Positions 1 through 64,000 of a stretch of DNA of 64,000 nt are shown here, one piece after another. The translations under genes were made by a program, and so were the position numbers. How positions within the stretch are numbered: the stretch's first letter is position 1; each line of letters opens with the position of its first letter. This DNA comes from Candidatus Formimonas warabiya. Its GTDB lineage: Bacteria; Bacillota; Dehalobacteriia; Dehalobacteriales; Dehalobacteriaceae. Below the pieces are notes generated by a model. It was not told where the DNA came from. It did no database searches and was given only the letters and a program-made list of their open reading frames with translations. The stretch spans positions 2,740,903 through 2,804,902 of the forward strand of contig NZ_CP017634.1 in the NCBI RefSeq assembly GCF_002777255.1, given 5' to 3'.

Positions 1-298
1 CCAGCTCGTCGTTCAACACAGACCAGCAGGTGTCCGCGCATAGAATACCGGCCCGGATCTTGCTGCCGGAACAACCGACAATAAGCTCGTCACCCCCTAT
101 GGTGACCGTCTTTTCTTGACATTGTTTCCGAAAGGCTTTGGCTTTTTTCACCACAAGAGGGTCCCCTGCCGCCTCCCGGAAAGCCTCCGTAAGAATTCTT
201 GCATTCTCCAGGTCCATCTCCGGCCGGGTTTCCAGCACTCTATTTTTGAGGCGGTTTACCCGCTCCATGTATTTCCCTTCCCGTGCTGTTTGGGCCAT
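1..298 (-). CDS. Glycyl radical enzyme (pyruvate formate-lyase-like), N-terminal part, cut by window edge
   Basis: Only about 99 N-terminal codons are inside the window; the gene runs off the left edge. The start is the ATG at 298, preceded by a GGAGG site about seven bases upstream. The peptide has the family N-terminal pattern: a basic helix (RVNRLKNRVL), then ARILTEAFREAAGDPLVV, then KAKAFRKQC and a DELIVG block followed by a Cys/Gly-rich stretch. Members use a glycyl radical and a cysteine thiyl radical for C-C, C-N or C-O bond cleavage in anaerobes. The catalytic Cys and Gly loops lie outside the window, so the substrate class (formate lyase, diol dehydratase, decarboxylase and so on) cannot be assigned. 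No activating enzyme is visible upstream. Confidence 0.75.
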   Translation of the reverse strand, partial: MAQTAREGKYMERVNRLKNRVLETRPEMDLENARILTEAFREAAGDPLVVKKAKAFRKQCQEKTVTIGGDELIVGCSGSKIRAGILCADTCWSVLNDEL

Positions 299-924
299 AT
301 CGACACCTCCATTCAATCAGGTAAACTTCCCTGCTCCTCACTTCTAGGAGCCTATATGTATTTTGGGATCCTAAATTTATTCTAGCACGCTGCCATATAT
401 TTGTAAAGCTAAGTCTAGCGGCAAGGAAAGTCATTTACCATCGGCAATTTTACCCTTAAAAGCGACCTTTTCTGCTACCTGGGCCAGAGGGAAAAAATTT
501 GGGCATATCGGCATATTTCTTCCATAAGATTAACCGAAGCCCTTTACTTGGAGGTGGAGGTCGAATTACTGCCGGAAAAGGATCCCTCTGTTTTACTTTC
601 GTTACGAGTGCCCATAAATTCAAATATTTGATTCTTGGCATTATTTGATGCTGTACTATTAACAGGTTCAATCTTCGTATCTGATCTATATGGTTTTGTT
701 TTCATTTTTTATTGACAGCCATTTCTATTTATGGTAACCTTTTTATATTATAGTAAACCTTTCTCGAGTTGGACGGGCTGATTTCGGTTCGTTTTCAAGG
801 AGTGGGCTTCTGGGGTGGGAAGTCAATATTTTTGGCATCTCGCTTTTTTGTTTTTTTCAAAAGATAGAGAGGCCTGACTTATTTTACTGCTCAGCCCATC
901 TACTTTTAAAAACTGAATAATCTC
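299..924. other. Intergenic region without recognised gene
   Basis: This stretch lies between the divergent glycyl radical enzyme and the c-di-AMP riboswitch. I see no open frame with a ribosome site or recognisable protein. It must hold the promoters of both flanking transcripts; one weak candidate is listed separately. Confidence 0.6.
712..740 (+). promoter_or_regulatory. Candidate promoter for the riboswitch-sucrose transcript
   Basis: A perfect TTGACA at 712-717 is followed after 17 bases by TAACCT at 735-740, which matches TATAAT poorly. If used, it gives a leader of about 180 bases ahead of the riboswitch. The -35 box is good and the -10 box is weak, so this is tentative. Confidence 0.3.
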
Positions 925-1088
925 CTCTGCCGCTTAATTCTCGATACGAGAAACGGGGGAACCAGTTTTCAGGGGTGAATCATTCCTGGTAGGCAAACCT
1001 GGAATGTAGGGTTATCTTTCGACCCGAATCCGTCAGCTAACTTCGTAAGCGTTGAAAGGGAGGATCAATTGTGAAGCGATGAGCTTTG
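925..1088 (+). promoter_or_regulatory. c-di-AMP riboswitch (ydaO/yuaA class)
   Basis: The conserved blocks of the class appear in order: CGCTTAAT (931), ACGGGGGAACC (953), GGGGTGAATC (972), GACCCGAATCCGTCAGCTAA (1021) and TCGTAAGCG (1043). In this known class c-di-AMP binding favours the downstream terminator (OFF switch). A strong intrinsic terminator follows at 1109-1146 and the sucrose-phosphate synthase start lies just beyond. The expected role is to stop compatible-solute synthesis when c-di-AMP is high. The class assignment is very secure; the direction of control is inferred from known members. Confidence 0.95.
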
Positions 1089-1108
1089 CCGTATCCTTTA
1101 TTATACCC

Positions 1109-1146
1109 TTTAACCCCGGACTTTTCTGCCCGGGGTTTATTATTTT
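1109..1146 (+). terminator. Riboswitch-controlled intrinsic terminator
   Basis: An AACCCCGG/CCGGGGTT stem is followed by TTATTATTTTCTT. It lies between the c-di-AMP aptamer and the ribosome site (AGGAGG at 1161) of the next gene, the expected position for the expression platform. Confidence 0.85.
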
Positions 1147-1174
1147 CTTATGATGGAAAAAGGAGGTTTTTTAC

Positions 1175-2500
1175 ATGTTCATTGCCCAGCAGACGAAACC
1201 TAACGAACAAGAAAAAGAGACAATTTTTCCCGGCAAGATTATGTTTATTTCTGTACACGGCAGTCCTCTTGCGAAATTGGGCGGTATCCAATCAGGCGGC
1301 CAAAACGTTTATGTCCGGGAGTTGGTAAAGGCGTTGGATCAACTGGGGGTGACAGTTGATGTTTTTACCCATTGGACGGATATTTCTCAACCTCAGATCA
1401 CCCCTATGGGGAAAAAATCCAGAGTAATCCGATTGGCAGCCGGAAGCCCCGGTTTTCGCCCTAAGCATGAGATGGCGGGCAACTTGCCAAAGTTTTTAAA
1501 AGAACTTAAGCAGTACATGACCAGCCCATACAGCTATACCCTTATTCACAGTAATTACTGGTTATCCGGCTGGGTGGGTCTAAATCTGCGCAGGTCGAGC
1601 CGTATGAAGCTGATTCATACCTCCCATTCTTTGGGAGCAGTAAGAAAAGGGGCCCTGATCAAAACTCCCGACCCAAGTATGACCAATCGATTAAATATAG
1701 AGAAGGAATTATTCCAAACCGCTGACCGGGTTATTGCTACCAGTCCAAGCGAAAAAGCTGTTTTAAGCAATTATTATACTGTGCCATCCAAAAAAATAAA
1801 AGTAGTCCCTTGCGGAATTAATGCAGGAATTTTTCATCCAGATAACCAAAAAAGTAAGCCTGACCACCTTCCCCTAAAAAAGAGGATGATTCTTTTTGTG
1901 GGAAGGTTCGAAGAGAACAAAGGTTTGAATATTTTACTCCAGTCCCTGGTTATTTTACAAAATAAGTTTCCTTTAACCGCGGCCAGTACTTGTTTAACGG
2001 TGGTCGGGGGAGATGAACTCAACCTATTACCCCATCAAATAAGTCCAGAGAAACAACGATACCTGGACTTTATCAAAGCCAAGGGTCTTACAGACCTGGT
2101 CAAATTCATCGGTCCCATTAGTCATGAGGATTTAGTTACCTATTATAGAAATGCCAGCATCACCATCATCCCGTCTTTCTATGAATCCTTTGGTCTTGTT
2201 GCTGTCGAAGCCATGGCATCAGGATGTCCCGTAATCGCTTCCCGAACCGGTGGTTTGGCAGATAACGTGATCAATGGGAAAACAGGATTCCTCGTGAAGC
2301 CAAAGGACCCGGAAGAATTAGCCGGCGCCATCAACAAGCTTCTTACGGATGAACAATTAAGAAGGCACATGAAAAAGGAGGCCTCAATTCATGGCAGACA
2401 GTTTTCCTGGCTAGACATTGCTTGGAATATGTTGAGTATCTATAAAGAGGTGATTGGGTGTCAGACAACCACATTAAACGGAATCCCCGATATCTCTTAG
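1175..2500 (+). CDS. Sucrose-phosphate synthase-like GT4 glycosyltransferase
   Basis: This 441-residue, GT-B fold, family 4 glycosyltransferase probably joins UDP- or ADP-glucose and fructose 6-phosphate to sucrose 6-phosphate in the cytoplasm. The N-terminal HGSPLAKLGGIQSGGQNVYV motif (residues 27-46) is typical of sucrose-phosphate/sucrose synthases. The C-terminal domain has a RFEENKG phosphate-binding loop and the E-x7-E retaining motif (YESFGLVAVEAMASG). The ATG at 1175 follows AGGAGG directly after a c-di-AMP riboswitch terminator. The next gene is a sucrose-phosphatase-like HAD enzyme that overlaps the end, which supports sucrose synthesis as a compatible solute. A sucrose synthase or another GT4 activity cannot be excluded from sequence alone. 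Confidence 0.85.
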   Translation: MFIAQQTKPNEQEKETIFPGKIMFISVHGSPLAKLGGIQSGGQNVYVRELVKALDQLGVTVDVFTHWTDISQPQITPMGKKSRVIRLAAGSPGFRPKHEMAGNLPKFLKELKQYMTSPYSYTLIHSNYWLSGWVGLNLRRSSRMKLIHTSHSLGAVRKGALIKTPDPSMTNRLNIEKELFQTADRVIATSPSEKAVLSNYYTVPSKKIKVVPCGINAGIFHPDNQKSKPDHLPLKKRMILFVGRFEENKGLNILLQSLVILQNKFPLTAASTCLTVVGGDELNLLPHQISPEKQRYLDFIKAKGLTDLVKFIGPISHEDLVTYYRNASITIIPSFYESFGLVAVEAMASGCPVIASRTGGLADNVINGKTGFLVKPKDPEELAGAINKLLTDEQLRRHMKKEASIHGRQFSWLDIAWNMLSIYKEVIGCQTTTLNGIPDIS

Positions 2501-3207
2501 CCACAGATCTTGACGGAACCTTAGTGGGCAGTAAACCCGGCCAAACCGTTTTCAAAGAACTTTTTTTAAGGCACAAACATCTCTTCCACCTGGCCTATGT
2601 TACGGGCAGAAACTTTAGATCCGCATGGGGACTCATTGCCGAGGAGAAATTACTCCATCCTGACATTCTCATCACTGACGTTGGCACGGAAATATACCTT
2701 GCCCCTGATTATATCCTTCACCCGGAGTGGGATAAAAAAATGTCGGTCAACTGGAACAGGCAAAAAATTTCTGCACGTATTGAGAAAATTACCACATTAA
2801 AACCGCAAAATATTGATTCTCCTTATCGTCTTGCTTACTTTACGGAAGAAAAAGATTACCAGGAAGCAATCCATGAATTGAATCAGATAATAAGGGGGAC
2901 TAACCTCGGGGTGGAAATTGTGCCTTCGATGGGTCATATCATCGATATTATTCCTGCCCAAGGGGGCAAAGGCCCTGCCTTGAGATATATGCAGCACCTT
3001 TTGAAGATTGAGCGAGACCGGACCATCGTTTGCGGCGATAGCGGCAACGATCTTTCCATGTTTGCCGGAGGAGCCAAAGGGATCGTTGTAGGGAATGCCA
3101 AAGAAGAATTAAAGGAAAAGTTGCATGGTTTCCCCAGTGTATACTTTTCCGCGTTGGACCATGCTTTCGGCATCCTTGAGGGATTAAAAGAATATGGGGT
3201 GATCTGA
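2458..3207 (+). CDS. Sucrose-phosphate phosphatase-like HAD hydrolase
   Basis: The 249-residue HAD-superfamily phosphatase belongs to the sucrose-6-phosphate phosphatase group (S6PP). It should hydrolyse sucrose 6-phosphate to sucrose, pulling the preceding synthase reaction forward. Motif I is LATDLDGTLV near the N-terminus (nucleophile and acid/base Asp). Motif II is TGRN. Motif IV is CGDSGNDLSMF near residue 190. The GTG start at 2458 lies inside the synthase gene (43-base overlap) with an AGAGGTG ribosome site, so the two are translationally coupled. A later start would remove motif I, which supports the overlap. Confidence 0.85.
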   Translation: MSDNHIKRNPRYLLATDLDGTLVGSKPGQTVFKELFLRHKHLFHLAYVTGRNFRSAWGLIAEEKLLHPDILITDVGTEIYLAPDYILHPEWDKKMSVNWNRQKISARIEKITTLKPQNIDSPYRLAYFTEEKDYQEAIHELNQIIRGTNLGVEIVPSMGHIIDIIPAQGGKGPALRYMQHLLKIERDRTIVCGDSGNDLSMFAGGAKGIVVGNAKEELKEKLHGFPSVYFSALDHAFGILEGLKEYGVI

Positions 3208-3345
3208 TTTACCGATTCCTCCGCATAAAATTTATTTGTATTCGTTACTTCAATTATATAAAATAGATAAGGGATTTTAGCCTTCATATTATAAGAAAAT
3301 ATCGTGGGGAAAAATCGTCTCAAAAAATGCCGGAAGTGAGACATC

Positions 3346-4947
3346 ATGACAAGTCAGACTTACAAGACCTTAAATCAATGGTGGGATTTCCGCCTGAAAC
3401 TTTATGGCGAAGGGATCTTTACCGGACTTTTAACCAGTTTTGTCATCGTTTGTTTTCGTTTTTCTTTGGAAAAGGCCGAATTATTCAGAACAAAGGTATT
3501 TTTATTTGCCCAAACAAAAAATCATGGGGTCCTGGTTCTGTGGTTTATTGCCCTAATCTTGATTGGGTTTCTCCTTGGGAAGCTGACACAATGGGAACCA
3601 CTGGCTTCGGGGAGCGGCATTCCTCAAGTAAAAGGTGTCCTATTGGGGAAAATAAAAACCAACTGGTTATCTGTGCTCATTGTTAAATTTTGGGGTGGGC
3701 TATTGGCCATTGGAGCCGGCCTATCTTTGGGACGGGAGGGGCCCTCCGTTCAAATCGGGGCTGCCGTTGGCCAGGGAATGAGCAGGTTATTGGGCAGGCT
3801 AAGAATTGAGGAAAGATATTTAATTACCTGCGGGGCCAGCGCAGGTTTGGCTACCGCCTTTAACGCTCCCTTAGCCGGAGTCATATTTGCCCTGGAAGAA
3901 TTACATAAAAATTTTTCTCCCCTTGTTTTGACTTCAGCCATGGTTTCATCCTTAACGGCAGACTTCATCTCACAACAATTTTTTGGTCAAAAGCCGATTT
4001 TTAGCTTCCATAATCTTCCTGTTCTGCCCCTTAATTATTATTTGTATTTAATTGTTTTAGGCTTAATGATGGGGGCCTTCGGCGTTTTTTTCAATTACTC
4101 TTTAATTAAAATATCGAACCTGTACAAAAAAATTAAATATTTGCCCAAAACGTTAATCCCCCTTATCCCCTTGGCTTTCGCAGGGATCTTGGGACTGGTT
4201 TTGCCGGAAGTATTGGGTGGAGGACACAAAATTATTGAATCGTTAATTCAGAATATATTTAGTTTTAAAGTCTTGCTGTTATTGCTGGCCGTGAAATTTT
4301 TATTTACCATGGCGAGCTATGGCTCCGGAGTGCCCGGGGGAATTTTTTTGCCCTTATTGGTGATTGGAGCTTTAGCGGGAAAAATTTATGGGATCGCCAT
4401 TACCCATTACCTGTCGGCAGACCCCATGTTTCTAAATAATTTTATTGTACTGGCTATGGCCGCCTATTTTACGGCAATTGTCAAAGCCCCGGTCACCGGC
4501 AGTATTCTCATCACGGAGATGACCGGTTCTTTTAACCACCTGCTGCCTTTGATTACTGTTTCGATGACCGCGTATTTCGTTTGTGACCTTTTGAAGTCGG
4601 AACCAATTTATGAGACATTATTGGGCCGCCTGCTTCCTGCAAAAGGAAAGCTTGACTCTGCCAGCGAAAAAGGGAATAAGGTTTTATTGGAAATAGCAGT
4701 ATCCCTGGGCTCAAAGGTGGCCGGCAAAAAAATTCGAGACCTTATTTGGCCCTACCACTGTCTCATCGTGGGAATTAAACGGGGCAACTCTGAAATCATA
4801 CCTACAGGTGATACCGTTTTATTTCCGGGAGATTATTTGATTGTGCTGTCCAATCAGGATAAGATGCCTGAGGTAAGAGAATCATTAACAAAAATGTGCA
4901 GTGAATGTTCAAAGTTCCTGAATGAATCTGATTCATCAAATCCTTGA
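3346..4947 (+). CDS. ClC-family chloride channel/antiporter with C-terminal RCK_C (TrkA_C) domain
   Basis: This is a polytopic membrane protein of 533 residues. Three ClC selectivity signatures are present: GSGIP (about residue 88), GREGP with the gating Glu (about 129), and GVPGGIFLPLL (about 329). After the membrane part, residues about 440-515 form an RCK_C/TrkA_C module (SLGSKVAGKKIRDLIWPY ... IPTGDTVLFPGDYLIVL). The gating Glu suggests a Cl-/H+ antiporter rather than a channel. It lies 138 bases after the sucrose genes on the same strand, so co-transcription from the riboswitch is plausible. RCK_C domains bind c-di-AMP in some K+ transporters; whether this one does is unknown. Confidence 0.9.
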   Translation: MTSQTYKTLNQWWDFRLKLYGEGIFTGLLTSFVIVCFRFSLEKAELFRTKVFLFAQTKNHGVLVLWFIALILIGFLLGKLTQWEPLASGSGIPQVKGVLLGKIKTNWLSVLIVKFWGGLLAIGAGLSLGREGPSVQIGAAVGQGMSRLLGRLRIEERYLITCGASAGLATAFNAPLAGVIFALEELHKNFSPLVLTSAMVSSLTADFISQQFFGQKPIFSFHNLPVLPLNYYLYLIVLGLMMGAFGVFFNYSLIKISNLYKKIKYLPKTLIPLIPLAFAGILGLVLPEVLGGGHKIIESLIQNIFSFKVLLLLLAVKFLFTMASYGSGVPGGIFLPLLVIGALAGKIYGIAITHYLSADPMFLNNFIVLAMAAYFTAIVKAPVTGSILITEMTGSFNHLLPLITVSMTAYFVCDLLKSEPIYETLLGRLLPAKGKLDSASEKGNKVLLEIAVSLGSKVAGKKIRDLIWPYHCLIVGIKRGNSEIIPTGDTVLFPGDYLIVLSNQDKMPEVRESLTKMCSECSKFLNESDSSNP

Positions 4948-5055
4948 AGGTGGTAAATGATCTAAATAACTAAAGACATTTTCTTGGATATTGGTGCAGA
5001 AGAATTGGGCCATCTAGAAATGGTTTCTACCGCAGAACTGCCTCGTTTCAAATAT

Positions 5056-5100
5056 GAATCGCCAATATCTCCAGGGACGATTGGCGATTCTTTCTGTTCT
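5056..5100 (+). terminator. Intrinsic terminator after the ClC gene
   Basis: A perfect 11-bp stem (GAATCGCCAAT/ATTGGCGATTC) with a 13-base loop is followed by TTTCTGTTCT on the plus strand. It closes the sucrose-ClC transcript before the convergent superoxide dismutase gene. Confidence 0.8.
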
Positions 5101-5172
5101 CATTATTTTTCCGGCTGTGATACATGTTTCCCTTAAACCATACTATGATCAACTGTCTATCGTATGTAAAGA

Positions 5173-5823
5173 TCAACCTACCCTAAGGGGAACTTGACCT
5201 CTTACCGCCCAAAGCAGCCGCCTTTCCACTTCATACCAGTTTACCAACTGCCACCAAGCATCCACGTAGTCTTTCCTTTTATTCTGATAGTCAAGATAAT
5301 AGGCATGTTCCCAAACATCCAGTACAAGGATGGGAATCCCGCTCCATTGGGTCCCCTTTTGGTGTTTCTCCGCCTGTAAGATTTCCAGTCTCTGCCATGT
5401 GGGCTGCCATGTTAGTACTGCCCAGCCGGAACCTTCAACTTTAATTGCCGCGTTGCTAAATTGCTGTTGAAATACAGTAAAATCCCGGAAATAGCTGTCG
5501 ATTTGGCTCATGGTATAACGGCCGGGCTGTCCCCCCCTCCCGACTGGCGCCATCACAGTCCAATAAATGCTGTGTAGAATATGTCCCGAGCCATTAAATG
5601 CCAACTCATTTTCCCAATATTTAATTAAGTCAAAGTCTCCCCTTTGCCTTGCCTCCACCAATTTAAGTTCAGCCTTATTCAAGTCGTCAACATAGGTTTT
5701 GTGATGAGCGTCATGATGAAGATGCAACGTTTCCGTACTGATTACCGGCTCTAAGGCGTCATAGGGGTAAGGTAACGGCGGTAATTGATGCTCGCCCGGG
5801 GGAATCATCATGGGGTATTGCAT
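5173..5823 (-). CDS. Superoxide dismutase, Fe/Mn family
   Basis: The 216-residue cytoplasmic enzyme converts superoxide to H2O2 and O2. Family features: LPPLPYPYDALEPVIS at the N-terminus, metal ligand region LHLHHDAHHKTYV, second His in GHILHSIYW, and the C-terminal DVWEHAYYLDYQN signature with the Asp and His ligands. GSGWAVLTW is also typical. Length is near the usual 200 residues, with a short extra N-terminal segment. The ATG at 5823 follows AGGAGG. Sequence does not settle Fe versus Mn. It stands alone, about 30 bases after the signalling gene. Confidence 0.93.
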   Translation of the reverse strand: MQYPMMIPPGEHQLPPLPYPYDALEPVISTETLHLHHDAHHKTYVDDLNKAELKLVEARQRGDFDLIKYWENELAFNGSGHILHSIYWTVMAPVGRGGQPGRYTMSQIDSYFRDFTVFQQQFSNAAIKVEGSGWAVLTWQPTWQRLEILQAEKHQKGTQWSGIPILVLDVWEHAYYLDYQNKRKDYVDAWWQLVNWYEVERRLLWAVRGQVPLRVG

Positions 5824-5856
5824 TTTAGAAGACCTCCTGATTCATAACCTTCATTT

Positions 5857-8502
5857 TTATGATTTTATTTTATTCTGTCTGATCATAGAGGTGCCTCTAA
5901 GCCCGTCCTTTTCTTCGCCCCTCTTTGCATGTACCCTGATATTCTCCACACCCAGCATGCGGATAAAGACATTCGTAACCTCCGGATCAAATTGGGCCCC
6001 CGCATTTTTTTTGATCTCCAATAAGGCCTCCTCCCTGCTCATCGCCTTGCGGTAGGGCCTATCGCTAACCATGGCATCATAGGCATCGGTGACCGCCAGA
6101 ATGCGGCAAAGCAAAGGAATGTCTTCTCCTTTTAAGCCTTTAGGATATCCTTTACCGTCCCAGCGTTCGTGGTGAAAAAGGATATATTCGGCTACGGCCG
6201 ATAGTTCCGGTGCGTTCTGAGCAATGCGGAAGCCAATTTCGGGGTGTTTTTTCATTTCTTCCCATTCCTCCGAGTTGAGCAGTCCCGGCTTTTGGAGAAT
6301 ACTTCCTTCAATGCCCACTTTGCCAATGTCGTGCAATACGGCTAAAAGGGCCAGCTCATCCAGTTCCTTGGCAGAAAGTTTTATTTCTTTCGCCATTGCC
6401 TGGCAATAATCTCTCAACCGTTCCGCATGTTCTTCCGTTTCCAAATTTTTTTCGGCAAGGGTGGCCAAGAGAGTATTGATAATGCTGTTTCTATAGCTTT
6501 TTCCCTCCATCAGTTTTTGCCGGTACATCCGTTCTTCCGCTTCTTTGATCACTTGGAGAAGATCTTCTTTTTTTGTCTTCACGGCAAAGCCAAAGGAAAC
6601 ACTAACCTGCATCGGCCCGTCACTTTTCACGACACAACTGTCCTTTATCCTTTTGATAATGTTCTCTGCATTTTCGGCAGTACTCCTGGGGAGCAGAATC
6701 AGGAATTCGTCTCCTCCCCAGCGGGCGATGATATCTTCTTGGCGGCAGTTTTCCTTAATGGCATCCGCCGTTTTTTGTAAAAGCCGGTCTCCCACCTCAT
6801 GACCAAAAACATCATTGGTCAGCTTCAACCCGTTAACATCTCCCATGATTACGGCGATGGGCTGCTCCAGGGAGGTATCCAGTTTCATGATTCTTTCTTC
6901 CATAAACCTCCGGTTATATAGTCCCGTAAGGGAATCATGATAGCTCATATAAAGGATTTTTCCCTGATGTTCTTTTTCTTGGGTTACATCACGGAAAACC
7001 ATGACCACCCCAAAAATCTTCCCTTTTTCATCCCGGATGGGGGCGGCACTGTCGGCGATGGATACCTGCCTCCCGTCTTTGGTGATTAGGGCGGTATGAT
7101 TCGCAAGTCCAATAATTTTCTCCGTCAGGAAGACTCTCGCCACAGGATTTTCCACTTCTTCTCCCGTATCTTCGCTTATCAGTTTAAAGACTTGGGCAAA
7201 GGGTTTTCCTGACGCTTCTTTCTCACCCCATCCTGTGATCTCCTGAGCAAACTTATTCATGAGGATAATCCTGCCCTCACTGTCTGTGGTAACGACCCCG
7301 TCGCCGATGGAAAGCAGGGTGGTGTGGAGCAACTGTTTCTCCCGGTATAGTTCTTCTTTGTATCTTTCCCGGTCAGTAACATCAAATATGATGGAAAAAA
7401 GCATTTGCCCATCATAATGGGTTACCGGGCAGGAATAAACATCGACCAGCCTGATTTCTCCGCTGTGTAAGCGATGGGGAAAAAGGAAATACCGTTGCCG
7501 TTTCTTCAGTGCCAGCAGCCGACGTTTTTCCACCTCTTCTTCCGACAGCATGTTAAGGTCCTGAATCTGCAGGCTGAGCAGTTCCTTCCGGGTGTAACCA
7601 TAAAAAGCACATGCCGCCGGGTTGGCATCGACAATTTTGCCGGTGGCAGGCTCAATGAGGAGCATGATGGCGGCATGCTCTTCAAACATAGCCTGCAGCC
7701 GCCGGAAATGGTATTCTCTTTCTTTCTCTGCCTTTTTCTGTAAGGTAATGTCCTTTCTGGAACAAACAATATATTTTACTTCGCCCTCTTCTAGCACCGG
7801 AGTAAATACCGTATGCCAGGTCCGGGTTCCATTTGGAAAAGCCAGTGTTTCTTCTAACTCGATAGGATGTTTTTCTTCTACCGCTTTTAAGTAGCCCTTT
7901 TTTAAGGATTTACCCATTTCTAAGCCTAGTAATTCTTCCGGGGTTTTCTCATTTATTTCTTCAGGTGTATAGCCTGTTAGTTTCTGGTGGGCGGTATTGT
8001 TCATGATATACCGAATATCTCCCTTTTCGATACGGGCCAGAAACATGGCATCCTGGGTGCTGTTAAAAATAATTTTCAGGTCGGAGGAGATTTTTTCGAT
8101 TTCTTTTTTCTGCTTTTCCAACTCTTGAATTTGTGCGATTTCACCGGTGGTTTCTTGAAATAGTGTGGCAAAATATCCTTTTTCAGGAGAAAAAGCGGTT
8201 ACTTTATACCAGCGCCCCAGCGGCTCAGCATACTGGGTAAATTCTCGCCGTTCACCGGCCAGGGCCACCTTAGCGTAGAAATCCACCCAGTCAAAATTGC
8301 CGTTTCTGATACCGGGCAACACTTGAGTGACCCTTTTCCCTATAATCTCCGCTCCTATTAACCCGGTCATTTCTTCAAAAGCATGGTTTATATCCAGAAA
8401 GATATAGTCCTCAGGTTGGCCCCGATCATTAAACAACAGCTCGTGGTAGGCATATCCAAAAGGCGCCTGCTTCAATACTTCCATCGCAATATTTTCTTTC
8501 AT
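5857..8502 (-). CDS. Multi-PAS sensor with GGDEF and HD-GYP domains (c-di-GMP turnover)
   Basis: This 881-residue protein probably makes and/or degrades cyclic di-GMP. About four PAS domains cover residues 1-510 (each ends in a PAC-like segment such as KYIVCSRKDIT or FGVVMVFRDVTQ). A GGDEF domain follows: RWGGDEF near residue 595, with an RxxD (RQED) inhibitory I-site exactly five residues before it. The C-terminal HD-GYP domain has LHDIGKVG near 724 and HHERWDGKGYP near 784. Both catalytic motifs look intact. No transmembrane segment is seen, so it is probably cytoplasmic. The ATG at 8502 has a GGGAGGTGG site. Confidence 0.92.
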   Translation of the reverse strand: MKENIAMEVLKQAPFGYAYHELLFNDRGQPEDYIFLDINHAFEEMTGLIGAEIIGKRVTQVLPGIRNGNFDWVDFYAKVALAGERREFTQYAEPLGRWYKVTAFSPEKGYFATLFQETTGEIAQIQELEKQKKEIEKISSDLKIIFNSTQDAMFLARIEKGDIRYIMNNTAHQKLTGYTPEEINEKTPEELLGLEMGKSLKKGYLKAVEEKHPIELEETLAFPNGTRTWHTVFTPVLEEGEVKYIVCSRKDITLQKKAEKEREYHFRRLQAMFEEHAAIMLLIEPATGKIVDANPAACAFYGYTRKELLSLQIQDLNMLSEEEVEKRRLLALKKRQRYFLFPHRLHSGEIRLVDVYSCPVTHYDGQMLFSIIFDVTDRERYKEELYREKQLLHTTLLSIGDGVVTTDSEGRIILMNKFAQEITGWGEKEASGKPFAQVFKLISEDTGEEVENPVARVFLTEKIIGLANHTALITKDGRQVSIADSAAPIRDEKGKIFGVVMVFRDVTQEKEHQGKILYMSYHDSLTGLYNRRFMEERIMKLDTSLEQPIAVIMGDVNGLKLTNDVFGHEVGDRLLQKTADAIKENCRQEDIIARWGGDEFLILLPRSTAENAENIIKRIKDSCVVKSDGPMQVSVSFGFAVKTKKEDLLQVIKEAEERMYRQKLMEGKSYRNSIINTLLATLAEKNLETEEHAERLRDYCQAMAKEIKLSAKELDELALLAVLHDIGKVGIEGSILQKPGLLNSEEWEEMKKHPEIGFRIAQNAPELSAVAEYILFHHERWDGKGYPKGLKGEDIPLLCRILAVTDAYDAMVSDRPYRKAMSREEALLEIKKNAGAQFDPEVTNVFIRMLGVENIRVHAKRGEEKDGLRGTSMIRQNKIKS

Positions 8503-8770
8503 CGTCTACCACCTCCCCTAATTTTTTGCCAGTGTACCCTTCACTCATTTGGAAAACCTTTCCGCATCCCAGCGCAATCACCAGTAGGACCATTTCCCCA
8601 CAGTTCCCAGCCAACTTTGCCGAAAAACGTCCTGTGGTTTATTGTTTTTTATTTTATTTTACAAAAACTTTCTAAACAGATTCTTAACAAGCCATACATG
8701 AAAGAAGCCTGAATACCCTTCTTGTGAAGGATTCTCAGGCTTCTTGGATCGTTACACGATCAAATACTTT
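8503..8770. other. Intergenic region upstream of the PAS-GGDEF-HD-GYP gene
   Basis: It carries the leader of the signalling gene and a hairpin (listed separately) that probably ends the mutase operon transcript. I see no gene with a credible start. Confidence 0.5.
8704..8742 (-). terminator. Hairpin, probable terminator of the CoA-transferase/mutase operon
   Basis: Arms GAAGCCTGA...CCTTC and GAAGG...TCAGGCTTC pair with two internal mismatches around a four-base loop. Only a short T run follows on the minus strand, so efficiency is uncertain. Confidence 0.5.
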
Positions 8771-8908
8771 TCAAAAAATCATCGACATGAGTGTAATTGT
8801 CACAGGAAGAATGATGGAGGCCATAACCATAAGAACTACTCCGAAAGCTGCTTTCTTATTCTTATTTGCCCAATTATAATGGTAAAAGATATGAAAACAC
8901 TTGGACAA
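8771..8908 (-). CDS. Possible small single-span membrane protein
   Basis: A 45-codon frame starts at a TTG two bases beyond the stop codon of the CoA-transferase beta gene. Its end is a basic NKNKK followed by one hydrophobic segment (AAFGVVLMVMASIILPVTITL). There is no clear ribosome site and no recognised family. The placement and the clean membrane segment are the only support. Confidence 0.25.
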   Translation of the reverse strand: MSKCFHIFYHYNWANKNKKAAFGVVLMVMASIILPVTITLMSMIF

Positions 8909-8909
8909 C

Positions 8910-9716
8910 TCATGGCAAGAAAATTCCTTCCCGGTCCACGACGTGGTAAAGCAATTCCATCTGTTTTTTGGTCGGAGGCAACGTCTCCCCTGATACCCGG
9001 GAGACATTGAGTTTAAAACCTACATGGTCTATGACATCCTGCACCGTAAAACCCGGGTGCACCGTATCCAGGTACATCTCACCTGTGTCGTCAAAACGAA
9101 ATACCGCCATATCCGTAATCACCGTAGAAACCCCGCCCTGAAAATAAGACCCGTAAACCTCCTGTTTGGGAACCCATGCTCCGGTGGGCCATTTTTTAAC
9201 CCTCCAGCCAGGCGAAGTAACATAATCAACCTGTTCTTTAAATCTGCGTTTTTCCTGGACCATAATAAACACCGTTCTTTTGGCAAAAGAACAAATATCC
9301 GCATTGCCGCCGCTGCCCGTAAATCTTTTTTCGGGATGATTATAATCCCCAATCACGGTACAATTGACGTTGCCATACCGATCAATTTCCGCCCCGCCTA
9401 AGAAGCCCAGATCCACATAACCGGCATGCAACTGTCCGTAAAAGGCTTCAAATAATCCGGACGCCCTGGAAGCCTGGTGCACACAACGGGCATCCCCTAC
9501 AGAAGTAGGAATATCCAAAGGCCTGCCGTCGATGCTGCCGGCTTCATAGATGCAAACAGCGTTGGGAGCCTGTTCATGCTGGGCCAGCGTAATGGCCAGC
9601 ATGGGCAGCCCGGTACCGGCGAAAACAACATCCCCGTCCCGGACTTCTCGCGCGGCCGCAACAGCCAGTAAAACTATGGGTTTAAACTCGCCAATTTTGC
9701 AGGATGCCCCGGACAC
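8910..9716 (-). CDS. CoA-transferase, beta subunit (glutaconate CoA-transferase type)
   Basis: The 268-residue subunit belongs to family I CoA-transferases (GctB-like). With the alpha subunit it should move CoA between acyl-CoA and free acids through a glutamyl-CoA thioester. The likely catalytic Glu is E58 in the CIYEAGS motif, so it is not one of the relatives that lost this residue. GTGLPMLA and GSGGNADICS are family glycine loops. The GTG start at 9716 overlaps the alpha subunit's TAG by one base, with a GGGGGA site. Being last in an operon with a B12 acyl-CoA mutase, it probably activates or releases a C4/C5 carboxylic acid. Confidence 0.9.
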   Translation of the reverse strand: MSGASCKIGEFKPIVLLAVAAAREVRDGDVVFAGTGLPMLAITLAQHEQAPNAVCIYEAGSIDGRPLDIPTSVGDARCVHQASRASGLFEAFYGQLHAGYVDLGFLGGAEIDRYGNVNCTVIGDYNHPEKRFTGSGGNADICSFAKRTVFIMVQEKRRFKEQVDYVTSPGWRVKKWPTGAWVPKQEVYGSYFQGGVSTVITDMAVFRFDDTGEMYLDTVHPGFTVQDVIDHVGFKLNVSRVSGETLPPTKKQMELLYHVVDREGIFLP

Positions 9717-10693
9717 TATCTCGTCCCCCTTTTGACCCGTGTAGAATAACCCAGTATTTGACTGGCGCGCAGTTCTTCCAACCGTCTCGTGCCTAATTTC
9801 TCCAGGTATTCTTCATGACAGCTGACCCCGAATATCCACTTCTCGGCAAATGCATCAAAGGCATTTTGATCACGGACCGTACGGTTATAGTTTTTCAGAA
9901 ATTCCGCATCGGCATCATAATAGAACTGGGAACCGGTGGGATGAGCCGCCCAGGGACACTCCACCACATAGTCGATCTCATGACCGGACACCAGGTTCGC
10001 CCCCGGATCTCTTCTCAGGTAGCTATCCGGTACGATTTCTTCACAAATCACAATCACGGTACGGGAAGCTTTGATCACTTCTGCATCGTTGTAGCTCTGG
10101 GAAAGCACGCGCACCGTACCTTCGTCGCCGACAACAGGGGCATATACCAGGGCCACGTCCGGATTTACCGCCGGTAATAACAAACATTCTCCTCTATGGA
10201 AGAAAGGATCCGCGGCCATGACATATTTTTGGGCCGGGATATGCCGATGTTTGCCATCTCTTAATCCGGCTTTGGCCAACTGGTCATATTCCGGATTGAA
10301 AATATCGGTACCCATGGCCAAAGCGCAGGGAAAGAAAGGCAATCCTAAAGCGCCGGCCATTAAACGTCCCGCAGTATGTCCGTGACTGTAATCATCAACG
10401 AGAACTTCCCCGCTGATCTGCTTGCGGGCAAGATTCTCCCCGATTTTACCCAGCATCTCCTGTCCCATCCAGGCCCCTTCCCAAATTTTTACGCAGCCCG
10501 CACCGACCAGAAGGTCACTGTGGTATCCTCCCTGCACCTCGAATAAGTGCAGATCTTTTTTTCCCTGCCTGATCAGTTCATAACAAAGTGCGACCGGACG
10601 CCTCCAGATGGTAAAGCCGCTGAAAGCTACCTGATCCCCGTCATGCACCAGGGCGGCGGCTTCTTTTAAGGTGATGATTTTTAGTTTACTCAA
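9716..10693 (-). CDS. CoA-transferase, alpha subunit (glutaconate CoA-transferase type)
   Basis: This is the GctA-like partner of the preceding beta subunit. The frame is open to 10783, but those first 30 codons are a palindromic repeat also found at 55.5 kb. The better start is the TTG at 10693, eight to nine bases after GGAG, giving 325 residues (family about 320) beginning LSKLKIITLKEAAALVHDGDQVAFSGF. Family features include the N-terminal G-rich loop and HGHTAGRLMAGALGLPFFP. It follows meaB in the mutase module with a repeat-containing gap of about 100 bases. Substrate is not readable from sequence; context suggests butyrate/isobutyrate-type acids. Confidence 0.9.
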   Translation of the reverse strand: MSKLKIITLKEAAALVHDGDQVAFSGFTIWRRPVALCYELIRQGKKDLHLFEVQGGYHSDLLVGAGCVKIWEGAWMGQEMLGKIGENLARKQISGEVLVDDYSHGHTAGRLMAGALGLPFFPCALAMGTDIFNPEYDQLAKAGLRDGKHRHIPAQKYVMAADPFFHRGECLLLPAVNPDVALVYAPVVGDEGTVRVLSQSYNDAEVIKASRTVIVICEEIVPDSYLRRDPGANLVSGHEIDYVVECPWAAHPTGSQFYYDADAEFLKNYNRTVRDQNAFDAFAEKWIFGVSCHEEYLEKLGTRRLEELRASQILGYSTRVKRGTR

Positions 10694-10716
10694 CTTAAGC
10701 TCTCCTTTTAAGGTTA

Positions 10717-10770
10717 GGGGACACACCTCTATGTCAGGCATTCCTATCCCGTCAGAGGAATGTCCCCAAT
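10717..10770. repeat. Palindromic repeat with GGGGACA/TGTCCCC core (copy A)
   Basis: The arms GGGGACACACCTCT and AGAGGAATGTCCCC can pair. It sits immediately upstream of the ribosome site of the CoA-transferase alpha gene. The 55461-55518 copy is nearly identical, including the central GTCAGGCATTCCTATCCCGTC-like segment, and also lies just upstream of a minus-strand ribosome site. Confidence 0.85.
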
Positions 10771-10801
10771 TTATGTCTCTCAAGCAGGAGCAAGCGGGAA
10801 T

Positions 10802-11776
10802 CTACTCTTTCATGTATCTTTGGGCAACCTGTTCTGCCAGGGTGTATGGGTCCGTTTCCTTGCTCATTAATTGATCAACCATCTTTTCCATTTCTCCCGC
10901 CTGACTCAATTTATTTAACACGGGCTGCAGGATGCGGGCCCACAAGGCTTCATTCAGTTCGGCCATCCTTTTCCGGCGCACCCGATCAGAAAACCGGCGG
11001 CTTTTGATCAGGAACTGATAATGCTCCTCAATCTTACCCCACAAGGCTGCTACACTTTGGACAAATTTATCCGGCTCCAGGATACTTTCTACTTTCAGGA
11101 CAGGTATGGTCCAGCCCGCACCGGAACCGTCCCCGCTCTCTCGGGGCATGGCAACCAGGTTTAATACTTCTTGATACAGCTTGCCTGCACCGTCCCGGTC
11201 TGCCTTATTGATCACAAAGATATCGGCAATTTCCATTAAGCCTGCCTTAATGGCCTGAACTTCATCCCCCATACCGGGAACCAGAACAACGACCACCGTA
11301 TGGGCATGATTGATGATGTCGACCTCCTGCTGTCCTACTCCGCAGGTTTCGACGATAATTTTTTCTTTTCCCAAGGCCTCCATCACATGAATCCCTTCAC
11401 CGACAGCCTTGGACAGGCCGCCCATGGCGCCTCGGGTGGCGAGACTTCTGATAAATACGCCTGGATCCTCTGCATGCCGGAGCATGCGGATGCGGTCCCC
11501 CAGAATGGCTCCCCCCGTGAAAGGGCTGGTAGGATCAACGGCCAGCATGCCGACGGTTTGATTGCTTTTCCTAAAGGCCGCAATCAGCTCATCGGCAAGG
11601 GTACTTTTGCCGGCCCCGGGGGCCCCGGTCAGTCCGATCACATGAGCATGGCCGGTTGCGCTAAATATCTCTCGCATGGCTTGATCCGTATCGGGAATTT
11701 GATCTTCCAAATTCCGGATCAGACGGGAAGCCGCCCGGATGTTTCCGGCCAATACTTTTTCGCTCAGCTCATTCAT
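10802..11776 (-). CDS. meaB: MeaB/ArgK-type GTPase, B12 mutase chaperone
   Basis: This G-protein chaperone guards adenosylcobalamin-dependent acyl-CoA mutases by gating cofactor delivery and removal of damaged cofactor. The P-loop is GAPGAGKST (about residue 50). DPTSPFTGGAILGDRIRM is the family switch region, ETCGVGQQE follows, and NKAD is the G4 motif. I place the start at the ATG at 11776, five bases after the small-subunit stop codon; an extension of 13 codons upstream would overlap that gene and looks spurious. It is encoded directly after the mutase small subunit, which fits a dedicated chaperone. Confidence 0.92.
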   Translation of the reverse strand: MNELSEKVLAGNIRAASRLIRNLEDQIPDTDQAMREIFSATGHAHVIGLTGAPGAGKSTLADELIAAFRKSNQTVGMLAVDPTSPFTGGAILGDRIRMLRHAEDPGVFIRSLATRGAMGGLSKAVGEGIHVMEALGKEKIIVETCGVGQQEVDIINHAHTVVVVLVPGMGDEVQAIKAGLMEIADIFVINKADRDGAGKLYQEVLNLVAMPRESGDGSGAGWTIPVLKVESILEPDKFVQSVAALWGKIEEHYQFLIKSRRFSDRVRRKRMAELNEALWARILQPVLNKLSQAGEMEKMVDQLMSKETDPYTLAEQVAQRYMKE

Positions 11777-11781
11777 GATGC

Positions 11782-12192
11782 TCACGCCCTTGGTGTTACA
11801 TTTGTCTGAATCCATGCCACAATGGACTCCAGAGGAACTCCCGGGGTAAAAATACCTTTCAGCCCGGCTTCATATAAAGCGGTTTTATCCCGTTCCGGGA
11901 TAATGCCGCCGCCAATGACGACGATGTCTCCGGCTTCTTTTTCCTCCAGGAGCCGGACTACTTCGGGAAATAAATATTTGTGTGCCCCGGAAAGGCAGCT
12001 TAAACCCACCACATCCACATCTTCCTGAACAGCAGTGGATGCTATTTGTTCCGGGGTTTGATGACAACCGGTATAAATCACCTCAAAACCGGCGTCGCGG
12101 AAACAGCGGGCCAGGACCTTAGCCCCCCGGTCATGTCCATCCAGACCCGGTTTTGCCAGCAGTATGCGAATTTTTCTATTTGACATTACCAT
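11782..12192 (-). CDS. Acyl-CoA mutase small subunit, B12-binding
   Basis: This 136-residue stand-alone cobalamin-binding domain has the base-off/His-on motif DGHDRG (lower ligand His), then GLSCLSG and IGGGIIP for the nucleotide tail. Its length equals that of the small subunits of isobutyryl- and 2-hydroxyisobutyryl-CoA mutases. It should pair with the large subunit encoded 190 bases upstream to form the active adenosylcobalamin enzyme. The ATG at 12192 follows GAGGAGG. A palindromic repeat separates it from the large-subunit gene. Confidence 0.93.
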
Positions 12193-12215
12193 ACTTGCCT
12201 CCTCAAACTATTTCG

Positions 12216-12390
12216 TTGAAGCAAGTTCTTAATTCAGATGGAGATTTTTTTACTCCATCTGAATTTTAGAACTGCAAATGCATGACTTAGTTGGCGTTTG
12301 ACTCCCGCCGTTAGCGGTCAGGGGACACACCTCTTCAAGGAATGTCCCCAATTAATGCGGGAGACCTACGCCAAGTTAGTCAGGTTAAAA
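12216..12390. repeat. Long palindromic repeat with variable hairpin (copy B)
   Basis: Order: TTGAAGCAAGTTCT, a 13-bp perfect hairpin (12231-12265), AGAACTGCAAATGC, then ACTTAGTTGGCGT...GACTCCCGC, a GGGGACACACC...GGAATGTCCCC core, and the inverted end GCGGGAG...ACGCCAAGTTAGTCAGG. The 52938-53165 copy has the same frame but an unrelated hairpin stem. The right end runs into the stop codon of the mutase large subunit. No protein is encoded. Confidence 0.85.
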
Positions 12391-14067
12391 TATCCCGGGA
12401 TCACGGTATTCACCGTAGACTTCCCTGTAGACATCACAAATTTCCTGTACAGTGGCATAATTTTTCACGGCTTCAATACAGGACGGCATCACATTGTCCC
12501 CTTTTTTACAGGAGGCAGCAATGTCTTTCAAGCATTTCGCCACCATGCGGTCGTCCCGTTTCCTCTTCACTTTTGCCAGACGCTTCAGCTGTTCGGCTTC
12601 CACAGATTCGTCAATCTCCACGAGGGGAATATCGGTTTCTTCATTTTCTTCCCCATACTTATTGACGCCAATCATCACTTTTTCCCGGGCGTCGATCTGC
12701 CGCTGGAATTTGTAAGCGGCATCGGATATTTCCATTTGGGGATAGCCTTTTTCGATAGCGGCAATCATACCGCCCATTTCGTCAATTTTATGAATGTATG
12801 CCCAGGCCTTCTCTTCCATTTCATTGGTCAGCGACTCCACAAAATAGGAGCCTGCCAAGGGATCGATGGTGTTGGCCACACCGGTTTCTTCGGCAATAAT
12901 CTGCTGGGTGCGCAAAGCAATCTGCACGGCATGTTCGGAAGGAAGGCATAAAACCTCGTCCAAAGAATTGGTGTGCAGGGACTGGGTGCCGCCCATCACG
13001 GCGGCCAGAGCTTCAACAGCGGTTCTAATCACATTGTTATAGGGCTGCTGCGCCGTCAGGGAACAGCCGGCGGTCTGGGTATGGAAGCGCATCCACCAGG
13101 ACCGGGGATCCTTGGCCCCGAACCGGTCCCGCATGGCCTTGGCCCAAATGCGGCGGGCCGCACGCAGTTTAGCGATTTCTTCAAAGAAATCAATATGGGC
13201 ATTAAAAAAGAATGACAGCCTAGGGGCAAACTCGTCTACCTGCAAGCCTTTGCGCCGGATTACATCCTCCACATATTCCATGCCGTCTCTTAAGGTAAAG
13301 GCCAGCTCCTGAACAGCGGTGGAACCCGCTTCCCGGATGTGATATCCGCTGATGCTGACAGTATTCCATCTGGGCACAAACTTGGTGCCAAACTCAATGG
13401 TATCACTGATCAGTTTTACCGAAGGCTCCGGCGGGCACATCAGCGTCTTTTGAGCAATAAATTCTTTCAGCATATCGTTCTGAATGGTCCCGCTGATCTT
13501 TGCCAGGGGTACCCCCTGCATTTCCGCCGCAGCACAGTACATCGCCCATAATACGGTTGCCGGAGGATTAATGGTCATCGAGGTACTTATCCTGTCTAAA
13601 GGAATCCCATTGATCAGGTCTTTAAAGTCTTCGATGGTATCGATGGCAACCCCGCATTTGCCGCATTCCCCTTTCGCCTTGGGGGAATCGCTATCATAAC
13701 CCATAAGGGTGGGAAAATCAAAAGCAGTGCTCAAACCGGTTTGTCCTGTGCTTAAAAGATAGTGCCAGCGTTTATTGGTCTCCACCGCCGTACCCATTCC
13801 GGAAAACATGCGAAAGGTCCAGTATTTCCCCCGGTATCCGGTGGCTTGATTGCCTCTTAAAAAAGGAAACTGTCCCGGGTACCCGATGTCCTGGGCAAAA
13901 TCCATGTCTTTTAGATCATCCGGGCCGTAGATCCTCTTAATTTCCAGATCCGAAACCGTGGTCCACTTTTCTTTTTGGTCCCCATGTTTGGCAACCGTCT
14001 TCTTGACCTCATCTTCCCACTTTTTCTTTAATGCGCTGGATTCATCCAGAAATTCTTTAGAAAACAT
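12385..14067 (-). CDS. B12-dependent acyl-CoA mutase large subunit, isobutyryl-CoA mutase type
   Basis: The protein (560 residues) has the TIM-barrel acyl-CoA mutase fold and lacks a fused B12 domain, like IcmA and HcmA. It carries out adenosylcobalamin radical carbon-skeleton rearrangement. Substrate-determining positions: RMFSGMG has Phe (about residue 88) where methylmalonyl-CoA mutase has Tyr89; IAQKT has Gln (about 206) where it has the carboxylate-binding Arg207. Phe/Gln is the known isobutyryl-CoA mutase pair. Ala at about 115 argues against 2-hydroxyisobutyryl-CoA mutase (Asp there, with Ile at the Phe position). Butyryl-/isobutyryl-CoA is the favoured substrate pair; pivalyl or valeryl types remain possible. 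The ATG at 14067 follows TAGGAGG. Confidence 0.9.
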   Translation of the reverse strand: MFSKEFLDESSALKKKWEDEVKKTVAKHGDQKEKWTTVSDLEIKRIYGPDDLKDMDFAQDIGYPGQFPFLRGNQATGYRGKYWTFRMFSGMGTAVETNKRWHYLLSTGQTGLSTAFDFPTLMGYDSDSPKAKGECGKCGVAIDTIEDFKDLINGIPLDRISTSMTINPPATVLWAMYCAAAEMQGVPLAKISGTIQNDMLKEFIAQKTLMCPPEPSVKLISDTIEFGTKFVPRWNTVSISGYHIREAGSTAVQELAFTLRDGMEYVEDVIRRKGLQVDEFAPRLSFFFNAHIDFFEEIAKLRAARRIWAKAMRDRFGAKDPRSWWMRFHTQTAGCSLTAQQPYNNVIRTAVEALAAVMGGTQSLHTNSLDEVLCLPSEHAVQIALRTQQIIAEETGVANTIDPLAGSYFVESLTNEMEEKAWAYIHKIDEMGGMIAAIEKGYPQMEISDAAYKFQRQIDAREKVMIGVNKYGEENEETDIPLVEIDESVEAEQLKRLAKVKRKRDDRMVAKCLKDIAASCKKGDNVMPSCIEAVKNYATVQEICDVYREVYGEYRDPGIF

Positions 14068-14118
14068 CGGCAATTCCTCCTAATAAAACAGATCCATCAT
14101 TTCTATACTTTTTACTCC

Positions 14119-14745
14119 TTAATACTCAATGCCGGCCCGGCCTTTAATCCCGGAATGATAATGATGTTTGACTTCTGTTATTTCACTGACCATATCGGCC
14201 CTTTCTTTGATCCTTGCAGAAGCATATCGTCCGGTTAAGATCAAATTCAATTTTGGCGGCTTATTTCGTATTAAATCCAGCACCTCTTCCTCCGGAATCA
14301 GATTAAAATCAACGGCAACATTAATCTCATCCAGGATCACCATGTGATATTCTTCACTTTTCACAACTTCTCTGGCCTTTTCCATGCCCTCCCTGGCCAA
14401 ATCCACATCAATGGGCGCGGGATGATCGCGCATGACAAAACTATCAAGGCCGGATTGAATGATGGTGAGATCCGGCAGATACTTTTCCGCTGCCAGAATC
14501 TCTCCATACTTCCGGCCTTTCATAAACTGAATGATGCATACCTTCCAACCCTGGCCGACAGCCCGCAAGGCCTGGCCAAAGGCAGAGGTCGTTTTACCTT
14601 TGCCGTTACCTGTAATGACCATCACCAAACCACGTTCCGCCGTAGCAGCTTGAATAGATTGCACGGGTGGCATTTTCTCATCTTCTTTCATGTTAGTATA
14701 AAAAATTAAGGCAAGATGAGCAATATGATTGTTGCTTATCTTCAT
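14119..14745 (-). CDS. cobO: Cob(I)alamin adenosyltransferase, CobO/CobA family
   Basis: It transfers adenosyl from ATP to the corrinoid cobalt, making the adenosylcobalamin used by the mutase encoded next. The P-loop is ITGNGKGKTTSAFGQALRAVG; the later MVILDEINVAVDF and LILTGRYA blocks are typical of the family. Length is 208 from the first ATG at 14745, but no good ribosome site is seen there. A start 18 codons later (MKEDEKMPP) or 24 codons later would give a more usual length. It is first in the mutase gene row, about 50 bases before the large subunit. A TATAAT box lies near 14780-14785 without a good -35 partner. Confidence 0.93.
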   Translation of the reverse strand: MKISNNHIAHLALIFYTNMKEDEKMPPVQSIQAATAERGLVMVITGNGKGKTTSAFGQALRAVGQGWKVCIIQFMKGRKYGEILAAEKYLPDLTIIQSGLDSFVMRDHPAPIDVDLAREGMEKAREVVKSEEYHMVILDEINVAVDFNLIPEEEVLDLIRNKPPKLNLILTGRYASARIKERADMVSEITEVKHHYHSGIKGRAGIEY

Positions 14746-15025
14746 ATGCCTCTAATTGATCTATCATGAATATGTCTCGTTTAATTATACATCTATTAAA
14801 CAACTTTTTCATCTTGATACAAGACTTTTCTTTTGTGATACCGGTAGTAGCGGCCATTTCCCCCTCTCCTCGATGATCCGGCAGGTGAATATGCTTCGGA
14901 TCAGACTCTCGTGGATCAAGGCCATAAAATAACGAGCCGGCAGACTCCCTATTCCTGGAAGCAGCGACTCGTCTTTATGGCTTACCGTAACACAAAAACA
15001 CAGGTCTTGACCTGCGCTTCACCAT

Positions 15026-15655
15026 TCAATTTGTGCCGGATTCCTGAGAATAGAGAATTTCTCTGACCATATCCGGCCTGATCTCCCAGATGTTGGCCTG
15101 TACCCTGAAAATATTCCATTCTTCAATCTCGAAGATCCGTACCCAGCTATCCATAACCTGTTTTATTTCACGGGGATAGAAATGGGCTGTTTTTTCATCA
15201 AGCAATGCGCGCAGATTTTTATGGCCCTTGTTTTCCATTTCTTTTCTATATGCGGCTTCATCCTCCGCATCCTTCGGGACATAGAGGTGGTTCAGCACGT
15301 AGTCCCATTTGGTGCCATCAAAATAGATGACCTTAGATTCGTCCACCTCCAGCACATAGACGACCGAATCCTCCGTTGGCTTCAGCATGCTTTTCTCACT
15401 GATGGCACACCAAATGGGGAACTTGACTTCCTGCGGTTTCGGCACCCTTTTGCCCGCTGTCTCTGCGAACCAAAGATACAGCTTGATCATATAGTCCGCC
15501 ATGACGTCGAATTTCTCTTCCAAATGTTTTCGGTTGATCCGGATGAGGCCATTTGTTTTCAGCTCATCCAGACTCTTGATGTGTTGCCGGGTCCATAAGG
15601 TGACCTTCTTTTTATTTTGCTCTTGGTCAGCTGCTTGTTGCGTCATTGAATCCAT
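15026..15655 (-). CDS. DUF3841 domain protein
   Basis: This 209-residue protein matches the DUF3841 pattern: VTLWTRQHIKSLDELKTNG at the N-terminus, then KLYLWFAETAGKRVP, PIWCAIS and YFDGTKWDYVLNHLYVP. No signal peptide or membrane segment. The function is unknown. It lies between the mutase set and a permease, with gaps of about 280 and 170 bases, so it is probably a single-gene unit. Confidence 0.8.
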   Translation of the reverse strand: MDSMTQQAADQEQNKKKVTLWTRQHIKSLDELKTNGLIRINRKHLEEKFDVMADYMIKLYLWFAETAGKRVPKPQEVKFPIWCAISEKSMLKPTEDSVVYVLEVDESKVIYFDGTKWDYVLNHLYVPKDAEDEAAYRKEMENKGHKNLRALLDEKTAHFYPREIKQVMDSWVRIFEIEEWNIFRVQANIWEIRPDMVREILYSQESGTN

Positions 15656-15826
15656 TTATAACCCCTCTTCTTGAAATTAGCATAAGCCTCACCAAACACG
15701 ATTTCTACATGAAACCACCAAACTCCTCCCTCTTCCGGAAAATACGTTGGCTGTAACTCCTTTTACGGTATGACATAAGGGTAATTGACAGAAGGTTGCT
15801 GTGAAGAAAAATTAAAATGATCTTCG

Positions 15827-16036
15827 CTATTTACGGGTCAAGATTGAGAGCAAGCCAGCCAGGGATGCGGTCAGAAAGGATAATGCAATTAGGCTTGGGT
15901 TCTCACTGATCCCTCCTTTATAGCTAGTGATAAAGCTCAGCCATAACAACACAAACGCCGCAGTGAGCATCCACATGCGCTTTTCTTTCAGCTTATCTTT
16001 AAGCCGACTGTTTTTCTCTTTTTGCGTTGCCTCCAT
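15827..16036 (-). CDS. Small two-span membrane protein
   Basis: The 69-residue protein has a charged N-terminus (about 20 residues rich in Lys/Glu) and two hydrophobic segments (MLTAAFVLLWLSFI and LIALSFLTASLAGLLSIL). The ATG at 16036 has a GGGAGGG site. It starts about 23 bases after the permease stop codon, so it is probably co-transcribed and may be an accessory. No family recognised. Confidence 0.65.
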   Translation of the reverse strand: MEATQKEKNSRLKDKLKEKRMWMLTAAFVLLWLSFITSYKGGISENPSLIALSFLTASLAGLLSILTRK

Positions 16037-16059
16037 GATTTCTTTCCCTCCTCACATGC

Positions 16060-17631
16060 CTAAATGGGGACAAGTAAGTCCAGAATAAACACAAATAGCC
16101 CGACCAGAGCGGCGTTAATTAAGCAGTACTTGATGGTTTTGCCCATTACTGTATTTTCCTGGCCGCTAAGGCCGACATTCGCGCTACCGATCATAATCGT
16201 GGAGGGGGCCATCGATACGCCCAATGAGCCGCCAACGGATTGCACCGCCGCCATTAAAACGCTGCTTTTTCCAATCAGCATGGCTGTCTCCATCTGTAAA
16301 ATACCAAACATGATATTTGAATTGGTATTGCTGCCGGTAATAAAACTGCCCAGAACGCCAATGAAAGGGGCGGCCAGGGGATATAATCCGCCCAACGCCG
16401 CCGCCACACCTTGGGCAATCAGGTTGGTCATGCCGAAATCGCTCATCACCAGAGCCATCATCACCATGGTCATGATGCCCACACTCATGGGAATACATTT
16501 CTTGACCGTATTTTCTACGGCTGCTTTGATCATACCCTTATCCGCTTTTGCCCGCCATAGATAAATAATAATGCCGATCAGAGCGGAAACAAACAGAATT
16601 GGAGCGGGATGAGAAAACCATTGGATTTTTGAATATTTCTCAACCCCTTCGATAACATATCCCAATGTGGTCTGTGCCCGGGGATAAGTTAGCCCCCAGT
16701 TGAAATTGGCCAGTGCTGCTTTAACCGGTTTGATTTGAAGTATCACGGAAATCATAATCAAGGCATAGTAAGGGGAACATGCCGTATGAAATCCCATTGT
16801 TGTCTCTGTTTCTACCTGAACCGACGCTATCTCATGGGCAGGTCTGCGCTTCTTGGCAAAGGCCCATAGTATCATCACCAAACAACCACACATACCGGCA
16901 ATCAGGGTAGATAATTGGGCCATATCACAGATGTTCATAAACCACAGGCTGAAAGACATAGCCACACCCGTAGTAAAAACAGGGCCCAGGGCCTTTTTTA
17001 CCGCCGCCCACCCTCCATAGATATGCGCTACGCCAAAACCGGTAGCAAATATGGCGATGCTAAATATCACCGCCATCCATGGGCCAATGATTTCCCCCGG
17101 GATACCAGTCACCAACTGAATAGAATTATAGGATGAGCCCATGGAGCCGAATGAAATGGACCAAGAATGCCCGATCAAGCAAGCAGCCACGGCAATCAGC
17201 GGCTCAAAACCCATCATCACCATGATGGGCGCAACCACTGCTACCGGTATGCCAAAGCCGGCCAATCCTTGTAACACTGGTGCGAAACACCAAGCAAACA
17301 ACAAGCATTGGATCATACTATCATCAGAAATACCTACCATTTTATTGCTGATAACCTTAATTGCGCCGGCCTGCTCAGCAATATTATAGAGAAATACCGC
17401 CCCCCAAATAATCAGGATCACATATAACGCTAAGCTTAATCCTTTACTATTTGCCAAGGCCAATAATCGTCCGTCCGCCCCAAAAAAGAGGAGGGCAATT
17501 ACCGTAGCAATCAGCCAAGTAACTGCCCCCACCTTTGCCGCCTCCCATTTGAGCATTAGAATACCCAAAATCAACACGGCAATAGGGGTAAATGCCAACA
17601 GCCAAGTAGCAAGACTTAAATGCATATCCAT
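16060..17631 (-). CDS. L-lactate permease family transporter (LctP type)
   Basis: A 523-residue protein with about 13 membrane segments takes up 2-hydroxy acids such as lactate or glycolate with H+ in known family members. Recognisable blocks: VLQGLAGFGIPVAVVAPIMV, GHSWSISFGSMGSSY, GSFITGSNTNSNIMFG and QSVGGSLGVSMAPS. The ATG at 17631 is about 13 bases after GGAGG. Its substrate here is not established; the nearby CoA-transferase/mutase genes make a short-chain acid plausible. Confidence 0.9.
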   Translation of the reverse strand: MDMHLSLATWLLAFTPIAVLILGILMLKWEAAKVGAVTWLIATVIALLFFGADGRLLALANSKGLSLALYVILIIWGAVFLYNIAEQAGAIKVISNKMVGISDDSMIQCLLFAWCFAPVLQGLAGFGIPVAVVAPIMVMMGFEPLIAVAACLIGHSWSISFGSMGSSYNSIQLVTGIPGEIIGPWMAVIFSIAIFATGFGVAHIYGGWAAVKKALGPVFTTGVAMSFSLWFMNICDMAQLSTLIAGMCGCLVMILWAFAKKRRPAHEIASVQVETETTMGFHTACSPYYALIMISVILQIKPVKAALANFNWGLTYPRAQTTLGYVIEGVEKYSKIQWFSHPAPILFVSALIGIIIYLWRAKADKGMIKAAVENTVKKCIPMSVGIMTMVMMALVMSDFGMTNLIAQGVAAALGGLYPLAAPFIGVLGSFITGSNTNSNIMFGILQMETAMLIGKSSVLMAAVQSVGGSLGVSMAPSTIMIGSANVGLSGQENTVMGKTIKYCLINAALVGLFVFILDLLVPI

Positions 17632-17859
17632 TTTCCAAACATTGCCTCCAAAGTTTTACTTTATTCGTAATTCGCAGGCGGCTGTTTCTCTCCCCACTAC
17701 CCCTATCATCACCTATTGAAGGACAACACTTTGTATTGTGTAGCAGGTGGAGGAAACAACCGCCCGGGGTCTAATCCCCCGTCCCTGGGGACGGATCTTT
17801 TGCGGATGCCTTTCTCTATTCCCTTTACCTTGCAGCCTCTGCTGCGGGTTGTTTATTGT

Positions 17860-19137
17860 TTATTCAATTTTTTCTGTTTCATATACTTTGCCGTCCTTCA
17901 TCACGAAGGCACAATCCAAAAACGCTCTGGGATCCGTGAGAAGATCATGCTTCCAGGCTGCCAGATCCGCCAATTTGCCTGGTTGAATGGTGCCAACGAT
18001 ATCACTGATCTCCAGTAATTCGGCATTTGTGGCAGTCGCTGCTCTGAGGATCCGGAAGGGGTCCATGCCACTTAACATCCACGATTCATATTCATAGGCG
18101 CCTTCATAGCTCCTGTGTACCGTGACCAGGTCGCTGCCGAAGCCGAGTTTGATGGTGCTGTTGATGATGGTCTCACGGCCGGCGATCAGTCGCGGCGCAT
18201 AGAAGCGCAGCTTCTCCTGAAACTTCGCGTCCTTCTTTCTAAGGTTCTCCTCGTCCATCCGGATAATCTCATCGTAGGGACAGAAGGTCGGCACGATGGG
18301 AATATTTTTCTCTTCCAGCAATCTTGCCGCTTCTTCCGTAATCAGGGAGCAATGCTGCAATTCATCAATACCCATATGGGCCATCTTGATAATGGACGGC
18401 GCCGCGTAAACATGGGCCGTAACTTTTTTATACAGGCTATGGGCGGTATCAATAATGGCCTTCATCTCTTCGTCGCTCATCTGTTCATCATCAGGCGTAT
18501 CATTGGGGGTGGAAAATCCACCTGCCGACATGATTTTGACAAAGTCTGCCCCATATTTCACCTGCTCCCTTACTGAATCGCGGAAAAAATCCGGACCACT
18601 GCCCATAGCGGGATAAGTGCTACACAGGTATTTCGACAACGCTGGGTTGGCTTGGGCCATCTGACTGGAATCACCATGACTGCCCGTTGTACATTGCACA
18701 TAAGGCAGGACGACCAGGCGACTGCCGGCAAAATAGCCCTCGTTGATGGCGCGTTTAGCGTCCAGCGCGCCGTAACCGTCGTCGCTATTACCGCCCATAT
18801 GCCGCAGGGATGTAAAGCCCCGGCGCAGAGCCTTTTCCGCATTATGCAGAACGGCCATGGATTTATAGACTGGGGAATTGAACACGGTCTCGTATTTGCG
18901 GTTGCTCCATTCGAAGAAGGTAAGGTGGGTGTGGGCGTCAATGATGCCGGGGGTTACGGTAGCATCACTCAGGTCGATCTCCTCGTATTCCGCCGGGACG
19001 CGCACGTTTTTGCCCACTTCCATGATCTTCTTCCCTTCCACGAGGATCTCCATCTTCTCTTGGAGTTCATCGTGGATACCATCGTAGAGCTTGCCGCATT
19101 TGATTATTTTTATAGTAAAATCGTTCTGATTTTTCAT
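17860..19137 (-). CDS. Amidohydrolase, imidazolonepropionase-like
   Basis: This 425-residue metal-dependent hydrolase has an HxH motif (IDAHTHL, about residue 66), a Lys likely carbamylated in FVKIMSAGG, later His residues in VTAHVYAA and LQHCSLI, and the Asp of GFGSDLV. The architecture is that of binuclear amidohydrolases which cleave cyclic or acylated amino-acid-like substrates. RBS AAGGAG precedes the ATG at 19137. It lies 28 bases after a YfcC-type carrier gene and is probably co-transcribed: import, then hydrolysis. Substrate unknown. Confidence 0.88.
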   Translation of the reverse strand: MKNQNDFTIKIIKCGKLYDGIHDELQEKMEILVEGKKIMEVGKNVRVPAEYEEIDLSDATVTPGIIDAHTHLTFFEWSNRKYETVFNSPVYKSMAVLHNAEKALRRGFTSLRHMGGNSDDGYGALDAKRAINEGYFAGSRLVVLPYVQCTTGSHGDSSQMAQANPALSKYLCSTYPAMGSGPDFFRDSVREQVKYGADFVKIMSAGGFSTPNDTPDDEQMSDEEMKAIIDTAHSLYKKVTAHVYAAPSIIKMAHMGIDELQHCSLITEEAARLLEEKNIPIVPTFCPYDEIIRMDEENLRKKDAKFQEKLRFYAPRLIAGRETIINSTIKLGFGSDLVTVHRSYEGAYEYESWMLSGMDPFRILRAATATNAELLEISDIVGTIQPGKLADLAAWKHDLLTDPRAFLDCAFVMKDGKVYETEKIE

Positions 19138-19165
19138 AGGGATTCTCCTTTTTGTATGTATTTAG

Positions 19166-20566
19166 TTAAGACCAACCCAGCAGGCAGGCAAAGAAGAGGA
19201 AGATGGAGCAGAGGATGGAGACATAGAGCAAATATTTGCCGATGAATTTCAGCCACTTGTCGTAGGGCACGCCGGCAAGGGCGATGGTACCCATCATCAA
19301 ACCGTTGGTGGGGGTGATGAAATTGGCGAAACCGTCGGCGAACTGGTAGGCGCTGATGGCGACCTGACGCGAAATGCCGAGGATATCGGCAGCCGGCGCC
19401 ATGAGCGGCATTACCACATAGGCCTGACCGGAACCGGAGGAGATGGGAATGGCGATGATAAAGTTGACGATATACATGCCGACCGCGGCCAGAGAGGTGG
19501 GCAGCAAGGTCAGGGGCTGTGTGCAATAGTGCACGATGGAATGGATGATACTGGCATTGGTCATGATCACACTGATGGCGCTGGCAAAACCGATCACCAG
19601 AGAGGCGCCGAGCATTGTTCTTGCCCCTTTGGTGAAGGATTCGGACATTTGATTCGTCGACATGCGGCTAATGAGGCCGACCACCACGCCCAGGACCATC
19701 ATGCACGAGCCCAGCTGGCTAATGCCCCATTCCAGCTTGATGCCACCAAAGGCATAGATGGCGAAAACCATTAACAGAATCACAAAATTCACCACATGGA
19801 TAGGCTTGAGCTTCATGAGTTCACCACCCTCATCGCCTTCCACCTCATAGATGCCCACCAGGGATTTATTGGGATCCTTACGGATCTTATTGCAATATTG
19901 TATCGTGTACCAGATGCCGAAGGCCACAAAAAAGATAAACAATAGGCTCCTGACGGCGATGCCGGACATCTGCGGGATCTCGGCGATATTTTGCGCCAGC
20001 AGAACGGTAAAAGGATTCATGGGTGAGTTGGTAAAGCCGGTATTGGAGGAGATATAAAGCACCGCTGCAATAGCTACCGCATCCAGCCGCAGCTTACGAG
20101 CCAAGGCGATCAAGATGGGAACAAAGGCGAGGGCCACGTTATTGCCGACACCCAGGGCGCCGAGAACAGCCATCACAACCATGACGGCGGGGAAGATCAG
20201 GCTGTAATTGCCTTTAGTCTTGCGGATGGTGGCGGCCAGGATCGCATCGATGGTGCCGGTATCCATTACAATCTGGAAGGCGCCGCCGATGAACAGGCAG
20301 ACGAATATCGTGGCGGCCGCGGCTTTCATACCATCCATAAAGCTGTTCAGAAAATCGCCCAGCGTGGCCGGCTCGTTCTCTATGAAGGTGAACGAATTCG
20401 CATCGATCGTGCCGTTGTCCAGCGTCTGATAGGTGCCGCCAGGGATAACATAAGTCAAAAAACAGGTAACGATGATGAGGATAAATAAAATTACATAAGT
20501 ATGTGGTACTTGAAACCTTTTCTTTTTGATTGTTGCAGCTTTCGTATCGATGGTTTCAGCTTTCAT
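19166..20566 (-). CDS. YfcC/DcuC-type carrier (ion transporter superfamily)
   Basis: A 466-residue membrane protein with about 12 spans. The N-terminal FQVPHTYVILFILIIVTCFL, ending in VIPGGTY, is characteristic of YfcC proteins. Inner motifs include GALGVGNNVALAFVPI and SSGSGQAYVVMPLM. Relatives carry C4-dicarboxylates, basic amino acids or short peptides; the substrate here is unknown. It is the first gene of a two-gene unit with an amidohydrolase, with an Lrp/AsnC regulator upstream on the same strand. Confidence 0.85.
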   Translation of the reverse strand: MKAETIDTKAATIKKKRFQVPHTYVILFILIIVTCFLTYVIPGGTYQTLDNGTIDANSFTFIENEPATLGDFLNSFMDGMKAAAATIFVCLFIGGAFQIVMDTGTIDAILAATIRKTKGNYSLIFPAVMVVMAVLGALGVGNNVALAFVPILIALARKLRLDAVAIAAVLYISSNTGFTNSPMNPFTVLLAQNIAEIPQMSGIAVRSLLFIFFVAFGIWYTIQYCNKIRKDPNKSLVGIYEVEGDEGGELMKLKPIHVVNFVILLMVFAIYAFGGIKLEWGISQLGSCMMVLGVVVGLISRMSTNQMSESFTKGARTMLGASLVIGFASAISVIMTNASIIHSIVHYCTQPLTLLPTSLAAVGMYIVNFIIAIPISSGSGQAYVVMPLMAPAADILGISRQVAISAYQFADGFANFITPTNGLMMGTIALAGVPYDKWLKFIGKYLLYVSILCSIFLFFACLLGWS

Positions 20567-20877
20567 AGCATTTCCCCCTTAATGATTCTTGTTGACTCAA
20601 ATGATCATCACAGTAATATCTATACCCTGATCCAGGTGGTTGAGCGCTTGATCGCCTCCTTTCTTTTCTCAGAATCTCGATGTTGATGGTTTGATCAGAC
20701 CCCCTTTGTCGCCCTCCCCTTTTTGGGCATAACTTAACTAAGCCTTCCTGCCGGAGGTGCATTTGAAGGTTCTATAATTGGGGTATTAGGTTAGGCTACT
20801 TCAGCAAATTTTTTACTAACTCGATACAGGCAATTATTTCAATCAAAAATACAATTGGGGATTTAATAAAAATAGAT
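20567..20877. other. Intergenic region between Lrp regulator and carrier operon
   Basis: This 310-base stretch probably holds the promoter and operator of the carrier-amidohydrolase pair. No open frame with a ribosome site was seen and no clear -35/-10 pair could be assigned. Confidence 0.4.
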
Positions 20878-21414
20878 TTAAATTCGAATCCCTGTTCTCG
20901 ACTTAAATCGCCTTAAGAGAACGTGAGTCTGTACATTCTTAATTCCAGGGAGAGCATAAAGTATTTTTTGTGTAAAGGCCTCAAGGTAGGAACTATCGGG
21001 TAGCAGCCCATGACAATGAAGGGAACTTGGTCCGGTCATTTGGTAAATATTCGTGACCTCGTGTCTCTTGGCGAGAATTTCCGCAGTCTCAACCAATTTT
21101 TCCGGTTCAACATCAACTTCAAAAAACACCGATATTTCTTTTCCAACTTTTAAAGGATTCACACTGATGGTAAACTGTTCAATAATCCCACGGTCTACCA
21201 TACTCTGGATTCGGTCTCTTGTAGCGGCTCGTGACAAGCCAACAATTCTTCCCAGCTCAGCGTTTGACATTCTTGAATTTTTCGCTAACAATTCCAGTAT
21301 TTTGTGATCAACTTCATCTAATGTCGCAGGAACATGACCTTCAATTGGGGCATCAGACAAGTAATACCTACAGTCAGATAATTTTGGAGCATTCTGTACT
21401 TCTTTACCTTTCAT
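20878..21414 (-). CDS. Lrp/AsnC-family transcriptional regulator with N-terminal extension
   Basis: The 178-residue regulator has a winged HTH (residues about 38-90: LDEVDHKILELLAKNSRMSNAELGRIVGLSRAATRDRI) and a C-terminal RAM/AsnC ligand domain. The ATG at 21414 follows GGGGAGG; an upstream in-frame start six codons earlier lacks this. About 36 residues precede the HTH (KLSDCRYYLSDAPIEGHVPA), more than in usual Lrp proteins. It is encoded just upstream of the carrier-amidohydrolase pair on the same strand and may control it in response to an amino acid. Confidence 0.88.
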   Translation of the reverse strand: MKGKEVQNAPKLSDCRYYLSDAPIEGHVPATLDEVDHKILELLAKNSRMSNAELGRIVGLSRAATRDRIQSMVDRGIIEQFTISVNPLKVGKEISVFFEVDVEPEKLVETAEILAKRHEVTNIYQMTGPSSLHCHGLLPDSSYLEAFTQKILYALPGIKNVQTHVLLRRFKSRTGIRI

Positions 21415-21878
21415 ATTCCTCCCCCTCACCAATATTTTTCATGGCTTTTCCACCTAACAGACTCAAAATGTTTTTCAAAAATATATATCTGTTATCTAAT
21501 TTAAAAAAGAGTATCCTAAATGCATAGTTTTTTGTATTTTCTAAACGTGGAACCTGCTATAACTTTTTTGGAATAGTTCCACATAATAAATTTTTCCCCT
21601 CTAACCATTGTCACTTAATTTTGACAATTTTCCTATCATTTGTATGTTATTTTGTACTTTAATTTACATTCGTTAGTTATTTGCAATATTTAAACACCAA
21701 ATGGTAATTTATTAATCAAAAAGATGTCCTGTCACCCTACTGCATGGGCTTCCAATCTCTTCATTATCATTTCTCTAATTTTGGGCAAAAAAATAGCCCT
21801 ACTCATTATGAGTAAGGCATTGTGGACATGGTTAAGATATACTATTACTAACACAACTTTCCCAGCTGTTAATATCTG
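21415..21878. other. AT-rich intergenic region before the IS4-type element
   Basis: It has no convincing gene. A small inverted pair GTGGAAC/GTTCCAC (about 21547-21581) lies in the likely promoter region of the Lrp gene. Confidence 0.4.
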
Positions 21879-23397
21879 ATTGATCTTTGAAAAATCTATA
21901 TAGTTACGCACACAACAATAATTTTTGTTTTAAAGGATGTGGTATCGCATTCAAAAATGTATTCATAATCTCGTCAGCCATTTCCTGACTGAGCAAAGGT
22001 AACTGAGTTAGAACTTGACGAAGGGTATTAACCAGCAACATTAGAGATTGCGAGAGTTTTATGTCTGCCAGTTCTTCTCTAAGGTAGTAAAATAAATCAC
22101 CTAACGTTCTATCATCAGTGGCGTTTCTAGCTTCCTGTGATAACATGGCATATCTAAGGAATACGATGGATGTTGTAGCCACTTGCATGTCGTAACTGCG
22201 GCCTTGGTACTCTTTAGCCAAGGAAAGATATGACTTGCAAACCTTGAAGAAAACTTCTATATCCCAACGCTTTCCATAGATTCGAACGATTTCTTCCTCA
22301 CTAACGGAAAGATCGGTACAAAGAAGGGCAAGCCAATTATCAGATCGGCGGTCTTTTATAAAGACAATTCTAGCATCAATAAATTCGTCAGAAGGTGCTG
22401 ATTTATCTTCTCTAAGTTTGATGCAAGCCGAACCGATGATATTTTTAGAATCAGATAGTTTAATCCTCTGGTATATATCTTTGACATTCTGCCACTGACC
22501 TTGGTATTGATAATGGACTTTTTCTGTAATACGGATCATGCCTATGACATCACGATGCTCTTTTTTTACGCGGATCACGGTCTTGGGCATGGTGAACCAG
22601 CTATCAAACAGCACAAATTTTGCTGGTATGTCCTTAGCGTCACGAAGAAGGGTAAGCATGACATCAAGAGTTGACTGCCTAGCTTGATCCCGACGTTTGT
22701 AAGCAAGAGTCCGTTTGTCCATGGACTTGGCCTCACAAAGCACATTTTCGTCCTTAGTTGAACTTAACAATTTGAAGGAAATAGGAAGAAAGGTGTTCCC
22801 GTCGGACCAGCCCAAAGTTAACATTCTGAACCCTTTACAGAATTTATGGCTGGTGTGGTCAAACACTTTTGCCAGCAACTCAACCTTTTTACTACGATTA
22901 CGGCTAAAAAGTGAGTCATCAAAAATAAGTACGGATTGACGATTCTGTTCGGTTAGCCGATCAATGAGCAATATTAGGTGTGTCATTATCAGTTGAAGTA
23001 GCTTTTCCCAGTTGAAACGGCTGTTGTTAAGGAATCGATAAGCAGTATTTTTCTTAAAAGATATATTTTCGCTTTGTAGGGATAAGGTTCGATAGAGATT
23101 TTTACCGTAAAAGACCAGCGAAAATAATTCTTTCAGCATTGTAGTACAGTGGATACCCGACTCTTTGTAGAAATTGCATTTAAGCAGCATTTTTGAAAGG
23201 TTTAACTGGGTGAAAAAGCAATCAATACGAGACTTAAGCATCTGGTCGCTACTTGTTTTTTCTGATATAATACTGGTCATGGGAAACCTCCTAGCGGCTG
23301 GTATTATTGGGTTTTGGTCGACTTCAATTATACCATTCCGAGGGGGTTTTCTGTTATTTTAATGTGCGTTTACTATATGAATTTTTCAAAGATCAAT
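21879..23397 (-). mobile_element. IS4-family insertion sequence, about 1.52 kb
   Basis: One transposase gene lies between imperfect terminal inverted repeats of about 33 bp: both ends begin ATTGATCTTTGAAAAA and end near GCAC, with a few mismatches and one gap. The ends are 21879-21911 and about 23364-23397. I could not see a clear target-site duplication next to the ends. The element is apparently complete. Confidence 0.85.
21904..23280 (-). CDS. IS4-family transposase
   Basis: The DDE transposase has 458 residues. The C-terminal YREK signature of IS4 members is present (IYGKRWDIEVFFKVCK, about residue 335), giving the catalytic Glu. The N-terminal catalytic Asp lies in LIFDDSLFSRNRSKK (about 120) and the second in FVLFDSWF (about 225). 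The ATG at 23280 follows GGAGGTTTCCC. Length and frame look intact, so the element may be mobile. It has no ties to neighbouring genes. Confidence 0.92.
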   Translation of the reverse strand: MTSIISEKTSSDQMLKSRIDCFFTQLNLSKMLLKCNFYKESGIHCTTMLKELFSLVFYGKNLYRTLSLQSENISFKKNTAYRFLNNSRFNWEKLLQLIMTHLILLIDRLTEQNRQSVLIFDDSLFSRNRSKKVELLAKVFDHTSHKFCKGFRMLTLGWSDGNTFLPISFKLLSSTKDENVLCEAKSMDKRTLAYKRRDQARQSTLDVMLTLLRDAKDIPAKFVLFDSWFTMPKTVIRVKKEHRDVIGMIRITEKVHYQYQGQWQNVKDIYQRIKLSDSKNIIGSACIKLREDKSAPSDEFIDARIVFIKDRRSDNWLALLCTDLSVSEEEIVRIYGKRWDIEVFFKVCKSYLSLAKEYQGRSYDMQVATTSIVFLRYAMLSQEARNATDDRTLGDLFYYLREELADIKLSQSLMLLVNTLRQVLTQLPLLSQEMADEIMNTFLNAIPHPLKQKLLLCA

Positions 23398-23666
23398 CTA
23401 AATTGACGGTGGGAAAGTTGAGTTACTAAATTATTTGCTGTTTTAATAGGCACGGCTATGGTAAATATATCAATATCCTTGATCTATTTTTGCTTGGTCT
23501 GGCTTTAGGATATTCCATTCAATCTTAAAAGAAGTATCTGGATAAAAACTTCTGCAAAAGAAATTTTATTATAGTCGGCATCCTTACAATTTAGTACAAT
23601 TTTTTCATCCAGTAACTTAATATAGCATTTTCCATTCTCTACAAATTGGTAACACTTGAAATATCA

Positions 23667-23942
23667 TCAATAATAATAATGCTTTTTAGTTAAGATAAAG
23701 TAATTAATACCCATTAATACCATAAGCAGGGCAGTGGTTAACCCAAATCCTTTAAATAAAATTTTCTTGATCTTATTATAATACTTAATCAATCTTAGTC
23801 CTGCGATGAACTGGAAAGTAGCTAATGTAAATAAGAATGCTCCAAAAATTACACTTGGAAGTATCTCATCTGGATTAAATACTGCGTAATAAATTAAATC
23901 GCACATAATATAAAGAAATATTCCAGTGAAAACATAAACCAA
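23667..23942 (-). CDS. Small membrane protein, start uncertain
   Basis: A 91-residue frame has three hydrophobic segments (VFTGIFLYIMCDLIYYAVF, VIFGAFLFTLATFQFIAGL, GLTTALLMVLMGINYFIL). The only start is a TTG at 23942 without a ribosome site; the frame is open for 17 more codons upstream with no better start. Just downstream (23500-23666) a start-less frame encodes about 50 more residues, so this may be part of a decayed gene pair. No family recognised. Confidence 0.4.
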   Translation of the reverse strand: MVYVFTGIFLYIMCDLIYYAVFNPDEILPSVIFGAFLFTLATFQFIAGLRLIKYYNKIKKILFKGFGLTTALLMVLMGINYFILTKKHYYY

Positions 23943-23993
23943 CCAAGTCGCGGCAGAAGGACTCTCTTTAGTAGTTGTATTGGTAATTTATAA

Positions 23994-24755
23994 TCATGGA
24001 GAACATCTTTTACTTTCTTTAGGATATTTCAGTTTTATTTCGTCATACATATCGTAGCACTTTTGCGCTCCTTCTAAGTCCCCTCGGCCATACAGAATAT
24101 AACCCTTATACAAATAACCATAAGCACAATAAGGATCTAGTTCAATAGCTTTATCAAAATAATATAATGCTTCATCCAGTTTATTTAGATTCTGAAGTGT
24201 AATTCCTATTTTAAAGTATGGAACCGGATCGCTCAAATTAACCTCATTTGCTTTTTTATACATTTCTAGTGCGTTTTCAAAGTCTGTTGCATAAAAATAT
24301 TTGTTTCCTAAAGCCAAATAATTCGGGATTCGATGCACTGTAATCGATATTGTGTTAGTCTGGGGGTTCCAATCGACGTCATCTCCTAATGATTCACCAA
24401 CAAAACGCAGTGGAATAAAAGTATTTCCATTAATTATTTTCCCTGGTAAAGATAGAAAGATTTCCTTGCCATTAACTATTGCAATTTTTTTGTTGATGGT
24501 CAATTCAACAACTGTATTATCTCTCCTGCCAACAACAGTTTTATGGGTGCTATCCCAATTAACACTTGCTCCCAAAGCTTCAAAGAAAGGTCTCATAGGA
24601 ATTAGAGTACTGCCGTTTTGTAATACTGGAGCTGGGGAAAAATCTTGTTTTTGACCATTAATCCGCACTTCTATATTCTGGGAAGCAAAAACACTAGAAA
24701 GGGTAAATATTATCACAGTCATGCATAGAGTTATTATTTTCTTATCCAATTTCAC
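23994..24755 (-). CDS. Secreted copper-amine-oxidase-N-domain protein with TPR repeats
   Basis: The 253-residue exported protein has a signal peptide (hydrophobic residues 8-24, cut near VFASQN). A copper amine oxidase N-terminal-like domain follows (residues about 28-140: GSTLIPMRPFFEALGASVNWD and GNTFIPLRFVGESLGDDVDWN). This domain is common in clostridial cell-surface proteins and is not an oxidase itself. Two to three TPR repeats follow (DPVPYFKIGITLQNLNKLDEA; ELDPYCAYGYLYKG). It is paralogous over the N domain to the next upstream gene. Role unknown; probably envelope-associated. Confidence 0.85.
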   Translation of the reverse strand: MKLDKKIITLCMTVIIFTLSSVFASQNIEVRINGQKQDFSPAPVLQNGSTLIPMRPFFEALGASVNWDSTHKTVVGRRDNTVVELTINKKIAIVNGKEIFLSLPGKIINGNTFIPLRFVGESLGDDVDWNPQTNTISITVHRIPNYLALGNKYFYATDFENALEMYKKANEVNLSDPVPYFKIGITLQNLNKLDEALYYFDKAIELDPYCAYGYLYKGYILYGRGDLEGAQKCYDMYDEIKLKYPKESKRCSP

Positions 24756-24876
24756 AAATCATCCCCCCTGATAAATCCATTTATATTTATCGCCAAATAT
24801 TATCTCATAAATTATATCATCCGCATATTCTCTCTGTTTAAATTGACAGATATTTTTCTTTTACTAAATTATAACC

Positions 24877-25854
24877 TCAAATAAAATGCACTTTAATTGT
24901 AGAAAACTCATTTTCATCAATTATATTATCTAAATCATTATCAATTACAACTATTAAATATAAATCACCAATTGGAACATCTTTAATATCATACTTAGTC
25001 TCACTATATACTATATAGTTAACCTTCCATTCGACTTTAAGAAACTCATTCTCCTTTTTAATTAAATCTGCTCTTTGATCAATTGGGTTTTGTTCATCAA
25101 ATATAATATAGTGCTGTCCATCGTCACTAATATACATCTCTGAATATTTAGAGCCAGCAGGAGCCAAACCAGAACCATCGCAAAAATACGGCAAATTACT
25201 AATTTTTATATTAGGTTTAACTAAATCAAAGTATACTTTATCTGATACTGATGCAATCATCGCAGAATAAAATTCATCCATGTTTGAATCATAATCCTTA
25301 ATATTAAAACGCATTGAAAAATTGTCTTTTTTAATATTAACTTCTTCGTAATTACTAATAATACAATAAATATCGTCTCCTTGCTTTATTTCTAGCCCTA
25401 AACCTTGGATCTTATTAGGAGCCCTAAAAATTGTAATGGAAATTATACTTGTTTCTGAATTCCAATCAACATCATCACCTAAAGCCTCACCAACAAATCT
25501 TAAGGGGATAAAGGTATTGCCGTTTATTATTTTTCCTGGTTGGGAAAGGGCAATCTCCTTACCATTAACCAATGCAATCTTTTTGTTAATGGTTAATTCA
25601 ACAATAGCATTATCTCTTTTTCCTATTACTGTTTTGGTAGCACTATTCCATTCAATCTTTGCTCCTAAAGCCTCAAAGAATGGCCTCATTGGAACGAGAG
25701 TACATCCATTTTCAAAAATAGGAGCTGGGGAAAAGTGCTGTTGTTCATCGTTTACAAAAACCTTAATTTCTTTGGAAGCATAAGCATTAGGCAAAGTATT
25801 ACTAAAAATAATTAAATATAGTAATACGACTAATAGAATTTTGTTCATTTTCAT
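24877..25854 (-). CDS. Secreted copper-amine-oxidase-N-domain protein, unique C-terminus
   Basis: The protein has 325 residues from the ATG at 25854, which has a GAGGTG site and leads into a signal peptide (KILLVVLLYLIIFSNTLPNAYA). The next about 110 residues are the same amine-oxidase-N-like domain as in the neighbouring gene, including RPFFEALGAKIEWNS and LRFVGEALGDDVDWN. The remaining about 190 residues, rich in Asp/Asn and beta-strand-like, match no family I recognise. Low GC and tandem placement suggest duplication followed by divergence of the C-terminus. Confidence 0.8.
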   Translation of the reverse strand: MKMNKILLVVLLYLIIFSNTLPNAYASKEIKVFVNDEQQHFSPAPIFENGCTLVPMRPFFEALGAKIEWNSATKTVIGKRDNAIVELTINKKIALVNGKEIALSQPGKIINGNTFIPLRFVGEALGDDVDWNSETSIISITIFRAPNKIQGLGLEIKQGDDIYCIISNYEEVNIKKDNFSMRFNIKDYDSNMDEFYSAMIASVSDKVYFDLVKPNIKISNLPYFCDGSGLAPAGSKYSEMYISDDGQHYIIFDEQNPIDQRADLIKKENEFLKVEWKVNYIVYSETKYDIKDVPIGDLYLIVVIDNDLDNIIDENEFSTIKVHFI

Positions 25855-26390
25855 TTTTTTCACCTCAAATATAAATAATCGGCAATTTCTTACCGATTTA
25901 TTCCACAACCTACCAAATAAATCCTTTAATTACCAAGAATTTAACTGAGCTTTTTTCATAATGCCCAGCTAGACTGAAAAGATTAATATTTAATCAATTA
26001 CAGCCTACGGCTATACAAAAAGAAACTATTAAAGCATCTTAATAATATAAGGATTTGGACAGGTTGCTGGCTAAGGCGTTTGGTTTGTATCTTTGTCCTT
26101 CCGTACGTACTTGCCTTATCCCATATTTTCCTTTTATTCAGGGTTAACTTCAGATCTTTATATTATTCAGAGAGGTTATACACCCCTGAATAATGAGAAT
26201 ACTTCTCTTGATTCTGCAGCCTGTCCCCACTAAAATTTATCGCTAACCAGATCCTCAATCCTGGGAATCCATATTATATTAACAAAATAATTAATTCCTC
26301 ATTGATATAAGTTCTTTTGATAGTATCTGACTTTAGCTGTTAATGCTGCCGCATAATGACCAAATACAGCTGGTGTAAGTTATCCAAGCT
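25855..26390. other. AT-rich region without recognised gene
   Basis: This stretch separates the surface-protein genes from the DDE transposon. I see no intact gene. A short minus-strand frame ending about 26343 (IFGQFIRQSLDNLHQLYLVI) has no start and may be a remnant. Confidence 0.4.
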
Positions 26391-26439
26391 CTGACGGATA
26401 AACTGACCGAATATCAGGTCTGTCAGTCAGTCCGTCAGC
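26391..26439. repeat. Nested palindrome near the left transposon boundary
   Basis: CTGACGGA and CTGAC on the left are mirrored by GTCAG and TCCGTCAG on the right around an AT-rich centre. It lies just beyond the last transposon gene and may be part of the transposon end or a terminator without T run. Confidence 0.5.
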
Positions 26440-26507
26440 TTAACGGCTTAAAAATATTAAGGGAGAAGCCGGTCGCTCTTAAGCAAACCGGCTGGGTGTG
26501 AGCGAAA

Positions 26508-26762
26508 TCACTTCTGTGATTGAAGGCTAAGAAGATCACCCCGGGCTTCAAAAAGTTTCTCTTTAAAAACCAGACCGAACCAAGCCGTTCTATTTCGGGT
26601 AGGCGGATAGCGGTAGAACTTATCATAGACTTTACAAACGGCTTCGCTCATCTCTTCCTGGCTAAACCTAAGATTTTCAGCTATTTCGGTTGCCAGCGGC
26701 AGTAGATCGTAAAAGCCCGTTCGGATAAAATATTCTTCAAGGCTTAAAACGCTATGCTTCAT
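26508..26762 (-). CDS. Small accessory protein of the DDE transposon
   Basis: This 84-residue protein has no recognised domain and is rich in charged and aromatic residues (LSLEEYFIRTGFYDLLPLATE). Its ATG overlaps the ATPase stop codon in an ATGA junction, so it is translationally coupled and part of the transposon operon. It is a possible regulator or targeting partner of the ATPase, by position only. Confidence 0.7.
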   Translation of the reverse strand: MKHSVLSLEEYFIRTGFYDLLPLATEIAENLRFSQEEMSEAVCKVYDKFYRYPPTRNRTAWFGLVFKEKLFEARGDLLSLQSQK

Positions 26763-27559
26763 GAGAGTTCCCCCTCAATAACCCGTTTCACCATCCGGTC
26801 GTCAATGATCCGGTGACCATTCTGCGCGCCGTACATCATCGCGTGGGTACACACTTTGTTAATGAGTCTGGCTGTTCCGCTGGAAAAGCGGTAGATGTCG
26901 TCAAGGGCCTGGTCGGAAAAGATTGCCTCGCTAGTTCCGGCATAAGCCAAATGCTGCCGTATATAAGCGCCTACTTCCGAGCGGTCATAGTAATTCAGTT
27001 TGCACTGCAGGTCAATGCGCTGGCGGATGGCGGCGTAAGATTGCATCTGCAATCGGTCCCAAAGTTCGGTCTGTCCCACTAAGATGAGGGCCATCGGGCT
27101 TTGGGCGTCCATATTCATGTTTAAGAGAAAACGGACTTCTTCCAGCATTTCCTTATCCAGCAGATGGGCTTCATCGACAACCACGACCGGCTGCTGATGG
27201 TGAACCACTTGCATCAGTTCCACTTCCCGGTGCAGCTGCCTTTTAGCGTCGCCCCGGTAAAACTTCGCTTCGTGACCCAGTTGCTCCAAAAGCCCCTTGT
27301 AGAAGTGCCGTGGGGTTAGCTTGGAATCGGAGATATAGAGCACCTTAAATTTTGCGGGGTTCAAGATTTCAGCGTAACAGCGGATGGTGGTTGTCTTTCC
27401 CGTCCCGCAGTCCCCGGTGATGACCGCAAACCACCGGCGTTCGGCGGCGTACTGCAGTCTGCCGAGCGTCTCTTCGAGTACAGGGGATTTATATAATTCC
27501 CCGGTCGGAATATCTCTGGAAAAAGGTACTTTCTCTAAGTTGTAAAAGGATTCAAACAC
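26759..27559 (-). CDS. ExeA-like AAA ATPase of the transposon
   Basis: The ATPase has 266 residues with Walker A GDCGTGKTTT (about residue 50) and Walker B PVVVVDEAHLLD (about 126). The N-terminal MFESFYNLEKVPFSRDIP is typical of ExeA/TniB-type proteins. In Mu, Tn7 and IS21-type systems such ATPases bind DNA and activate the DDE transposase at the target. It begins three bases after the transposase stop codon. The gene looks intact although its transposase partner is broken. Confidence 0.88.
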   Translation of the reverse strand: MFESFYNLEKVPFSRDIPTGELYKSPVLEETLGRLQYAAERRWFAVITGDCGTGKTTTIRCYAEILNPAKFKVLYISDSKLTPRHFYKGLLEQLGHEAKFYRGDAKRQLHREVELMQVVHHQQPVVVVDEAHLLDKEMLEEVRFLLNMNMDAQSPMALILVGQTELWDRLQMQSYAAIRQRIDLQCKLNYYDRSEVGAYIRQHLAYAGTSEAIFSDQALDDIYRFSSGTARLINKVCTHAMMYGAQNGHRIIDDRMVKRVIEGELS

Positions 27560-27562
27560 GTC

Positions 27563-28234
27563 CTATTCCTCCTTTCCTACACGGCGAAAAGAGATAGCCT
27601 GGTTTTGACGGATTTGCCTTTCTTTATGCTTGAGTGTGGCTGCGCTTAAGAGCCTGGAGGAATCCACAGGCTTTACTCCCAAGTGCTCCGGCAATCCCGG
27701 ACGCTTGCCGACACGTGCGCCGATGATCAGTTCTTTAGCTTGCCAGGGGGCATACCCTTGGTATTCGATCGTAAGTTCTGTAATATCCGCCGGATCATAG
27801 ACGACATCCACGGTGCAGCCGATAAAATTGAGACCGACTTCATATTTTTTACTCATGAAGTTTATACAGCCGGACTTATCGACTTTCCGCCGTTCACTAT
27901 GCAAGAAGGCGCTGGCTAAAACATCCGGCTCGATAAAGCGTAAAGGATGGCTGTCGCCTTGAAAGGCAGCCTGGGGGCTTAAGTTATTTTTTAAAGCGGT
28001 ATGCGGTTTATTCTGGTAGCATTCAGAAAGCCAAATTTGAAATAATTCGTTAAGCCGGTCCAAGGTTTTTGGTTTTTCTAAGGCAGCTTCTTTCAAGAAA
28101 GAATCGACGGTCTGGTTGAATTTTTCAACTTTGCCGGTGGCCTCCGGCGAGTAGGGTTTGGCGTAAAGCAGGCGTATCCCCAGTTTGGAACAGGTCCGGG
28201 CCATCCATTTGGTCCTATATTGCTTACCGTTGTC
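27563..28234 (-). pseudogene. DDE transposase, C-terminal half (split by RIT insertion)
   Basis: This is the continuation of the transposase whose N-terminal half lies at 31704-32408. In the frame of this half, codons NGKQYRTKW precede the first internal ATG at 28204. The segment holds the third catalytic residue (Glu in SPEATGKVEKF) and a Mu-type C-terminal beta-barrel domain (SERRKVDKSGCINFMSKKYEVGL). Joined to the other half, it gives one open frame of about 457 residues through VYFD-NGKQYR. The split separates catalytic Asp-2 from the Glu, so neither half should be active. Confidence 0.88.
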
Positions 28235-28258
28235 TGTACTATTCCGAATTCGGAATAG

Positions 28259-28346
28259 TTTCGACTATGCCGAAGAAAAAACTATGCCGAAAGAATCCGG
28301 GGATGTCCTTACATCTGCGTTTCAACTCGAAACTTCGGCATAGTTT
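28259..28346 (+). repeat. RIT left terminal inverted repeat, 88 bp
   Basis: It is identical over 88 bases to the reverse complement of 31623-31710. It contains the 11-base motif ACTATGCCGAA three times: direct at 28264 and 28281, inverted at 28333-28344. Confidence 0.95.
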
Positions 28347-28405
28347 AGTAACTGCGATTTTGTGTCAACATCATCCTGTAAACAAATTTTTCAGGAGGTG
28401 TAGTA

Positions 28406-29650
28406 ATGCACAAAACCAGGATCAAAAACCTAAAAGAGCTGACCAACGCGGTACTGACCGAAATGGGAAAGGCCCATTATTGCGACAGGTATATCAAACA
28501 AGTGAGAAGCACCTGCATGTTGCTGGAAAATATGGCTGACAGAATGGGTAAAAACACGCTTGACGACAAGCTTTCGCAAGCGTTTACCGACGATTCGTCG
28601 CATTTCAGGACGGGTGCGTACAGCGAATCCAGATTCAAGAGACACAGGCGGTGTATACACATTTTAAGAACATACCGGGACACAGGCACATCGGATTGGC
28701 CTTCGCTCCCCCATGGGCCTGTTCCCACCGGGTTGACCGCGCCGCAGTTCATTGAGGTGCATGCTTCATTCGTCCACCACATGAAGGAAGAAATTGGGCT
28801 AAAGAAGAATACGATCGACGGATACAAGCGCTTCGTTTATCACTTTCTCCTCTACTGCGAAGGGAACGGGTGCCACACAACAGGGGAAATTCAAAGCGGG
28901 GACGTTCTATCCTTTTTAGGAGTGTTGTGCAGGGATCGCTATCAACCCACCAGCATCGGCGCTCATCTTCCGGGCTTAAAGCTATTTTTTTCGATGAGCG
29001 AGTCAACGCGCCGACTTCTCGCGACCTTCCCCAAGGCCCCAAAACGGAAGAGGGAAATTATACCCGTGTTGGAAGAACACGAGCATGAGGCATTTGCGGA
29101 GTATCTGAAAACAGCAAACCTTTCAGCAAGGGACAGAGCTATCTGCTGGCTTACGTTCGAAACCGGTATGCGCGCCGTGGACATATGCAACTTAAAAATC
29201 TCCGATATCGATTGGGCAAACGATAGGGTTCATGTTACGCAACAGAAGACATCGAAGCCGTTAGAGCTCCCGTTGCGGGCCACATACGGAAACGCAATAG
29301 CAGATTACCTGCTGTACGAGCGACCATCATCAAACTCAATGCGACTCTTCCTTTCCAAGCAGGCTCCATTTAGACCCCTCTCCAGCCACGGTGCATACCG
29401 AGCAATCCTGTTGAACACATTTCGCGACGCCGGCATTTTTAAGCAGGGAAGGATCTGCGGCACAAGGTTTACCCGCCATAATGCAGCGTCCCATATGTTG
29501 AAAAACGGCGTCCCTCTTTACGACATATCGGCCGCACTCGGCCATGGTGACCCAAACAGCGTGGATACGTATTTAGCGACTGACGAGAATATGATGGCCC
29601 AGTGCTGCCTCCCAGGTCCTTGTGTGGAAGGGGGCGCGGACAGTGAATGA
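28406..29650 (+). CDS. Tyrosine recombinase, first of RIT trio (RitA)
   Basis: The 414-residue integrase-family recombinase has an N-terminal SAM-like core-binding region (about residues 110-215, QFIEVHASFVHHMKEEIGLKKNTI) and a C-terminal catalytic domain. Catalytic Arg is in ETGMRAVDICNLK. The box II region reads RFTRH, so the usual first His of HxxRH is Arg. LGHGDP supplies the later His, and the nucleophile is probably Tyr in DTYLA. The ATG at 28406 follows CAGGAGGTG. It overlaps the second recombinase gene, as in other RIT elements. Confidence 0.9.
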   Translation: MHKTRIKNLKELTNAVLTEMGKAHYCDRYIKQVRSTCMLLENMADRMGKNTLDDKLSQAFTDDSSHFRTGAYSESRFKRHRRCIHILRTYRDTGTSDWPSLPHGPVPTGLTAPQFIEVHASFVHHMKEEIGLKKNTIDGYKRFVYHFLLYCEGNGCHTTGEIQSGDVLSFLGVLCRDRYQPTSIGAHLPGLKLFFSMSESTRRLLATFPKAPKRKREIIPVLEEHEHEAFAEYLKTANLSARDRAICWLTFETGMRAVDICNLKISDIDWANDRVHVTQQKTSKPLELPLRATYGNAIADYLLYERPSSNSMRLFLSKQAPFRPLSSHGAYRAILLNTFRDAGIFKQGRICGTRFTRHNAASHMLKNGVPLYDISAALGHGDPNSVDTYLATDENMMAQCCLPGPCVEGGADSE

Positions 29651-30608
29651 CGCATCTACGGCACTTGACCGTCTGGCTGAGCAATTCCTCGCGTACAAAA
29701 GGGCGTTGGGGCGTAAGTACAAAACGGGTGAATATTATCTAAAAGCCTTTTTGACGTATGCTAACTCAAACAACCCAACCGCCCAAATCCCCACCAGGGA
29801 GCTTGTGTCCGGCTGGTGTGCCGGGGCGGTGGGCAATCCCGGCTGCCTGTACAACATGGCATGCGTTATCAGGGAATTCAGCAGGTACCTTGGCATGAGC
29901 GGATACGATAACGCGTATATCCTTCCGCCCAAACGGGGCGCGCGGTTGGAACCGCATCTGCCCCATTTCTTCGAGTCGGCCGAGATCAAGGCATTTTTTG
30001 AGCATTGCGATAAAATCCAAAAAAGGGGGGAATGGCCTGGGCGGGAATTGGTCATCCCAGCGATATTCCGTCTGTTGTATTGTTGCGGCCTCAGGTGCCG
30101 GGAAGCGCGTATGCTCCTGTACAATGACGTATGTCTTGACGGCAAGCACATTGATATCAAAGCGTCCAAAGGCTGCAGCAGGCGCATTTTCATCAGTGAC
30201 GAACTGGCCGAGGTTTTGAAAAGATATGACAAGCGAATGTCCCGCATCATTCCTGACCGGGCGTATTTCTTTCCGAGGAATCAGCGTGAACCATACAAAG
30301 AAAGTTTTATCCCTGTAAACTTCAACAGAATTTGGAGGGGGGCACTCCCACATTTTCACTCGCCAATCAAGCCTCGCGCATTTGACTTTCGGCACCACTT
30401 CGCATATGCAAACCTGAACCGCTGGGCTGAGCAAGGCAAAGACGTCAACGTAATGTTGGCGTTTTTGATGAGGTATATGGGGCACGCAAATATTCAGAGC
30501 ACACTGTACTATTTCCATTTTGTGCCCGAATACTTCGGGGCCTTCGCGCAAAAAGCGCAAGCGTTGGAATCCCTTGTACCGGAGGTGCCACATGAAGAAC
30601 AGGACTGA
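29643..30608 (+). CDS. Tyrosine recombinase, second of RIT trio (RitB)
   Basis: This is the second recombinase, about 321 residues from the GTG at 29643 (GGAAGGGGG site; an upstream GTG at 29622 is possible). It overlaps the first gene by eight bases. Catalytic Arg is in CCGLRCREARML. Box II reads FDFRHHF, with Phe in the usual first-His place. YMGHANIQSTLYY gives the His and the Tyr nucleophile region. The C-terminal part overlaps the third gene. Confidence 0.9.
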   Translation: MNDASTALDRLAEQFLAYKRALGRKYKTGEYYLKAFLTYANSNNPTAQIPTRELVSGWCAGAVGNPGCLYNMACVIREFSRYLGMSGYDNAYILPPKRGARLEPHLPHFFESAEIKAFFEHCDKIQKRGEWPGRELVIPAIFRLLYCCGLRCREARMLLYNDVCLDGKHIDIKASKGCSRRIFISDELAEVLKRYDKRMSRIIPDRAYFFPRNQREPYKESFIPVNFNRIWRGALPHFHSPIKPRAFDFRHHFAYANLNRWAEQGKDVNVMLAFLMRYMGHANIQSTLYYFHFVPEYFGAFAQKAQALESLVPEVPHEEQD

Positions 30609-31620
30609 AGACAGCGCCTTCTTTTGGAGCATTGCGGCTGAGTTCCTTAACAACTATCTTCCAGACGTCAGGAGGGCGAGTGGCAACACCGTGGAATCCT
30701 ACAGGAATTGTCTAAACCGTTACGTTGACTATCTTGAGTCAGAAAAGGGCGCTAAGCGCAAAAACATCAGCTTCAAAATGCTTGACAGGGAAAACATCAA
30801 GGGATACATGTCGTGGATGCACAAAACCGCGCAACTCGCCCCAAAAACCTGCAACCTTAGGCTTACGGCATTGCACTCACTCTTGGAATACGCGTCACAG
30901 GAATGCACAGATATCACGCCTGTCTGCATAAGTTCAGGCACGATCAAAGGGGTAAGGCTGACGCAGGCACCCATTGAGTTCTTCGAACGGGAAGCCATGT
31001 CCGCCTTGATGGCAACTCCAGACATACGGAAAAAGCTTGAGCGAAGAAACCAGATGCTGCTCGTTTTTTTGTACGATACCGCAGCGCGCGTTTCGGAAGC
31101 GCTAAACGTCAGGTTGTGCGACCTGCACATAGACGCGTCCATACCCCATGTGACATTCTTTGGGAAAGGCCGGAAATACAGGAACGTCCCTCTGATGGAT
31201 AGCACGATGGCGCATCTAAGGCGCTACCTTCGAGAGTTTCATAGGTACGAGCGTGAAAGTACTGGCGCGCCATTATTTTACGCCATGACACACGGGGAAG
31301 CGCATAGGCTATCCATTGATACCCCTGAGAAGATGATAAAAAGATATGCCAAAGAGTTGTCGGATACATGTCTGTCAATGCCGGGAAACGTTCACTGCCA
31401 TATGATACGGAAAACCAGGGCCATGCATCTGTACCAGGAAGGTGTCCCACTGCCCCATATTCAGCAGCTTCTGGGCCATGAGGTTCTCTCCACGACGTCT
31501 GGTTTCTATGCTTTCGCAACGCTAGAGGCGCTTTCGAAGTCGTTGGAGAAGGCAAACCCTTCTGACATGAGCAAATTGTGGAAGGACAAGGAGTATTCGG
31601 AGAGACTTTACAGACTGTAG
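30592..31620 (+). CDS. Tyrosine recombinase, third of RIT trio (RitC)
   Basis: The protein has 342 residues from the ATG at 30592, which has GGAGGTG ten bases upstream; the frame is open further up but without such a site. It overlaps the second gene by 17 bases. The SAM-like N-terminal domain (TVESYRNCLNRYVDYLES) precedes a catalytic domain with Arg in DTAARVSEALNV, an HMIRK box (His and Arg kept), LLGHEVLSTTS, and Tyr in GFYAF. It ends three bases before the right inverted repeat. Confidence 0.9.
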   Translation: MKNRTEDSAFFWSIAAEFLNNYLPDVRRASGNTVESYRNCLNRYVDYLESEKGAKRKNISFKMLDRENIKGYMSWMHKTAQLAPKTCNLRLTALHSLLEYASQECTDITPVCISSGTIKGVRLTQAPIEFFEREAMSALMATPDIRKKLERRNQMLLVFLYDTAARVSEALNVRLCDLHIDASIPHVTFFGKGRKYRNVPLMDSTMAHLRRYLREFHRYERESTGAPLFYAMTHGEAHRLSIDTPEKMIKRYAKELSDTCLSMPGNVHCHMIRKTRAMHLYQEGVPLPHIQQLLGHEVLSTTSGFYAFATLEALSKSLEKANPSDMSKLWKDKEYSERLYRL

Positions 31621-31622
31621 CA

Positions 31623-31710
31623 AAACTATGCCGAAGTTTCGAGTTGAAACGCAGATGTAAGGACATCCCCGGATTCTTTCGGCATAGTTTTTTCTTCGGC
31701 ATAGTCGAAA
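31623..31710 (-). repeat. RIT right terminal inverted repeat, 88 bp
   Basis: This is the exact reverse complement of 28259-28346. Its outermost TTTCGAC (minus strand) coincides with the Tyr-Phe-Asp codons of the interrupted transposase. Confidence 0.95.
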
Positions 31711-32408
31711 TAAACCGCCTCAGGCGCTCCCCATTTTTGGATGGCGTTTCGGAAACAATCCTCAACGATGGCCTGGTCTAAGGTTGGATAAAAGGCGCCA
31801 TGTAGGACAAACCGGGTGGCGTCATCCAGAAAGGTGACTAAAAAGACTTGTTTCTTCGTGCCCCCCGGACCGATTGGCAGATAAGGACCGTACTTGATGT
31901 CGGAATGAATCAGCTGATTGCGAAAGCAGTGCTGGAATCTTCTAGACGCGCTGCCGCTTTCGGTATACATCCGCATTTGCCGGCTGCTGTAACCGCGCTC
32001 ACAGAGTTTTTCTTGCAGGGTGGATCGTTTAATTTCTCCAGGTTTTACTCTGCCTTCCCATTCCAGGATCTGAATAATCTGAGCGATGCTGCGGCTGGGT
32101 ACTTCCCGGCGCAAGAGTATAGCCTGGTCCAAAATAGCGGGCGCAATTACTTTAGATTCAAGTCTTCCCTTGCTTTTTGGCTTAAGCCCGGCGATTCCAA
32201 GACTAAGGTATCTTCCCAGATACCTGCGCAACGTCCTTTCTGAAATACCGGCTTTCTCACAGATATTGTTCTTAAGTTCCTGCACTTTTGCCGGGTCCAG
32301 TCCGCCTGCTAAAAGCGGCAGCACAAGCTGAACTCTGTTTAAGGCTATTTCTTCGGCTTTCTTCTGATCTTTCATCCGTAAACACTTCCTCTCTGGGCTT
32401 TTCTTCAA
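31704..32408 (-). pseudogene. DDE transposase, N-terminal half (split by RIT insertion)
   Basis: It encodes about 235 residues of the transposase before the RIT boundary. There is an N-terminal HTH (GISERTLRRYLGRYLSLGIAGL, about residues 54-75), then the rve/DDE core with first Asp in LIHSDIKYGPYLP (about 170) and second Asp in EAVYFD (235). The frame then runs into the RIT repeat for about 25 foreign codons. It begins eight bases after the DUF6431-like gene. It pairs with the half at 27563-28234. Confidence 0.88.
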
Positions 32409-32416
32409 AGTCTAGC

Positions 32417-32967
32417 TCAAGGGTTTACGGACAAGAAGTCAGAACGGGTATGTAGCCATAAATTTGCATTGACAAGGGGACGGACAATTCTTTTAAGCCA
32501 ACCGGGATCGCTTCCAACGTAATGTCCGATTCTTTGGTGGACAGACTGTGACAGGACGGACGGCTCTTTCACAGGATCCCCGCCCAGACGCAGAGATAAA
32601 GATCTAAGGCTTGCCAATAGATAAGGTAGCCGGCTATGAAACCATCTCTTCAACCGGTACAAGGTAGCGTTATCTGCAGCCGATTCTTCCTCTGTAAGCA
32701 CTTTCTCAATGTCTGCAGAAGCATAACGCTTGTAAGGCACCAGACAATCCGGAAGTTCATGATGGATTCTGCTACAGCTTAAGCACCGAAGCCTGCGAAT
32801 AATTAAAATCTTTGTTCCGCCATCGGGTGTATTTGATTTCCGCTTACGGCTTCCAATTACTTTATGATCATTACCGCAACAGGGGCAAGGGACAGATTCT
32901 GCACACCGGACATAAAAAAATGAGTTTGGGGATTTTCAATTAATTCATAATTTGTTACAATAACCAT
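32417..32967 (-). pseudogene. DUF6431-like Zn-ribbon transposon protein, with -1 frameshift
   Basis: Two frames together make one protein of about 183 residues. It starts at the ATG at 32967 (MVIVTNYELIENPQTHFF), then needs a -1 shift at a run of seven T (minus strand, 32914-32920) to continue YVRCAESVPCPCCGNDHKV. A four-Cys zinc ribbon follows (CPCCG ... RCLSCSR), then PDCLVPYKRYASADIEKVL and a helical C-terminus. Without the shift translation stops after 24 foreign codons. This is either a mutation or a programmed slip (T TTT TTT is a classical heptamer). It is the first gene of the transposon operon. Confidence 0.75.
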
Positions 32968-33110
32968 ACATTGACTGGGGATGTCTCTGATGGTCTGCTG
33001 TAACAGATCACGTAAATTGGAGACATCCTTTTTCCTTTTCTGTAATATGGTCATTATATCCAGCAACTTCCGGTCAGGCAATACCGTCAGCTTTCGGTCT
33101 TTTTAGGCTA

Positions 33111-33305
33111 ACGGAAACATTTAGCAAAGTGATTCTAAAAGGCTGAATATATCCCAATCTTGCACAATAGTTACTAAACGTCCTGATACCCCTCAAATAT
33201 GTATTAACCGAAGTCTCTTTCATAGATTCCTTGCAAAGCCATATTAATTTTCCAATGGTGGCATCCGAATACCTGTTGTAGAGAAATAGAATTTGTCGGC
33301 TATCT
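33111..33305 (-). pseudogene. Tyrosine integrase remnant (SAM-like domain only)
   Basis: A start-less minus-strand frame encodes about 65 residues: ATIGKLIWLCKESMKETS, VNTYLRGIRTFSNYCARLGY, IQPFRITLL. This looks like the core-binding domain of ICE/phage integrases. It ends where the DDE transposon begins and has no catalytic domain. It lies 120 bases from the tRNA-Lys gene, a usual integration site. Assigned by eye only. Confidence 0.5.
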
Positions 33306-33383
33306 CATTAAAATTTTAGACATAAAATAAACCACCTGACCTCTCAATTTTTACTTAAGAATCAGGTGGTCTAAAATGATGTT

Positions 33384-33418
33384 TCAAAAAAAAGAAAACC
33401 CTGAAACGCAGGATTTTC
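33384..33418 (-). terminator. Terminator of the tRNA operon
   Basis: Minus-strand stem GAAAATCCTG/CAGGGTTTTC with a CGTTT loop is followed by eight T. It lies eight bases beyond the tRNA-Lys 3' end. Confidence 0.85.
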
Positions 33419-33425
33419 TAGGACT

Positions 33426-33501
33426 TGGTGGGCCATCACGGGCTCGAACCGTGGACACCCTGATTAAGAGTCAGGTGCTCTACCAACTGAGCTAATGGCC
33501 C
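33426..33501 (-). tRNA. tRNA-Lys (anticodon CTT)
   Basis: Full cloverleaf: acceptor GGGCCAT/ATGGCCC, D-loop AGCTCAGTTGGTAGAGC, anticodon loop CTCTTAA, T-arm GGTTCGAGCC. The CCA end is encoded. It is last in the tRNA operon. Confidence 0.97.
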
Positions 33502-33509
33502 ATAAAATA

Positions 33510-33585
33510 TGGCTGGGGCGGCTGGATTCGAACCAACGAAGTGCCGATTCCAAAGACCGGTGCCTTACCGCTTGGCTACGCCCCA
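33510..33585 (-). tRNA. tRNA-Gln (anticodon TTG)
   Basis: Acceptor TGGGGCG/CGCCCCA, anticodon loop CTTTGGA, T-loop GGTTCGAATCC, encoded CCA. It lies eight bases from tRNA-Lys in the same operon. Confidence 0.97.
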
Positions 33586-33596
33586 ATGAAATTATT

Positions 33597-33673
33597 TGGG
33601 GTGGATGAAGGGACTTGAACCCTCGGGTGCCGGAGCCACAATCCGGTGCGTTAACCGCTTCGCCACATCCACC
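33597..33673 (-). tRNA. tRNA-His (anticodon GTG)
   Basis: Anticodon loop TTGTGGC; acceptor GTGGATG/CATCCAC with the extra 5' G(-1) opposite C73 that marks tRNA-His; encoded CCA. Confidence 0.97.
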
Positions 33674-33791
33674 GTATCAAAACTTCCGTGCCGCAAAAAC
33701 AATATTAACAAACCAAAACTAAAATGTCAAGTCAACAATTGGAGCAAAATAAAGGGTCAAAAAAGCGCCTTCCAGCGCTTTTGCATTTTTC

Positions 33792-33868
33792 TGGCGCGCC
33801 TGAAGGGACTCGAACCCCTGGCACACGGATTAGAAGTCCGTTGCTCTATCCACCTGAGCTACAGGCGC
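33792..33868 (-). tRNA. tRNA-Arg (anticodon TCT)
   Basis: Acceptor GCGCCTG/CAGGCGC, anticodon loop CTTCTAA, T-loop GGTTCGAGTCC, encoded CCA. The 118-base gap to tRNA-His holds no gene. Confidence 0.97.
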
Positions 33869-33894
33869 ATATAAAAAAACATCATGAAAATGAT

Positions 33895-33968
<74 letters not shown>

Positions 33969-34001
33969 ACATTCTACGCTTCGACCGGACTGACAAAGAC
34001 T

Positions 34002-34030
34002 AGTATAACTGAAACAGTTCCTTTGGTCAA
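34002..34030 (-). promoter_or_regulatory. Promoter of the tRNA operon
   Basis: On the minus strand TTGACC (34025-34030), a 17-base spacer and TATACT (34002-34007) form a strong sigma-A promoter, about 33 bases upstream of tRNA-Gly. Confidence 0.85.
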
Positions 34031-34199
34031 AAACGATTTTTCCACCCCCAGAGACGATTCATCAGAATTAGGCATTCCATTCACCCTTTTACGCCTAATA
34101 TCTCGTCCTTTCTAAGGATTTGAATTGCGAACTTTCCTGGCTGGAGGAAAAAATCTTTTTAATTTCCCATAAATTAAAGTATTTCCCGATCCAATCAGA

Positions 34200-34805
34200 T
34201 TATACCGGACCTGATAACATTTTATGCAGTAAGGGCAGAGATGCTTTAAATGCTTTTCCCCGGTGGCTGATTAAATTCTTCTCTTCCATATCTAATTGAG
34301 CCATTGTTTTCCCGTATTCAGGCAGAAAGAACAAAGGATCATAGCCAAAACCGTTGGTTCCCGCCGGTTCCATAGCGATCAATCCCTCGCAGACCCCTTC
34401 ACAAAAAGCCACTTGTCCGTCGGGCCGGGCTACGGCAATGGTGCAGCGAAACCTGGCTCTGCGACTGCTTGCCGGGACATTTTTTAACATTACCAATAAT
34501 TTTTCATTATTTTTCTGATCATTTCTTTCCTCACCGGCAAAACGGGCCGAATAAACGCCGGGCAAACCTCCTAAGGAATCTACCTCCAGCCCTGAATCAT
34601 CGGCCAAGGCCAATAATCCTGTTTCCTGCGCCGCAGCAAGCGCTTTCAGACGGGCATTATCCTGAAAGGTGGTGCCGGTCTCTTCCACCTGGGGAAGGTG
34701 GGGAAAATCACGCAAGGAAAAAACTTTCCAGGTGTAATCCCCTATTAAACTGACAAACTCGTTAAGTTTACCTATATTCTTGGTTGCTAAAAGGATTTCG
34801 CGCAT
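34200..34805 (-). CDS. rdgB: XTP/dITP diphosphatase (Ham1/RdgB)
   Basis: The 201-residue cytoplasmic house-cleaning enzyme hydrolyses dITP, XTP and ITP to monophosphates and PPi, keeping these bases out of DNA. Family motifs: [14 protein letters not shown] at the N-terminus, [39 protein letters not shown], then [11 protein letters not shown] and a C-terminal ISHRGKAF. It overlaps the upstream rph gene by 19 bases, the common rph-rdgB pairing in Firmicutes. Confidence 0.97.
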
Positions 34806-35545
34806 TCATCTTCACCTGGTGATCCCAACTCCAAAATAAGCACTTTTTTTTGGGCATCAATCAGTTTATTGATCCCGTCTTCCGCCAGTTTCAGCAGCTG
34901 ATCCATCTCATTTCTGGAAAAAGGATCTGCTTCTGCAGTGCCTTGGACCTCCACAAATTTTCCCGAACCGGTCATGACCACATTCATATCCACTTCCGCT
35001 TTGGAGTCCTCACTATAACATAAATCAAGCAACAATTCGCCGTTTACTTTTCCCACACTGGTCGCTGCCAACCAATCTGTGATGGGCAGCTCTTTCCAAT
35101 GATACTCCTGTTTCAATTTGGTTAAAGCATCAACCAAGGCAATAAAACTACCGGTAATAGAAGTCGTTCTTGTGCCGCCGTCTGCTTGAATCACGTCGCA
35201 ATCGATGTAAATGGTTCGTTCACCCAGTTTGGATAAATCGACCACCGATCTTAAGGACCGCCCGATCAGCCTCTGGATTTCATGGGTCCTTCCGGAAATT
35301 TTACCTTTTGCAGACTCCCGCACCGTTCTAATCTGAGTTGCCCTGGGAAGCATGGCGTACTCGGCAGTAACCCACCCCTGGGTACTCCCTTTTAGAAAAG
35401 GAGGTACCTTCTCTTCCACGGTAGCAGTACAGATTACTTTTGTCTCACCAATCTCTATAAAAACAGATCCTTCCGCATTCTTAATATAACCTCTGGATAT
35501 TTTTACAGGCCTGAGCTGATCAGGCTGTCTTCCGTCTTCCCGCAT
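34787..35545 (-). CDS. rph: Ribonuclease PH
   Basis: This 252-residue phosphate-dependent 3'-5' exoribonuclease trims tRNA 3' ends. Motifs: [48 protein letters not shown], the [13 protein letters not shown] phosphate/RNA site and [19 protein letters not shown]. The ATG at 35545 follows GAGAGGAG. A promoter lies about 40 bases upstream. It is co-transcribed with rdgB. Confidence 0.97.
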
Positions 35546-35586
35546 GAACCCTGTCTCCTCTCATTGGGAGTATCTTTCCAAGCTTT

Positions 35587-35615
35587 AGTATAACATCAAA
35601 GATTCTCCTGGTAAA
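35587..35615 (-). promoter_or_regulatory. Promoter of rph-rdgB
   Basis: Minus strand TTTACC (35610-35615), 17-base spacer, TATACT (35587-35592), about 42 bases before the rph start. The -10 is good and the -35 moderate. Confidence 0.55.
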
Positions 35616-35786
35616 GCATGAGGAATAATGCAGAACCTGCGGCAGACTAACTATCGGTTAACTGAAAGGTTCCCACCGGGGGAACACTCAACCTCGCTAG
35701 TCTTTTTTATCCGCAGGTCCTAAATTTATTGTATCCTTTTTAAACATAAATATTTTAAAATAGTATATGTTGATACAATGTAAATT

Positions 35787-36530
35787 TTACCTGATTTTTA
35801 GCCCTTCCTGTGCCATAATTACCCGACCGTGAAAACCCTCCTCAGCTTCCCTCTTGATCACATTTAAATCATATTCCGGGAAAAAATGAGTAAGCATCAG
35901 CCGGCTTGCTTTGCTTTGAAAAGCAAGTTTTCCGGCCTCAGCCGCCGTTAAATGGCTGGCTTTGGCATAGTTCCGGTCTTTTTCCTGAAGACTGGCCTCG
36001 CAGATAACGAGGGATACCTGGCTGATAATATGGGGCAACTGTTCAAACCATGCTGTATCGGAAGTATATCCGTATTTTTTTTCTCCTTCCCAAACCACAA
36101 AACCATAGGTGACGATGGGGTGCCGGGTCTGGAAAGGGTGAAACTCCAACTGTCCCACCTGGAATTGAGATAATGCCTCTAAATCAATCAGTTCAAAGGC
36201 ATCCTGACTTTTTTCTAAGGCCAGGAAATCAGGCTGAGGAGCAAAAGGGAGATATACTTTTAGCTTATCGCTCTTGCTCCCGGTTCTGAGAGCATACGCA
36301 ATAGCATGGCGTAGGCAGTGGATATCCGCACAGTGATCCGGATGAAGATGAGATAGCACCACCGCATCAAGTTTACGAAAATCCAGATACCTTTGAAGCG
36401 CAGAAAATACGCCATGCCCACAGTCAAGCAGCACATTTATATCCCCGGAATTTACCAAATAGCCGGAACATGCTCCTCCGGCAGGAGGATACGGACCCCA
36501 ACAACCTAAGACAGTGATTTCCACTAACAT
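35787..36530 (-). CDS. Metallo-beta-lactamase fold hydrolase (RNase Z-like group)
   Basis: The 247-residue protein has the binuclear zinc motif LSHLHPDHCADI (about residue 60), an N-terminal LGCWGPYPPAGGACSGYLV typical of the YhfI/RNase Z-like subgroup, then YTSDTAWFEQ and LMLTHFFPEYD for the remaining ligands. No signal peptide. Family members cleave phosphodiesters or small-molecule esters; the substrate cannot be read here. Single gene, divided from rph by 240 bases with no gene. Confidence 0.88.
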   Translation of the reverse strand: MLVEITVLGCWGPYPPAGGACSGYLVNSGDINVLLDCGHGVFSALQRYLDFRKLDAVVLSHLHPDHCADIHCLRHAIAYALRTGSKSDKLKVYLPFAPQPDFLALEKSQDAFELIDLEALSQFQVGQLEFHPFQTRHPIVTYGFVVWEGEKKYGYTSDTAWFEQLPHIISQVSLVICEASLQEKDRNYAKASHLTAAEAGKLAFQSKASRLMLTHFFPEYDLNVIKREAEEGFHGRVIMAQEGLKIR

Positions 36531-36661
36531 TCATTCCTTTCCCCGTACAAAATTGTCTGAAAGTCTCTGAAATGTTAATTGACATCAGCAGTTGGCATTG
36601 ACCATTACGTGCGAGCATTCTTTGGCCTTTTTCCTTTTAATTTTCATTGTCCCCTTTCTTT

Positions 36662-37417
36662 TCATGAAACCTTTCCAAAAATGCAACAGCCCATAGCGCC
36701 GTTAAACTGAGGCTCTTTCGGAACAAGCACCTGTACTTTCAGTTCCCTTTGCACAATCTCTTTTATCGCCGGGTTAAAGGCAACGCCGCCGGTGAAGATC
36801 ACGGGATCGCTGATCAGCTGACGCAGCATGGGCTTGACCCGGTTTACAATTGCCTGGTTAACTCCGGCAGCCAACCTGCTCACCGGTACTCCTTCAATTA
36901 TTTTACCGATCAGTTCAGATTCTCCGAAAACAGCGCAAGTAGAGGAAAGTTCTACCGGGTCTTGATCATGTTTCCCTAATTCGTCCAAAGATATGCCTAA
37001 AACTTGGGCCATGTTTTCCAGAAACCTGCCGGAACTGGCGGCACACTTGTCATTTGTTTGGAAATCGATCATTTTCCCCTGCACCACTTTTACGACCTTG
37101 GTATCCTGTCCGCCCAGGTCCATTAAAGTAAAATTCTCACATCCGGTTTGAAAAGCCGCGCCCAACACATGGGCCTTAATTTCCGGAATCGCCGTGGCCC
37201 CCTCCACCTGAATGGTTAACCTGCCGTATCCCGTTGAAACGACTTTGGCGCATGGGGGGATGTGAAGTTTATCAAAATCAATGCGCAAATTTTCTCCCAC
37301 CCGATGTCCATAGGTGCGGTAAAACTCAATGGTATCAAAACGGTAAAATTCCCAGCCCTGCTCCCCGTCCATGGCAATCTTCACATTTCTGCTGCCTAAA
37401 TCGATCCCTAAAACCAT
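36662..37417 (-). CDS. ATP-dependent activase of the BadF/BcrA/HgdC family
   Basis: The 251-residue ASKHA-fold ATPase, as a homodimer with one bridging [4Fe-4S] cluster, drives low-potential electrons into a partner Fe-S enzyme. Visible motifs: N-terminal GIDLGSRNVKIA, LMDLGGQDTKVV, cluster Cys in NDKCAASSGRFLE and SSTCAVFGESEL, and C-terminal VIFTGGVAFNPAI. It begins four bases after the stop codon of the partner gene, so the two form a pair. Confidence 0.93.
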   Translation of the reverse strand: MVLGIDLGSRNVKIAMDGEQGWEFYRFDTIEFYRTYGHRVGENLRIDFDKLHIPPCAKVVSTGYGRLTIQVEGATAIPEIKAHVLGAAFQTGCENFTLMDLGGQDTKVVKVVQGKMIDFQTNDKCAASSGRFLENMAQVLGISLDELGKHDQDPVELSSTCAVFGESELIGKIIEGVPVSRLAAGVNQAIVNRVKPMLRQLISDPVIFTGGVAFNPAIKEIVQRELKVQVLVPKEPQFNGAMGCCIFGKVS

Positions 37418-37421
37418 CCCC

Positions 37422-38411
37422 TCACCTCACCATTTCCAGGAAGGCATCGATTCTCATTTTATTCCTGGCATCCAAAGGGCCGGGCCGGTCACCCTCCAGG
37501 CTCAACATAGGGCTATTTAATTTTGTCCGGAAGATGATATCCTCAATTTGGCGGAAGCAAAAGCTTTGGGTATAATGGATCAGCATATCCAAATCTCTTC
37601 GTTTACATTCCTGTCGAATATCGGCAACCCGATTTAAAACATGGTAAGGATACGTGTATTGGCGGTATTGTTCTAGTAAGTCCTCTGTATGAAAGGGCAT
37701 AGAAAACTGCCGCTGCACCTCATTAAATACCACCCGGCCGCCTTTTTCCTCCAGATAATGGTAAAGATCAGTAATAATAGGGGGCACCCCCATAAAACCG
37801 ATTCTAATTTTCTCTTGCTTCGGCGTTCTCTTTTTTGCTTCCCCAATGAAGTTTTCAGCTTCCTCCGCAAATGTATGGGGATTTCCATTAAAGTCACTGC
37901 AACTAACCTGGAAATAATGGTTTTCCCACCCGCTGACCAGGTTCTCCTCCCAGGTTAAACGGTCAATTTCCCACACAAGCCTTCGTACCTGATCCAGATC
38001 TTTCTTTGCCTTTCTTACCTCCTCCCAGCTAGTTCCTAACCTGTTCATTAATTTTTCTATTTGCAATTTCAACAAATCCTGATCCTGGTCAAAAGGAAAG
38101 GCAAAAGGAATAATTTCAATGCCTTCTAATTCCAGGGTTTCCATTAAAGCATGGGTATTGGAACAGTCCCCCTGGGTTACCGCAACCACTTTTTTAATAT
38201 CGGGCACAGCTAAAACAGTTCCGTAAATCCCTTTAATCCACCCGCACAGATTGCGCGGATACCCGGCCATTTCTGCTTTTTCAATGGCCGCAGAGGTCTC
38301 CTGCCCCGTAATAAATACATTATTCAGATCTACCGGGATGCATCCTGCCGCATAAATGATTTCCACAGGAACGGTAGTTGTCATGCCAATTTTTTCTGTC
38401 AAATGATGCAC
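37422..38411 (-). CDS. 2-hydroxyacyl-CoA dehydratase D-component family / double-cubane cluster protein
   Basis: This 329-residue HgdB-like protein has Cys at residues 24, 56, 83 and 171 and near 270 and 286 (AAGCIPV, RNLCGW, GDCSNTH, VSCSDF, RQECKR, QSFCFR). Only one dehydratase-type subunit is encoded with one activase. True 2-hydroxyacyl-CoA dehydratases use two different subunits, so the arrangement resembles the homodimeric double-cubane [Fe8S9] proteins (YjiM/DCCP type). The GTG start at 38411 follows AAAGGTGAG closely; a nearby TTG is an alternative. Its substrate is unknown. Confidence 0.85.
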   Translation of the reverse strand: MHHLTEKIGMTTTVPVEIIYAAGCIPVDLNNVFITGQETSAAIEKAEMAGYPRNLCGWIKGIYGTVLAVPDIKKVVAVTQGDCSNTHALMETLELEGIEIIPFAFPFDQDQDLLKLQIEKLMNRLGTSWEEVRKAKKDLDQVRRLVWEIDRLTWEENLVSGWENHYFQVSCSDFNGNPHTFAEEAENFIGEAKKRTPKQEKIRIGFMGVPPIITDLYHYLEEKGGRVVFNEVQRQFSMPFHTEDLLEQYRQYTYPYHVLNRVADIRQECKRRDLDMLIHYTQSFCFRQIEDIIFRTKLNSPMLSLEGDRPGPLDARNKMRIDAFLEMVR

Positions 38412-38523
38412 CTCACCTTTATGTCTTAGAGTCCCCTTCTTAATATGTACCGATTTAGAAAAATAACTACCTGTTTTCGCTGCTTTGCTTATTTATTTAG
38501 TGAAAAGATATTTCTTTTAATTT

Positions 38524-40044
38524 CTATCCATTCGTCTCCGAAAAGAAATCTTTCAAGCCGTTGACAATGGATACGGCAACCTGATTTCTAAACTGCTCGT
38601 CCGAAAGCAAGACCTCCTCTTCAGAATTGGAAATAAAGGCTGTTTCCACCAGAATTGAAGGTACTGTGGTATACCTTAGTACCGCGTAGTTTTCTTCCCG
38701 GACTCCTAAATCTTTTCTCCCTAAACCCTCCAGCAGCCTGCTCTGAACCGCGGCGGCTAAACGCTGCCGGACTGCCCGCTGCTCCTCTAAACTGCTACCC
38801 ACAGGAGCATAGAAATAAGTGGTAGTGCCGTTTAATGTCGCATTCAGGGATGCGTTGCAATGAATGCTGACAAAAACGTCGGCACATGCCTCATTGGCGA
38901 TTTGGGGCCTGCCCTCCAAAGTCAGATTTTCCCTTCCCGGCCTGGTCAAAATTACGTTAAATCCCTCCCGGGTCAATAAATCGCCTACTTTTTGCCCAAT
39001 GTCCAGCACCACATCACTTTCGTGAAGCCCGCCGGCGCCAATGGCCCCCGGGTCATAGCCGTCACCGGACTGGGAGATGCCATGGCCGGGATCGATCACA
39101 ACGGTTTTTCCTGTTGGCCCGGAATAAGTCATATCACCAGAATAAGCAGTATTAATGGTAAGGGCACAGCCGTCCGGGCTCAAACCGGTCTGATAAGGAA
39201 TCTCTTCGCTGAGATACACCACCAGCGCACTACAGTCTTTTTCCGCTTTGGCTTCTATCTTAGTAATGCCGCTTTCATCAATTGTTTCTGTATTTGAACC
39301 GTCCTTTAAAGCCCCGGCAAACTCCAAAAGGATTTTCGGCTCCCCGGCCAGTATCTTTTCAGAATACCCCAAGGGCTGGGTGCCCTGCACCGTAATTTTT
39401 ATGCCCGAACCGGTTTTTGTCCAGTTCCAGCTGAGGGACTGGACATCGGTGCCTTCCGGCTGTCCCGGGGGAAGATCTTCCACCACTTCGCCCTGAATCC
39501 CCTGTTCCGCCGGGATATCGGTTGCTTCTTTTTCTGGGGCCGGCTCTACCAGCCAGCTTGCTATCCAGCCTTGACCTGTTGACCAGCTGATTTGATACCA
39601 GTCATTTTTTAGATCTATCGCTGTCACCTTCGTGCCCTGGGGAAAAGATGTTATTTTGGAAAAGGTTGTCCCTGGACCGGAACGCACATTCACCTGGGTT
39701 CCGTTGATCACCAATTCTCCTAATGCCGGATCTTTGGGGGATTCCGGATTTGACGACAGGAGTGCCGGTTTCACATAATCTTTGATCAGCCAACCGGTGG
39801 AACTATCGGACAGCTGAATTTTTAGCCAGCCCTCTTTTTCCTCAAGAACTGTGAACTGCTGTCCTGCCGTTGCCTGTCCAACTTTGGCAAAGGTTGTTCC
39901 CGGGCCGGATCTAATATTCAAAAGGCTTGTATCCACACTGACCGTTTGGGTCGCCAAAGCGGCCACGGGAGCGATGGCGCATATTATGGCAAACAGGATC
40001 AAAAACCAGAGCCTGAAAAAGCGGCCTTTTACTTTCCCTTTCAT
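38524..40044 (-). CDS. Secreted N-acetylmuramoyl-L-alanine amidase with two SH3b domains
   Basis: The 506-residue cell-wall hydrolase cleaves the amide between MurNAc and L-Ala. A signal peptide (about residues 8-32) is followed by two bacterial SH3 domains (each with NIRSGPGTTF or NVRSGPGTTF, about 40-95 and 115-170), an AMIN-like beta domain (about 205-300) and an Amidase_3 catalytic domain (about 315-500). Zinc and catalytic residues are seen in VIDPGHG, HESDVVL, SIHCNA and VETAFISN. The ATG at 40044 has a GGAGGG site; eight extra upstream codons lack one. Confidence 0.93.
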   Translation of the reverse strand: MKGKVKGRFFRLWFLILFAIICAIAPVAALATQTVSVDTSLLNIRSGPGTTFAKVGQATAGQQFTVLEEKEGWLKIQLSDSSTGWLIKDYVKPALLSSNPESPKDPALGELVINGTQVNVRSGPGTTFSKITSFPQGTKVTAIDLKNDWYQISWSTGQGWIASWLVEPAPEKEATDIPAEQGIQGEVVEDLPPGQPEGTDVQSLSWNWTKTGSGIKITVQGTQPLGYSEKILAGEPKILLEFAGALKDGSNTETIDESGITKIEAKAEKDCSALVVYLSEEIPYQTGLSPDGCALTINTAYSGDMTYSGPTGKTVVIDPGHGISQSGDGYDPGAIGAGGLHESDVVLDIGQKVGDLLTREGFNVILTRPGRENLTLEGRPQIANEACADVFVSIHCNASLNATLNGTTTYFYAPVGSSLEEQRAVRQRLAAAVQSRLLEGLGRKDLGVREENYAVLRYTTVPSILVETAFISNSEEEVLLSDEQFRNQVAVSIVNGLKDFFSETNG

Positions 40045-40368
40045 TATTGCCCTCCTAAAACCCACAAAATTCCAAAATAACTATTTCTCGCTTTTTTACG
40101 ACTTTCCTCCTTAAAAATTCGAAATTTTGTATTTTTTGTATAAATACTAGAAAACTTGGCTTGCGCCAAGCCTCTGGTGACGGCGGAAGCCTTAGTTGCA
40201 CTTATACTTTCAACCTTTTGAAACTTATAAATTCTGAAAGTACAAAAAAACTGAGCCTTTGGCCCAGCTTTTTTACCCTTATGCGGCAAGGATTTGTCTA
40301 TAGGTGTTCCCGGATCCCGACAAGTCCTTTAGGATTTTCATATTTCTTGGTGCAATTTTGCTCCGTTA
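40045..40368. other. Intergenic region between amidase and GerMN genes
   Basis: It contains a small hairpin (GGCTTG/CAAGCC, 40158-40172) and a bidirectional terminator (listed). It should hold the amidase promoter. No gene seen. Confidence 0.5.
40244..40275 (-). terminator. Terminator of the GerMN gene
   Basis: Minus strand CTGGGCC-AAA-GGCTCAG stem followed by seven T. The plus strand also ends in a T run, so it may work in both directions. Confidence 0.8.
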
Positions 40369-40986
40369 TTACTTGTTTAGGATAATTTCCTCATTCCGTG
40401 CCATTGTGGTCGATACATCCAAATGACCGGCAATGGTTTCCACCGTTTGCCCATCAACCAATATTTGCACCTCTTTGACACTAGGAAACTGGGTGAGGGT
40501 ATCGACGATGGAATAAACTGTCATTTCTTCACCGGTGGAACCTCCCGGATGATTCTTCACCAGTTCTCCGCTAAGGTCTACCACACATACCCCATCAGGG
40601 CGGACATTGATATCCAGGAGCTGGGTCCCTACCGGAATGGTAGGCAGGAGACCGGATTCCACACTCGGTCCGGCAATCAGTTCCTGCATGGCCGCCCTGG
40701 CAATGCCTTCTACTTTGGGGATGGTCCTCATTTCACATACCAGATGTTGTTGCGCCTCATCACTGAAATAAAGGGATATTTCTTTGGTCTCTCCGGAAAA
40801 AGTACCGTCCTGAGTCCCTGTCCCTTCGGGTTCTCCAGGATTTTCCGCAATTGGTGCCTCCCCGCCCTGTTTCCAGGCCTGAAGCCGATCGATAAGAGCA
40901 CATCCTGCAGTAGCCGTAACCAAGATTACCAACAGTAAAACAAAACCGATGCCGAAGATATTTTGCTTCCCTTTGAGCAGCCTCAT
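40369..40986 (-). CDS. GerMN-domain lipoprotein
   Basis: The 205-residue exported lipoprotein has a hydrophobic signal and lipobox TAGC (about residue 29), followed by a low-complexity linker and one GerMN domain (ISLYFSDEAQQHLVCEMRTI ... VVDLSGELVKNHPGGSTGEEM). GerM proteins act in spore cortex assembly and germination. It starts 300 bases before the amidase gene; both act on peptidoglycan. Confidence 0.9.
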   Translation of the reverse strand: MRLLKGKQNIFGIGFVLLLVILVTATAGCALIDRLQAWKQGGEAPIAENPGEPEGTGTQDGTFSGETKEISLYFSDEAQQHLVCEMRTIPKVEGIARAAMQELIAGPSVESGLLPTIPVGTQLLDINVRPDGVCVVDLSGELVKNHPGGSTGEEMTVYSIVDTLTQFPSVKEVQILVDGQTVETIAGHLDVSTTMARNEEIILNK

Positions 40987-41110
40987 TTTGTTCTTCCCCT
41001 CCTCATACGACTTTCATTAATTTAATATGTGGATTTAATAATATGTATAGAGAAGGAGGAGTTTTTAGTACAAGGTTTTGAAAAAAAACAATAAAACTCT
41101 TGCCGCCGAA

Positions 41111-41141
41111 CAAAAAAGCTTTACCCGCGATAGGTAAAGCC
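41111..41141 (-). terminator. Terminator of the paaK-ACT transcript
   Basis: Minus strand GCTTTACC/GGTAAAGC hairpin followed by TTTTTTG, about 37 bases after the ACT gene. Confidence 0.85.
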
Positions 41142-41177
41142 TTATTGTTCCACTCTTTTCACCGGTTGACCGTACAT

Positions 41178-41609
41178 TTACAACGAATATACTTCTTCTC
41201 CCGATAATACTTTAATGTTGTTTTTTTGCAGGGCAGTTACGGCCTCGTCAATTTTTTCCACCCGAAAAATATTTAACGCTTCATGCCCTGATTGGCCTAC
41301 AAAGGCATACAGGTACTCCAAATTAACACTCTCTTGATCCAATACTTCCAATACCCGGGCCAATCCACCGGGAGCATCAGGCATTTCAACAGCGATTACC
41401 TCCGTACTGCTCACAGTAAAGCCGTTTTCTTTCAAGGCTTGATAGGCCAGATCAGGCTTATCAACAATTAACCTGAGAATGCCAAAATCCGAAGTATCGG
41501 CAATAGAAAGTGCCCGGATATTCACACCGGCAGCAGCTAATAATTTGGTTACAGCAGCTAAACGGCCCCGCTTGTTCTCCAAAAATACGGATATTTGCTT
41601 AACCTTCAT
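41178..41609 (-). CDS. Double ACT-domain protein
   Basis: The 143-residue cytoplasmic protein is made of two ACT domains (QISVFLENKRGRLAAVTKLL at 5-24; VEMPDAPGGLARVLEVLDQE at about 76-95), each with the Gly/Arg ligand loop. ACT pairs bind amino acids at their interface. It follows paaK by about 90 bases on the same T-box-controlled transcript, a pairing often seen in anaerobes that oxidise aromatic amino acids. It may sense Phe/Tyr/Trp or regulate the ligase. Confidence 0.92.
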   Translation of the reverse strand: MKVKQISVFLENKRGRLAAVTKLLAAAGVNIRALSIADTSDFGILRLIVDKPDLAYQALKENGFTVSSTEVIAVEMPDAPGGLARVLEVLDQESVNLEYLYAFVGQSGHEALNIFRVEKIDEAVTALQKNNIKVLSGEEVYSL

Positions 41610-41696
41610 CTTGCATCCTCCTTTATTCAGACGAACGTATGCTCATTCCATGAGCCTGATAATTCATTGTCTCCCGTCTGGAGAAAAATGTCAATG

Positions 41697-42995
41697 CTAA
41701 ATCACCCGTTTATCTGTAACTCTTTTTGCTTTCCCTTCACTCCGGGCCAGTGTTTTCGGTTCTACCAAGGTAACCTTGCAGGAAATTCCCAACACACTTT
41801 CAATTTCCTTTCGAATCACATGCTCCAGTTCCTCCAGCCGTTTGATTTCATCAGAAAACATTTGATCCGATACTTCCACCTGGACTTCCAGGGTATCTAA
41901 ATTATTGATCCGGTCCACAATCAAATGGTAATTGGGCGTGGTATTGCCGATTTCCAAAAGGACACTTTCGATCTGGGAAGGAAAAACATTAACCCCCCTG
42001 ATAATCAGCATGTCGTCACTCCGTCCGGTGATTCTGTCCATTCTGACATGGGTTCGTCCACAGGCACACTTTTCCACGTGCAGACAGGAGAGGTCTCTGG
42101 TCCGGTAACGAATCACAGGAAAACCTTCCTTGGTGATGGTGGTAAACACCAGTTCCCCCATTTCTCCGTAAGGAAGAGGCGCACCGGTTTCCGGATTAAT
42201 AATTTCCGGAATAAAATGATCCTCCCAAACATGAAGACCGTTTTTGGCACCGCATTCCATAGAAACACCAGGTCCCATCACTTCACTTAAACCATAAATA
42301 TCATGGGCGCTGATCCCTAATCTGCTCTCAATTTCTTTTCTTATCCCCTGGGACCAGGGTTCTGCCCCAAAAATTCCCACACGAAGTTTTATTTCATCCT
42401 TACTGATCCCCAATTCTTCCATTTCCTCCGCCAAAACCAGGGCATAGGAAGGCGTACAAGCAAGGGCGGTACTGCCGAAATCCCTCATAATCATAACCTG
42501 TCTCTTGTTATTCCCCCCAGAAGTCGGGATCACCGAAGCACCAACCTTTTCTGCCCCATTGTGGATACCTAGCCCGCCGGTGAATAAACCATACCCGTAT
42601 GAGATCTGGATCACGTCCTGTTTGGTAACTTCTGCGCAGCCTAAGGACCTGGCGATCAGTTCGGCCCAGTTGTTCAGGTCCTGACGGGTATAGCCCACCA
42701 CGATAGGCTTTCCTGTGGTTCCGGAAGAAGAATGGATCCGGACAATCTCACTTAACGGCACTGCGAACAATCCATAGGGATAATTATCCCGCAAGTCCGT
42801 CTTCACGGTAAAGGGCAGTTTTCTTAAATCCTCCAGGGATTGGATGTCCTCAGGCTCCACGCCCAGCTCCTGCATGGCTTTCCGGTAGTGGAGCACATTA
42901 TGGTAACACCTTTCCACCATCTGCTTTAGTCGTTCCAACTGCAGTTGTTCCAGCTCTTCTCTTGGCATACATTCGCATTTTTCATTCCAATACAT
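41697..42995 (-). CDS. paaK: Phenylacetate-CoA ligase
   Basis: The 432-residue AMP-forming ligase activates phenylacetate (or another arylacetate) to its CoA ester. The AMP-binding loop is [16 protein letters not shown] (about residue 85), with [15 protein letters not shown] and YRTRDLSCL (with the ligand Asp) further on and a C-terminal ACL domain ([20 protein letters not shown]). The ATG at 42995 has GGGGGG; eight upstream codons are probably not translated. A T-box leader precedes it. In anaerobes the reaction may run in the ATP-forming direction during aromatic amino acid fermentation (inference). Confidence 0.93.
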
Positions 42996-43049
42996 GCGTA
43001 TCCCCCCATCACAAAACACTTATTATGATAAAAAACAGGTAAATTAAAA

Positions 43050-43412
43050 AAGCACTTTTCGTCTGAAGGGACGGAAAGTGCACCGCGGTACCACCCAAGT
43101 TGGTTAAAACCCACTCATTAAAGTACGGGATAACAGGTGCAAATAAAAAAACCTTTTGGCCTTAAGGACAAAAAGCTTATCACCACCTTACGGTTCAGCA
43201 CAGCGTACTGCTATCCGATACCTGTTTTCTGTAACGGGAAAAATGCCCGACATAGGCTACACCTCGGAAAAAACGTCCGAGTTTCACCGTGCGGTTCGGG
43301 AGGGAATTTCGGTTAACTTAGCTTTAAGATGCTTTCAGTCTCCGGCACCTATTCCCTGTAAAAGTATCCATTAACTTACTTGTCTCCGTCATTACCTTTA
43401 ATTTATGAAGTT
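43050..43412 (-). promoter_or_regulatory. T-box leader RNA of paaK, specifier possibly UUC (Phe)
   Basis: The T-box sequence GGGTGGTACCGCGG is at about 43082-43097 (minus strand). It is followed by a terminator (GCACTTT...AAAGTGC then TTTTTT, about 43050-43081), the usual antiterminator/terminator exchange. Stem I features lie upstream (AGGGAATAGGTGCCGGAG and CTGAAAGCA around 43325-43355). A GAAATTCCC stretch in the expected specifier region reads UUC at 43304-43306, i.e. phenylalanine. The T-box call is secure; the specifier is a by-eye choice. Confidence 0.88.
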
Positions 43413-43418
43413 AAAAAC

Positions 43419-43448
43419 ATTTTATCATAGAATTTTACCGCTTAGCAA
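43419..43448 (-). promoter_or_regulatory. Candidate promoter of the T-box-paaK transcript
   Basis: Minus strand TTGCTA (43443-43448), 18-base spacer, TAAAAT (43419-43424). Transcription would begin just before the T-box Stem I. Confidence 0.5.
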
Positions 43449-43572
43449 GAAGGAAAAAGTAATTTTTTCACCTGCATGCTTAATTATACACGATTTAAGT
43501 TTCACAGAGATCATATGACTTCCCGAGGGACCCTCTATGATACCCTTGATGCGTTAGAGCATCCGATCTTTT

Positions 43573-44700
43573 TTATTTTATTTCTTGGCTCATTAAGTAA
43601 TAGTCATGATATTTTTTCTCCGGCATTAAACCGAGCTCATCTTTCATGGTTTTTTCATAGGCTTGATACAATTTGATAAATGCTTCCGTATTGTGCGTAT
43701 TCATGTAAAGCTCTAATAACATCCGGCAGCCTTCTTCTGTTAAAGGGTTATAGCGTAAAAGGCGCCTTAAAATGTTTTCTGCTTTGTTCATTTTATTTTT
43801 TTTCTGATAATAATCCGCCATCAACACCAATAATTCCTCATATTTTCGATCCAGATATTCTCTGATTTCATAAGCCCAAGAATAATCTTCCTCTTCCAGG
43901 AAACATCCCTTATACGATTCTATCACCTGGTGACATCGATCAATATTGTCCTCGTCAAGGGTAAGATTTTTGTGGAGAAAACGCAGCAACTCAATATAAT
44001 CACAGGTCCCGTCATAAACCTCTAAACTATAATCTTCTTTCAGCAAGAGGATGGACCGGTCCACCCCAAAGTCCTCTAGATTCTTTCTTAGATAATACAT
44101 GGTGACATAGAGGTTATTATGGGCTTTCTTCTCCTCAATACCGTGAAAAAGAACCGTGATCAATTCATTTTTGGTACACGTCTTTTCATGTTTATATAAC
44201 AGATACAGAAAGAGTTCTTTTGTTTTATTGGTGCGCCATTTGAGAATCTCTTTCGTCTGACCGTTTTTGATGATTTCAAATTTACCAAAGCATTTAATAA
44301 AAATGGATTCCGTTGTTTTATGCAGTTCCCTTTTGATCGTGCATTGCTCCATGAGCCGGGCCATGGTCTTTTTAAAGCGTTCCCTGACAATAGGCTTTAA
44401 AATATAATCTACGGCATGCACATCAAAAGCCTGCAAGGAGAATTCATGGTGTGCCGTGACAAATACGATTTCCGTCTGTATGGCGATGTCCTGGATTTTT
44501 ACGGCGAATTCCATCCCGTTGATGCCGGGCATATCAATATCGAGAAAAACCACATCCGGCTTTTTCGTTTCCATGAACTTAAGGGCTTCAATGGGATTCG
44601 TGTACATTCCCCAAATACTCACATCACGGTAACTGCTTAAAAAGTATTCTAATTCTTCCAGGGCAGGTATCTCATCATCTACCAACAGAACGGAAATCAT
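43573..44700 (-). CDS. Response regulator with winged-helix and bacterial transcriptional activator domain
   Basis: The 375-residue regulator has a receiver domain (residues 1-120; phospho-acceptor Asp in VVFLDIDMPG near 53, Lys in YILKPI), an OmpR/SARP-type winged helix (about 145-235, KWRTNKTKELFLYLLYKHE) and a C-terminal BTAD tetratricopeptide-like domain (about 255-370). It overlaps the kinase gene by 26 bases, so the two are a cognate pair. Target genes are unknown. Confidence 0.92.
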   Translation of the reverse strand: MISVLLVDDEIPALEELEYFLSSYRDVSIWGMYTNPIEALKFMETKKPDVVFLDIDMPGINGMEFAVKIQDIAIQTEIVFVTAHHEFSLQAFDVHAVDYILKPIVRERFKKTMARLMEQCTIKRELHKTTESIFIKCFGKFEIIKNGQTKEILKWRTNKTKELFLYLLYKHEKTCTKNELITVLFHGIEEKKAHNNLYVTMYYLRKNLEDFGVDRSILLLKEDYSLEVYDGTCDYIELLRFLHKNLTLDEDNIDRCHQVIESYKGCFLEEEDYSWAYEIREYLDRKYEELLVLMADYYQKKNKMNKAENILRRLLRYNPLTEEGCRMLLELYMNTHNTEAFIKLYQAYEKTMKDELGLMPEKKYHDYYLMSQEIK

Positions 44701-47101
44701 GGTCGGCCTCCATTAGGGGTATTTCTATCAAAACAGTGGTCCCTTTACCAGCTTCGCTTTTGATGCTTAAGGTTTTTCCGTAGAGTTTTTTCAGCCTTTG
44801 ATTGATATTTCTTAACCCCACCCCTTCTTGCGCCATATCACCATTCAGCAGGGACCTCAGCTTTTCTTCGGACATGCCGATCCCATTATCCCGAATATCG
44901 ATGATGATGCTCTTTTCTTTTTCCGTAACGGATAAAATAATGGTCCCCCCCTCCGGTTTGGGGCGCAAACCATGAATCACCGCGTTTTCCACAATGGGTT
45001 GGACGATCAAGGGCGGTACGTTAATAGAAACATTTTCAATATGATATTGCACATGAAGCTTCCTGCCCCATCTGGCCTGTTCGATGGCAATATAAGATTG
45101 TACCAGGCTTATTTCTTTCTCCATGGGTACGGAATCTTCCAGATTGGTAAAGTCAAAGCAGCCTCTTAAATAATTGCTGAATTCCACCAGCAATAACCGG
45201 GCTCTTTCACTGTCCTTCCGTGAGATGGAGATAATGGTATGCAGGGCATTGTGGATAAAATGGGGTCGAATCTGGGAGTGCAGAAATTTTATCTCCGTTT
45301 TTATCGCCCGCTCCACAGATTTTTTCAGTTCGACCAGGGTTCGTACCCGGGCCCTCAATTCACCCGGTTCAAAGGGCTTGGCTAAAAAGTCGTTGGCGCC
45401 GGAATCAAATCCCATCAAGATGCTGTCGGTATAATTTCTTCCCGTTAACATCAGCACCGGTAAGATATAGCGGTCTTTTGTCTGCCGAATGATTCGGCAG
45501 ACCTCGTAGCCCAACAGTCCGGGCAATACTAAATCTAATATCACCAGGCAAAGGTTGGGATTGGCCTGGATCATCTCTAAAGCCTGTTTTCCATGATGCG
45601 CTACAGCGATGGAATACCCTTCCCGCTTCAAGACACTCATGACCGCCTGAATGCTGGCATCGTCGTCGTCGACGATGAGAATTTCATCGGCCTTCCAAGT
45701 TAAATTCTCCGGAGGCTTGGACCAAACTAATTTAGGGTGAAAACGGGGAATGATCCCTGTGATTTCCCCATCTTCCTTCCTGATTCGGCCCTTGTAAATA
45801 GGCAGGGAAAAGCAAAACCGGGCCCCTTTGCTTTCCTCGGAGACTACAGAAATCTTTCCTCCATGCAATTCCACCAGGTGTTTTGTGATGGACAGCCCCA
45901 GGCCTGTACCACTGTAACTCCTGGTGCAGGGCCCCTCGATCTGATAGAAGGATTTAAAAATGTCCTCATATTTATCTTTGGCAATACCCCTTCCCGTATC
46001 TGCCACCGTGATTTTAACCAGGTCCTCCTCGACCCATAGGGAGGTGGTAATTTCTCCCCTTTCCGTAAACTTGAGCGCATTATCCAGGAGATTATAAAAT
46101 ATTTGTTTGATCCTATCCTCGTCTCCCCATACCGGGGGAAGGTTTTCCGGGACATGCCAGCGAAAAAGGATCCCCTTTTTCTGGTTCAGATGCTCAAAAA
46201 CCACCATCATCTGTCGGACCAGATCCTGGAGCCGGAGACCTCTTTTGTTCAGTTTAATATCCCCATTCTTTAACTGGGAAACGTCCAGAATGTCATTGAT
46301 TAAGTTTGACAGCCTCCGGGCAGAGATGCTGATCATGGCTAACTGCTCTTTTTGTTCCAGGGAAAGTTTTCCCGATACCCCTTCGCCAAGGGACTCGGCA
46401 ATGCCAATGATGGCATTTAAGGGTGTTTTCAGTTCATGAGAAGTATTGGCTAAAAACTGATCCTTCAGTCTATCCAGGTCTAATAGTTTTTCCGAGCTTT
46501 CCCGCAGGGCTGCTTCGGCCTGCCGCTGTGCCGTTACATCCAGGATCGTGCCGAACATGCGTATCGGATGGCCTTCAGCATCCCGGTCCACCTCAATATC
46601 CACATTTACAATGCCCGCGCTGCCGTCAGGCCGGATGATGCGGTGTTCAATCTGCACCGGCTCCTTCCGGGTCAAGGCCTTTTCCACCTCTGCGTTCATC
46701 CGGGAAAGATCATCCGGGTGCACCAGTTTCTGGGCCGACTCGTACGTGACATCAAAATCGGCATCACCTGCATAAATGCGCCGGGTCTGGGGCGACCAGC
46801 ACAATTCCTGCTTGGCGATATCCAGGGTCCAATAGCCCACTCCTCTGATGCGCTGAGCCCGCTCCAGCATCGCCATCGTCTCGCGTAAATCGCCCTCCAT
46901 TTTTTTGCGCGTCCTAATATCTTTGAATAGGATGAGTACCGTGATCCCAAAAGAGATGAAAACACAAAATAGCTCTATCCGGGTGTGAAATAGGATGTAA
47001 TTGAAGAAACTCAGCGCGCAAATGGTCAGAAGCGCAGCTCCTAACAATAATTTTTCCTTAGGAAGCAAATATGCGATTAAGTCCCTTCCCTTGATGGTCA
47101 T
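44675..47101 (-). CDS. Hybrid sensor kinase with two kinase modules
   Basis: This 808-residue membrane sensor has two N-terminal spans (about 16-60), a PAS domain (about 80-200), HisKA with phospho-acceptor His in NTSHELKTPLN (about 222), a first HATPase (N box and DTGRGIAKD), and a receiver domain (DDDD near 477; Asp in VILDLVLPG near 521). A second LytS-like module follows: QIRPHFIHNALHTII near 612 and a second HATPase (NAVIHGL near 709, DNGIGMSEE near 738). Two complete catalytic parts in one chain is notable. It overlaps its response regulator gene. Confidence 0.92.
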   Translation of the reverse strand: MTIKGRDLIAYLLPKEKLLLGAALLTICALSFFNYILFHTRIELFCVFISFGITVLILFKDIRTRKKMEGDLRETMAMLERAQRIRGVGYWTLDIAKQELCWSPQTRRIYAGDADFDVTYESAQKLVHPDDLSRMNAEVEKALTRKEPVQIEHRIIRPDGSAGIVNVDIEVDRDAEGHPIRMFGTILDVTAQRQAEAALRESSEKLLDLDRLKDQFLANTSHELKTPLNAIIGIAESLGEGVSGKLSLEQKEQLAMISISARRLSNLINDILDVSQLKNGDIKLNKRGLRLQDLVRQMMVVFEHLNQKKGILFRWHVPENLPPVWGDEDRIKQIFYNLLDNALKFTERGEITTSLWVEEDLVKITVADTGRGIAKDKYEDIFKSFYQIEGPCTRSYSGTGLGLSITKHLVELHGGKISVVSEESKGARFCFSLPIYKGRIRKEDGEITGIIPRFHPKLVWSKPPENLTWKADEILIVDDDDASIQAVMSVLKREGYSIAVAHHGKQALEMIQANPNLCLVILDLVLPGLLGYEVCRIIRQTKDRYILPVLMLTGRNYTDSILMGFDSGANDFLAKPFEPGELRARVRTLVELKKSVERAIKTEIKFLHSQIRPHFIHNALHTIISISRKDSERARLLLVEFSNYLRGCFDFTNLEDSVPMEKEISLVQSYIAIEQARWGRKLHVQYHIENVSINVPPLIVQPIVENAVIHGLRPKPEGGTIILSVTEKEKSIIIDIRDNGIGMSEEKLRSLLNGDMAQEGVGLRNINQRLKKLYGKTLSIKSEAGKGTTVLIEIPLMEADHDFRSVGR

Positions 47102-47251
47102 GCCGTCACCCCTTCTGTGCAGGAAAAGAGATTATTAGACATACCCGCTTAGCTTTATTTGTTCTATAATTGGATAATACGACATTATTTGACAATTACC
47201 TTTAACAAAACTCTTCTTTTTTCTCCGACCGGATCCTACCCGCTTTTGGTC

Positions 47252-47285
47252 AAAAAAAACAGCCGGTAAAAGGCCGGCCGGCATC
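47252..47285 (-). terminator. Terminator of prkA-yhbH-spoVR
   Basis: Minus strand GGCCGG/CCGGCT stem with a short loop followed by GTTTTTTTT, about 30 bases beyond spoVR. Confidence 0.8.
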
Positions 47286-47312
47286 GTTTCTTTATTTTGG
47301 CTCCTTGTTACT

Positions 47313-48722
47313 TTAAGTGGCGCTTCTCATATTTTTTGTGCCGTCAAAGCTGAATATCATGGAGCGTCCCTCTAGAATCGTTTCTAAATGCACGGTTTTC
47401 CCCCACAGGTTGTAAACGTAGGGAAGGGTTTTTTCCAGGTAATAGGTATCCAGATCCACTCCTTCATGACGGTGCCGGATAAACAAATGCCCGTTACCCA
47501 TATAATCTCCGTCTTCCACAACCAGATAGGGATTTCCCCCGTTTACCAGCTTGTTGACGATATCATCTCTTACCGTCTCCCAATCCGTATCCGTCACTTT
47601 CAACTGCTGTCCTTGTTTTTTAAATAAATAGAGATCCAATTCTTTGACTAAGTCCCGGGTGAGGTAGTTTCTGATGAAGGAAATATCATTTTCTGTTTCG
47701 CGCACCTCAAATATTTTCACCAATCCTTCGCCCCCCTGGCGGCCGAATTTTTCTCGCTCCTCCGGGGAAGGATGGTCCCACCGTTTTTCAATGTCCTCAA
47801 ATATTTTCATACCCAAAAAATATGGGTTTAGCTGGGTGCGGCTGGTCTGCAGGACTCCGGCATGGAGCCGGGCAAAATCCAAAGCTTCTTCATCACCAAG
47901 GGCCATTTCCCGCAAGATCCTGGCATGCCACAAAGCGGCCCACCCTTCATTCATGATCTTTGTTTCCACCTGAGGCCAAAAGTAAAACATCTCCTCCCGC
48001 ACAATCGACAAGACATCTCTTTGCCAGTCCTTCAAGCTATGGCTGTGCTTCATGATAAAGCCGATTAAATCCTTTTCCGGCCTGGGGGGGGTCTTTTCCT
48101 CTTCTTGAGGGGGGTCATCTTTTGCCGGCTCCCCAATGGCCCAAATATCTTCATAGGGACTTTCCCGCAGGGAGGATTTATTTTTGTTTTTATTTTTGTT
48201 TTTATCTTTGTCTTTTCTTTTTTTGATTTGATGAAAATCGATATGCTCCTGAATGGCCAGGGCCTGATCCAGCAATTTTTCCACTTCAAAACGGCCGTGT
48301 TCAAACTCGTATTCCCTCATGCGCTGGGCATTTACGGCCATGGTTTCCACCATATCCCGGTTCGTTTGGGCAAACCAGGCATTGTTCTTGAAAAAATCAC
48401 AGTGGGCAAAAACGTGGGCAATCACCAGCTTATTCTGCACGAGGGAATTTCCTTCTAAAAGAAAGGCATAACAGGGGTTTGAGTTGATCACCAGCTCGTA
48501 AATGCGGCTTAAATTCAAATCATACATAGTCTTCATGCGAAAATAGGCCTTGCCGAAGCTCCAGTGGGTAAAGCGGGTCGGCATGCCATAAGCGCCAATG
48601 GTATAGAGGACATCAGCCGGACAAAGCTCAAAACGCATGGGAAAGAAATCCAAGCCGAACTTGGCCGCCTGTTGAGAAATTTCCTCAATCGCTTTTTCCA
48701 GTCGATAGAGTTCCGTGTCCAC
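47313..48722 (-). CDS. spoVR: SpoVR family protein
   Basis: The 469-residue protein of the SpoVR family is involved in spore cortex formation in Bacillus. Typical segments: FELCPADVLYTIGAYGMPTR, HWSFGKAYFRMKTMYDLNLSRIYELVIN, VIAHVFAHCDFFKNN and NEGWAALWH. A Lys/Asn low-complexity run (KDKDKNKNKNKNKSS) near residue 170 is unusual. The GTG at 48722 follows AAAGGAGAAACCG, inside the end of yhbH. It is third gene of the conserved prkA-yhbH-spoVR operon. Confidence 0.96.
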   Translation of the reverse strand: MDTELYRLEKAIEEISQQAAKFGLDFFPMRFELCPADVLYTIGAYGMPTRFTHWSFGKAYFRMKTMYDLNLSRIYELVINSNPCYAFLLEGNSLVQNKLVIAHVFAHCDFFKNNAWFAQTNRDMVETMAVNAQRMREYEFEHGRFEVEKLLDQALAIQEHIDFHQIKKRKDKDKNKNKNKNKSSLRESPYEDIWAIGEPAKDDPPQEEEKTPPRPEKDLIGFIMKHSHSLKDWQRDVLSIVREEMFYFWPQVETKIMNEGWAALWHARILREMALGDEEALDFARLHAGVLQTSRTQLNPYFLGMKIFEDIEKRWDHPSPEEREKFGRQGGEGLVKIFEVRETENDISFIRNYLTRDLVKELDLYLFKKQGQQLKVTDTDWETVRDDIVNKLVNGGNPYLVVEDGDYMGNGHLFIRHRHEGVDLDTYYLEKTLPYVYNLWGKTVHLETILEGRSMIFSFDGTKNMRSAT

Positions 48723-49881
48723 CGGTTTCTCCTTTCTCGGAAAAAAATTTTTTTAGAGCTGGATAAATCTCTTTTTTATTTTTAATGGTGACTGTAGTGA
48801 GATTTTCCGCCTGAATTCTTTGAAAAACAGAAAGCAAGGTGCTGTTTCGATAATAGGGACTGGCGATCTCTCCATAACCGAACAAATTGCACAGAGGCAG
48901 AATCTGGTTAATCAACCGGAGACAAAGTTCATTGTCCGAGGGCAGATTATCGCCGTCAGAAAAATGGAAAGGATAAATGTTATAGCGGTCAGGGGAATAT
49001 CTCTGCTGAATCAAATCAAAAGCCAGTTGGTAGACAGAAGAGCATTTGGTACCCCCGCTTTCTCCCTTGGTAAAAAACTCTTCCTCGGAAACTTCTTTTG
49101 CTTGGGTATGATGGGCTAAAAATACGATTTCCACCTGATGATATTTGGTTCTTAAGAAGCGCACCATCCAGAAAAAAAAGGTGCGGGCAATATATTTTTC
49201 AAAGTTCCCCATACTGCCCGAGGTATCCATCATAGCCAAAACAACGGCATTGGATTCGGAGCTATACACAGTATCCCAGGTTTTAAAGCGCAGGTCATCT
49301 TTGATAATGTTATAATTGTTTGACCCTTCCCGGGCATTTCGCTTAATAGCTTCCAGGATGGTGCGTTTTTTATCGATGTTGCTCATAATGCCGGCTTTGC
49401 GGATATCCGTGAACCGGGTGGACACCACCTGGACATTTTGTTTTTCCTTTTGCCTGAGATTGGGCAGCTGCAAATCCGCAAAGACCATTTCCGCAAGCTC
49501 TTCAAAGCTGACATCGGCTTCGTAGTAATCGGCTCCCGGTTCCTCACCCGCTCCTCCGGTCCCCTGATCCCCGGAGGCGTCCCGGTCGGTCCCAATCACG
49601 TCTCCCGGCTTGCTCCCCCCTTCTCCCTGTCCGGCATGCTTCTGCTTATTGTAATTAAAGCGGAACCGGTATTCATCCAAAGTCCGGATGGGGAGCTTGG
49701 TAATTTTTTTGCCGTCGGACATGATCACACTTTCTTCACTGATAATATCGGCCAGGTTATTTTTGATGGCTTCTTTCACCTTTTCATTATGCCGCTGCTG
49801 GTCCAGTTCACCCTTCCGGTGCAGGGACCAGTTATCATGGGAAATGATCGAATGATCCGTCATCCCTCTCACCACTCTCAT
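48685..49881 (-). CDS. yhbH: YhbH family protein (DUF444, von Willebrand A-like)
   Basis: The 398-residue protein of the sporulation/stress-linked YhbH family has a MIDAS-type metal motif (AMMDTSGSMGNFEKY, about residue 218) and the conserved TKCSSVYQLAFDLIQQRY and YPFHFSDGDN blocks. The start is uncertain: the ATG at 49881 overlaps the prkA stop (ATGA), and an ATG six codons later is an alternative. It acts with the PrkA kinase and SpoVR. Confidence 0.95.
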   Translation of the reverse strand: MRVVRGMTDHSIISHDNWSLHRKGELDQQRHNEKVKEAIKNNLADIISEESVIMSDGKKITKLPIRTLDEYRFRFNYNKQKHAGQGEGGSKPGDVIGTDRDASGDQGTGGAGEEPGADYYEADVSFEELAEMVFADLQLPNLRQKEKQNVQVVSTRFTDIRKAGIMSNIDKKRTILEAIKRNAREGSNNYNIIKDDLRFKTWDTVYSSESNAVVLAMMDTSGSMGNFEKYIARTFFFWMVRFLRTKYHQVEIVFLAHHTQAKEVSEEEFFTKGESGGTKCSSVYQLAFDLIQQRYSPDRYNIYPFHFSDGDNLPSDNELCLRLINQILPLCNLFGYGEIASPYYRNSTLLSVFQRIQAENLTTVTIKNKKEIYPALKKFFSEKGETGGHGTLSTGKSD

Positions 49882-51773
49882 CGGTTTAGCAGGCTGCCGA
49901 TATATTTCAAGGTTTCATTGGCACAAACGGGGCAGTAGCCGTGGTCACTGATCATTCTGGCCACAACCTCATTGATTCTTTTCAACTGTTCCGGATCCGG
50001 ATTTTTTGCCGAAGTAGTAATTTTTACCACATCTTTCAGGTCCGCAAAGAGTTTCTTTTCAATGGCCTCTTTCAGACGTTCATGAGAATTGTAATCAAAT
50101 CTTTTCTCCTTACGGGCATAGACCGAGAGCCGGATCAGAATCTCTTCCCGGAAGGTCTTTTTGGCATTTTCCGAAACACCGATCTGTTCTTCGACGGAGC
50201 GCATTAATTTTTCATCCGGGTCCATTTCTTCATCGGTAATGGGATCTTTTACCTTGACACTATTACAGTATGCTTCCACATTATCCAGGTAGTTCTCGAA
50301 TAGTGCCCGGGCCGATTGTTCATAGGAGTAAACAAAGGCCCTTTGTACCTCTTTTTTGGAGAAATCATCAAATTCTTTCCGGGCAATGGCCAGGAAATTA
50401 AGCAGCCGCTCCTTTTCTTCTTTGGTAATGGACGGGTGCTGGTCCATACCGTCTTTCAGCGCCCGCATGATATCCAGGGCATTAATACACTTGGTGTCGG
50501 AATTGATCAAAGCGCTGGATATGCGATTGATCACATAGCGCGGATCCACCCCGCTCATGCCTTCTCCTTCGCTTTCTGTCTGCAGCTCTTTCAGGTCCTT
50601 CTGTTTGAAGCCCTCAATATCTTCCCCGTCATATAATTTCATTTTTTTCACCAGGTCTACGCCCACTTTTTTGGATTCCTTCAATCTGGACAAGACGGAA
50701 AAAACTGCCGCCGCCCGCAAGGCAAAGGGGGCAATATGAATGTCTTTTAAGTCACTCTGCCAGATCAGTTTTTCATATATTTTTACCTCATCGGTGACCC
50801 TTAAGTTATAGGGAATGGGCATCACCAAAATACGGGAGTGCAGCGCTTCATTCTTTTTGTTGCTGATAAAGGACCGGTACTCCGTTTCATTGGAATGGGC
50901 AATGATCATCTCATCCGCCGAGATTAAGGCAAACCGGCCCGCCTTAAAATTCCCTTCCTGGGACAGGCTTAAAAGATGATAGAGAAATTTTTCATCACAT
51001 TTGAGCATTTCCTGAAATTCCATCAGACCCCGGTTGGATTTATTTAATTCGCCATCAAACCGGTAGGCCCGGGGATCCGACTCCGATCCATATTCCGTGA
51101 TGGTGGCAAAATCAATGCTCCCCGTGAGATCGGCAATGTCCTGGGATTTGGGATCAGAAGGGCTGAAGGTGCCAATGCCCACCCGCTCTTCTTCTGAAAA
51201 CAGAATCCGTTCCACTTCCACGTTTTCCACCTGGCCGTCAAATTTTTCCTGCACCATCATCCGGCAGGACGGGCAGAGGTTTCCTTCGATCCGGGTACCC
51301 AGCTCCTTTTCAAAATCTCCTCTTAAAGGACCGGGGATCAAATGCAAAGGCTCTTCATGCATGGGACAATTTTTGATAGCATAAACCGCCCCCTCTTCCG
51401 AACGAGTATATTTTTCCAGGCCCCGTTTCAGCATGGTCACAATGGTAGATTTTCCCCCGCTTACAGGCCCCATCAACAAGAGAATGCGCTTCCTCACATC
51501 TAAACGGCGCGCCGCCGAATGAAAATATTCCTCTACCAGGCGCTGAAGCACCGTATCCAAACCAAAAATTTCACTGGAAAAGAAATGATAATTTTTCCCA
51601 TATGATGTTTCACCTACGCCGGCAGCCATAATCATATCATAAATACGGGTATGGGCTGTTTTTACCAGTTTGGGGTTCTTTTTTACCAACTCCAGATAGT
51701 CACGGAATGTTCCCTGCCACATCAAATTTTGCTGTTGGCGCCGGTACTCCTCCAAAGACTTTAGATAGTCCAA
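49878..51773 (-). CDS. prkA: PrkA serine protein kinase
   Basis: The 631-residue AAA-type serine kinase was first known from Bacillus as a sporulation-stage protein. The P-loop is LMGPVSGGKSTIVTMLKRG (about residue 106). A four-Cys/His segment CPMHEEPLHL...CPSCRMM and the SDPKSQDIADLTGSIDF stretch are typical, as is the C-terminal PrkA domain (YVINRISSAL, PDEKLMRSVEEQIGV). The TTG start at 51773 has a strong GGGGGAGG site. It is first gene of the sporulation operon. Confidence 0.96.
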   Translation of the reverse strand: MDYLKSLEEYRRQQQNLMWQGTFRDYLELVKKNPKLVKTAHTRIYDMIMAAGVGETSYGKNYHFFSSEIFGLDTVLQRLVEEYFHSAARRLDVRKRILLLMGPVSGGKSTIVTMLKRGLEKYTRSEEGAVYAIKNCPMHEEPLHLIPGPLRGDFEKELGTRIEGNLCPSCRMMVQEKFDGQVENVEVERILFSEEERVGIGTFSPSDPKSQDIADLTGSIDFATITEYGSESDPRAYRFDGELNKSNRGLMEFQEMLKCDEKFLYHLLSLSQEGNFKAGRFALISADEMIIAHSNETEYRSFISNKKNEALHSRILVMPIPYNLRVTDEVKIYEKLIWQSDLKDIHIAPFALRAAAVFSVLSRLKESKKVGVDLVKKMKLYDGEDIEGFKQKDLKELQTESEGEGMSGVDPRYVINRISSALINSDTKCINALDIMRALKDGMDQHPSITKEEKERLLNFLAIARKEFDDFSKKEVQRAFVYSYEQSARALFENYLDNVEAYCNSVKVKDPITDEEMDPDEKLMRSVEEQIGVSENAKKTFREEILIRLSVYARKEKRFDYNSHERLKEAIEKKLFADLKDVVKITTSAKNPDPEQLKRINEVVARMISDHGYCPVCANETLKYIGSLLNR

Positions 51774-52026
51774 TTTTTCCTCCCCCTTATTTTCAGTTGA
51801 TTCCAGTCATGTTCCTTTCCCTTTACCTCTAACCGCCTTGTTATATTTATATGGTGTTCATGACCTAAAAAGAAGTTTTTCACACGATCCTTCTCCATAC
51901 AGCATATTCCGAAACCCGGGATTCGGATCCTACGCTGAATCGAGGACTCCGGGGTACCAAAATAGCCCCCATTTTGTGATCGGTCAGAACTGCTTTGTGA
52001 TCCATTAAATTGGGTACAATAACTGC

Positions 52027-52292
52027 GCATACCCGGGATCTGAAGGAGGTAAATACCTATGCTCACGGATCATGAGATCCACCTTCTCTCCACCGCTGTT
52101 GCGATTAAAGCTTCACCTACCAGCGATATCATACAGCTGACCGAAGAAGTGTTACAAAATTATCTCAAAGCAAAAAAAATCTTTACCGGTTCCCGTGTCC
52201 AATCGGAGGGATACGACGGTAACCTTGATTTTGATGATTTTTACCACTTTGATATGAAAAGCATTTAGGCAGACTAAATATCCCGGGTATGC
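52027..52292. repeat. 13-bp inverted repeats flanking a small gene
   Basis: GCATACCCGGGAT at 52027-52039 is repeated exactly in inverted form at 52280-52292, just outside the 69-codon gene. The inner arm lies 19 bases before its start codon and the outer 11 bases after its stop. Confidence 0.7.
52059..52268 (+). CDS. Small hypothetical protein
   Basis: The 69-residue soluble protein has an ATG at 52059 and an AAGGAGG site nine bases before. It is mostly helical at the N-terminus (HEIHLLSTAVAIKASPTSDIIQLTEEVLQNYLKA) and acidic/aromatic at the end (DGNLDFDDFYHFD). It is divergent from prkA. No family recognised. Confidence 0.7.
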   Translation: MLTDHEIHLLSTAVAIKASPTSDIIQLTEEVLQNYLKAKKIFTGSRVQSEGYDGNLDFDDFYHFDMKSI

Positions 52293-52351
52293 CTTCTCTA
52301 TTGAACAAGCACATAAAAATCAATAAAATAATTTTTTATAAAGGGGGATTG

Positions 52352-52564
52352 ATGTCACAAAAATTTGGAGACGAACATAACCTGTACTATCAGAAAGGAA
52401 AGGGGGAGGGCTTTATGGGGTGTTGTAGACGAAGAGCACCGGTTCTTGCTGCAGAAACAGAAAATTGTCCGGTTTCTCCAGTCCGGGAAGACTGTTTCGA
52501 AGGCATAATCGACTTAATCATCATCCTGATTGTTCTTGAATTCCTGTGTTGCTGTGTTTTCTAA
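52352..52564 (+). CDS. Small Cys-rich protein with hydrophobic tail (sporulation-type)
   Basis: The frame gives 70 residues from the ATG at 52352 (AAGGGGG site); an internal ATG at 52415 with GGGGGAGGG would give 49 beginning MGCCRRRAPV. The tail IIDLIIILIVLEFLCCCVF is a single hydrophobic stretch ending in three Cys, reminiscent of YjcZ-like spore proteins. The assignment is by resemblance only. A terminator follows at once. Confidence 0.6.
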   Translation: MSQKFGDEHNLYYQKGKGEGFMGCCRRRAPVLAAETENCPVSPVREDCFEGIIDLIIILIVLEFLCCCVF

Positions 52565-52585
52565 AGTACTTAAAAAATGGTTTAA

Positions 52586-52628
52586 ATAACAGGGGCATCT
52601 TTTAAAAAGATGACCCTATTATTTTTTA
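52586..52628 (+). terminator. Intrinsic terminator
   Basis: Stem AACAGGGGCATCTTTT / AAAAGATGACCCTATT with a mismatch, followed by ATTTTTT. Confidence 0.8.
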
Positions 52629-52742
52629 ATGGAGGTATATTTTCTCTCCCAAAATCCTTAAATAAGTATAATATTGCGCCAATTGGGTAAAAATGTAAAT
52701 AATATTACAAGTTTATTAACTTGACTTCGGGGAGGTGAGTAA

Positions 52743-52901
52743 ATGCCGTACATCTGCCCGCAATGCAAAAAGACAAAAAAATTGCCGGATTTTTGCTGTG
52801 GAACATCCATGGTTGCATCCGGGACATATTATTGTATGACCTGTGGAAATAAGTCCCTCAGTTCGGGAAATTGCTGCGGAAGCCCCATGGAGAAGTTGTA
52901 A
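52743..52901 (+). CDS. 52-residue zinc-ribbon-like protein
   Basis: A short gene starts MPYICPQCKKTKKLPDFCCG and has CMTCGNK and NCCGSPM further on: nine Cys in 52 residues, arranged as CxxC and CC pairs likely to bind zinc or Fe-S. The ATG at 52743 has a GGGGAGGTGAG site, and a good terminator follows within four bases. These two signals make it a credible gene. No family recognised. Confidence 0.7.
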   Translation: MPYICPQCKKTKKLPDFCCGTSMVASGTYYCMTCGNKSLSSGNCCGSPMEKL

Positions 52902-52903
52902 AT

Positions 52904-52926
52904 AAAGCGCCATTTGGCGCTTTATT
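52904..52926 (+). terminator. Intrinsic terminator
   Basis: AAAGCGCC-ATTT-GGCGCTTT hairpin followed by ATTTATT. Confidence 0.8.
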
Positions 52927-52937
52927 TATTCCTTAAA

Positions 52938-53165
52938 TTGAAGCAAGTTCTAAAACTTGGTAAGTGCTTTTCTTACCAAGTTTTAGAACTGCTAATACAG
53001 AGTGAGAACTGCAAATGCATGACTTAGTTGGCGTTTGACTCCCGCATATTTGGGGACATTCCGTTAGCGGTCAGGGGACACACCTCTTACAGAGGAATGT
53101 CCCCAATGAGTGTGTCCCCTGACCGCTGATGGCGGGAGTCCTACGCCAAGTTAGTCAGGTTAAAA
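52938..53165. repeat. Long palindromic repeat with variable hairpin (copy C)
   Basis: It has the same frame as 12216-12390: TTGAAGCAAGTTCT, a perfect 18-bp hairpin (52947-52964 / 52972-52989), AGAACTGCAAATGC, then TTGGCGTTTGACTCCCGC, two nested GGGGACA cores with TGTCCCC partners, and the inverted end GCGGGAGTCCTACGCCAAGT, then TAGTCAGGTTAAAA. The hairpin stem differs wholly from the other copy except for the GTTCT/AGAAC base. Confidence 0.85.
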
Positions 53166-53239
53166 ATACAATTCCCATCCATGTTTAAAAATGTAACTTT
53201 ATGACAACAATAAAGGTAAATAAAGTAGGAGGTTGCGCC

Positions 53240-53398
53240 ATGAGCACCAAAGCATTACTAAAAACCTATATCAAACAAGGAAAAGAATATAAAAAAATGT
53301 TGCAGAAAGTTAACACAAACGGTAGACATACGTCAAAGATCAGTAAAATAGATGAAAAATTAAAAAAAGCCCAATGTGAATTGAGAAGTATGTACTAA
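53240..53398 (+). CDS. Small helical protein
   Basis: The protein has 52 residues from the ATG at 53240 with AGGAGG eight bases before. It is Lys-rich and probably forms one long helix or coiled coil (ALLKTYIKQGKEYKKMLQKV; KIDEKLKKAQCELRSMY). A terminator follows. No family recognised. Confidence 0.65.
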   Translation: MSTKALLKTYIKQGKEYKKMLQKVNTNGRHTSKISKIDEKLKKAQCELRSMY

Positions 53399-53399
53399 A

Positions 53400-53421
53400 G
53401 AAGCCTATAAGGGCTTTTTTT
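53400..53421 (+). terminator. Intrinsic terminator
   Basis: AAGCC-TATAAG-GGCTT hairpin and seven T on the plus strand, two bases after the small helical protein gene. Confidence 0.75.
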
Positions 53422-53477
53422 ATTGATATCCTTGATGTCCCGGTGTCTTTCACTGACATCGATGGCTCCATTGTTTG

Positions 53478-54437
53478 TTATCCCGGAAAATGACAGGCTA
53501 CTTTGTGGCTGGGTCCGATTTCCTGAAGTTCCGGCTCTTGTTCCGCGCAAATACTTTTCGCTCTTCTGCACCGGGTGCGGAATCTGCATCCGGAAGGAGG
53601 ATGCACAGGACTAGGGAGATCACCCGCCAAAATAATACGCTGTCTTTTTTCCTCTACATCCGGATCAGGTATAGGAATGACGGACAACAGTGCCCTGGTA
53701 TAAGGATGAGCCGGAGTCTGATACAAATCCGCACACCGGGAAATCTCCACAATTTTACCCAAATACATTACAGCCACCCGGTTACTGATATGCTTTACCA
53801 TAGCCAGGTCATGGGCAATGAATAAATAGGTCAATCCGAATTCCTGCTGTAAGTTTTCCAGCATATTCACTACCTGGGCTTGCACCGAAACATCCAGGGC
53901 CGATATGGGTTCGTCACAAATGAGGAACTGGGGCTCTACCGCCAAAGCCCGGGCAATGCCGATCCGCTGGCGCTGTCCCCCGGAAAACTCATGAGGAAAA
54001 CGATTGCCGTGCTCAGGAAGGAGCCCTACTTTACCTAATAATTCATGGATTCTTTCCCTCCGCTCTTTACCTTTGGCCAGACAGTGGATGTCCAGGGGTT
54101 CTCCGATAATGTCCCCTACGGTCATGCGGGGATTAAGAGAGGCATACGGGTCTTGGAAGATGATCTGCATCTTCCTGCGCAAGAGAGGTGTCATCGCCCG
54201 CCGGTCTAAAATACTCCTTCCTTCAAACAGGACATTTCCTGACGTGGGTTCATAGAGCCTGATCATGGTCCTCCCTGTTGTGGTTTTCCCACAGCCGCTT
54301 TCTCCGACCAACCCCAGCGTTTCTCCGGGAAGGATATGGAAGGAAACCCCGTCTACCGCCCGGATCATTTGGTTCCCTTTGATGCGGAAATGTTTGCATA
54401 AATGTTGCACTTCCACCAAAGGATGCTTATTTTCCAT
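53478..54437 (-). CDS. oppF: Oligopeptide ABC transporter ATP-binding protein OppF
   Basis: The 319-residue ATPase subunit has Walker A GESGCGKTTTGRTM (about residue 44), signature FSGGQRQRIGIARAL, Walker B FLICDEPISALDV and the C-terminal oligo/dipeptide domain (PDVEEKRQRIILAGDLPSPVHPPSGCRFRTRCRRA) with its CxnC cluster motif. It overlaps oppD by 11 bases. It energises peptide uptake with OppD. Nickel or another ligand cannot be fully excluded for this family. Confidence 0.93.
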   Translation of the reverse strand: MENKHPLVEVQHLCKHFRIKGNQMIRAVDGVSFHILPGETLGLVGESGCGKTTTGRTMIRLYEPTSGNVLFEGRSILDRRAMTPLLRRKMQIIFQDPYASLNPRMTVGDIIGEPLDIHCLAKGKERRERIHELLGKVGLLPEHGNRFPHEFSGGQRQRIGIARALAVEPQFLICDEPISALDVSVQAQVVNMLENLQQEFGLTYLFIAHDLAMVKHISNRVAVMYLGKIVEISRCADLYQTPAHPYTRALLSVIPIPDPDVEEKRQRIILAGDLPSPVHPPSGCRFRTRCRRAKSICAEQEPELQEIGPSHKVACHFPG

Positions 54438-55440
54438 GTGCCGTTGCCCCCTTTTCTACCGAAGGAGCCTGGGGGTGCTCCAGCCAGCATGCTACCCCGC
54501 GCTGGTACGCCAATTGGACAAACTGGGGTTCCTTTTCCCGGCAAATCACCATCCCGTAGGGGCACCGGGGAGCGAAAGCGCAACCGCCAGGGGGTTTAAA
54601 TAAATCCGGAGGCTGGCCCCCTATGGAAGCCAGTCTTTGTTTTTTCATCTCATCCAAACGGGGTACCGATTTCAGCAAGGCCCAGGTATAGGGATGACGT
54701 GCCTGAAAAAACACTTCCCGCACCGAACCGGATTCCACAATTTTTCCTGCATACATGACGAGAATTCGTGAAGCCATCCCGGCCACCACACCCAGGTCGT
54801 GGGTAATCAGAATAATGGATGTGCCGGTTTGGTTTTTGATCTCCTTCATCAATTCCATGATTTGAGCCTGGATGGTTACATCCAGAGCAGTAGTAGGCTC
54901 ATCAGCGATCAAAAGCTTGGGAGCGCCTGCCAGGGCCATCGCGATCATGACCCGCTGCCTCATCCCTCCGCTGCATTCATGGGGGTACTGCTTCACCCTC
55001 TTTTCCGGGTAAGGCAGCCCGACCAGGTTAAGCATTTCAATGGCTTTTTTCTCCGCATTCCGGCGGGATATTTTTCGGCCTAATGCCCATCCCTCCGTAA
55101 TTTGCTTTCCGATCGTCATGGTAGGATTGAGAGCAGTCATGGGATCCTGAAAAATCATGCTGATTTCCCGTCCTCTCACCTTCTCCATGCCGTCTTCCGG
55201 CATACTGGTTAAATCCAATCCCTGAAAAAAGATCTTCCCTCTTTCGATCCGTCCCGGCGGATCCGGGATTAAACCCATGATCGCTTGCGCGGTAACGCTT
55301 TTCCCGCAGCCTGATTCCCCTACGATGGCAATAGCCTCTCCCGGGGACAGGTCAAAATTCACCCCGCGCACAGCCTGGATCTTGCCCCCATGGGTATGGA
55401 AGGATATGTGAAGTTCTTTTACTTCAAGCAAATTGTTCAA
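54427..55440 (-). CDS. oppD: Oligopeptide ABC transporter ATP-binding protein OppD
   Basis: The ATPase has 337 residues from the TTG at 55440, preceded by AAAGGAGGG. The frame is open 78 codons further, but that stretch is the palindromic repeat region and is unlikely to be translated. Walker A GESGCGKSVTAQ (about residue 41), signature CSGGMRQRVMIAMAL, Walker B LLIADEPTTALDV, then the C-terminal PPGGCAFAPRCPYG Cys motif. Partner of OppF. Confidence 0.93.
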   Translation of the reverse strand: MNNLLEVKELHISFHTHGGKIQAVRGVNFDLSPGEAIAIVGESGCGKSVTAQAIMGLIPDPPGRIERGKIFFQGLDLTSMPEDGMEKVRGREISMIFQDPMTALNPTMTIGKQITEGWALGRKISRRNAEKKAIEMLNLVGLPYPEKRVKQYPHECSGGMRQRVMIAMALAGAPKLLIADEPTTALDVTIQAQIMELMKEIKNQTGTSIILITHDLGVVAGMASRILVMYAGKIVESGSVREVFFQARHPYTWALLKSVPRLDEMKKQRLASIGGQPPDLFKPPGGCAFAPRCPYGMVICREKEPQFVQLAYQRGVACWLEHPQAPSVEKGATAHGK

Positions 55441-55460
55441 CGCAATCCCTCCTTTAAAGG

Positions 55461-55518
55461 TCAGGGGACACACCTCTGTATCAGGCATTCCTATCCCGTC
55501 AGAGGAATGTCCCCAATT
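55461..55518. repeat. Palindromic repeat with GGGGACA/TGTCCCC core (copy D)
   Basis: It is nearly identical to the repeat at 10717-10770 and, like it, lies directly upstream of the ribosome site of a minus-strand gene (oppD). Confidence 0.85.
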
Positions 55519-55522
55519 TATG

Positions 55523-55617
55523 TCAGGGGACACACCTCTATTCAAGAAGCAAGAAAAGAGATAAACAGTCTTGCCTCTTATCTCTTGCCTCTTGTATCGA
55601 AGGAATGTCCTCAATTT
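55523..55617. repeat. Diverged palindromic repeat (copy E)
   Basis: It begins GTCAGGGGACACACCTCTA and ends AAGGAATGTCCTCAATTT like the other copies. The middle is a purine-rich then pyrimidine-rich inverted segment (AAGAAAAGAGATAA / TTATCTCTTGCC). It abuts the oppC stop codon. Confidence 0.75.
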
Positions 55618-55621
55618 AAGG

Positions 55622-56644
55622 TCACTTGCGCAACCTGGGATCAAGGGCATCCCGCAGCCCGTCGCCAAAAACATTAAAGGCCAGCATAGTTACACTGATA
55701 AAAGTGGCGGGAAAGAACAACTGCCAGGGATAGGAGCGCATTCCCTGAATCCCTTCGTTGGCTAATGCACCCCAGCTGGCAATAGGCGCAGACACACCTA
55801 GGCCCAGAAAGCTTAACCAGGCTTCCGTAAAAATGGCGTCGGGAACAGACAAGGTGGCATAAACCACGATTGGCCCCAGCGTATTGGGGATGAGATGGCG
55901 GCAGAGAATTCTCCAGTTCCCTGCCCCCAAAGCCCGGGCTGCCGTCACATACTCCTGCTCCTTTAAGGCCAAAATCTGGCCTCTCACCAACCGGGCCATG
56001 GGCGGCCAATAAACCGCCCCCAGGGCAATAAAAATCGTTTTCAAACCCGGTTCCATCAGTACCATTAACAAAATCACATAAAGCAGGAAGGGAACGGCAG
56101 AGAGAATTTCTACGATACGCATCATGATTTCATCCACCCAACCGCCTGCCAGACCGGATATGCCGCCATAAACGGTGCCGATCAGGAACACAAGCAGTGC
56201 CGTGACGATGCCAATGGTGAGAGAAATCCGCGCCCCATACCAATTCCGGGTAAACAAATCACGGCCCAAGGCGTCGCTGCCAAACCAGTAGGTCCGGGCT
56301 TCCACCTGAAAGCCTCTCTCAGGCGCGATGGGCTGCGGGGAATAATCGACGACGTGAGATGTGCCGGTACCGTCCCTTTGGAGCTTCACATAAAAATGAT
56401 ATCCCGGGGGTTTGTTCTTGAGGGCTAATAACTGATCCGAATAAGAAAATGGCGTAAACCAGGGCCCGGTCAAAGCAAAAACCAGTAATATTCCCATCAG
56501 GATCAGGCCCGTCATGGCTAATTTATTTTCTTTCAACCGGCGCCAGGCGTCCTGCCCATAAGTAATACTCGGCCTTGCCATCATTTCCCCCTGGGCGGCA
56601 TCAGGGCCGATCGGCCTAAAAAGGTCAGGAGAAAGCTGCTCCAT
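55622..56644 (-). CDS. oppC: Oligopeptide ABC transporter permease OppC
   Basis: The 340-residue inner-membrane permease has an OppC N-terminal domain (WRRLKENKLAMTGLILMGILL), a long periplasmic-type loop and the BPD transport domain with EQEYVTAARALGAGNWRILCRHLIPNT as EAA loop. The ATG at 56644 follows AGAGGTG. It is six bases after oppB. The repeat pair D/E separates it from oppD. Confidence 0.93.
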   Translation of the reverse strand: MEQLSPDLFRPIGPDAAQGEMMARPSITYGQDAWRRLKENKLAMTGLILMGILLVFALTGPWFTPFSYSDQLLALKNKPPGYHFYVKLQRDGTGTSHVVDYSPQPIAPERGFQVEARTYWFGSDALGRDLFTRNWYGARISLTIGIVTALLVFLIGTVYGGISGLAGGWVDEIMMRIVEILSAVPFLLYVILLMVLMEPGLKTIFIALGAVYWPPMARLVRGQILALKEQEYVTAARALGAGNWRILCRHLIPNTLGPIVVYATLSVPDAIFTEAWLSFLGLGVSAPIASWGALANEGIQGMRSYPWQLFFPATFISVTMLAFNVFGDGLRDALDPRLRK

Positions 56645-56650
56645 GGGCTG

Positions 56651-57580
56651 TCACCTCTTTTCTTCCCCAAGCTTTACTCTTGGGTCAATCAAGGCATAGA
56701 GGATATCCACCAATAAGTTCATCCCCATTAAAAATGCGCTGTAAAATACCGTTGTGCCCATAATCATGGTATAGTCCCTGTTTTGGATGCTCGTGACAAA
56801 ATATCTGCCTAGACCGGGAATATTAAAGATATATTCGATAATAAAACTTCCCGTAAAAATGGTGGCAACAAGAGGCCCAAGATAAGTGACCACCGGCATA
56901 ACAGCGTTTCTTAGACCATGTCGGTAAATAATAGCTCCTTTCTTCAGCCCTTTCGCTTTTGCGGTCTTAATATAGTCCTGCTGCAAAACTTCTATTAAGC
57001 CGGACCGTATCAGACGGGCAATCGCCGCCATGGGCAAAAAAGACAAGGCCAGGGCAGGCAGAACCATTTGTCTCCAGGATCCCCACATGGCGGCAGGAAA
57101 CCAGCGCAATTGATAGGAAAAAATATACATCAAAACGCAGGCCGTGATAAAGCTGGGCACGGAAAAGCCCAGGGTAGCGACAACCATAGCCAGGTAATCC
57201 TGAATTTTATTGTGCTTTAAGGCTGAGATCATCCCTAAAAAAAGTCCCAGGACGAGAGCCAAGCAGACAGAGACAAAGCCTAACTGGGCGGATACGGGAA
57301 ATCCTTCGAAAATAATCTCATTTACCGTGCGGTTTTGAAATTTGAAAGAAGGGCCAAAATCAAATCTGGCCGCCCGGACCAAATAATCCCGGTATTGCAC
57401 GAACAGAGGATCATCCAGGTGGTATTTTTCATTGATATTTCTTTCAATGGCTGCCGGCAGCTTTTTCTCCCGGGCAAAAGGCCCTCCCGGGAGCGCCTTC
57501 ATGAGAAAAAATGTTAAGGAAACAATAAAAAACATGGCTAAAACCATCGCTCCCGTACGGCGCAGCAAATAGCGGGCCAC
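56651..57580 (-). CDS. oppB: Oligopeptide ABC transporter permease OppB
   Basis: The 309-residue permease has six spans, starting MARYLLRRTGAMVLAMFFIVSLTFF. The EAA loop is QDYIKTAKAKGLKKGAIIYRHGLRNA. The GTG at 57580 follows GGGAGGTGG. It lies about 100 bases downstream of oppA; permease pair with OppC. Confidence 0.93.
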   Translation of the reverse strand: MARYLLRRTGAMVLAMFFIVSLTFFLMKALPGGPFAREKKLPAAIERNINEKYHLDDPLFVQYRDYLVRAARFDFGPSFKFQNRTVNEIIFEGFPVSAQLGFVSVCLALVLGLFLGMISALKHNKIQDYLAMVVATLGFSVPSFITACVLMYIFSYQLRWFPAAMWGSWRQMVLPALALSFLPMAAIARLIRSGLIEVLQQDYIKTAKAKGLKKGAIIYRHGLRNAVMPVVTYLGPLVATIFTGSFIIEYIFNIPGLGRYFVTSIQNRDYTMIMGTTVFYSAFLMGMNLLVDILYALIDPRVKLGEEKR

Positions 57581-57684
57581 ATCTGTCCACCTCCCGGAAT
57601 ATGCCTTGCATAAAGAAAGCTTGGCTTACGCCGGTAATCCGCCTGCAAGCACAAGCTTCCCTCACATCCTGTCCTATAAAAAGA

Positions 57685-59313
57685 TTATTTTTCTACATAA
57701 GCCCAGCGGAACTCCTGATAGGAGGACATGGTCGGGACAATCACACCCTTCACCCAAGGCTTATAAAGATTTTGATTGGTGTAGAAATAGATGGGCAGCA
57801 CAGGCATCTCTTTCATTAAGATGGCTTCTGCATCATGCATCGCTTTGGAGCGTTCGGCAAGATCAGAACCGGACTTGGCTTTCTGAATCAATTGATCATA
57901 CTCCGGATTGCTCCATCCTGTATAATAAATGGGCAAATCACTTGTGGCCCACATGTCCAAATAGGTCATGGCATCATTATAGTCCGGGGTCCAGCCCGCC
58001 CGGCCGATTTCAAAATCTCCTACGCGTACGGAGTTTTCATAAACACCCCATTCCTGGTTGGTCAGCTCTACAGAAATGCCCAAATTGGTTTTCCACATTT
58101 CTTGCAGGGCTTCCGCAATCTTTTGATTTGATTCCGAAGTGTTATACAAGATTTTCAGAGCAGGGAAGCCCTTGCCGTCCGGAAAGCCTGCGTCGGCCAG
58201 CAGCCTTTTTGCTTCGGTAACATCTTCTTTAAAGTAATCTCCCCCGTTCTGGCGGAAATCTCCCCCATTTACATCCACCACCGCATAGGGAACAAGCGCA
58301 TAGGCAGGTTTTTCAAAAGCTTGGGTTACGTGATCAATCAGGTTCTGGCGGTTAATCGCCAAAGACAAGGCTCTGCGCACCCTGACATCCCCCAGGGGTT
58401 CCACATCCGTGTTGAATGCGTAGAAGTAGACCCCCAGGTCTGGATAAATACTGGCCTTTTTCTCTTCCAAAAGACGGCTGATCTCTGGGAGGGGAAGAGA
58501 CTCTGCAATATCGATCTGGTCCGTATCGAACATGGTCAGCTGGGTATCCTCCGACTCCACCGTCGTGATCACCAGTGTCTCAAGCTTCACATCATCCGCC
58601 GCCCAATAATTTTCATTCTTTTTGAGCACTAATTGCTGCTGATGATCCCATTCCACCAGTTTAAAAGGACCATTGCCCACCAGACTTTCAGGCGCAGTAT
58701 GCCAGTCTTGATTCCCTTCCACCACTTTTTGATCTACCGGATAAAGGTTGGGAAAGGAGGTTAAGCTTAAGAAATAGGGCGTCGGTGCTTTTAATTTTAC
58801 TTCCAGCGTTTTATCGTCCAGCGCTTTTACGCCCACGTCATCAGCCTGGGCTTGTTGGGCGTTATATTCTTCTCCATTCACTAAATAATACAACTGGTAA
58901 GCATAATAATTGGCCATTTCCGGATCCAATAATCTTTTCCAGGCGTACTCAAAATCATGGGCCGTTACAGGATCACCATTGCTCCACTTGGCGTCTCTCA
59001 AATGGAAGGTATATGTAAGTCCGTCATCACTAATGTCCCACCTTTCGGCCATCCCGGGAATGGGCTGCTGTTTGGCATCCAGCCGGACCAAACCCTCAAA
59101 CAAGGCCATTTGGATCGTGCTTTCCACCATCCCGGTGGCGGCCGCCGGATCAAGGGTCTCCGGTTCCGCACCTACATTATAGGTAATTTTTTGTTCTACC
59201 ACCTGATTGTCTGAGGTCTCCGGAGTTTTACCCTGACTGCCGCACCCTGCCGTGAAAAGAGCTGCTGAAAATAAAGCCATGCCTAAGATGAACCAAAATT
59301 TTCTTTTCAACAA
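57685..59313 (-). CDS. oppA: Oligopeptide-binding lipoprotein OppA
   Basis: The 542-residue substrate-binding lipoprotein of SBP family 5 has a signal and lipobox TAGC near residue 23 (ALFTAGCGSQG). Family segments: NVGAEPETLDPAAATG, MAERWDISDDGLTYTFHLRDAKWSNGDPVTAHDF, VRRALSLAINRQ and the C-terminal MPVLPIYFYTNQNLYKPWVKG. It starts at a TTG near 59313 with GGGAGGGG. It is first gene of the opp operon; it binds peptides outside the cell. Confidence 0.93.
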   Translation of the reverse strand: MLKRKFWFILGMALFSAALFTAGCGSQGKTPETSDNQVVEQKITYNVGAEPETLDPAAATGMVESTIQMALFEGLVRLDAKQQPIPGMAERWDISDDGLTYTFHLRDAKWSNGDPVTAHDFEYAWKRLLDPEMANYYAYQLYYLVNGEEYNAQQAQADDVGVKALDDKTLEVKLKAPTPYFLSLTSFPNLYPVDQKVVEGNQDWHTAPESLVGNGPFKLVEWDHQQQLVLKKNENYWAADDVKLETLVITTVESEDTQLTMFDTDQIDIAESLPLPEISRLLEEKKASIYPDLGVYFYAFNTDVEPLGDVRVRRALSLAINRQNLIDHVTQAFEKPAYALVPYAVVDVNGGDFRQNGGDYFKEDVTEAKRLLADAGFPDGKGFPALKILYNTSESNQKIAEALQEMWKTNLGISVELTNQEWGVYENSVRVGDFEIGRAGWTPDYNDAMTYLDMWATSDLPIYYTGWSNPEYDQLIQKAKSGSDLAERSKAMHDAEAILMKEMPVLPIYFYTNQNLYKPWVKGVIVPTMSSYQEFRWAYVEK

Positions 59314-59464
59314 AAATTACCCCTCCCTCATTAAATGGATCTTGGTTTCCCCTCAGCTGAATAATCGTGATATAATTACCACAATTTTCTTTATTTTTTT
59401 ACACACCCAGATTATGTTCGGCAAAAAATCACAAATTCCTGCCAAATTATCACTTGATGTAACA

Positions 59465-60331
59465 TCATGATCCGGTATCCAGGTAATGAACGGCGCTTAA
59501 GGCAGCCACCTGTCCCTCGCCCACCGCTTTCGCCAATTGAAAAGGTTTTCCGGTGCAGTCTCCGGCGGCAAACAATCCTGGTAAATTGGTCTCCATGTTT
59601 TTATTCACTTGAATGGCGCCATCCAGTGCTTCCAGCCCCGGCACCAAACGTCCCGGCGACACCACCTCCCGAAAGAGGAAAACGCCGTCTACCAAAACCA
59701 CGCCCTGGTCGGTCACAATCCGGTCGGCAAAACCATTTCCCCCGATCTCCACCGGTTTCGCATGATTGACAATGACATTTTGGGGCAGAGAGGACAAATC
59801 ACCCTGGAACATGGGAAACAAAAGCACTTCTTGGCAAATTTCCGATAGATACTTCACCTCATCCAAACCGTCTTTACTGTATACCAGCATGGCTACCGTC
59901 TTTTTTCGAAAAAGGGGGCCGTCACAAGTGGCACAATAGCTGACACCTTTTCCCACGTATTCTTCCTCGCCTTTCAGGGCCTTGGCATAATCGATTCCAA
60001 TCGCTACAATCACCGTGCGGGCACTGATATCCTCACTTCCGCATTGTACCGCGTACCCTTTTTCAACCGGGTACACCGCATCCACCCTTTTTTGTTCAAC
60101 ACGAATCCCCATATCTTGCACATGGCGGAGAAATTTTTCCCGCAGTTCCTTTCCCGTAAGGTGAAATTCTCCTAAATAGTTATCGATCCAAGGAGAGGTA
60201 TGCATTTTCGGTGCACAAAAGTTTGTTCCCAATAAAATAAATTTTTTCTTTCTCACCTGGGCATTGAGCGCAGCGGACAATCCTGCCGGGCCGCAGCCGA
60301 TAATGGCCATCTCATAGCTTTCCTGATTCAT
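59465..60331 (-). CDS. Thioredoxin reductase-like FAD flavoprotein
   Basis: The protein has 288 residues from the ATG at 60331 (GGAGGTG site). FAD-binding AIIGCGPAGLSAALNAQ at the N-terminus, the redox pair in SYCATCDGPLF (CxxC, about residue 135) and the C-terminal GLFAAGDCTGKPFQLAKAVGEGQ are those of thioredoxin reductases. The NADPH site (AMLVYSKDGLDEVKYL) deviates from the GxGxxA pattern, so the electron donor may differ (as in ferredoxin-dependent or diverged forms). It lies between the opp and methyltransferase genes; no thioredoxin is nearby. Confidence 0.85.
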   Translation of the reverse strand: MNQESYEMAIIGCGPAGLSAALNAQVRKKKFILLGTNFCAPKMHTSPWIDNYLGEFHLTGKELREKFLRHVQDMGIRVEQKRVDAVYPVEKGYAVQCGSEDISARTVIVAIGIDYAKALKGEEEYVGKGVSYCATCDGPLFRKKTVAMLVYSKDGLDEVKYLSEICQEVLLFPMFQGDLSSLPQNVIVNHAKPVEIGGNGFADRIVTDQGVVLVDGVFLFREVVSPGRLVPGLEALDGAIQVNKNMETNLPGLFAAGDCTGKPFQLAKAVGEGQVAALSAVHYLDTGS

Positions 60332-60522
60332 CGGAACACCTCCAGCCTTTTTTCTGGTAAACAAAAGTATTTTTTCCCTTTTTCTCTCGTTTAATCTCTG
60401 GTTGTCTTTCCTTACTTTACCCTGGCGAGACAACTTTTTGATGTATAATTCCCAATGAAAAATCCTTTTCCTTTTTTTATCGTCATATTTTTTATTTTTG
60501 TGATCATCAATAAAAAATAAGC

Positions 60523-60565
60523 CCAAAAAAGAAAGGACTACAAGAGAAAACTTGTAATCCTTTCC
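60523..60565 (-). terminator. Terminator of the corrinoid methyltransferase operon
   Basis: Minus strand GAAAGGATTACAAG / CTTGTAGTCCTTTC stem with one mismatch, followed by TTTTTTGGG. Confidence 0.85.
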
Positions 60566-60589
60566 AGAGGTCACGATTTAATTTTTCAA

Positions 60590-61393
60590 TTATTTCTCCT
60601 CGTACAACCCGCTTCTGTGGGCAGTCAAATATTTCATGCAAAATTCATCCTTGCCCAGTAAGGCCTGGGACGCATAAACAAAGCCCATCATGGTCTTATC
60701 CAGGGGATCCAGGATGTAGCCGTCCATGCCCATGGTCATGGTCTGGATCATGAAGACCTGGTTCAAGATTTTCCGGTTGGGTAAACCGTAGGAGATGTTG
60801 CTTAAGCCGCAGATGCCGTGAACTTTGGGATATTTTTGCTTGATCCCATAGATGGTGTCCAGGACTTCTAAACCGGCTTTGTCTCCCGTGCTCACCGGTT
60901 TCACCAGGGGATCCAGGTAGATGTCGTCTTCCGGTACCCCGGCGGCAACCATGTCGCCCACCAGCCTGTCGGCAATGCGGAGCCGGTCTTGGGCAGTTTC
61001 CGGCATCCCGGAGTCATCCATGCACAGGCCGACGATCTTAGCTTTGTACTTTAAGACAAAGGGCAGGACAGTGGCATAACGTTCTTTTTCTGCAGTGATG
61101 GAGTTAATCATGGGCTGGCCGTGCTTGCACAAGGAAAGTCCTACTTCCAAAGCCTTGGGGTTAGGACTGTCAATGCATAAGGGGGCACTTACCTGGGACT
61201 GCACGGTTTCTACCAACCAGGCCATGGTTTCTTCTTCATTGAAAACCATGGTGCCGCAGTTCACGTCTACGTAATCGGCGCCGGCATCTACCTGTTTCCG
61301 GGCCATGGCTTTGATGAAGGCGGCGTCTTTGTTCTCTACCGCCGGTTTGATCGCTTTCCGGCTGGTGTTGATCAGTTCTCCTACGATTAACAT
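60590..61393 (-). CDS. Methyltetrahydrofolate:corrinoid protein methyltransferase (AcsE/MtgA type)
   Basis: This 267-residue TIM-barrel pterin-binding methyltransferase moves methyl between tetrahydrofolate and a corrinoid protein. Motifs: MLIVGELINTSRKAI at the start, ADYVDVNCGT, LCIDSPNP, INSITAEKERY, GLSNISYGLPNR, and MDGYILDPLD. The start is the ATG at 61393 with a GGAAGTGAG site; longer upstream starts lack one. The next upstream gene is a corrinoid protein. It links one-carbon demethylation to the Wood-Ljungdahl pathway. Confidence 0.92.
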   Translation of the reverse strand: MLIVGELINTSRKAIKPAVENKDAAFIKAMARKQVDAGADYVDVNCGTMVFNEEETMAWLVETVQSQVSAPLCIDSPNPKALEVGLSLCKHGQPMINSITAEKERYATVLPFVLKYKAKIVGLCMDDSGMPETAQDRLRIADRLVGDMVAAGVPEDDIYLDPLVKPVSTGDKAGLEVLDTIYGIKQKYPKVHGICGLSNISYGLPNRKILNQVFMIQTMTMGMDGYILDPLDKTMMGFVYASQALLGKDEFCMKYLTAHRSGLYEEK

Positions 61394-61483
61394 ATTTCTC
61401 ACTTCCCATTCCATTATTATATTTGGCATCCCAAAATGGGACATCGGGCTGTCCCCTATGTGATCCAAAAATACCCTCTAGTT

Positions 61484-62176
61484 TTATTTCCCTACTGCCA
61501 GAACCTGCTCCACCAAATCCACAACTTCCGTGGCATCCATGGCAAAACCATCCGCTTTGATGACATGAGCAAAGTCTTTTGTGGCAGGTCCTCCGCCGAT
61601 AATCACCTTCACCTGATCCCTGAGACCATTCCGTTCCAGCTCCCTGATGGTTTCCGGCATCATGGGCAGCGTGGTTGTGAGCATGGCCGACATGGCCACA
61701 ATCTCCGGCTGATAATCTTCTACCGCCAGGATAAAATCTTCCGGTAAAACATCCACTCCTAAGTCAATTACATCTAATCCGGCCCCCCGCATCATCATGA
61801 CTACCAGGTTCTTACCAATATCATGCAAATCCCCCGCTACCGTTCCAATTACCACCCGCCCCCGAAGCGCCTGCTGCGGAGCCGATAAAATCGGCTTCAG
61901 CACATAAAGTCCCGCGTGCATCGCCCGGGAAGCAATTAAGACATCTGAGATGTAAATCATATTTTGCTTAAACTTGTCACTGATGACCTGCATCCCGGGT
62001 AAAAGACCTTTTTCCAAAATAGTCATCGGTTTAATGCCGTTTTCGATGGCGATTTGCGTCAACATCTTCACCCTGTTTGCCTGCCCATTCAGCAGTGCCT
62101 CCGTAATCAAATCAAGTTCCTCGGCCACCCGCGTGTACACCTCGATTTCTGTATTGTCACTATCGTCATAAAGCAT
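61484..62176 (-). CDS. Corrinoid protein (MtbC/MtgC type)
   Basis: The 230-residue protein has a helical B12-binding-2 cap (about 15-105: ALLNGQANRVKMLTQIAIENGI) and a Rossmann B12-binding domain with the DLHDIGKNLV motif (lower ligand His, about residue 121), MSAMLTTT and IIGGGPATKDFA. It shuttles the methyl group between a substrate methyltransferase and the MeTHF methyltransferase encoded next. Its ATG at 62176 overlaps the regulator gene by 11 bases. Confidence 0.93.
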   Translation of the reverse strand: MLYDDSDNTEIEVYTRVAEELDLITEALLNGQANRVKMLTQIAIENGIKPMTILEKGLLPGMQVISDKFKQNMIYISDVLIASRAMHAGLYVLKPILSAPQQALRGRVVIGTVAGDLHDIGKNLVVMMMRGAGLDVIDLGVDVLPEDFILAVEDYQPEIVAMSAMLTTTLPMMPETIRELERNGLRDQVKVIIGGGPATKDFAHVIKADGFAMDATEVVDLVEQVLAVGK

Positions 62177-63512
62177 TTTGTTTAAAGCGGCTGGGGGTAA
62201 CCCCCTCTACTTTCTTGAAAACCCGGGTAAAATAGCCGGGATCTTCAAAACCGCTTTCCTCCGCAACCTGCATCACGTTGAACTGGGGGTTTTTTAGCAT
62301 TGTTTTGGCTTTTTCCACCCGCACCTGGGCCAGATATTCCATCAAGGTACAACCGAAATTCTGTTTAAAAATTCTACTCAAATAGCATGGGCTGAGATAC
62401 ACGGCCTGGGCAATCTCATCAATGGTAAGCTTTTGGCGGAAGTTTTCCCGGATGTAATCCGCTGCCTTTTGGGTAGCCTGAAGGTTCTTCTGATCTTTGG
62501 ATATTTCGATGTGGTCCATGTAGGTTTTGAGCATATTTTTTGTCCAGAGGCATATTTCATCTGAATCCTTTTTGTCCAACAGTTCCCGATACGATCTGGC
62601 GTTCAACTGCAAAACGTCATTCAGATCCGCGCCCCCGTCCACGGCAGCTCGGGAAATAATGACCAGCAGTTCGATAATCCTCGTCTTGAGGGTGTCAATA
62701 TCCTCCATCTGTTTGCCGATAATATCGGCCAGTAAATGATCCAGCAGGTGCAGGGCTTCCTCCTGTTCAAAATTCCGCACTTTGGCTTTTAGTTCATATT
62801 CTTTCTCCAGGGAATAAAGACGCAGCGACCTGGACTCAATGGTACGGATTGCTACTTCCGCCCGTTTCCGGGCTTGGATTTCTTCTGCCAGCCGGGCCTG
62901 CTGGGAAGCGATTTTCCGTCTTTGCTCCAGAACGGTCAAACCACTTTTCATGATTTGGTTCGCCACGACAAATAATAAGTCCGCCGCTGCCTGCACTTTT
63001 TCACTGGACATGACATCCAGCTGGGCGGCGGCCCATTTCACGCCGGAAAAGTCTACGTCCAGCCCCTTCACCATTTCTTCAATTTCTTCCAGAAAGTAAT
63101 CTTCCGGATCCCACATTAATACCTGGCCGCAAATGATGGAACCCACATATTCGTCCAAAAGAATAGGAGCGGCCCAGGCAATGAGCCCGGCATGGCACCG
63201 GAAGATATAAGGCTCTCCGTATTTTGCCGCTTCCCGTCCCGCCCGGGCGTATGAGCGGCGGCATTTATCAATGCCGGTGCCATCGGACCGGATCATCTGG
63301 CAGAAACGACAATCTTTGATCTCCTTTTCCGGGGAAACAAGGGTATTCCCTCCTATATCCACCAGAACCGCTTTTAACCCGGTAGATTTGGAAAAAGAGG
63401 ATAACATTTTTTCCAAAAGATCCTTCTCAACTAACTTCCCCAACCATTGAGATTCCTCTATGACCATACTTTCCTGAACCACGTTGGTCACCTCCAACTT
63501 AGGTTTCCACAT
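62166..63512 (-). CDS. AraC-family regulator with PocR sensory domain
   Basis: The 448-residue activator has a PocR ligand domain (about 28-190) with its conserved Cys set (CRFCQMIR, DKCRRSY, FRCHAG) and a C-terminal double HTH of AraC type (about 340-445: LTIDEIAQAVYLSPCYLSRIFKQNFG; FNVMQVAEESGFEDPGYFTRVFKK). A coiled stretch separates them. The start at 63512 has no strong ribosome site; an ATG 16 codons later with AGGAAAG is an alternative. It overlaps the corrinoid gene, so it probably controls this operon. Confidence 0.92.
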   Translation of the reverse strand: MWKPKLEVTNVVQESMVIEESQWLGKLVEKDLLEKMLSSFSKSTGLKAVLVDIGGNTLVSPEKEIKDCRFCQMIRSDGTGIDKCRRSYARAGREAAKYGEPYIFRCHAGLIAWAAPILLDEYVGSIICGQVLMWDPEDYFLEEIEEMVKGLDVDFSGVKWAAAQLDVMSSEKVQAAADLLFVVANQIMKSGLTVLEQRRKIASQQARLAEEIQARKRAEVAIRTIESRSLRLYSLEKEYELKAKVRNFEQEEALHLLDHLLADIIGKQMEDIDTLKTRIIELLVIISRAAVDGGADLNDVLQLNARSYRELLDKKDSDEICLWTKNMLKTYMDHIEISKDQKNLQATQKAADYIRENFRQKLTIDEIAQAVYLSPCYLSRIFKQNFGCTLMEYLAQVRVEKAKTMLKNPQFNVMQVAEESGFEDPGYFTRVFKKVEGVTPSRFKQNAL

Positions 63513-63673
63513 TGTTCAAATAGTAAAAGAGCTATTTTTCGTCCCTTCTTCGCATCGGTCCGGAAATTCTGTCAAAGGATACAACAATTGTCATTTTTTA
63601 TATTATAGCAAAAAAAACTGGTAATTTTAAACTATTTTTTGGATTAGGGAGTTTACCAGTTATGATCAATGTG

Positions 63674-63724
63674 ATTCAGCGGCGCATCAGGTTCTCTTGT
63701 CTCTTTCCTTAAGCGCCACTGAAT
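63674..63724. repeat. Inverted repeat in the regulator promoter region
   Basis: ATTCAGCGGCGC (63674-63685) and GCGCCACTGAAT (63713-63724) match with one mismatch around a 27-base spacer. It may be an operator or a weak terminator of the downstream gene; no T run follows. Confidence 0.4.
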
Positions 63725-63777
63725 ATTGCATCTTTTATTTGTTTTAAAATACAGGTAATTTTCCCCCGCACCTCTCC

Positions 63778-64000
63778 TTACATGTCATATTTTTGGGGGT
63801 CAAATTTTTCTGTCGTATTGTTCTTGATCATCTCCGCCGTAAATTTAGCTTCATCATCAGGAACCGTGGACAACTGCTGCGCTAAAATATCCAGATATTT
63901 TACTTCCCGGTCGCTCACCATCAGTTTCCCTGACTGAATCCCTTCCTTCAGTTTTTCAATCGTAGCCGCGGCAGCGATCTTCGTTCTTTCAAAAGCAGTT
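63778..64000 (-). CDS. C-terminal 73 codons of an unidentified protein
   Basis: The frame is open to the right edge and stops with TAA at 63778. The visible part is helical and charged (IAAAATIEKLKEGIQSGKLM, DREVKYLDILAQQLSTVPDD, KFTAEMIKNNTTEKFDPQKY). I do not recognise the family. It may belong to the one-carbon gene group. Confidence 0.6.
   Translation of the reverse strand, partial: TAFERTKIAAAATIEKLKEGIQSGKLMVSDREVKYLDILAQQLSTVPDDEAKFTAEMIKNNTTEKFDPQKYDM

Follow-up and report, generated by a model that had tools for sequence, protein, structure and literature searches.

The window, which is the whole 64,000-nucleotide stretch of DNA analysed here, contains a complete RIT (recombinase in trio) element. 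Very probably this element occupies an Asp codon of a DDE transposase gene and moves through a circle whose joint offers two interchangeable core sites, leaving the orientation of the element free while the target sets the side on which a short palindrome (P) comes to lie. Across the family, RITs are likely to be active-site-homing transposons, with a near-palindromic circular joint of about 200 bp and with lineage-specific, heritable insertion into conserved codons of other mobile proteins. The motifs concerned would include the Asp and Glu regions of DDE transposases, the Walker motifs of IstB, PQGG of intron reverse transcriptases (RTs) and the catalytic boxes of tyrosine recombinases (YRs). 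The element itself is of a known kind, and both RIT identity and insertion in transposase genes were already known; the interesting part is the family-wide rules for sites and codons.

A complete RIT element with perfect inverted repeats

Three overlapping open reading frames, ritA, ritB and ritC, all match the Pfam family Phage_integrase and are the only genes within the element, which measures 3440 bp from arm to arm. The features of the region are as follows (^ marks the point of insertion).

26759-27559, minus strand: AAA ATPase gene adjoining the transposase, Tn6049-like partner (ORF and family models)
27563-28232, minus strand: 3' part of the DDE transposase, starting ^(D)NGKQYRTKW... 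(rve model spans the junction)
28233-28237, no strand: outer 5-nt coupling TCTGT (ACAGA in the transposase sense), between P and target (sequence; comparison with 36 other RITs)
28238-28259, no strand: palindrome P, 22 bp, perfect, ACTATTCCGAA/TTCGGAATAGT (= ACTATTCCGAATTCGGAATAGT), at one end only; predicted centre of the circle joint (sequence; identical in genomes G120 and G156; signature scan)
28260-28264, no strand: inner 5-nt coupling TTCGA (sequence)
28265-28346, plus strand: RitA-side arm, 82 bp, with motifs a1 (28265-28274), a2 (28282-28291) and inverted a3 (28334-28343) (inverted-repeat and motif comparison)
28406-29650, plus strand: ritA, tyrosine recombinase, 414 aa (PF00589, E 2e-26)
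29646-30608, plus strand: ritB, tyrosine recombinase, 320 aa counted from the ritA-overlapping ATG (PF00589, E 4e-14)
30592-31620, plus strand: ritC, tyrosine recombinase, 342 aa (PF00589, E 5e-27)
31623-31704, minus strand: RitC-side arm, 82 bp, perfect inverted copy of the RitA-side arm (inverted-repeat and motif comparison)
31705-31709, no strand: 5-nt coupling of the palindrome-free end, TTCGA in the transposase sense, i.e. codon F and the first two bases of D (sequence; homologues)
31705-32408, minus strand: 5' part of the DDE transposase, ending ...EAVYF^D (partial IS481 model)

The gene order is that of RITs, and the original prediction of a RIT element with three overlapping tyrosine recombinases was borne out by it and by the three Pfam matches. 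By pattern match, RitA, RitB and RitC all have the catalytic Tyr in a ...GH-x-Y box, and the usual His of HxxR is absent from RitA and RitB. There is no fourth conserved gene in the operon (srap or ginD, as in SE elements or GInt islands), because the RitC-side arm begins 3 bp past the end of ritC and leaves no room for one. Nor is the gene set that of Tn554 (tnpA, tnpB and a non-YR tnpC), all three genes encoding YRs.

The inverted repeats (28259-28346 and 31623-31710) are 88 nt long and 100% complementary, and each carries three exact copies of the motif ACTATGCCGAA, two direct and one inverted, just as had been noted from the sequence beforehand. When one mismatch was allowed, 10 motif matches were found in the window against 0.72 expected, a number reached in no shuffle. 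The repeats had also been taken as the bounds of the element. This stands for 82 bp of each (28265-28346 and 31623-31704), which form the element arm, while the last six bases consist of the 5-bp TTCGA and one base that matches by chance. TTCGA is target, or coupling, sequence, and it supplies the first A of the outermost motif. Outside the left arm, 5 nt away, lies P, made up of two further T-variant motif copies placed head to head.

A search of the whole genome for other copies of the element and for the motif, as had been suggested, gave no second full copy; besides the window element there were one decayed remnant and single stray motifs. The remnant (L019, G000:C1:4420109-4420392) is made of three joined pieces, 85-100% identical to the window element, and its ends are gone. 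RITs are probably mobile, judging from identical copies that occupy different genes in relatives; the window element is single-copy. Perfect repeats had been read as a sign of recent mobility, a reading not supported by a pair of 99.94%-identical elements, L112 and L113, whose arms have diverged (local score 30.8 over 91 bp, against 88 here).

The interrupted transposase

Removal of the element, P and one copy of the 5 nt restores the reading frame. The 5' and 3' parts of the transposase then form an open frame of at least 458 aa, cut at the catalytic Asp codon of Y-F^D-N-G, and intact homologues of the target have YFDNG where the gene is interrupted here. Judged from these joined flanks, the window RIT sits in the second catalytic Asp codon of an IS481-like DDE transposase gene of the Tn6049 type. 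Transposons of this type carry an ATPase gene (Janssen et al. 2010, PMC2864759). Whether TTCGA or ACAGA was the original coupling of the target may be read from the homologues, which have YFD. An empty site of this target was found neither in its own genome nor in G156, and that of the L044 target was not found in its own genome.

Relatives of the element lie at the same place. In G120, a transposase with 37% identity has its corresponding codon occupied by a RIT whose RitA is 44% identical to that of the window; this RIT points the other way and has an identical palindrome. G156 has two copies, with RitB 86% identical to that of the window, which lie at Y-V^D-N-G in opposite orientations. The G120 transposase also contains, 100 bases further on, a second RIT, which belongs to another type and has ends as in L058 (locus L079; G120:C116, complement of 2139 onward). 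It is inserted at the PESKG codons close to the DDE Glu; two lineages thus strike two motifs of one gene.

A common layout of the element ends

Searches with RitB gave relatives in 15 of 150 and in 38 of 399 genomes (own genome counted in each) and in 73 plasmids. Sixty-seven loci were examined, including the window, and the 37 elements with readable ends formed a curated set, in which the end anchors were picked by eye from inverted-repeat alignments. The other 30 loci run into contig ends or have no recognisable repeat, and an automated scan found the signature in 16 of them.

In the curated arms, a1 directly follows a 5-nt stretch, a2 lies 17 bases on, and the inverted a3 is found at 69-73, 81-85 or 91-94 nt, in steps of about one helical turn. 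A probe made of the P half matched with a mean identity of 8.2/10 at offset 0 and 8.4 at offset 17, against 3.0 overall, and all three motifs reached at least 7/10 in 60 of 74 arms (hand count from the probe table). In 34 of the 37 RITs, a single arm has P on its outer side, at a distance of exactly 5 nt; two RITs (L043 and L145) have P at both ends, and the remaining one is truncated. The automated scan covered 68 loci and recognised the signature at 45 of them, with 50 hits at a 5-nt gap, none at 0-4 or 6-9 nt and none in shuffles. Spacings between a1 and a2 other than 17 gave 0-3 hits.

The arrangement of P and couplings is also present on plasmids of Cupriavidus (pHG1, in whose RIT the arm motifs are weak), Agrobacterium (pTi), Rhodococcus, Arthrobacter, Bacteroides and Priestia, and it is therefore not limited to Bacillota. 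The arm layout, too, recurs in divergent RITs of several phyla. A comparison of other RIT ends had been proposed as a check on the three-motif layout, and a1, a2 at +17 and the inverted a3 (at about +71) came back in the 37 RITs with readable ends, with a differing motif sequence. No DNA-level relatives were found on plasmids; scans with single proteins gave one partial relative in genome contigs and none in viral contigs, and the pattern of P plus arm was not found in viral contigs. Equality between couplings varies among elements (window, L044, L056, L110 and L112). In the window, the inner coupling and the coupling at the P-free end are alike and the outer one is different, and no one simple rule fits the inner and outer couplings of all elements.

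The original prediction equated the number of motifs per end with the number of recombinases. All RITs examined do have three motifs per arm and three recombinases, as would be expected if each recombinase acted on its own copy at each end. The invariable presence of three recombinases means, however, that the comparison cannot test this equality, which carries no information. Moreover, the predicted joined site has eight motifs (3+2+3) rather than six, and the motif positions within an element share a mean of 8.0-9.0 identities of 10, so that they form one sequence class, with a1 alone slightly apart. One motif per recombinase is thus improbable.

Several elements have unusual structures. RITs with P at both ends were seen at L043 (G000:C1:3139000-3147500), L145 and L128. 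At L043, the element is bordered on each side by the 5' half of a group II intron RT gene that points towards it, as though recombination between two RITs had inverted the intervening DNA. In L044 (G000) and L048 (G126), the RitB frames are 645-648 aa long, about twice the usual length, and the elements measure 5.9 and 4.4 kb; ritC of L044 is interrupted. At position 807 of locus L137 there is a second RIT end, which has couplings of the RT type (GGGGG / CCGCC) and lies about 1.8 kb away from the first.

Orientation of the element and a proposed circular intermediate

Of the elements with a single P, 20 carry it at the RitA end and 14 at the RitC end, numbers that fit an even split. With the target as reference, P is always on the 3' side where the second Asp, the Glu region or Walker A was struck; RT insertions have it on the 5' side. 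L049 and L050, which are 100% identical over 3467 bp, are inserted in opposite orientations in two different amidoligase genes. Their circular order is RitC-TGGAT-GTTATGCAAAG/CTTCACATAAC-ATCCA-RitA, with an asymmetric P, and the pair L112/L113, likewise in opposite orientations, agrees with it.

In the mechanism that we propose, the three recombinases would make a circle in which the joint reads RitC arm, 5 nt, P, 5 nt, RitA arm. For the window element, the predicted joint is CTTCGGCATAG-5 nt-ACTATTCCGAATTCGGAATAGT-5 nt-CTATGCCGAAG. Within this joint, two core sites would stand back to back, each composed of one P half, 5 nt and a1, with an inverted pair of motifs flanking a short crossover region; a2 and a3 may serve as accessory binding sites. 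The target could recombine with either core, which would leave the orientation of the element free, and the polarity of the target would set the side of P.

Opposite orientations could also arise after insertion, if the segment between the arms inverted in place, by homologous recombination or through the recombinases, while P stayed fixed. The arms of the window element match perfectly for 88 bp, a length sufficient for homologous recombination, and its inner coupling is the same as the one at the P-free end, an outcome that conversion between the ends would produce. With a perfectly symmetric P, as in the window and in G156, the two models look alike. In-place inversion would, however, leave P unturned, whereas the asymmetric P of L049/L050 and of L112/L113 turns with the element and the order RitC - P - RitA is kept. 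In addition, the arms of L112/L113 are too diverged for easy recombination and each stays with its own end. These two pairs make in-place inversion unlikely, and we infer a circle with crossover at either side of P.

Insertion into conserved codons

Targets were read by joining the flanks without the element, P and one copy of the 5 nt, and family models span the restored junction in many of them. At L130, an uninterrupted copy in the same genome (233/240 bases, contiguous) confirmed the boundary. The second DDE Asp is the target in the window (YF^DNG), L101 and L102 (YV^DNG), G120 (YC^DNG), L044 (VY^DNMK), L048 (IY^DNLK) and L137 (HS^DKG), and the first DDE Asp in L047 (WAV^DIT). The DDE Glu region is struck in L058 (PQTK^GKVE) and in L129, L130 and L132 (HEK^GNVE). 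Walker A of IstB is the target in L052 and L056 (GTG^KTH) and in L057 (GVG^KTH), Walker B in L106 (C^DEWGY), and PQ^GG of reverse transcriptases in L112, L113 and L139. Insertions in IS66 were found at GCWA^H (L133) and DNNL^VER (L142). Further targets are SGGK^DST (L054), HKLR^HSYAT (L125), HEL^THA (L143), CGI^HVH (L049) and TTER^YLG (L136); the last has no Pfam match, and its neighbouring gene is annotated as a site-specific integrase. The targets of L104, L110, L120, L123 and L053 have no clear fit.

Within the second-Asp group, every inner and outer 5-nt sequence terminates in GA, with which an Asp codon begins, as if earlier targets had been of the same kind. An arm-only scan of viral contigs gave one locus, L160, where P is present with TCGGA on both sides and the same Asp codon of an IS3-type transposase is interrupted (S^D-RGSQYTS). 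The prediction thus held at a previously unseen locus, though a single one. The idea that target halves mimic the half-sites of the element scored weakly (one half matched at 3.6/11 against 3.1, the other half at 3.6 against 3.5) and was dropped.

The eight second-Asp elements group in a single clade of the RitB tree (97/93), and the RT elements in another (100/94). The target labels take 15 changes against 26.5 when shuffled, with 0 of 500 shuffles as low, a count that is helped by near-copies. The second-Asp clade covers IS481-like, IS21-type and IS3-type targets, in Bacillota and in Actinomycetota plasmids. Target codon type follows the RitB phylogeny. It is very unlikely that RITs insert widely and that selection, not recognition, leaves only the insertions in dispensable mobile genes: although most targets are dispensable (transposases, IstB, group II intron reverse transcriptases, recombinases), tolerance offers no explanation for insertion at one and the same codon of IS481-like, IS21-type and IS3-type transposases, for couplings that all end in GA in the second-Asp clade, or for the clustering of target types on the RitB tree. 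Nor does it explain why six such targets, with 4-11 occurrences of the shared core GAYAA per 1.2 kb, were struck at the same codon each time.

Recognition of conserved codons in multicopy mobile genes would provide many harmless targets in any host. Taken together, the RIT comparison gives exact sites, namely the element ends, the predicted circle joint, the 5-nt crossover region and the target codons. It suggests a transposon family that aims at the parts of mobile genes conserved across hosts, and whose lineages may offer recombinases with different short targets.

Comparison with known systems

Inteins and other homing elements insert at the most conserved, catalytic codons of host genes. 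RITs differ from them in that they are not spliced out, so that the host gene is broken, and in the enzymes involved.

Van Houdt et al. (2012, PMC3414803) described RITs as elements of about 3.5 kb with three consecutive YR genes; the prototype comes from Cupriavidus metallidurans CH34 (PMC3414803; Janssen et al. 2010, PMC2864759). Published insertions in transposase genes concern a Tn6049-like transposase in A. ferrooxidans and an IS66 one in CH34 (PMC3414803, PMC2864759). The window element resembles these RITs in its three adjacent, overlapping YR genes, its size of about 3.5 kb, its terminal inverted repeats and its insertion in a transposase gene, and the RIT of pHG1, a relative of the prototype, has the same P, couplings and arms as the window layout. 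The 2012 survey reported only a 28-9 bp inverted repeat and an overlapping palindrome, which were judged a misfit to usual recombinase sites (PMC3414803). In a 2023 paper, the target specificity, empty sites and movement of RITs are still named among the untested points (PMC10214605). The full layout, the 5-nt rule, the one-sided P and the target codons are not described in the literature searched, whose scope did not extend to Ricker et al. 2013 (Plasmid 70:226), and priority is uncertain.

SE elements and Tn554, as presented in the relevant passages of the 2023 paper, are similar in having several YR-type proteins, a short donor-flank sequence that is carried along, a circular form and sequence-specific targets (PMC10214605). 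They differ in a 6-bp fingerprint, against 5 in RITs, and in four (SE) or three (Tn554) proteins of other types, including a Tfp or TnpC/Srap partner, and the same passages do not mention a central palindrome (PMC10214605). GInt islands (Bardaji et al. 2017, PMC5385486) share with RITs several integrase genes in a row, site-specific insertion and a circular form, but they require four essential genes, ginABCD, are of genomic-island size and have direct, imperfect flanking repeats (PMC5385486).
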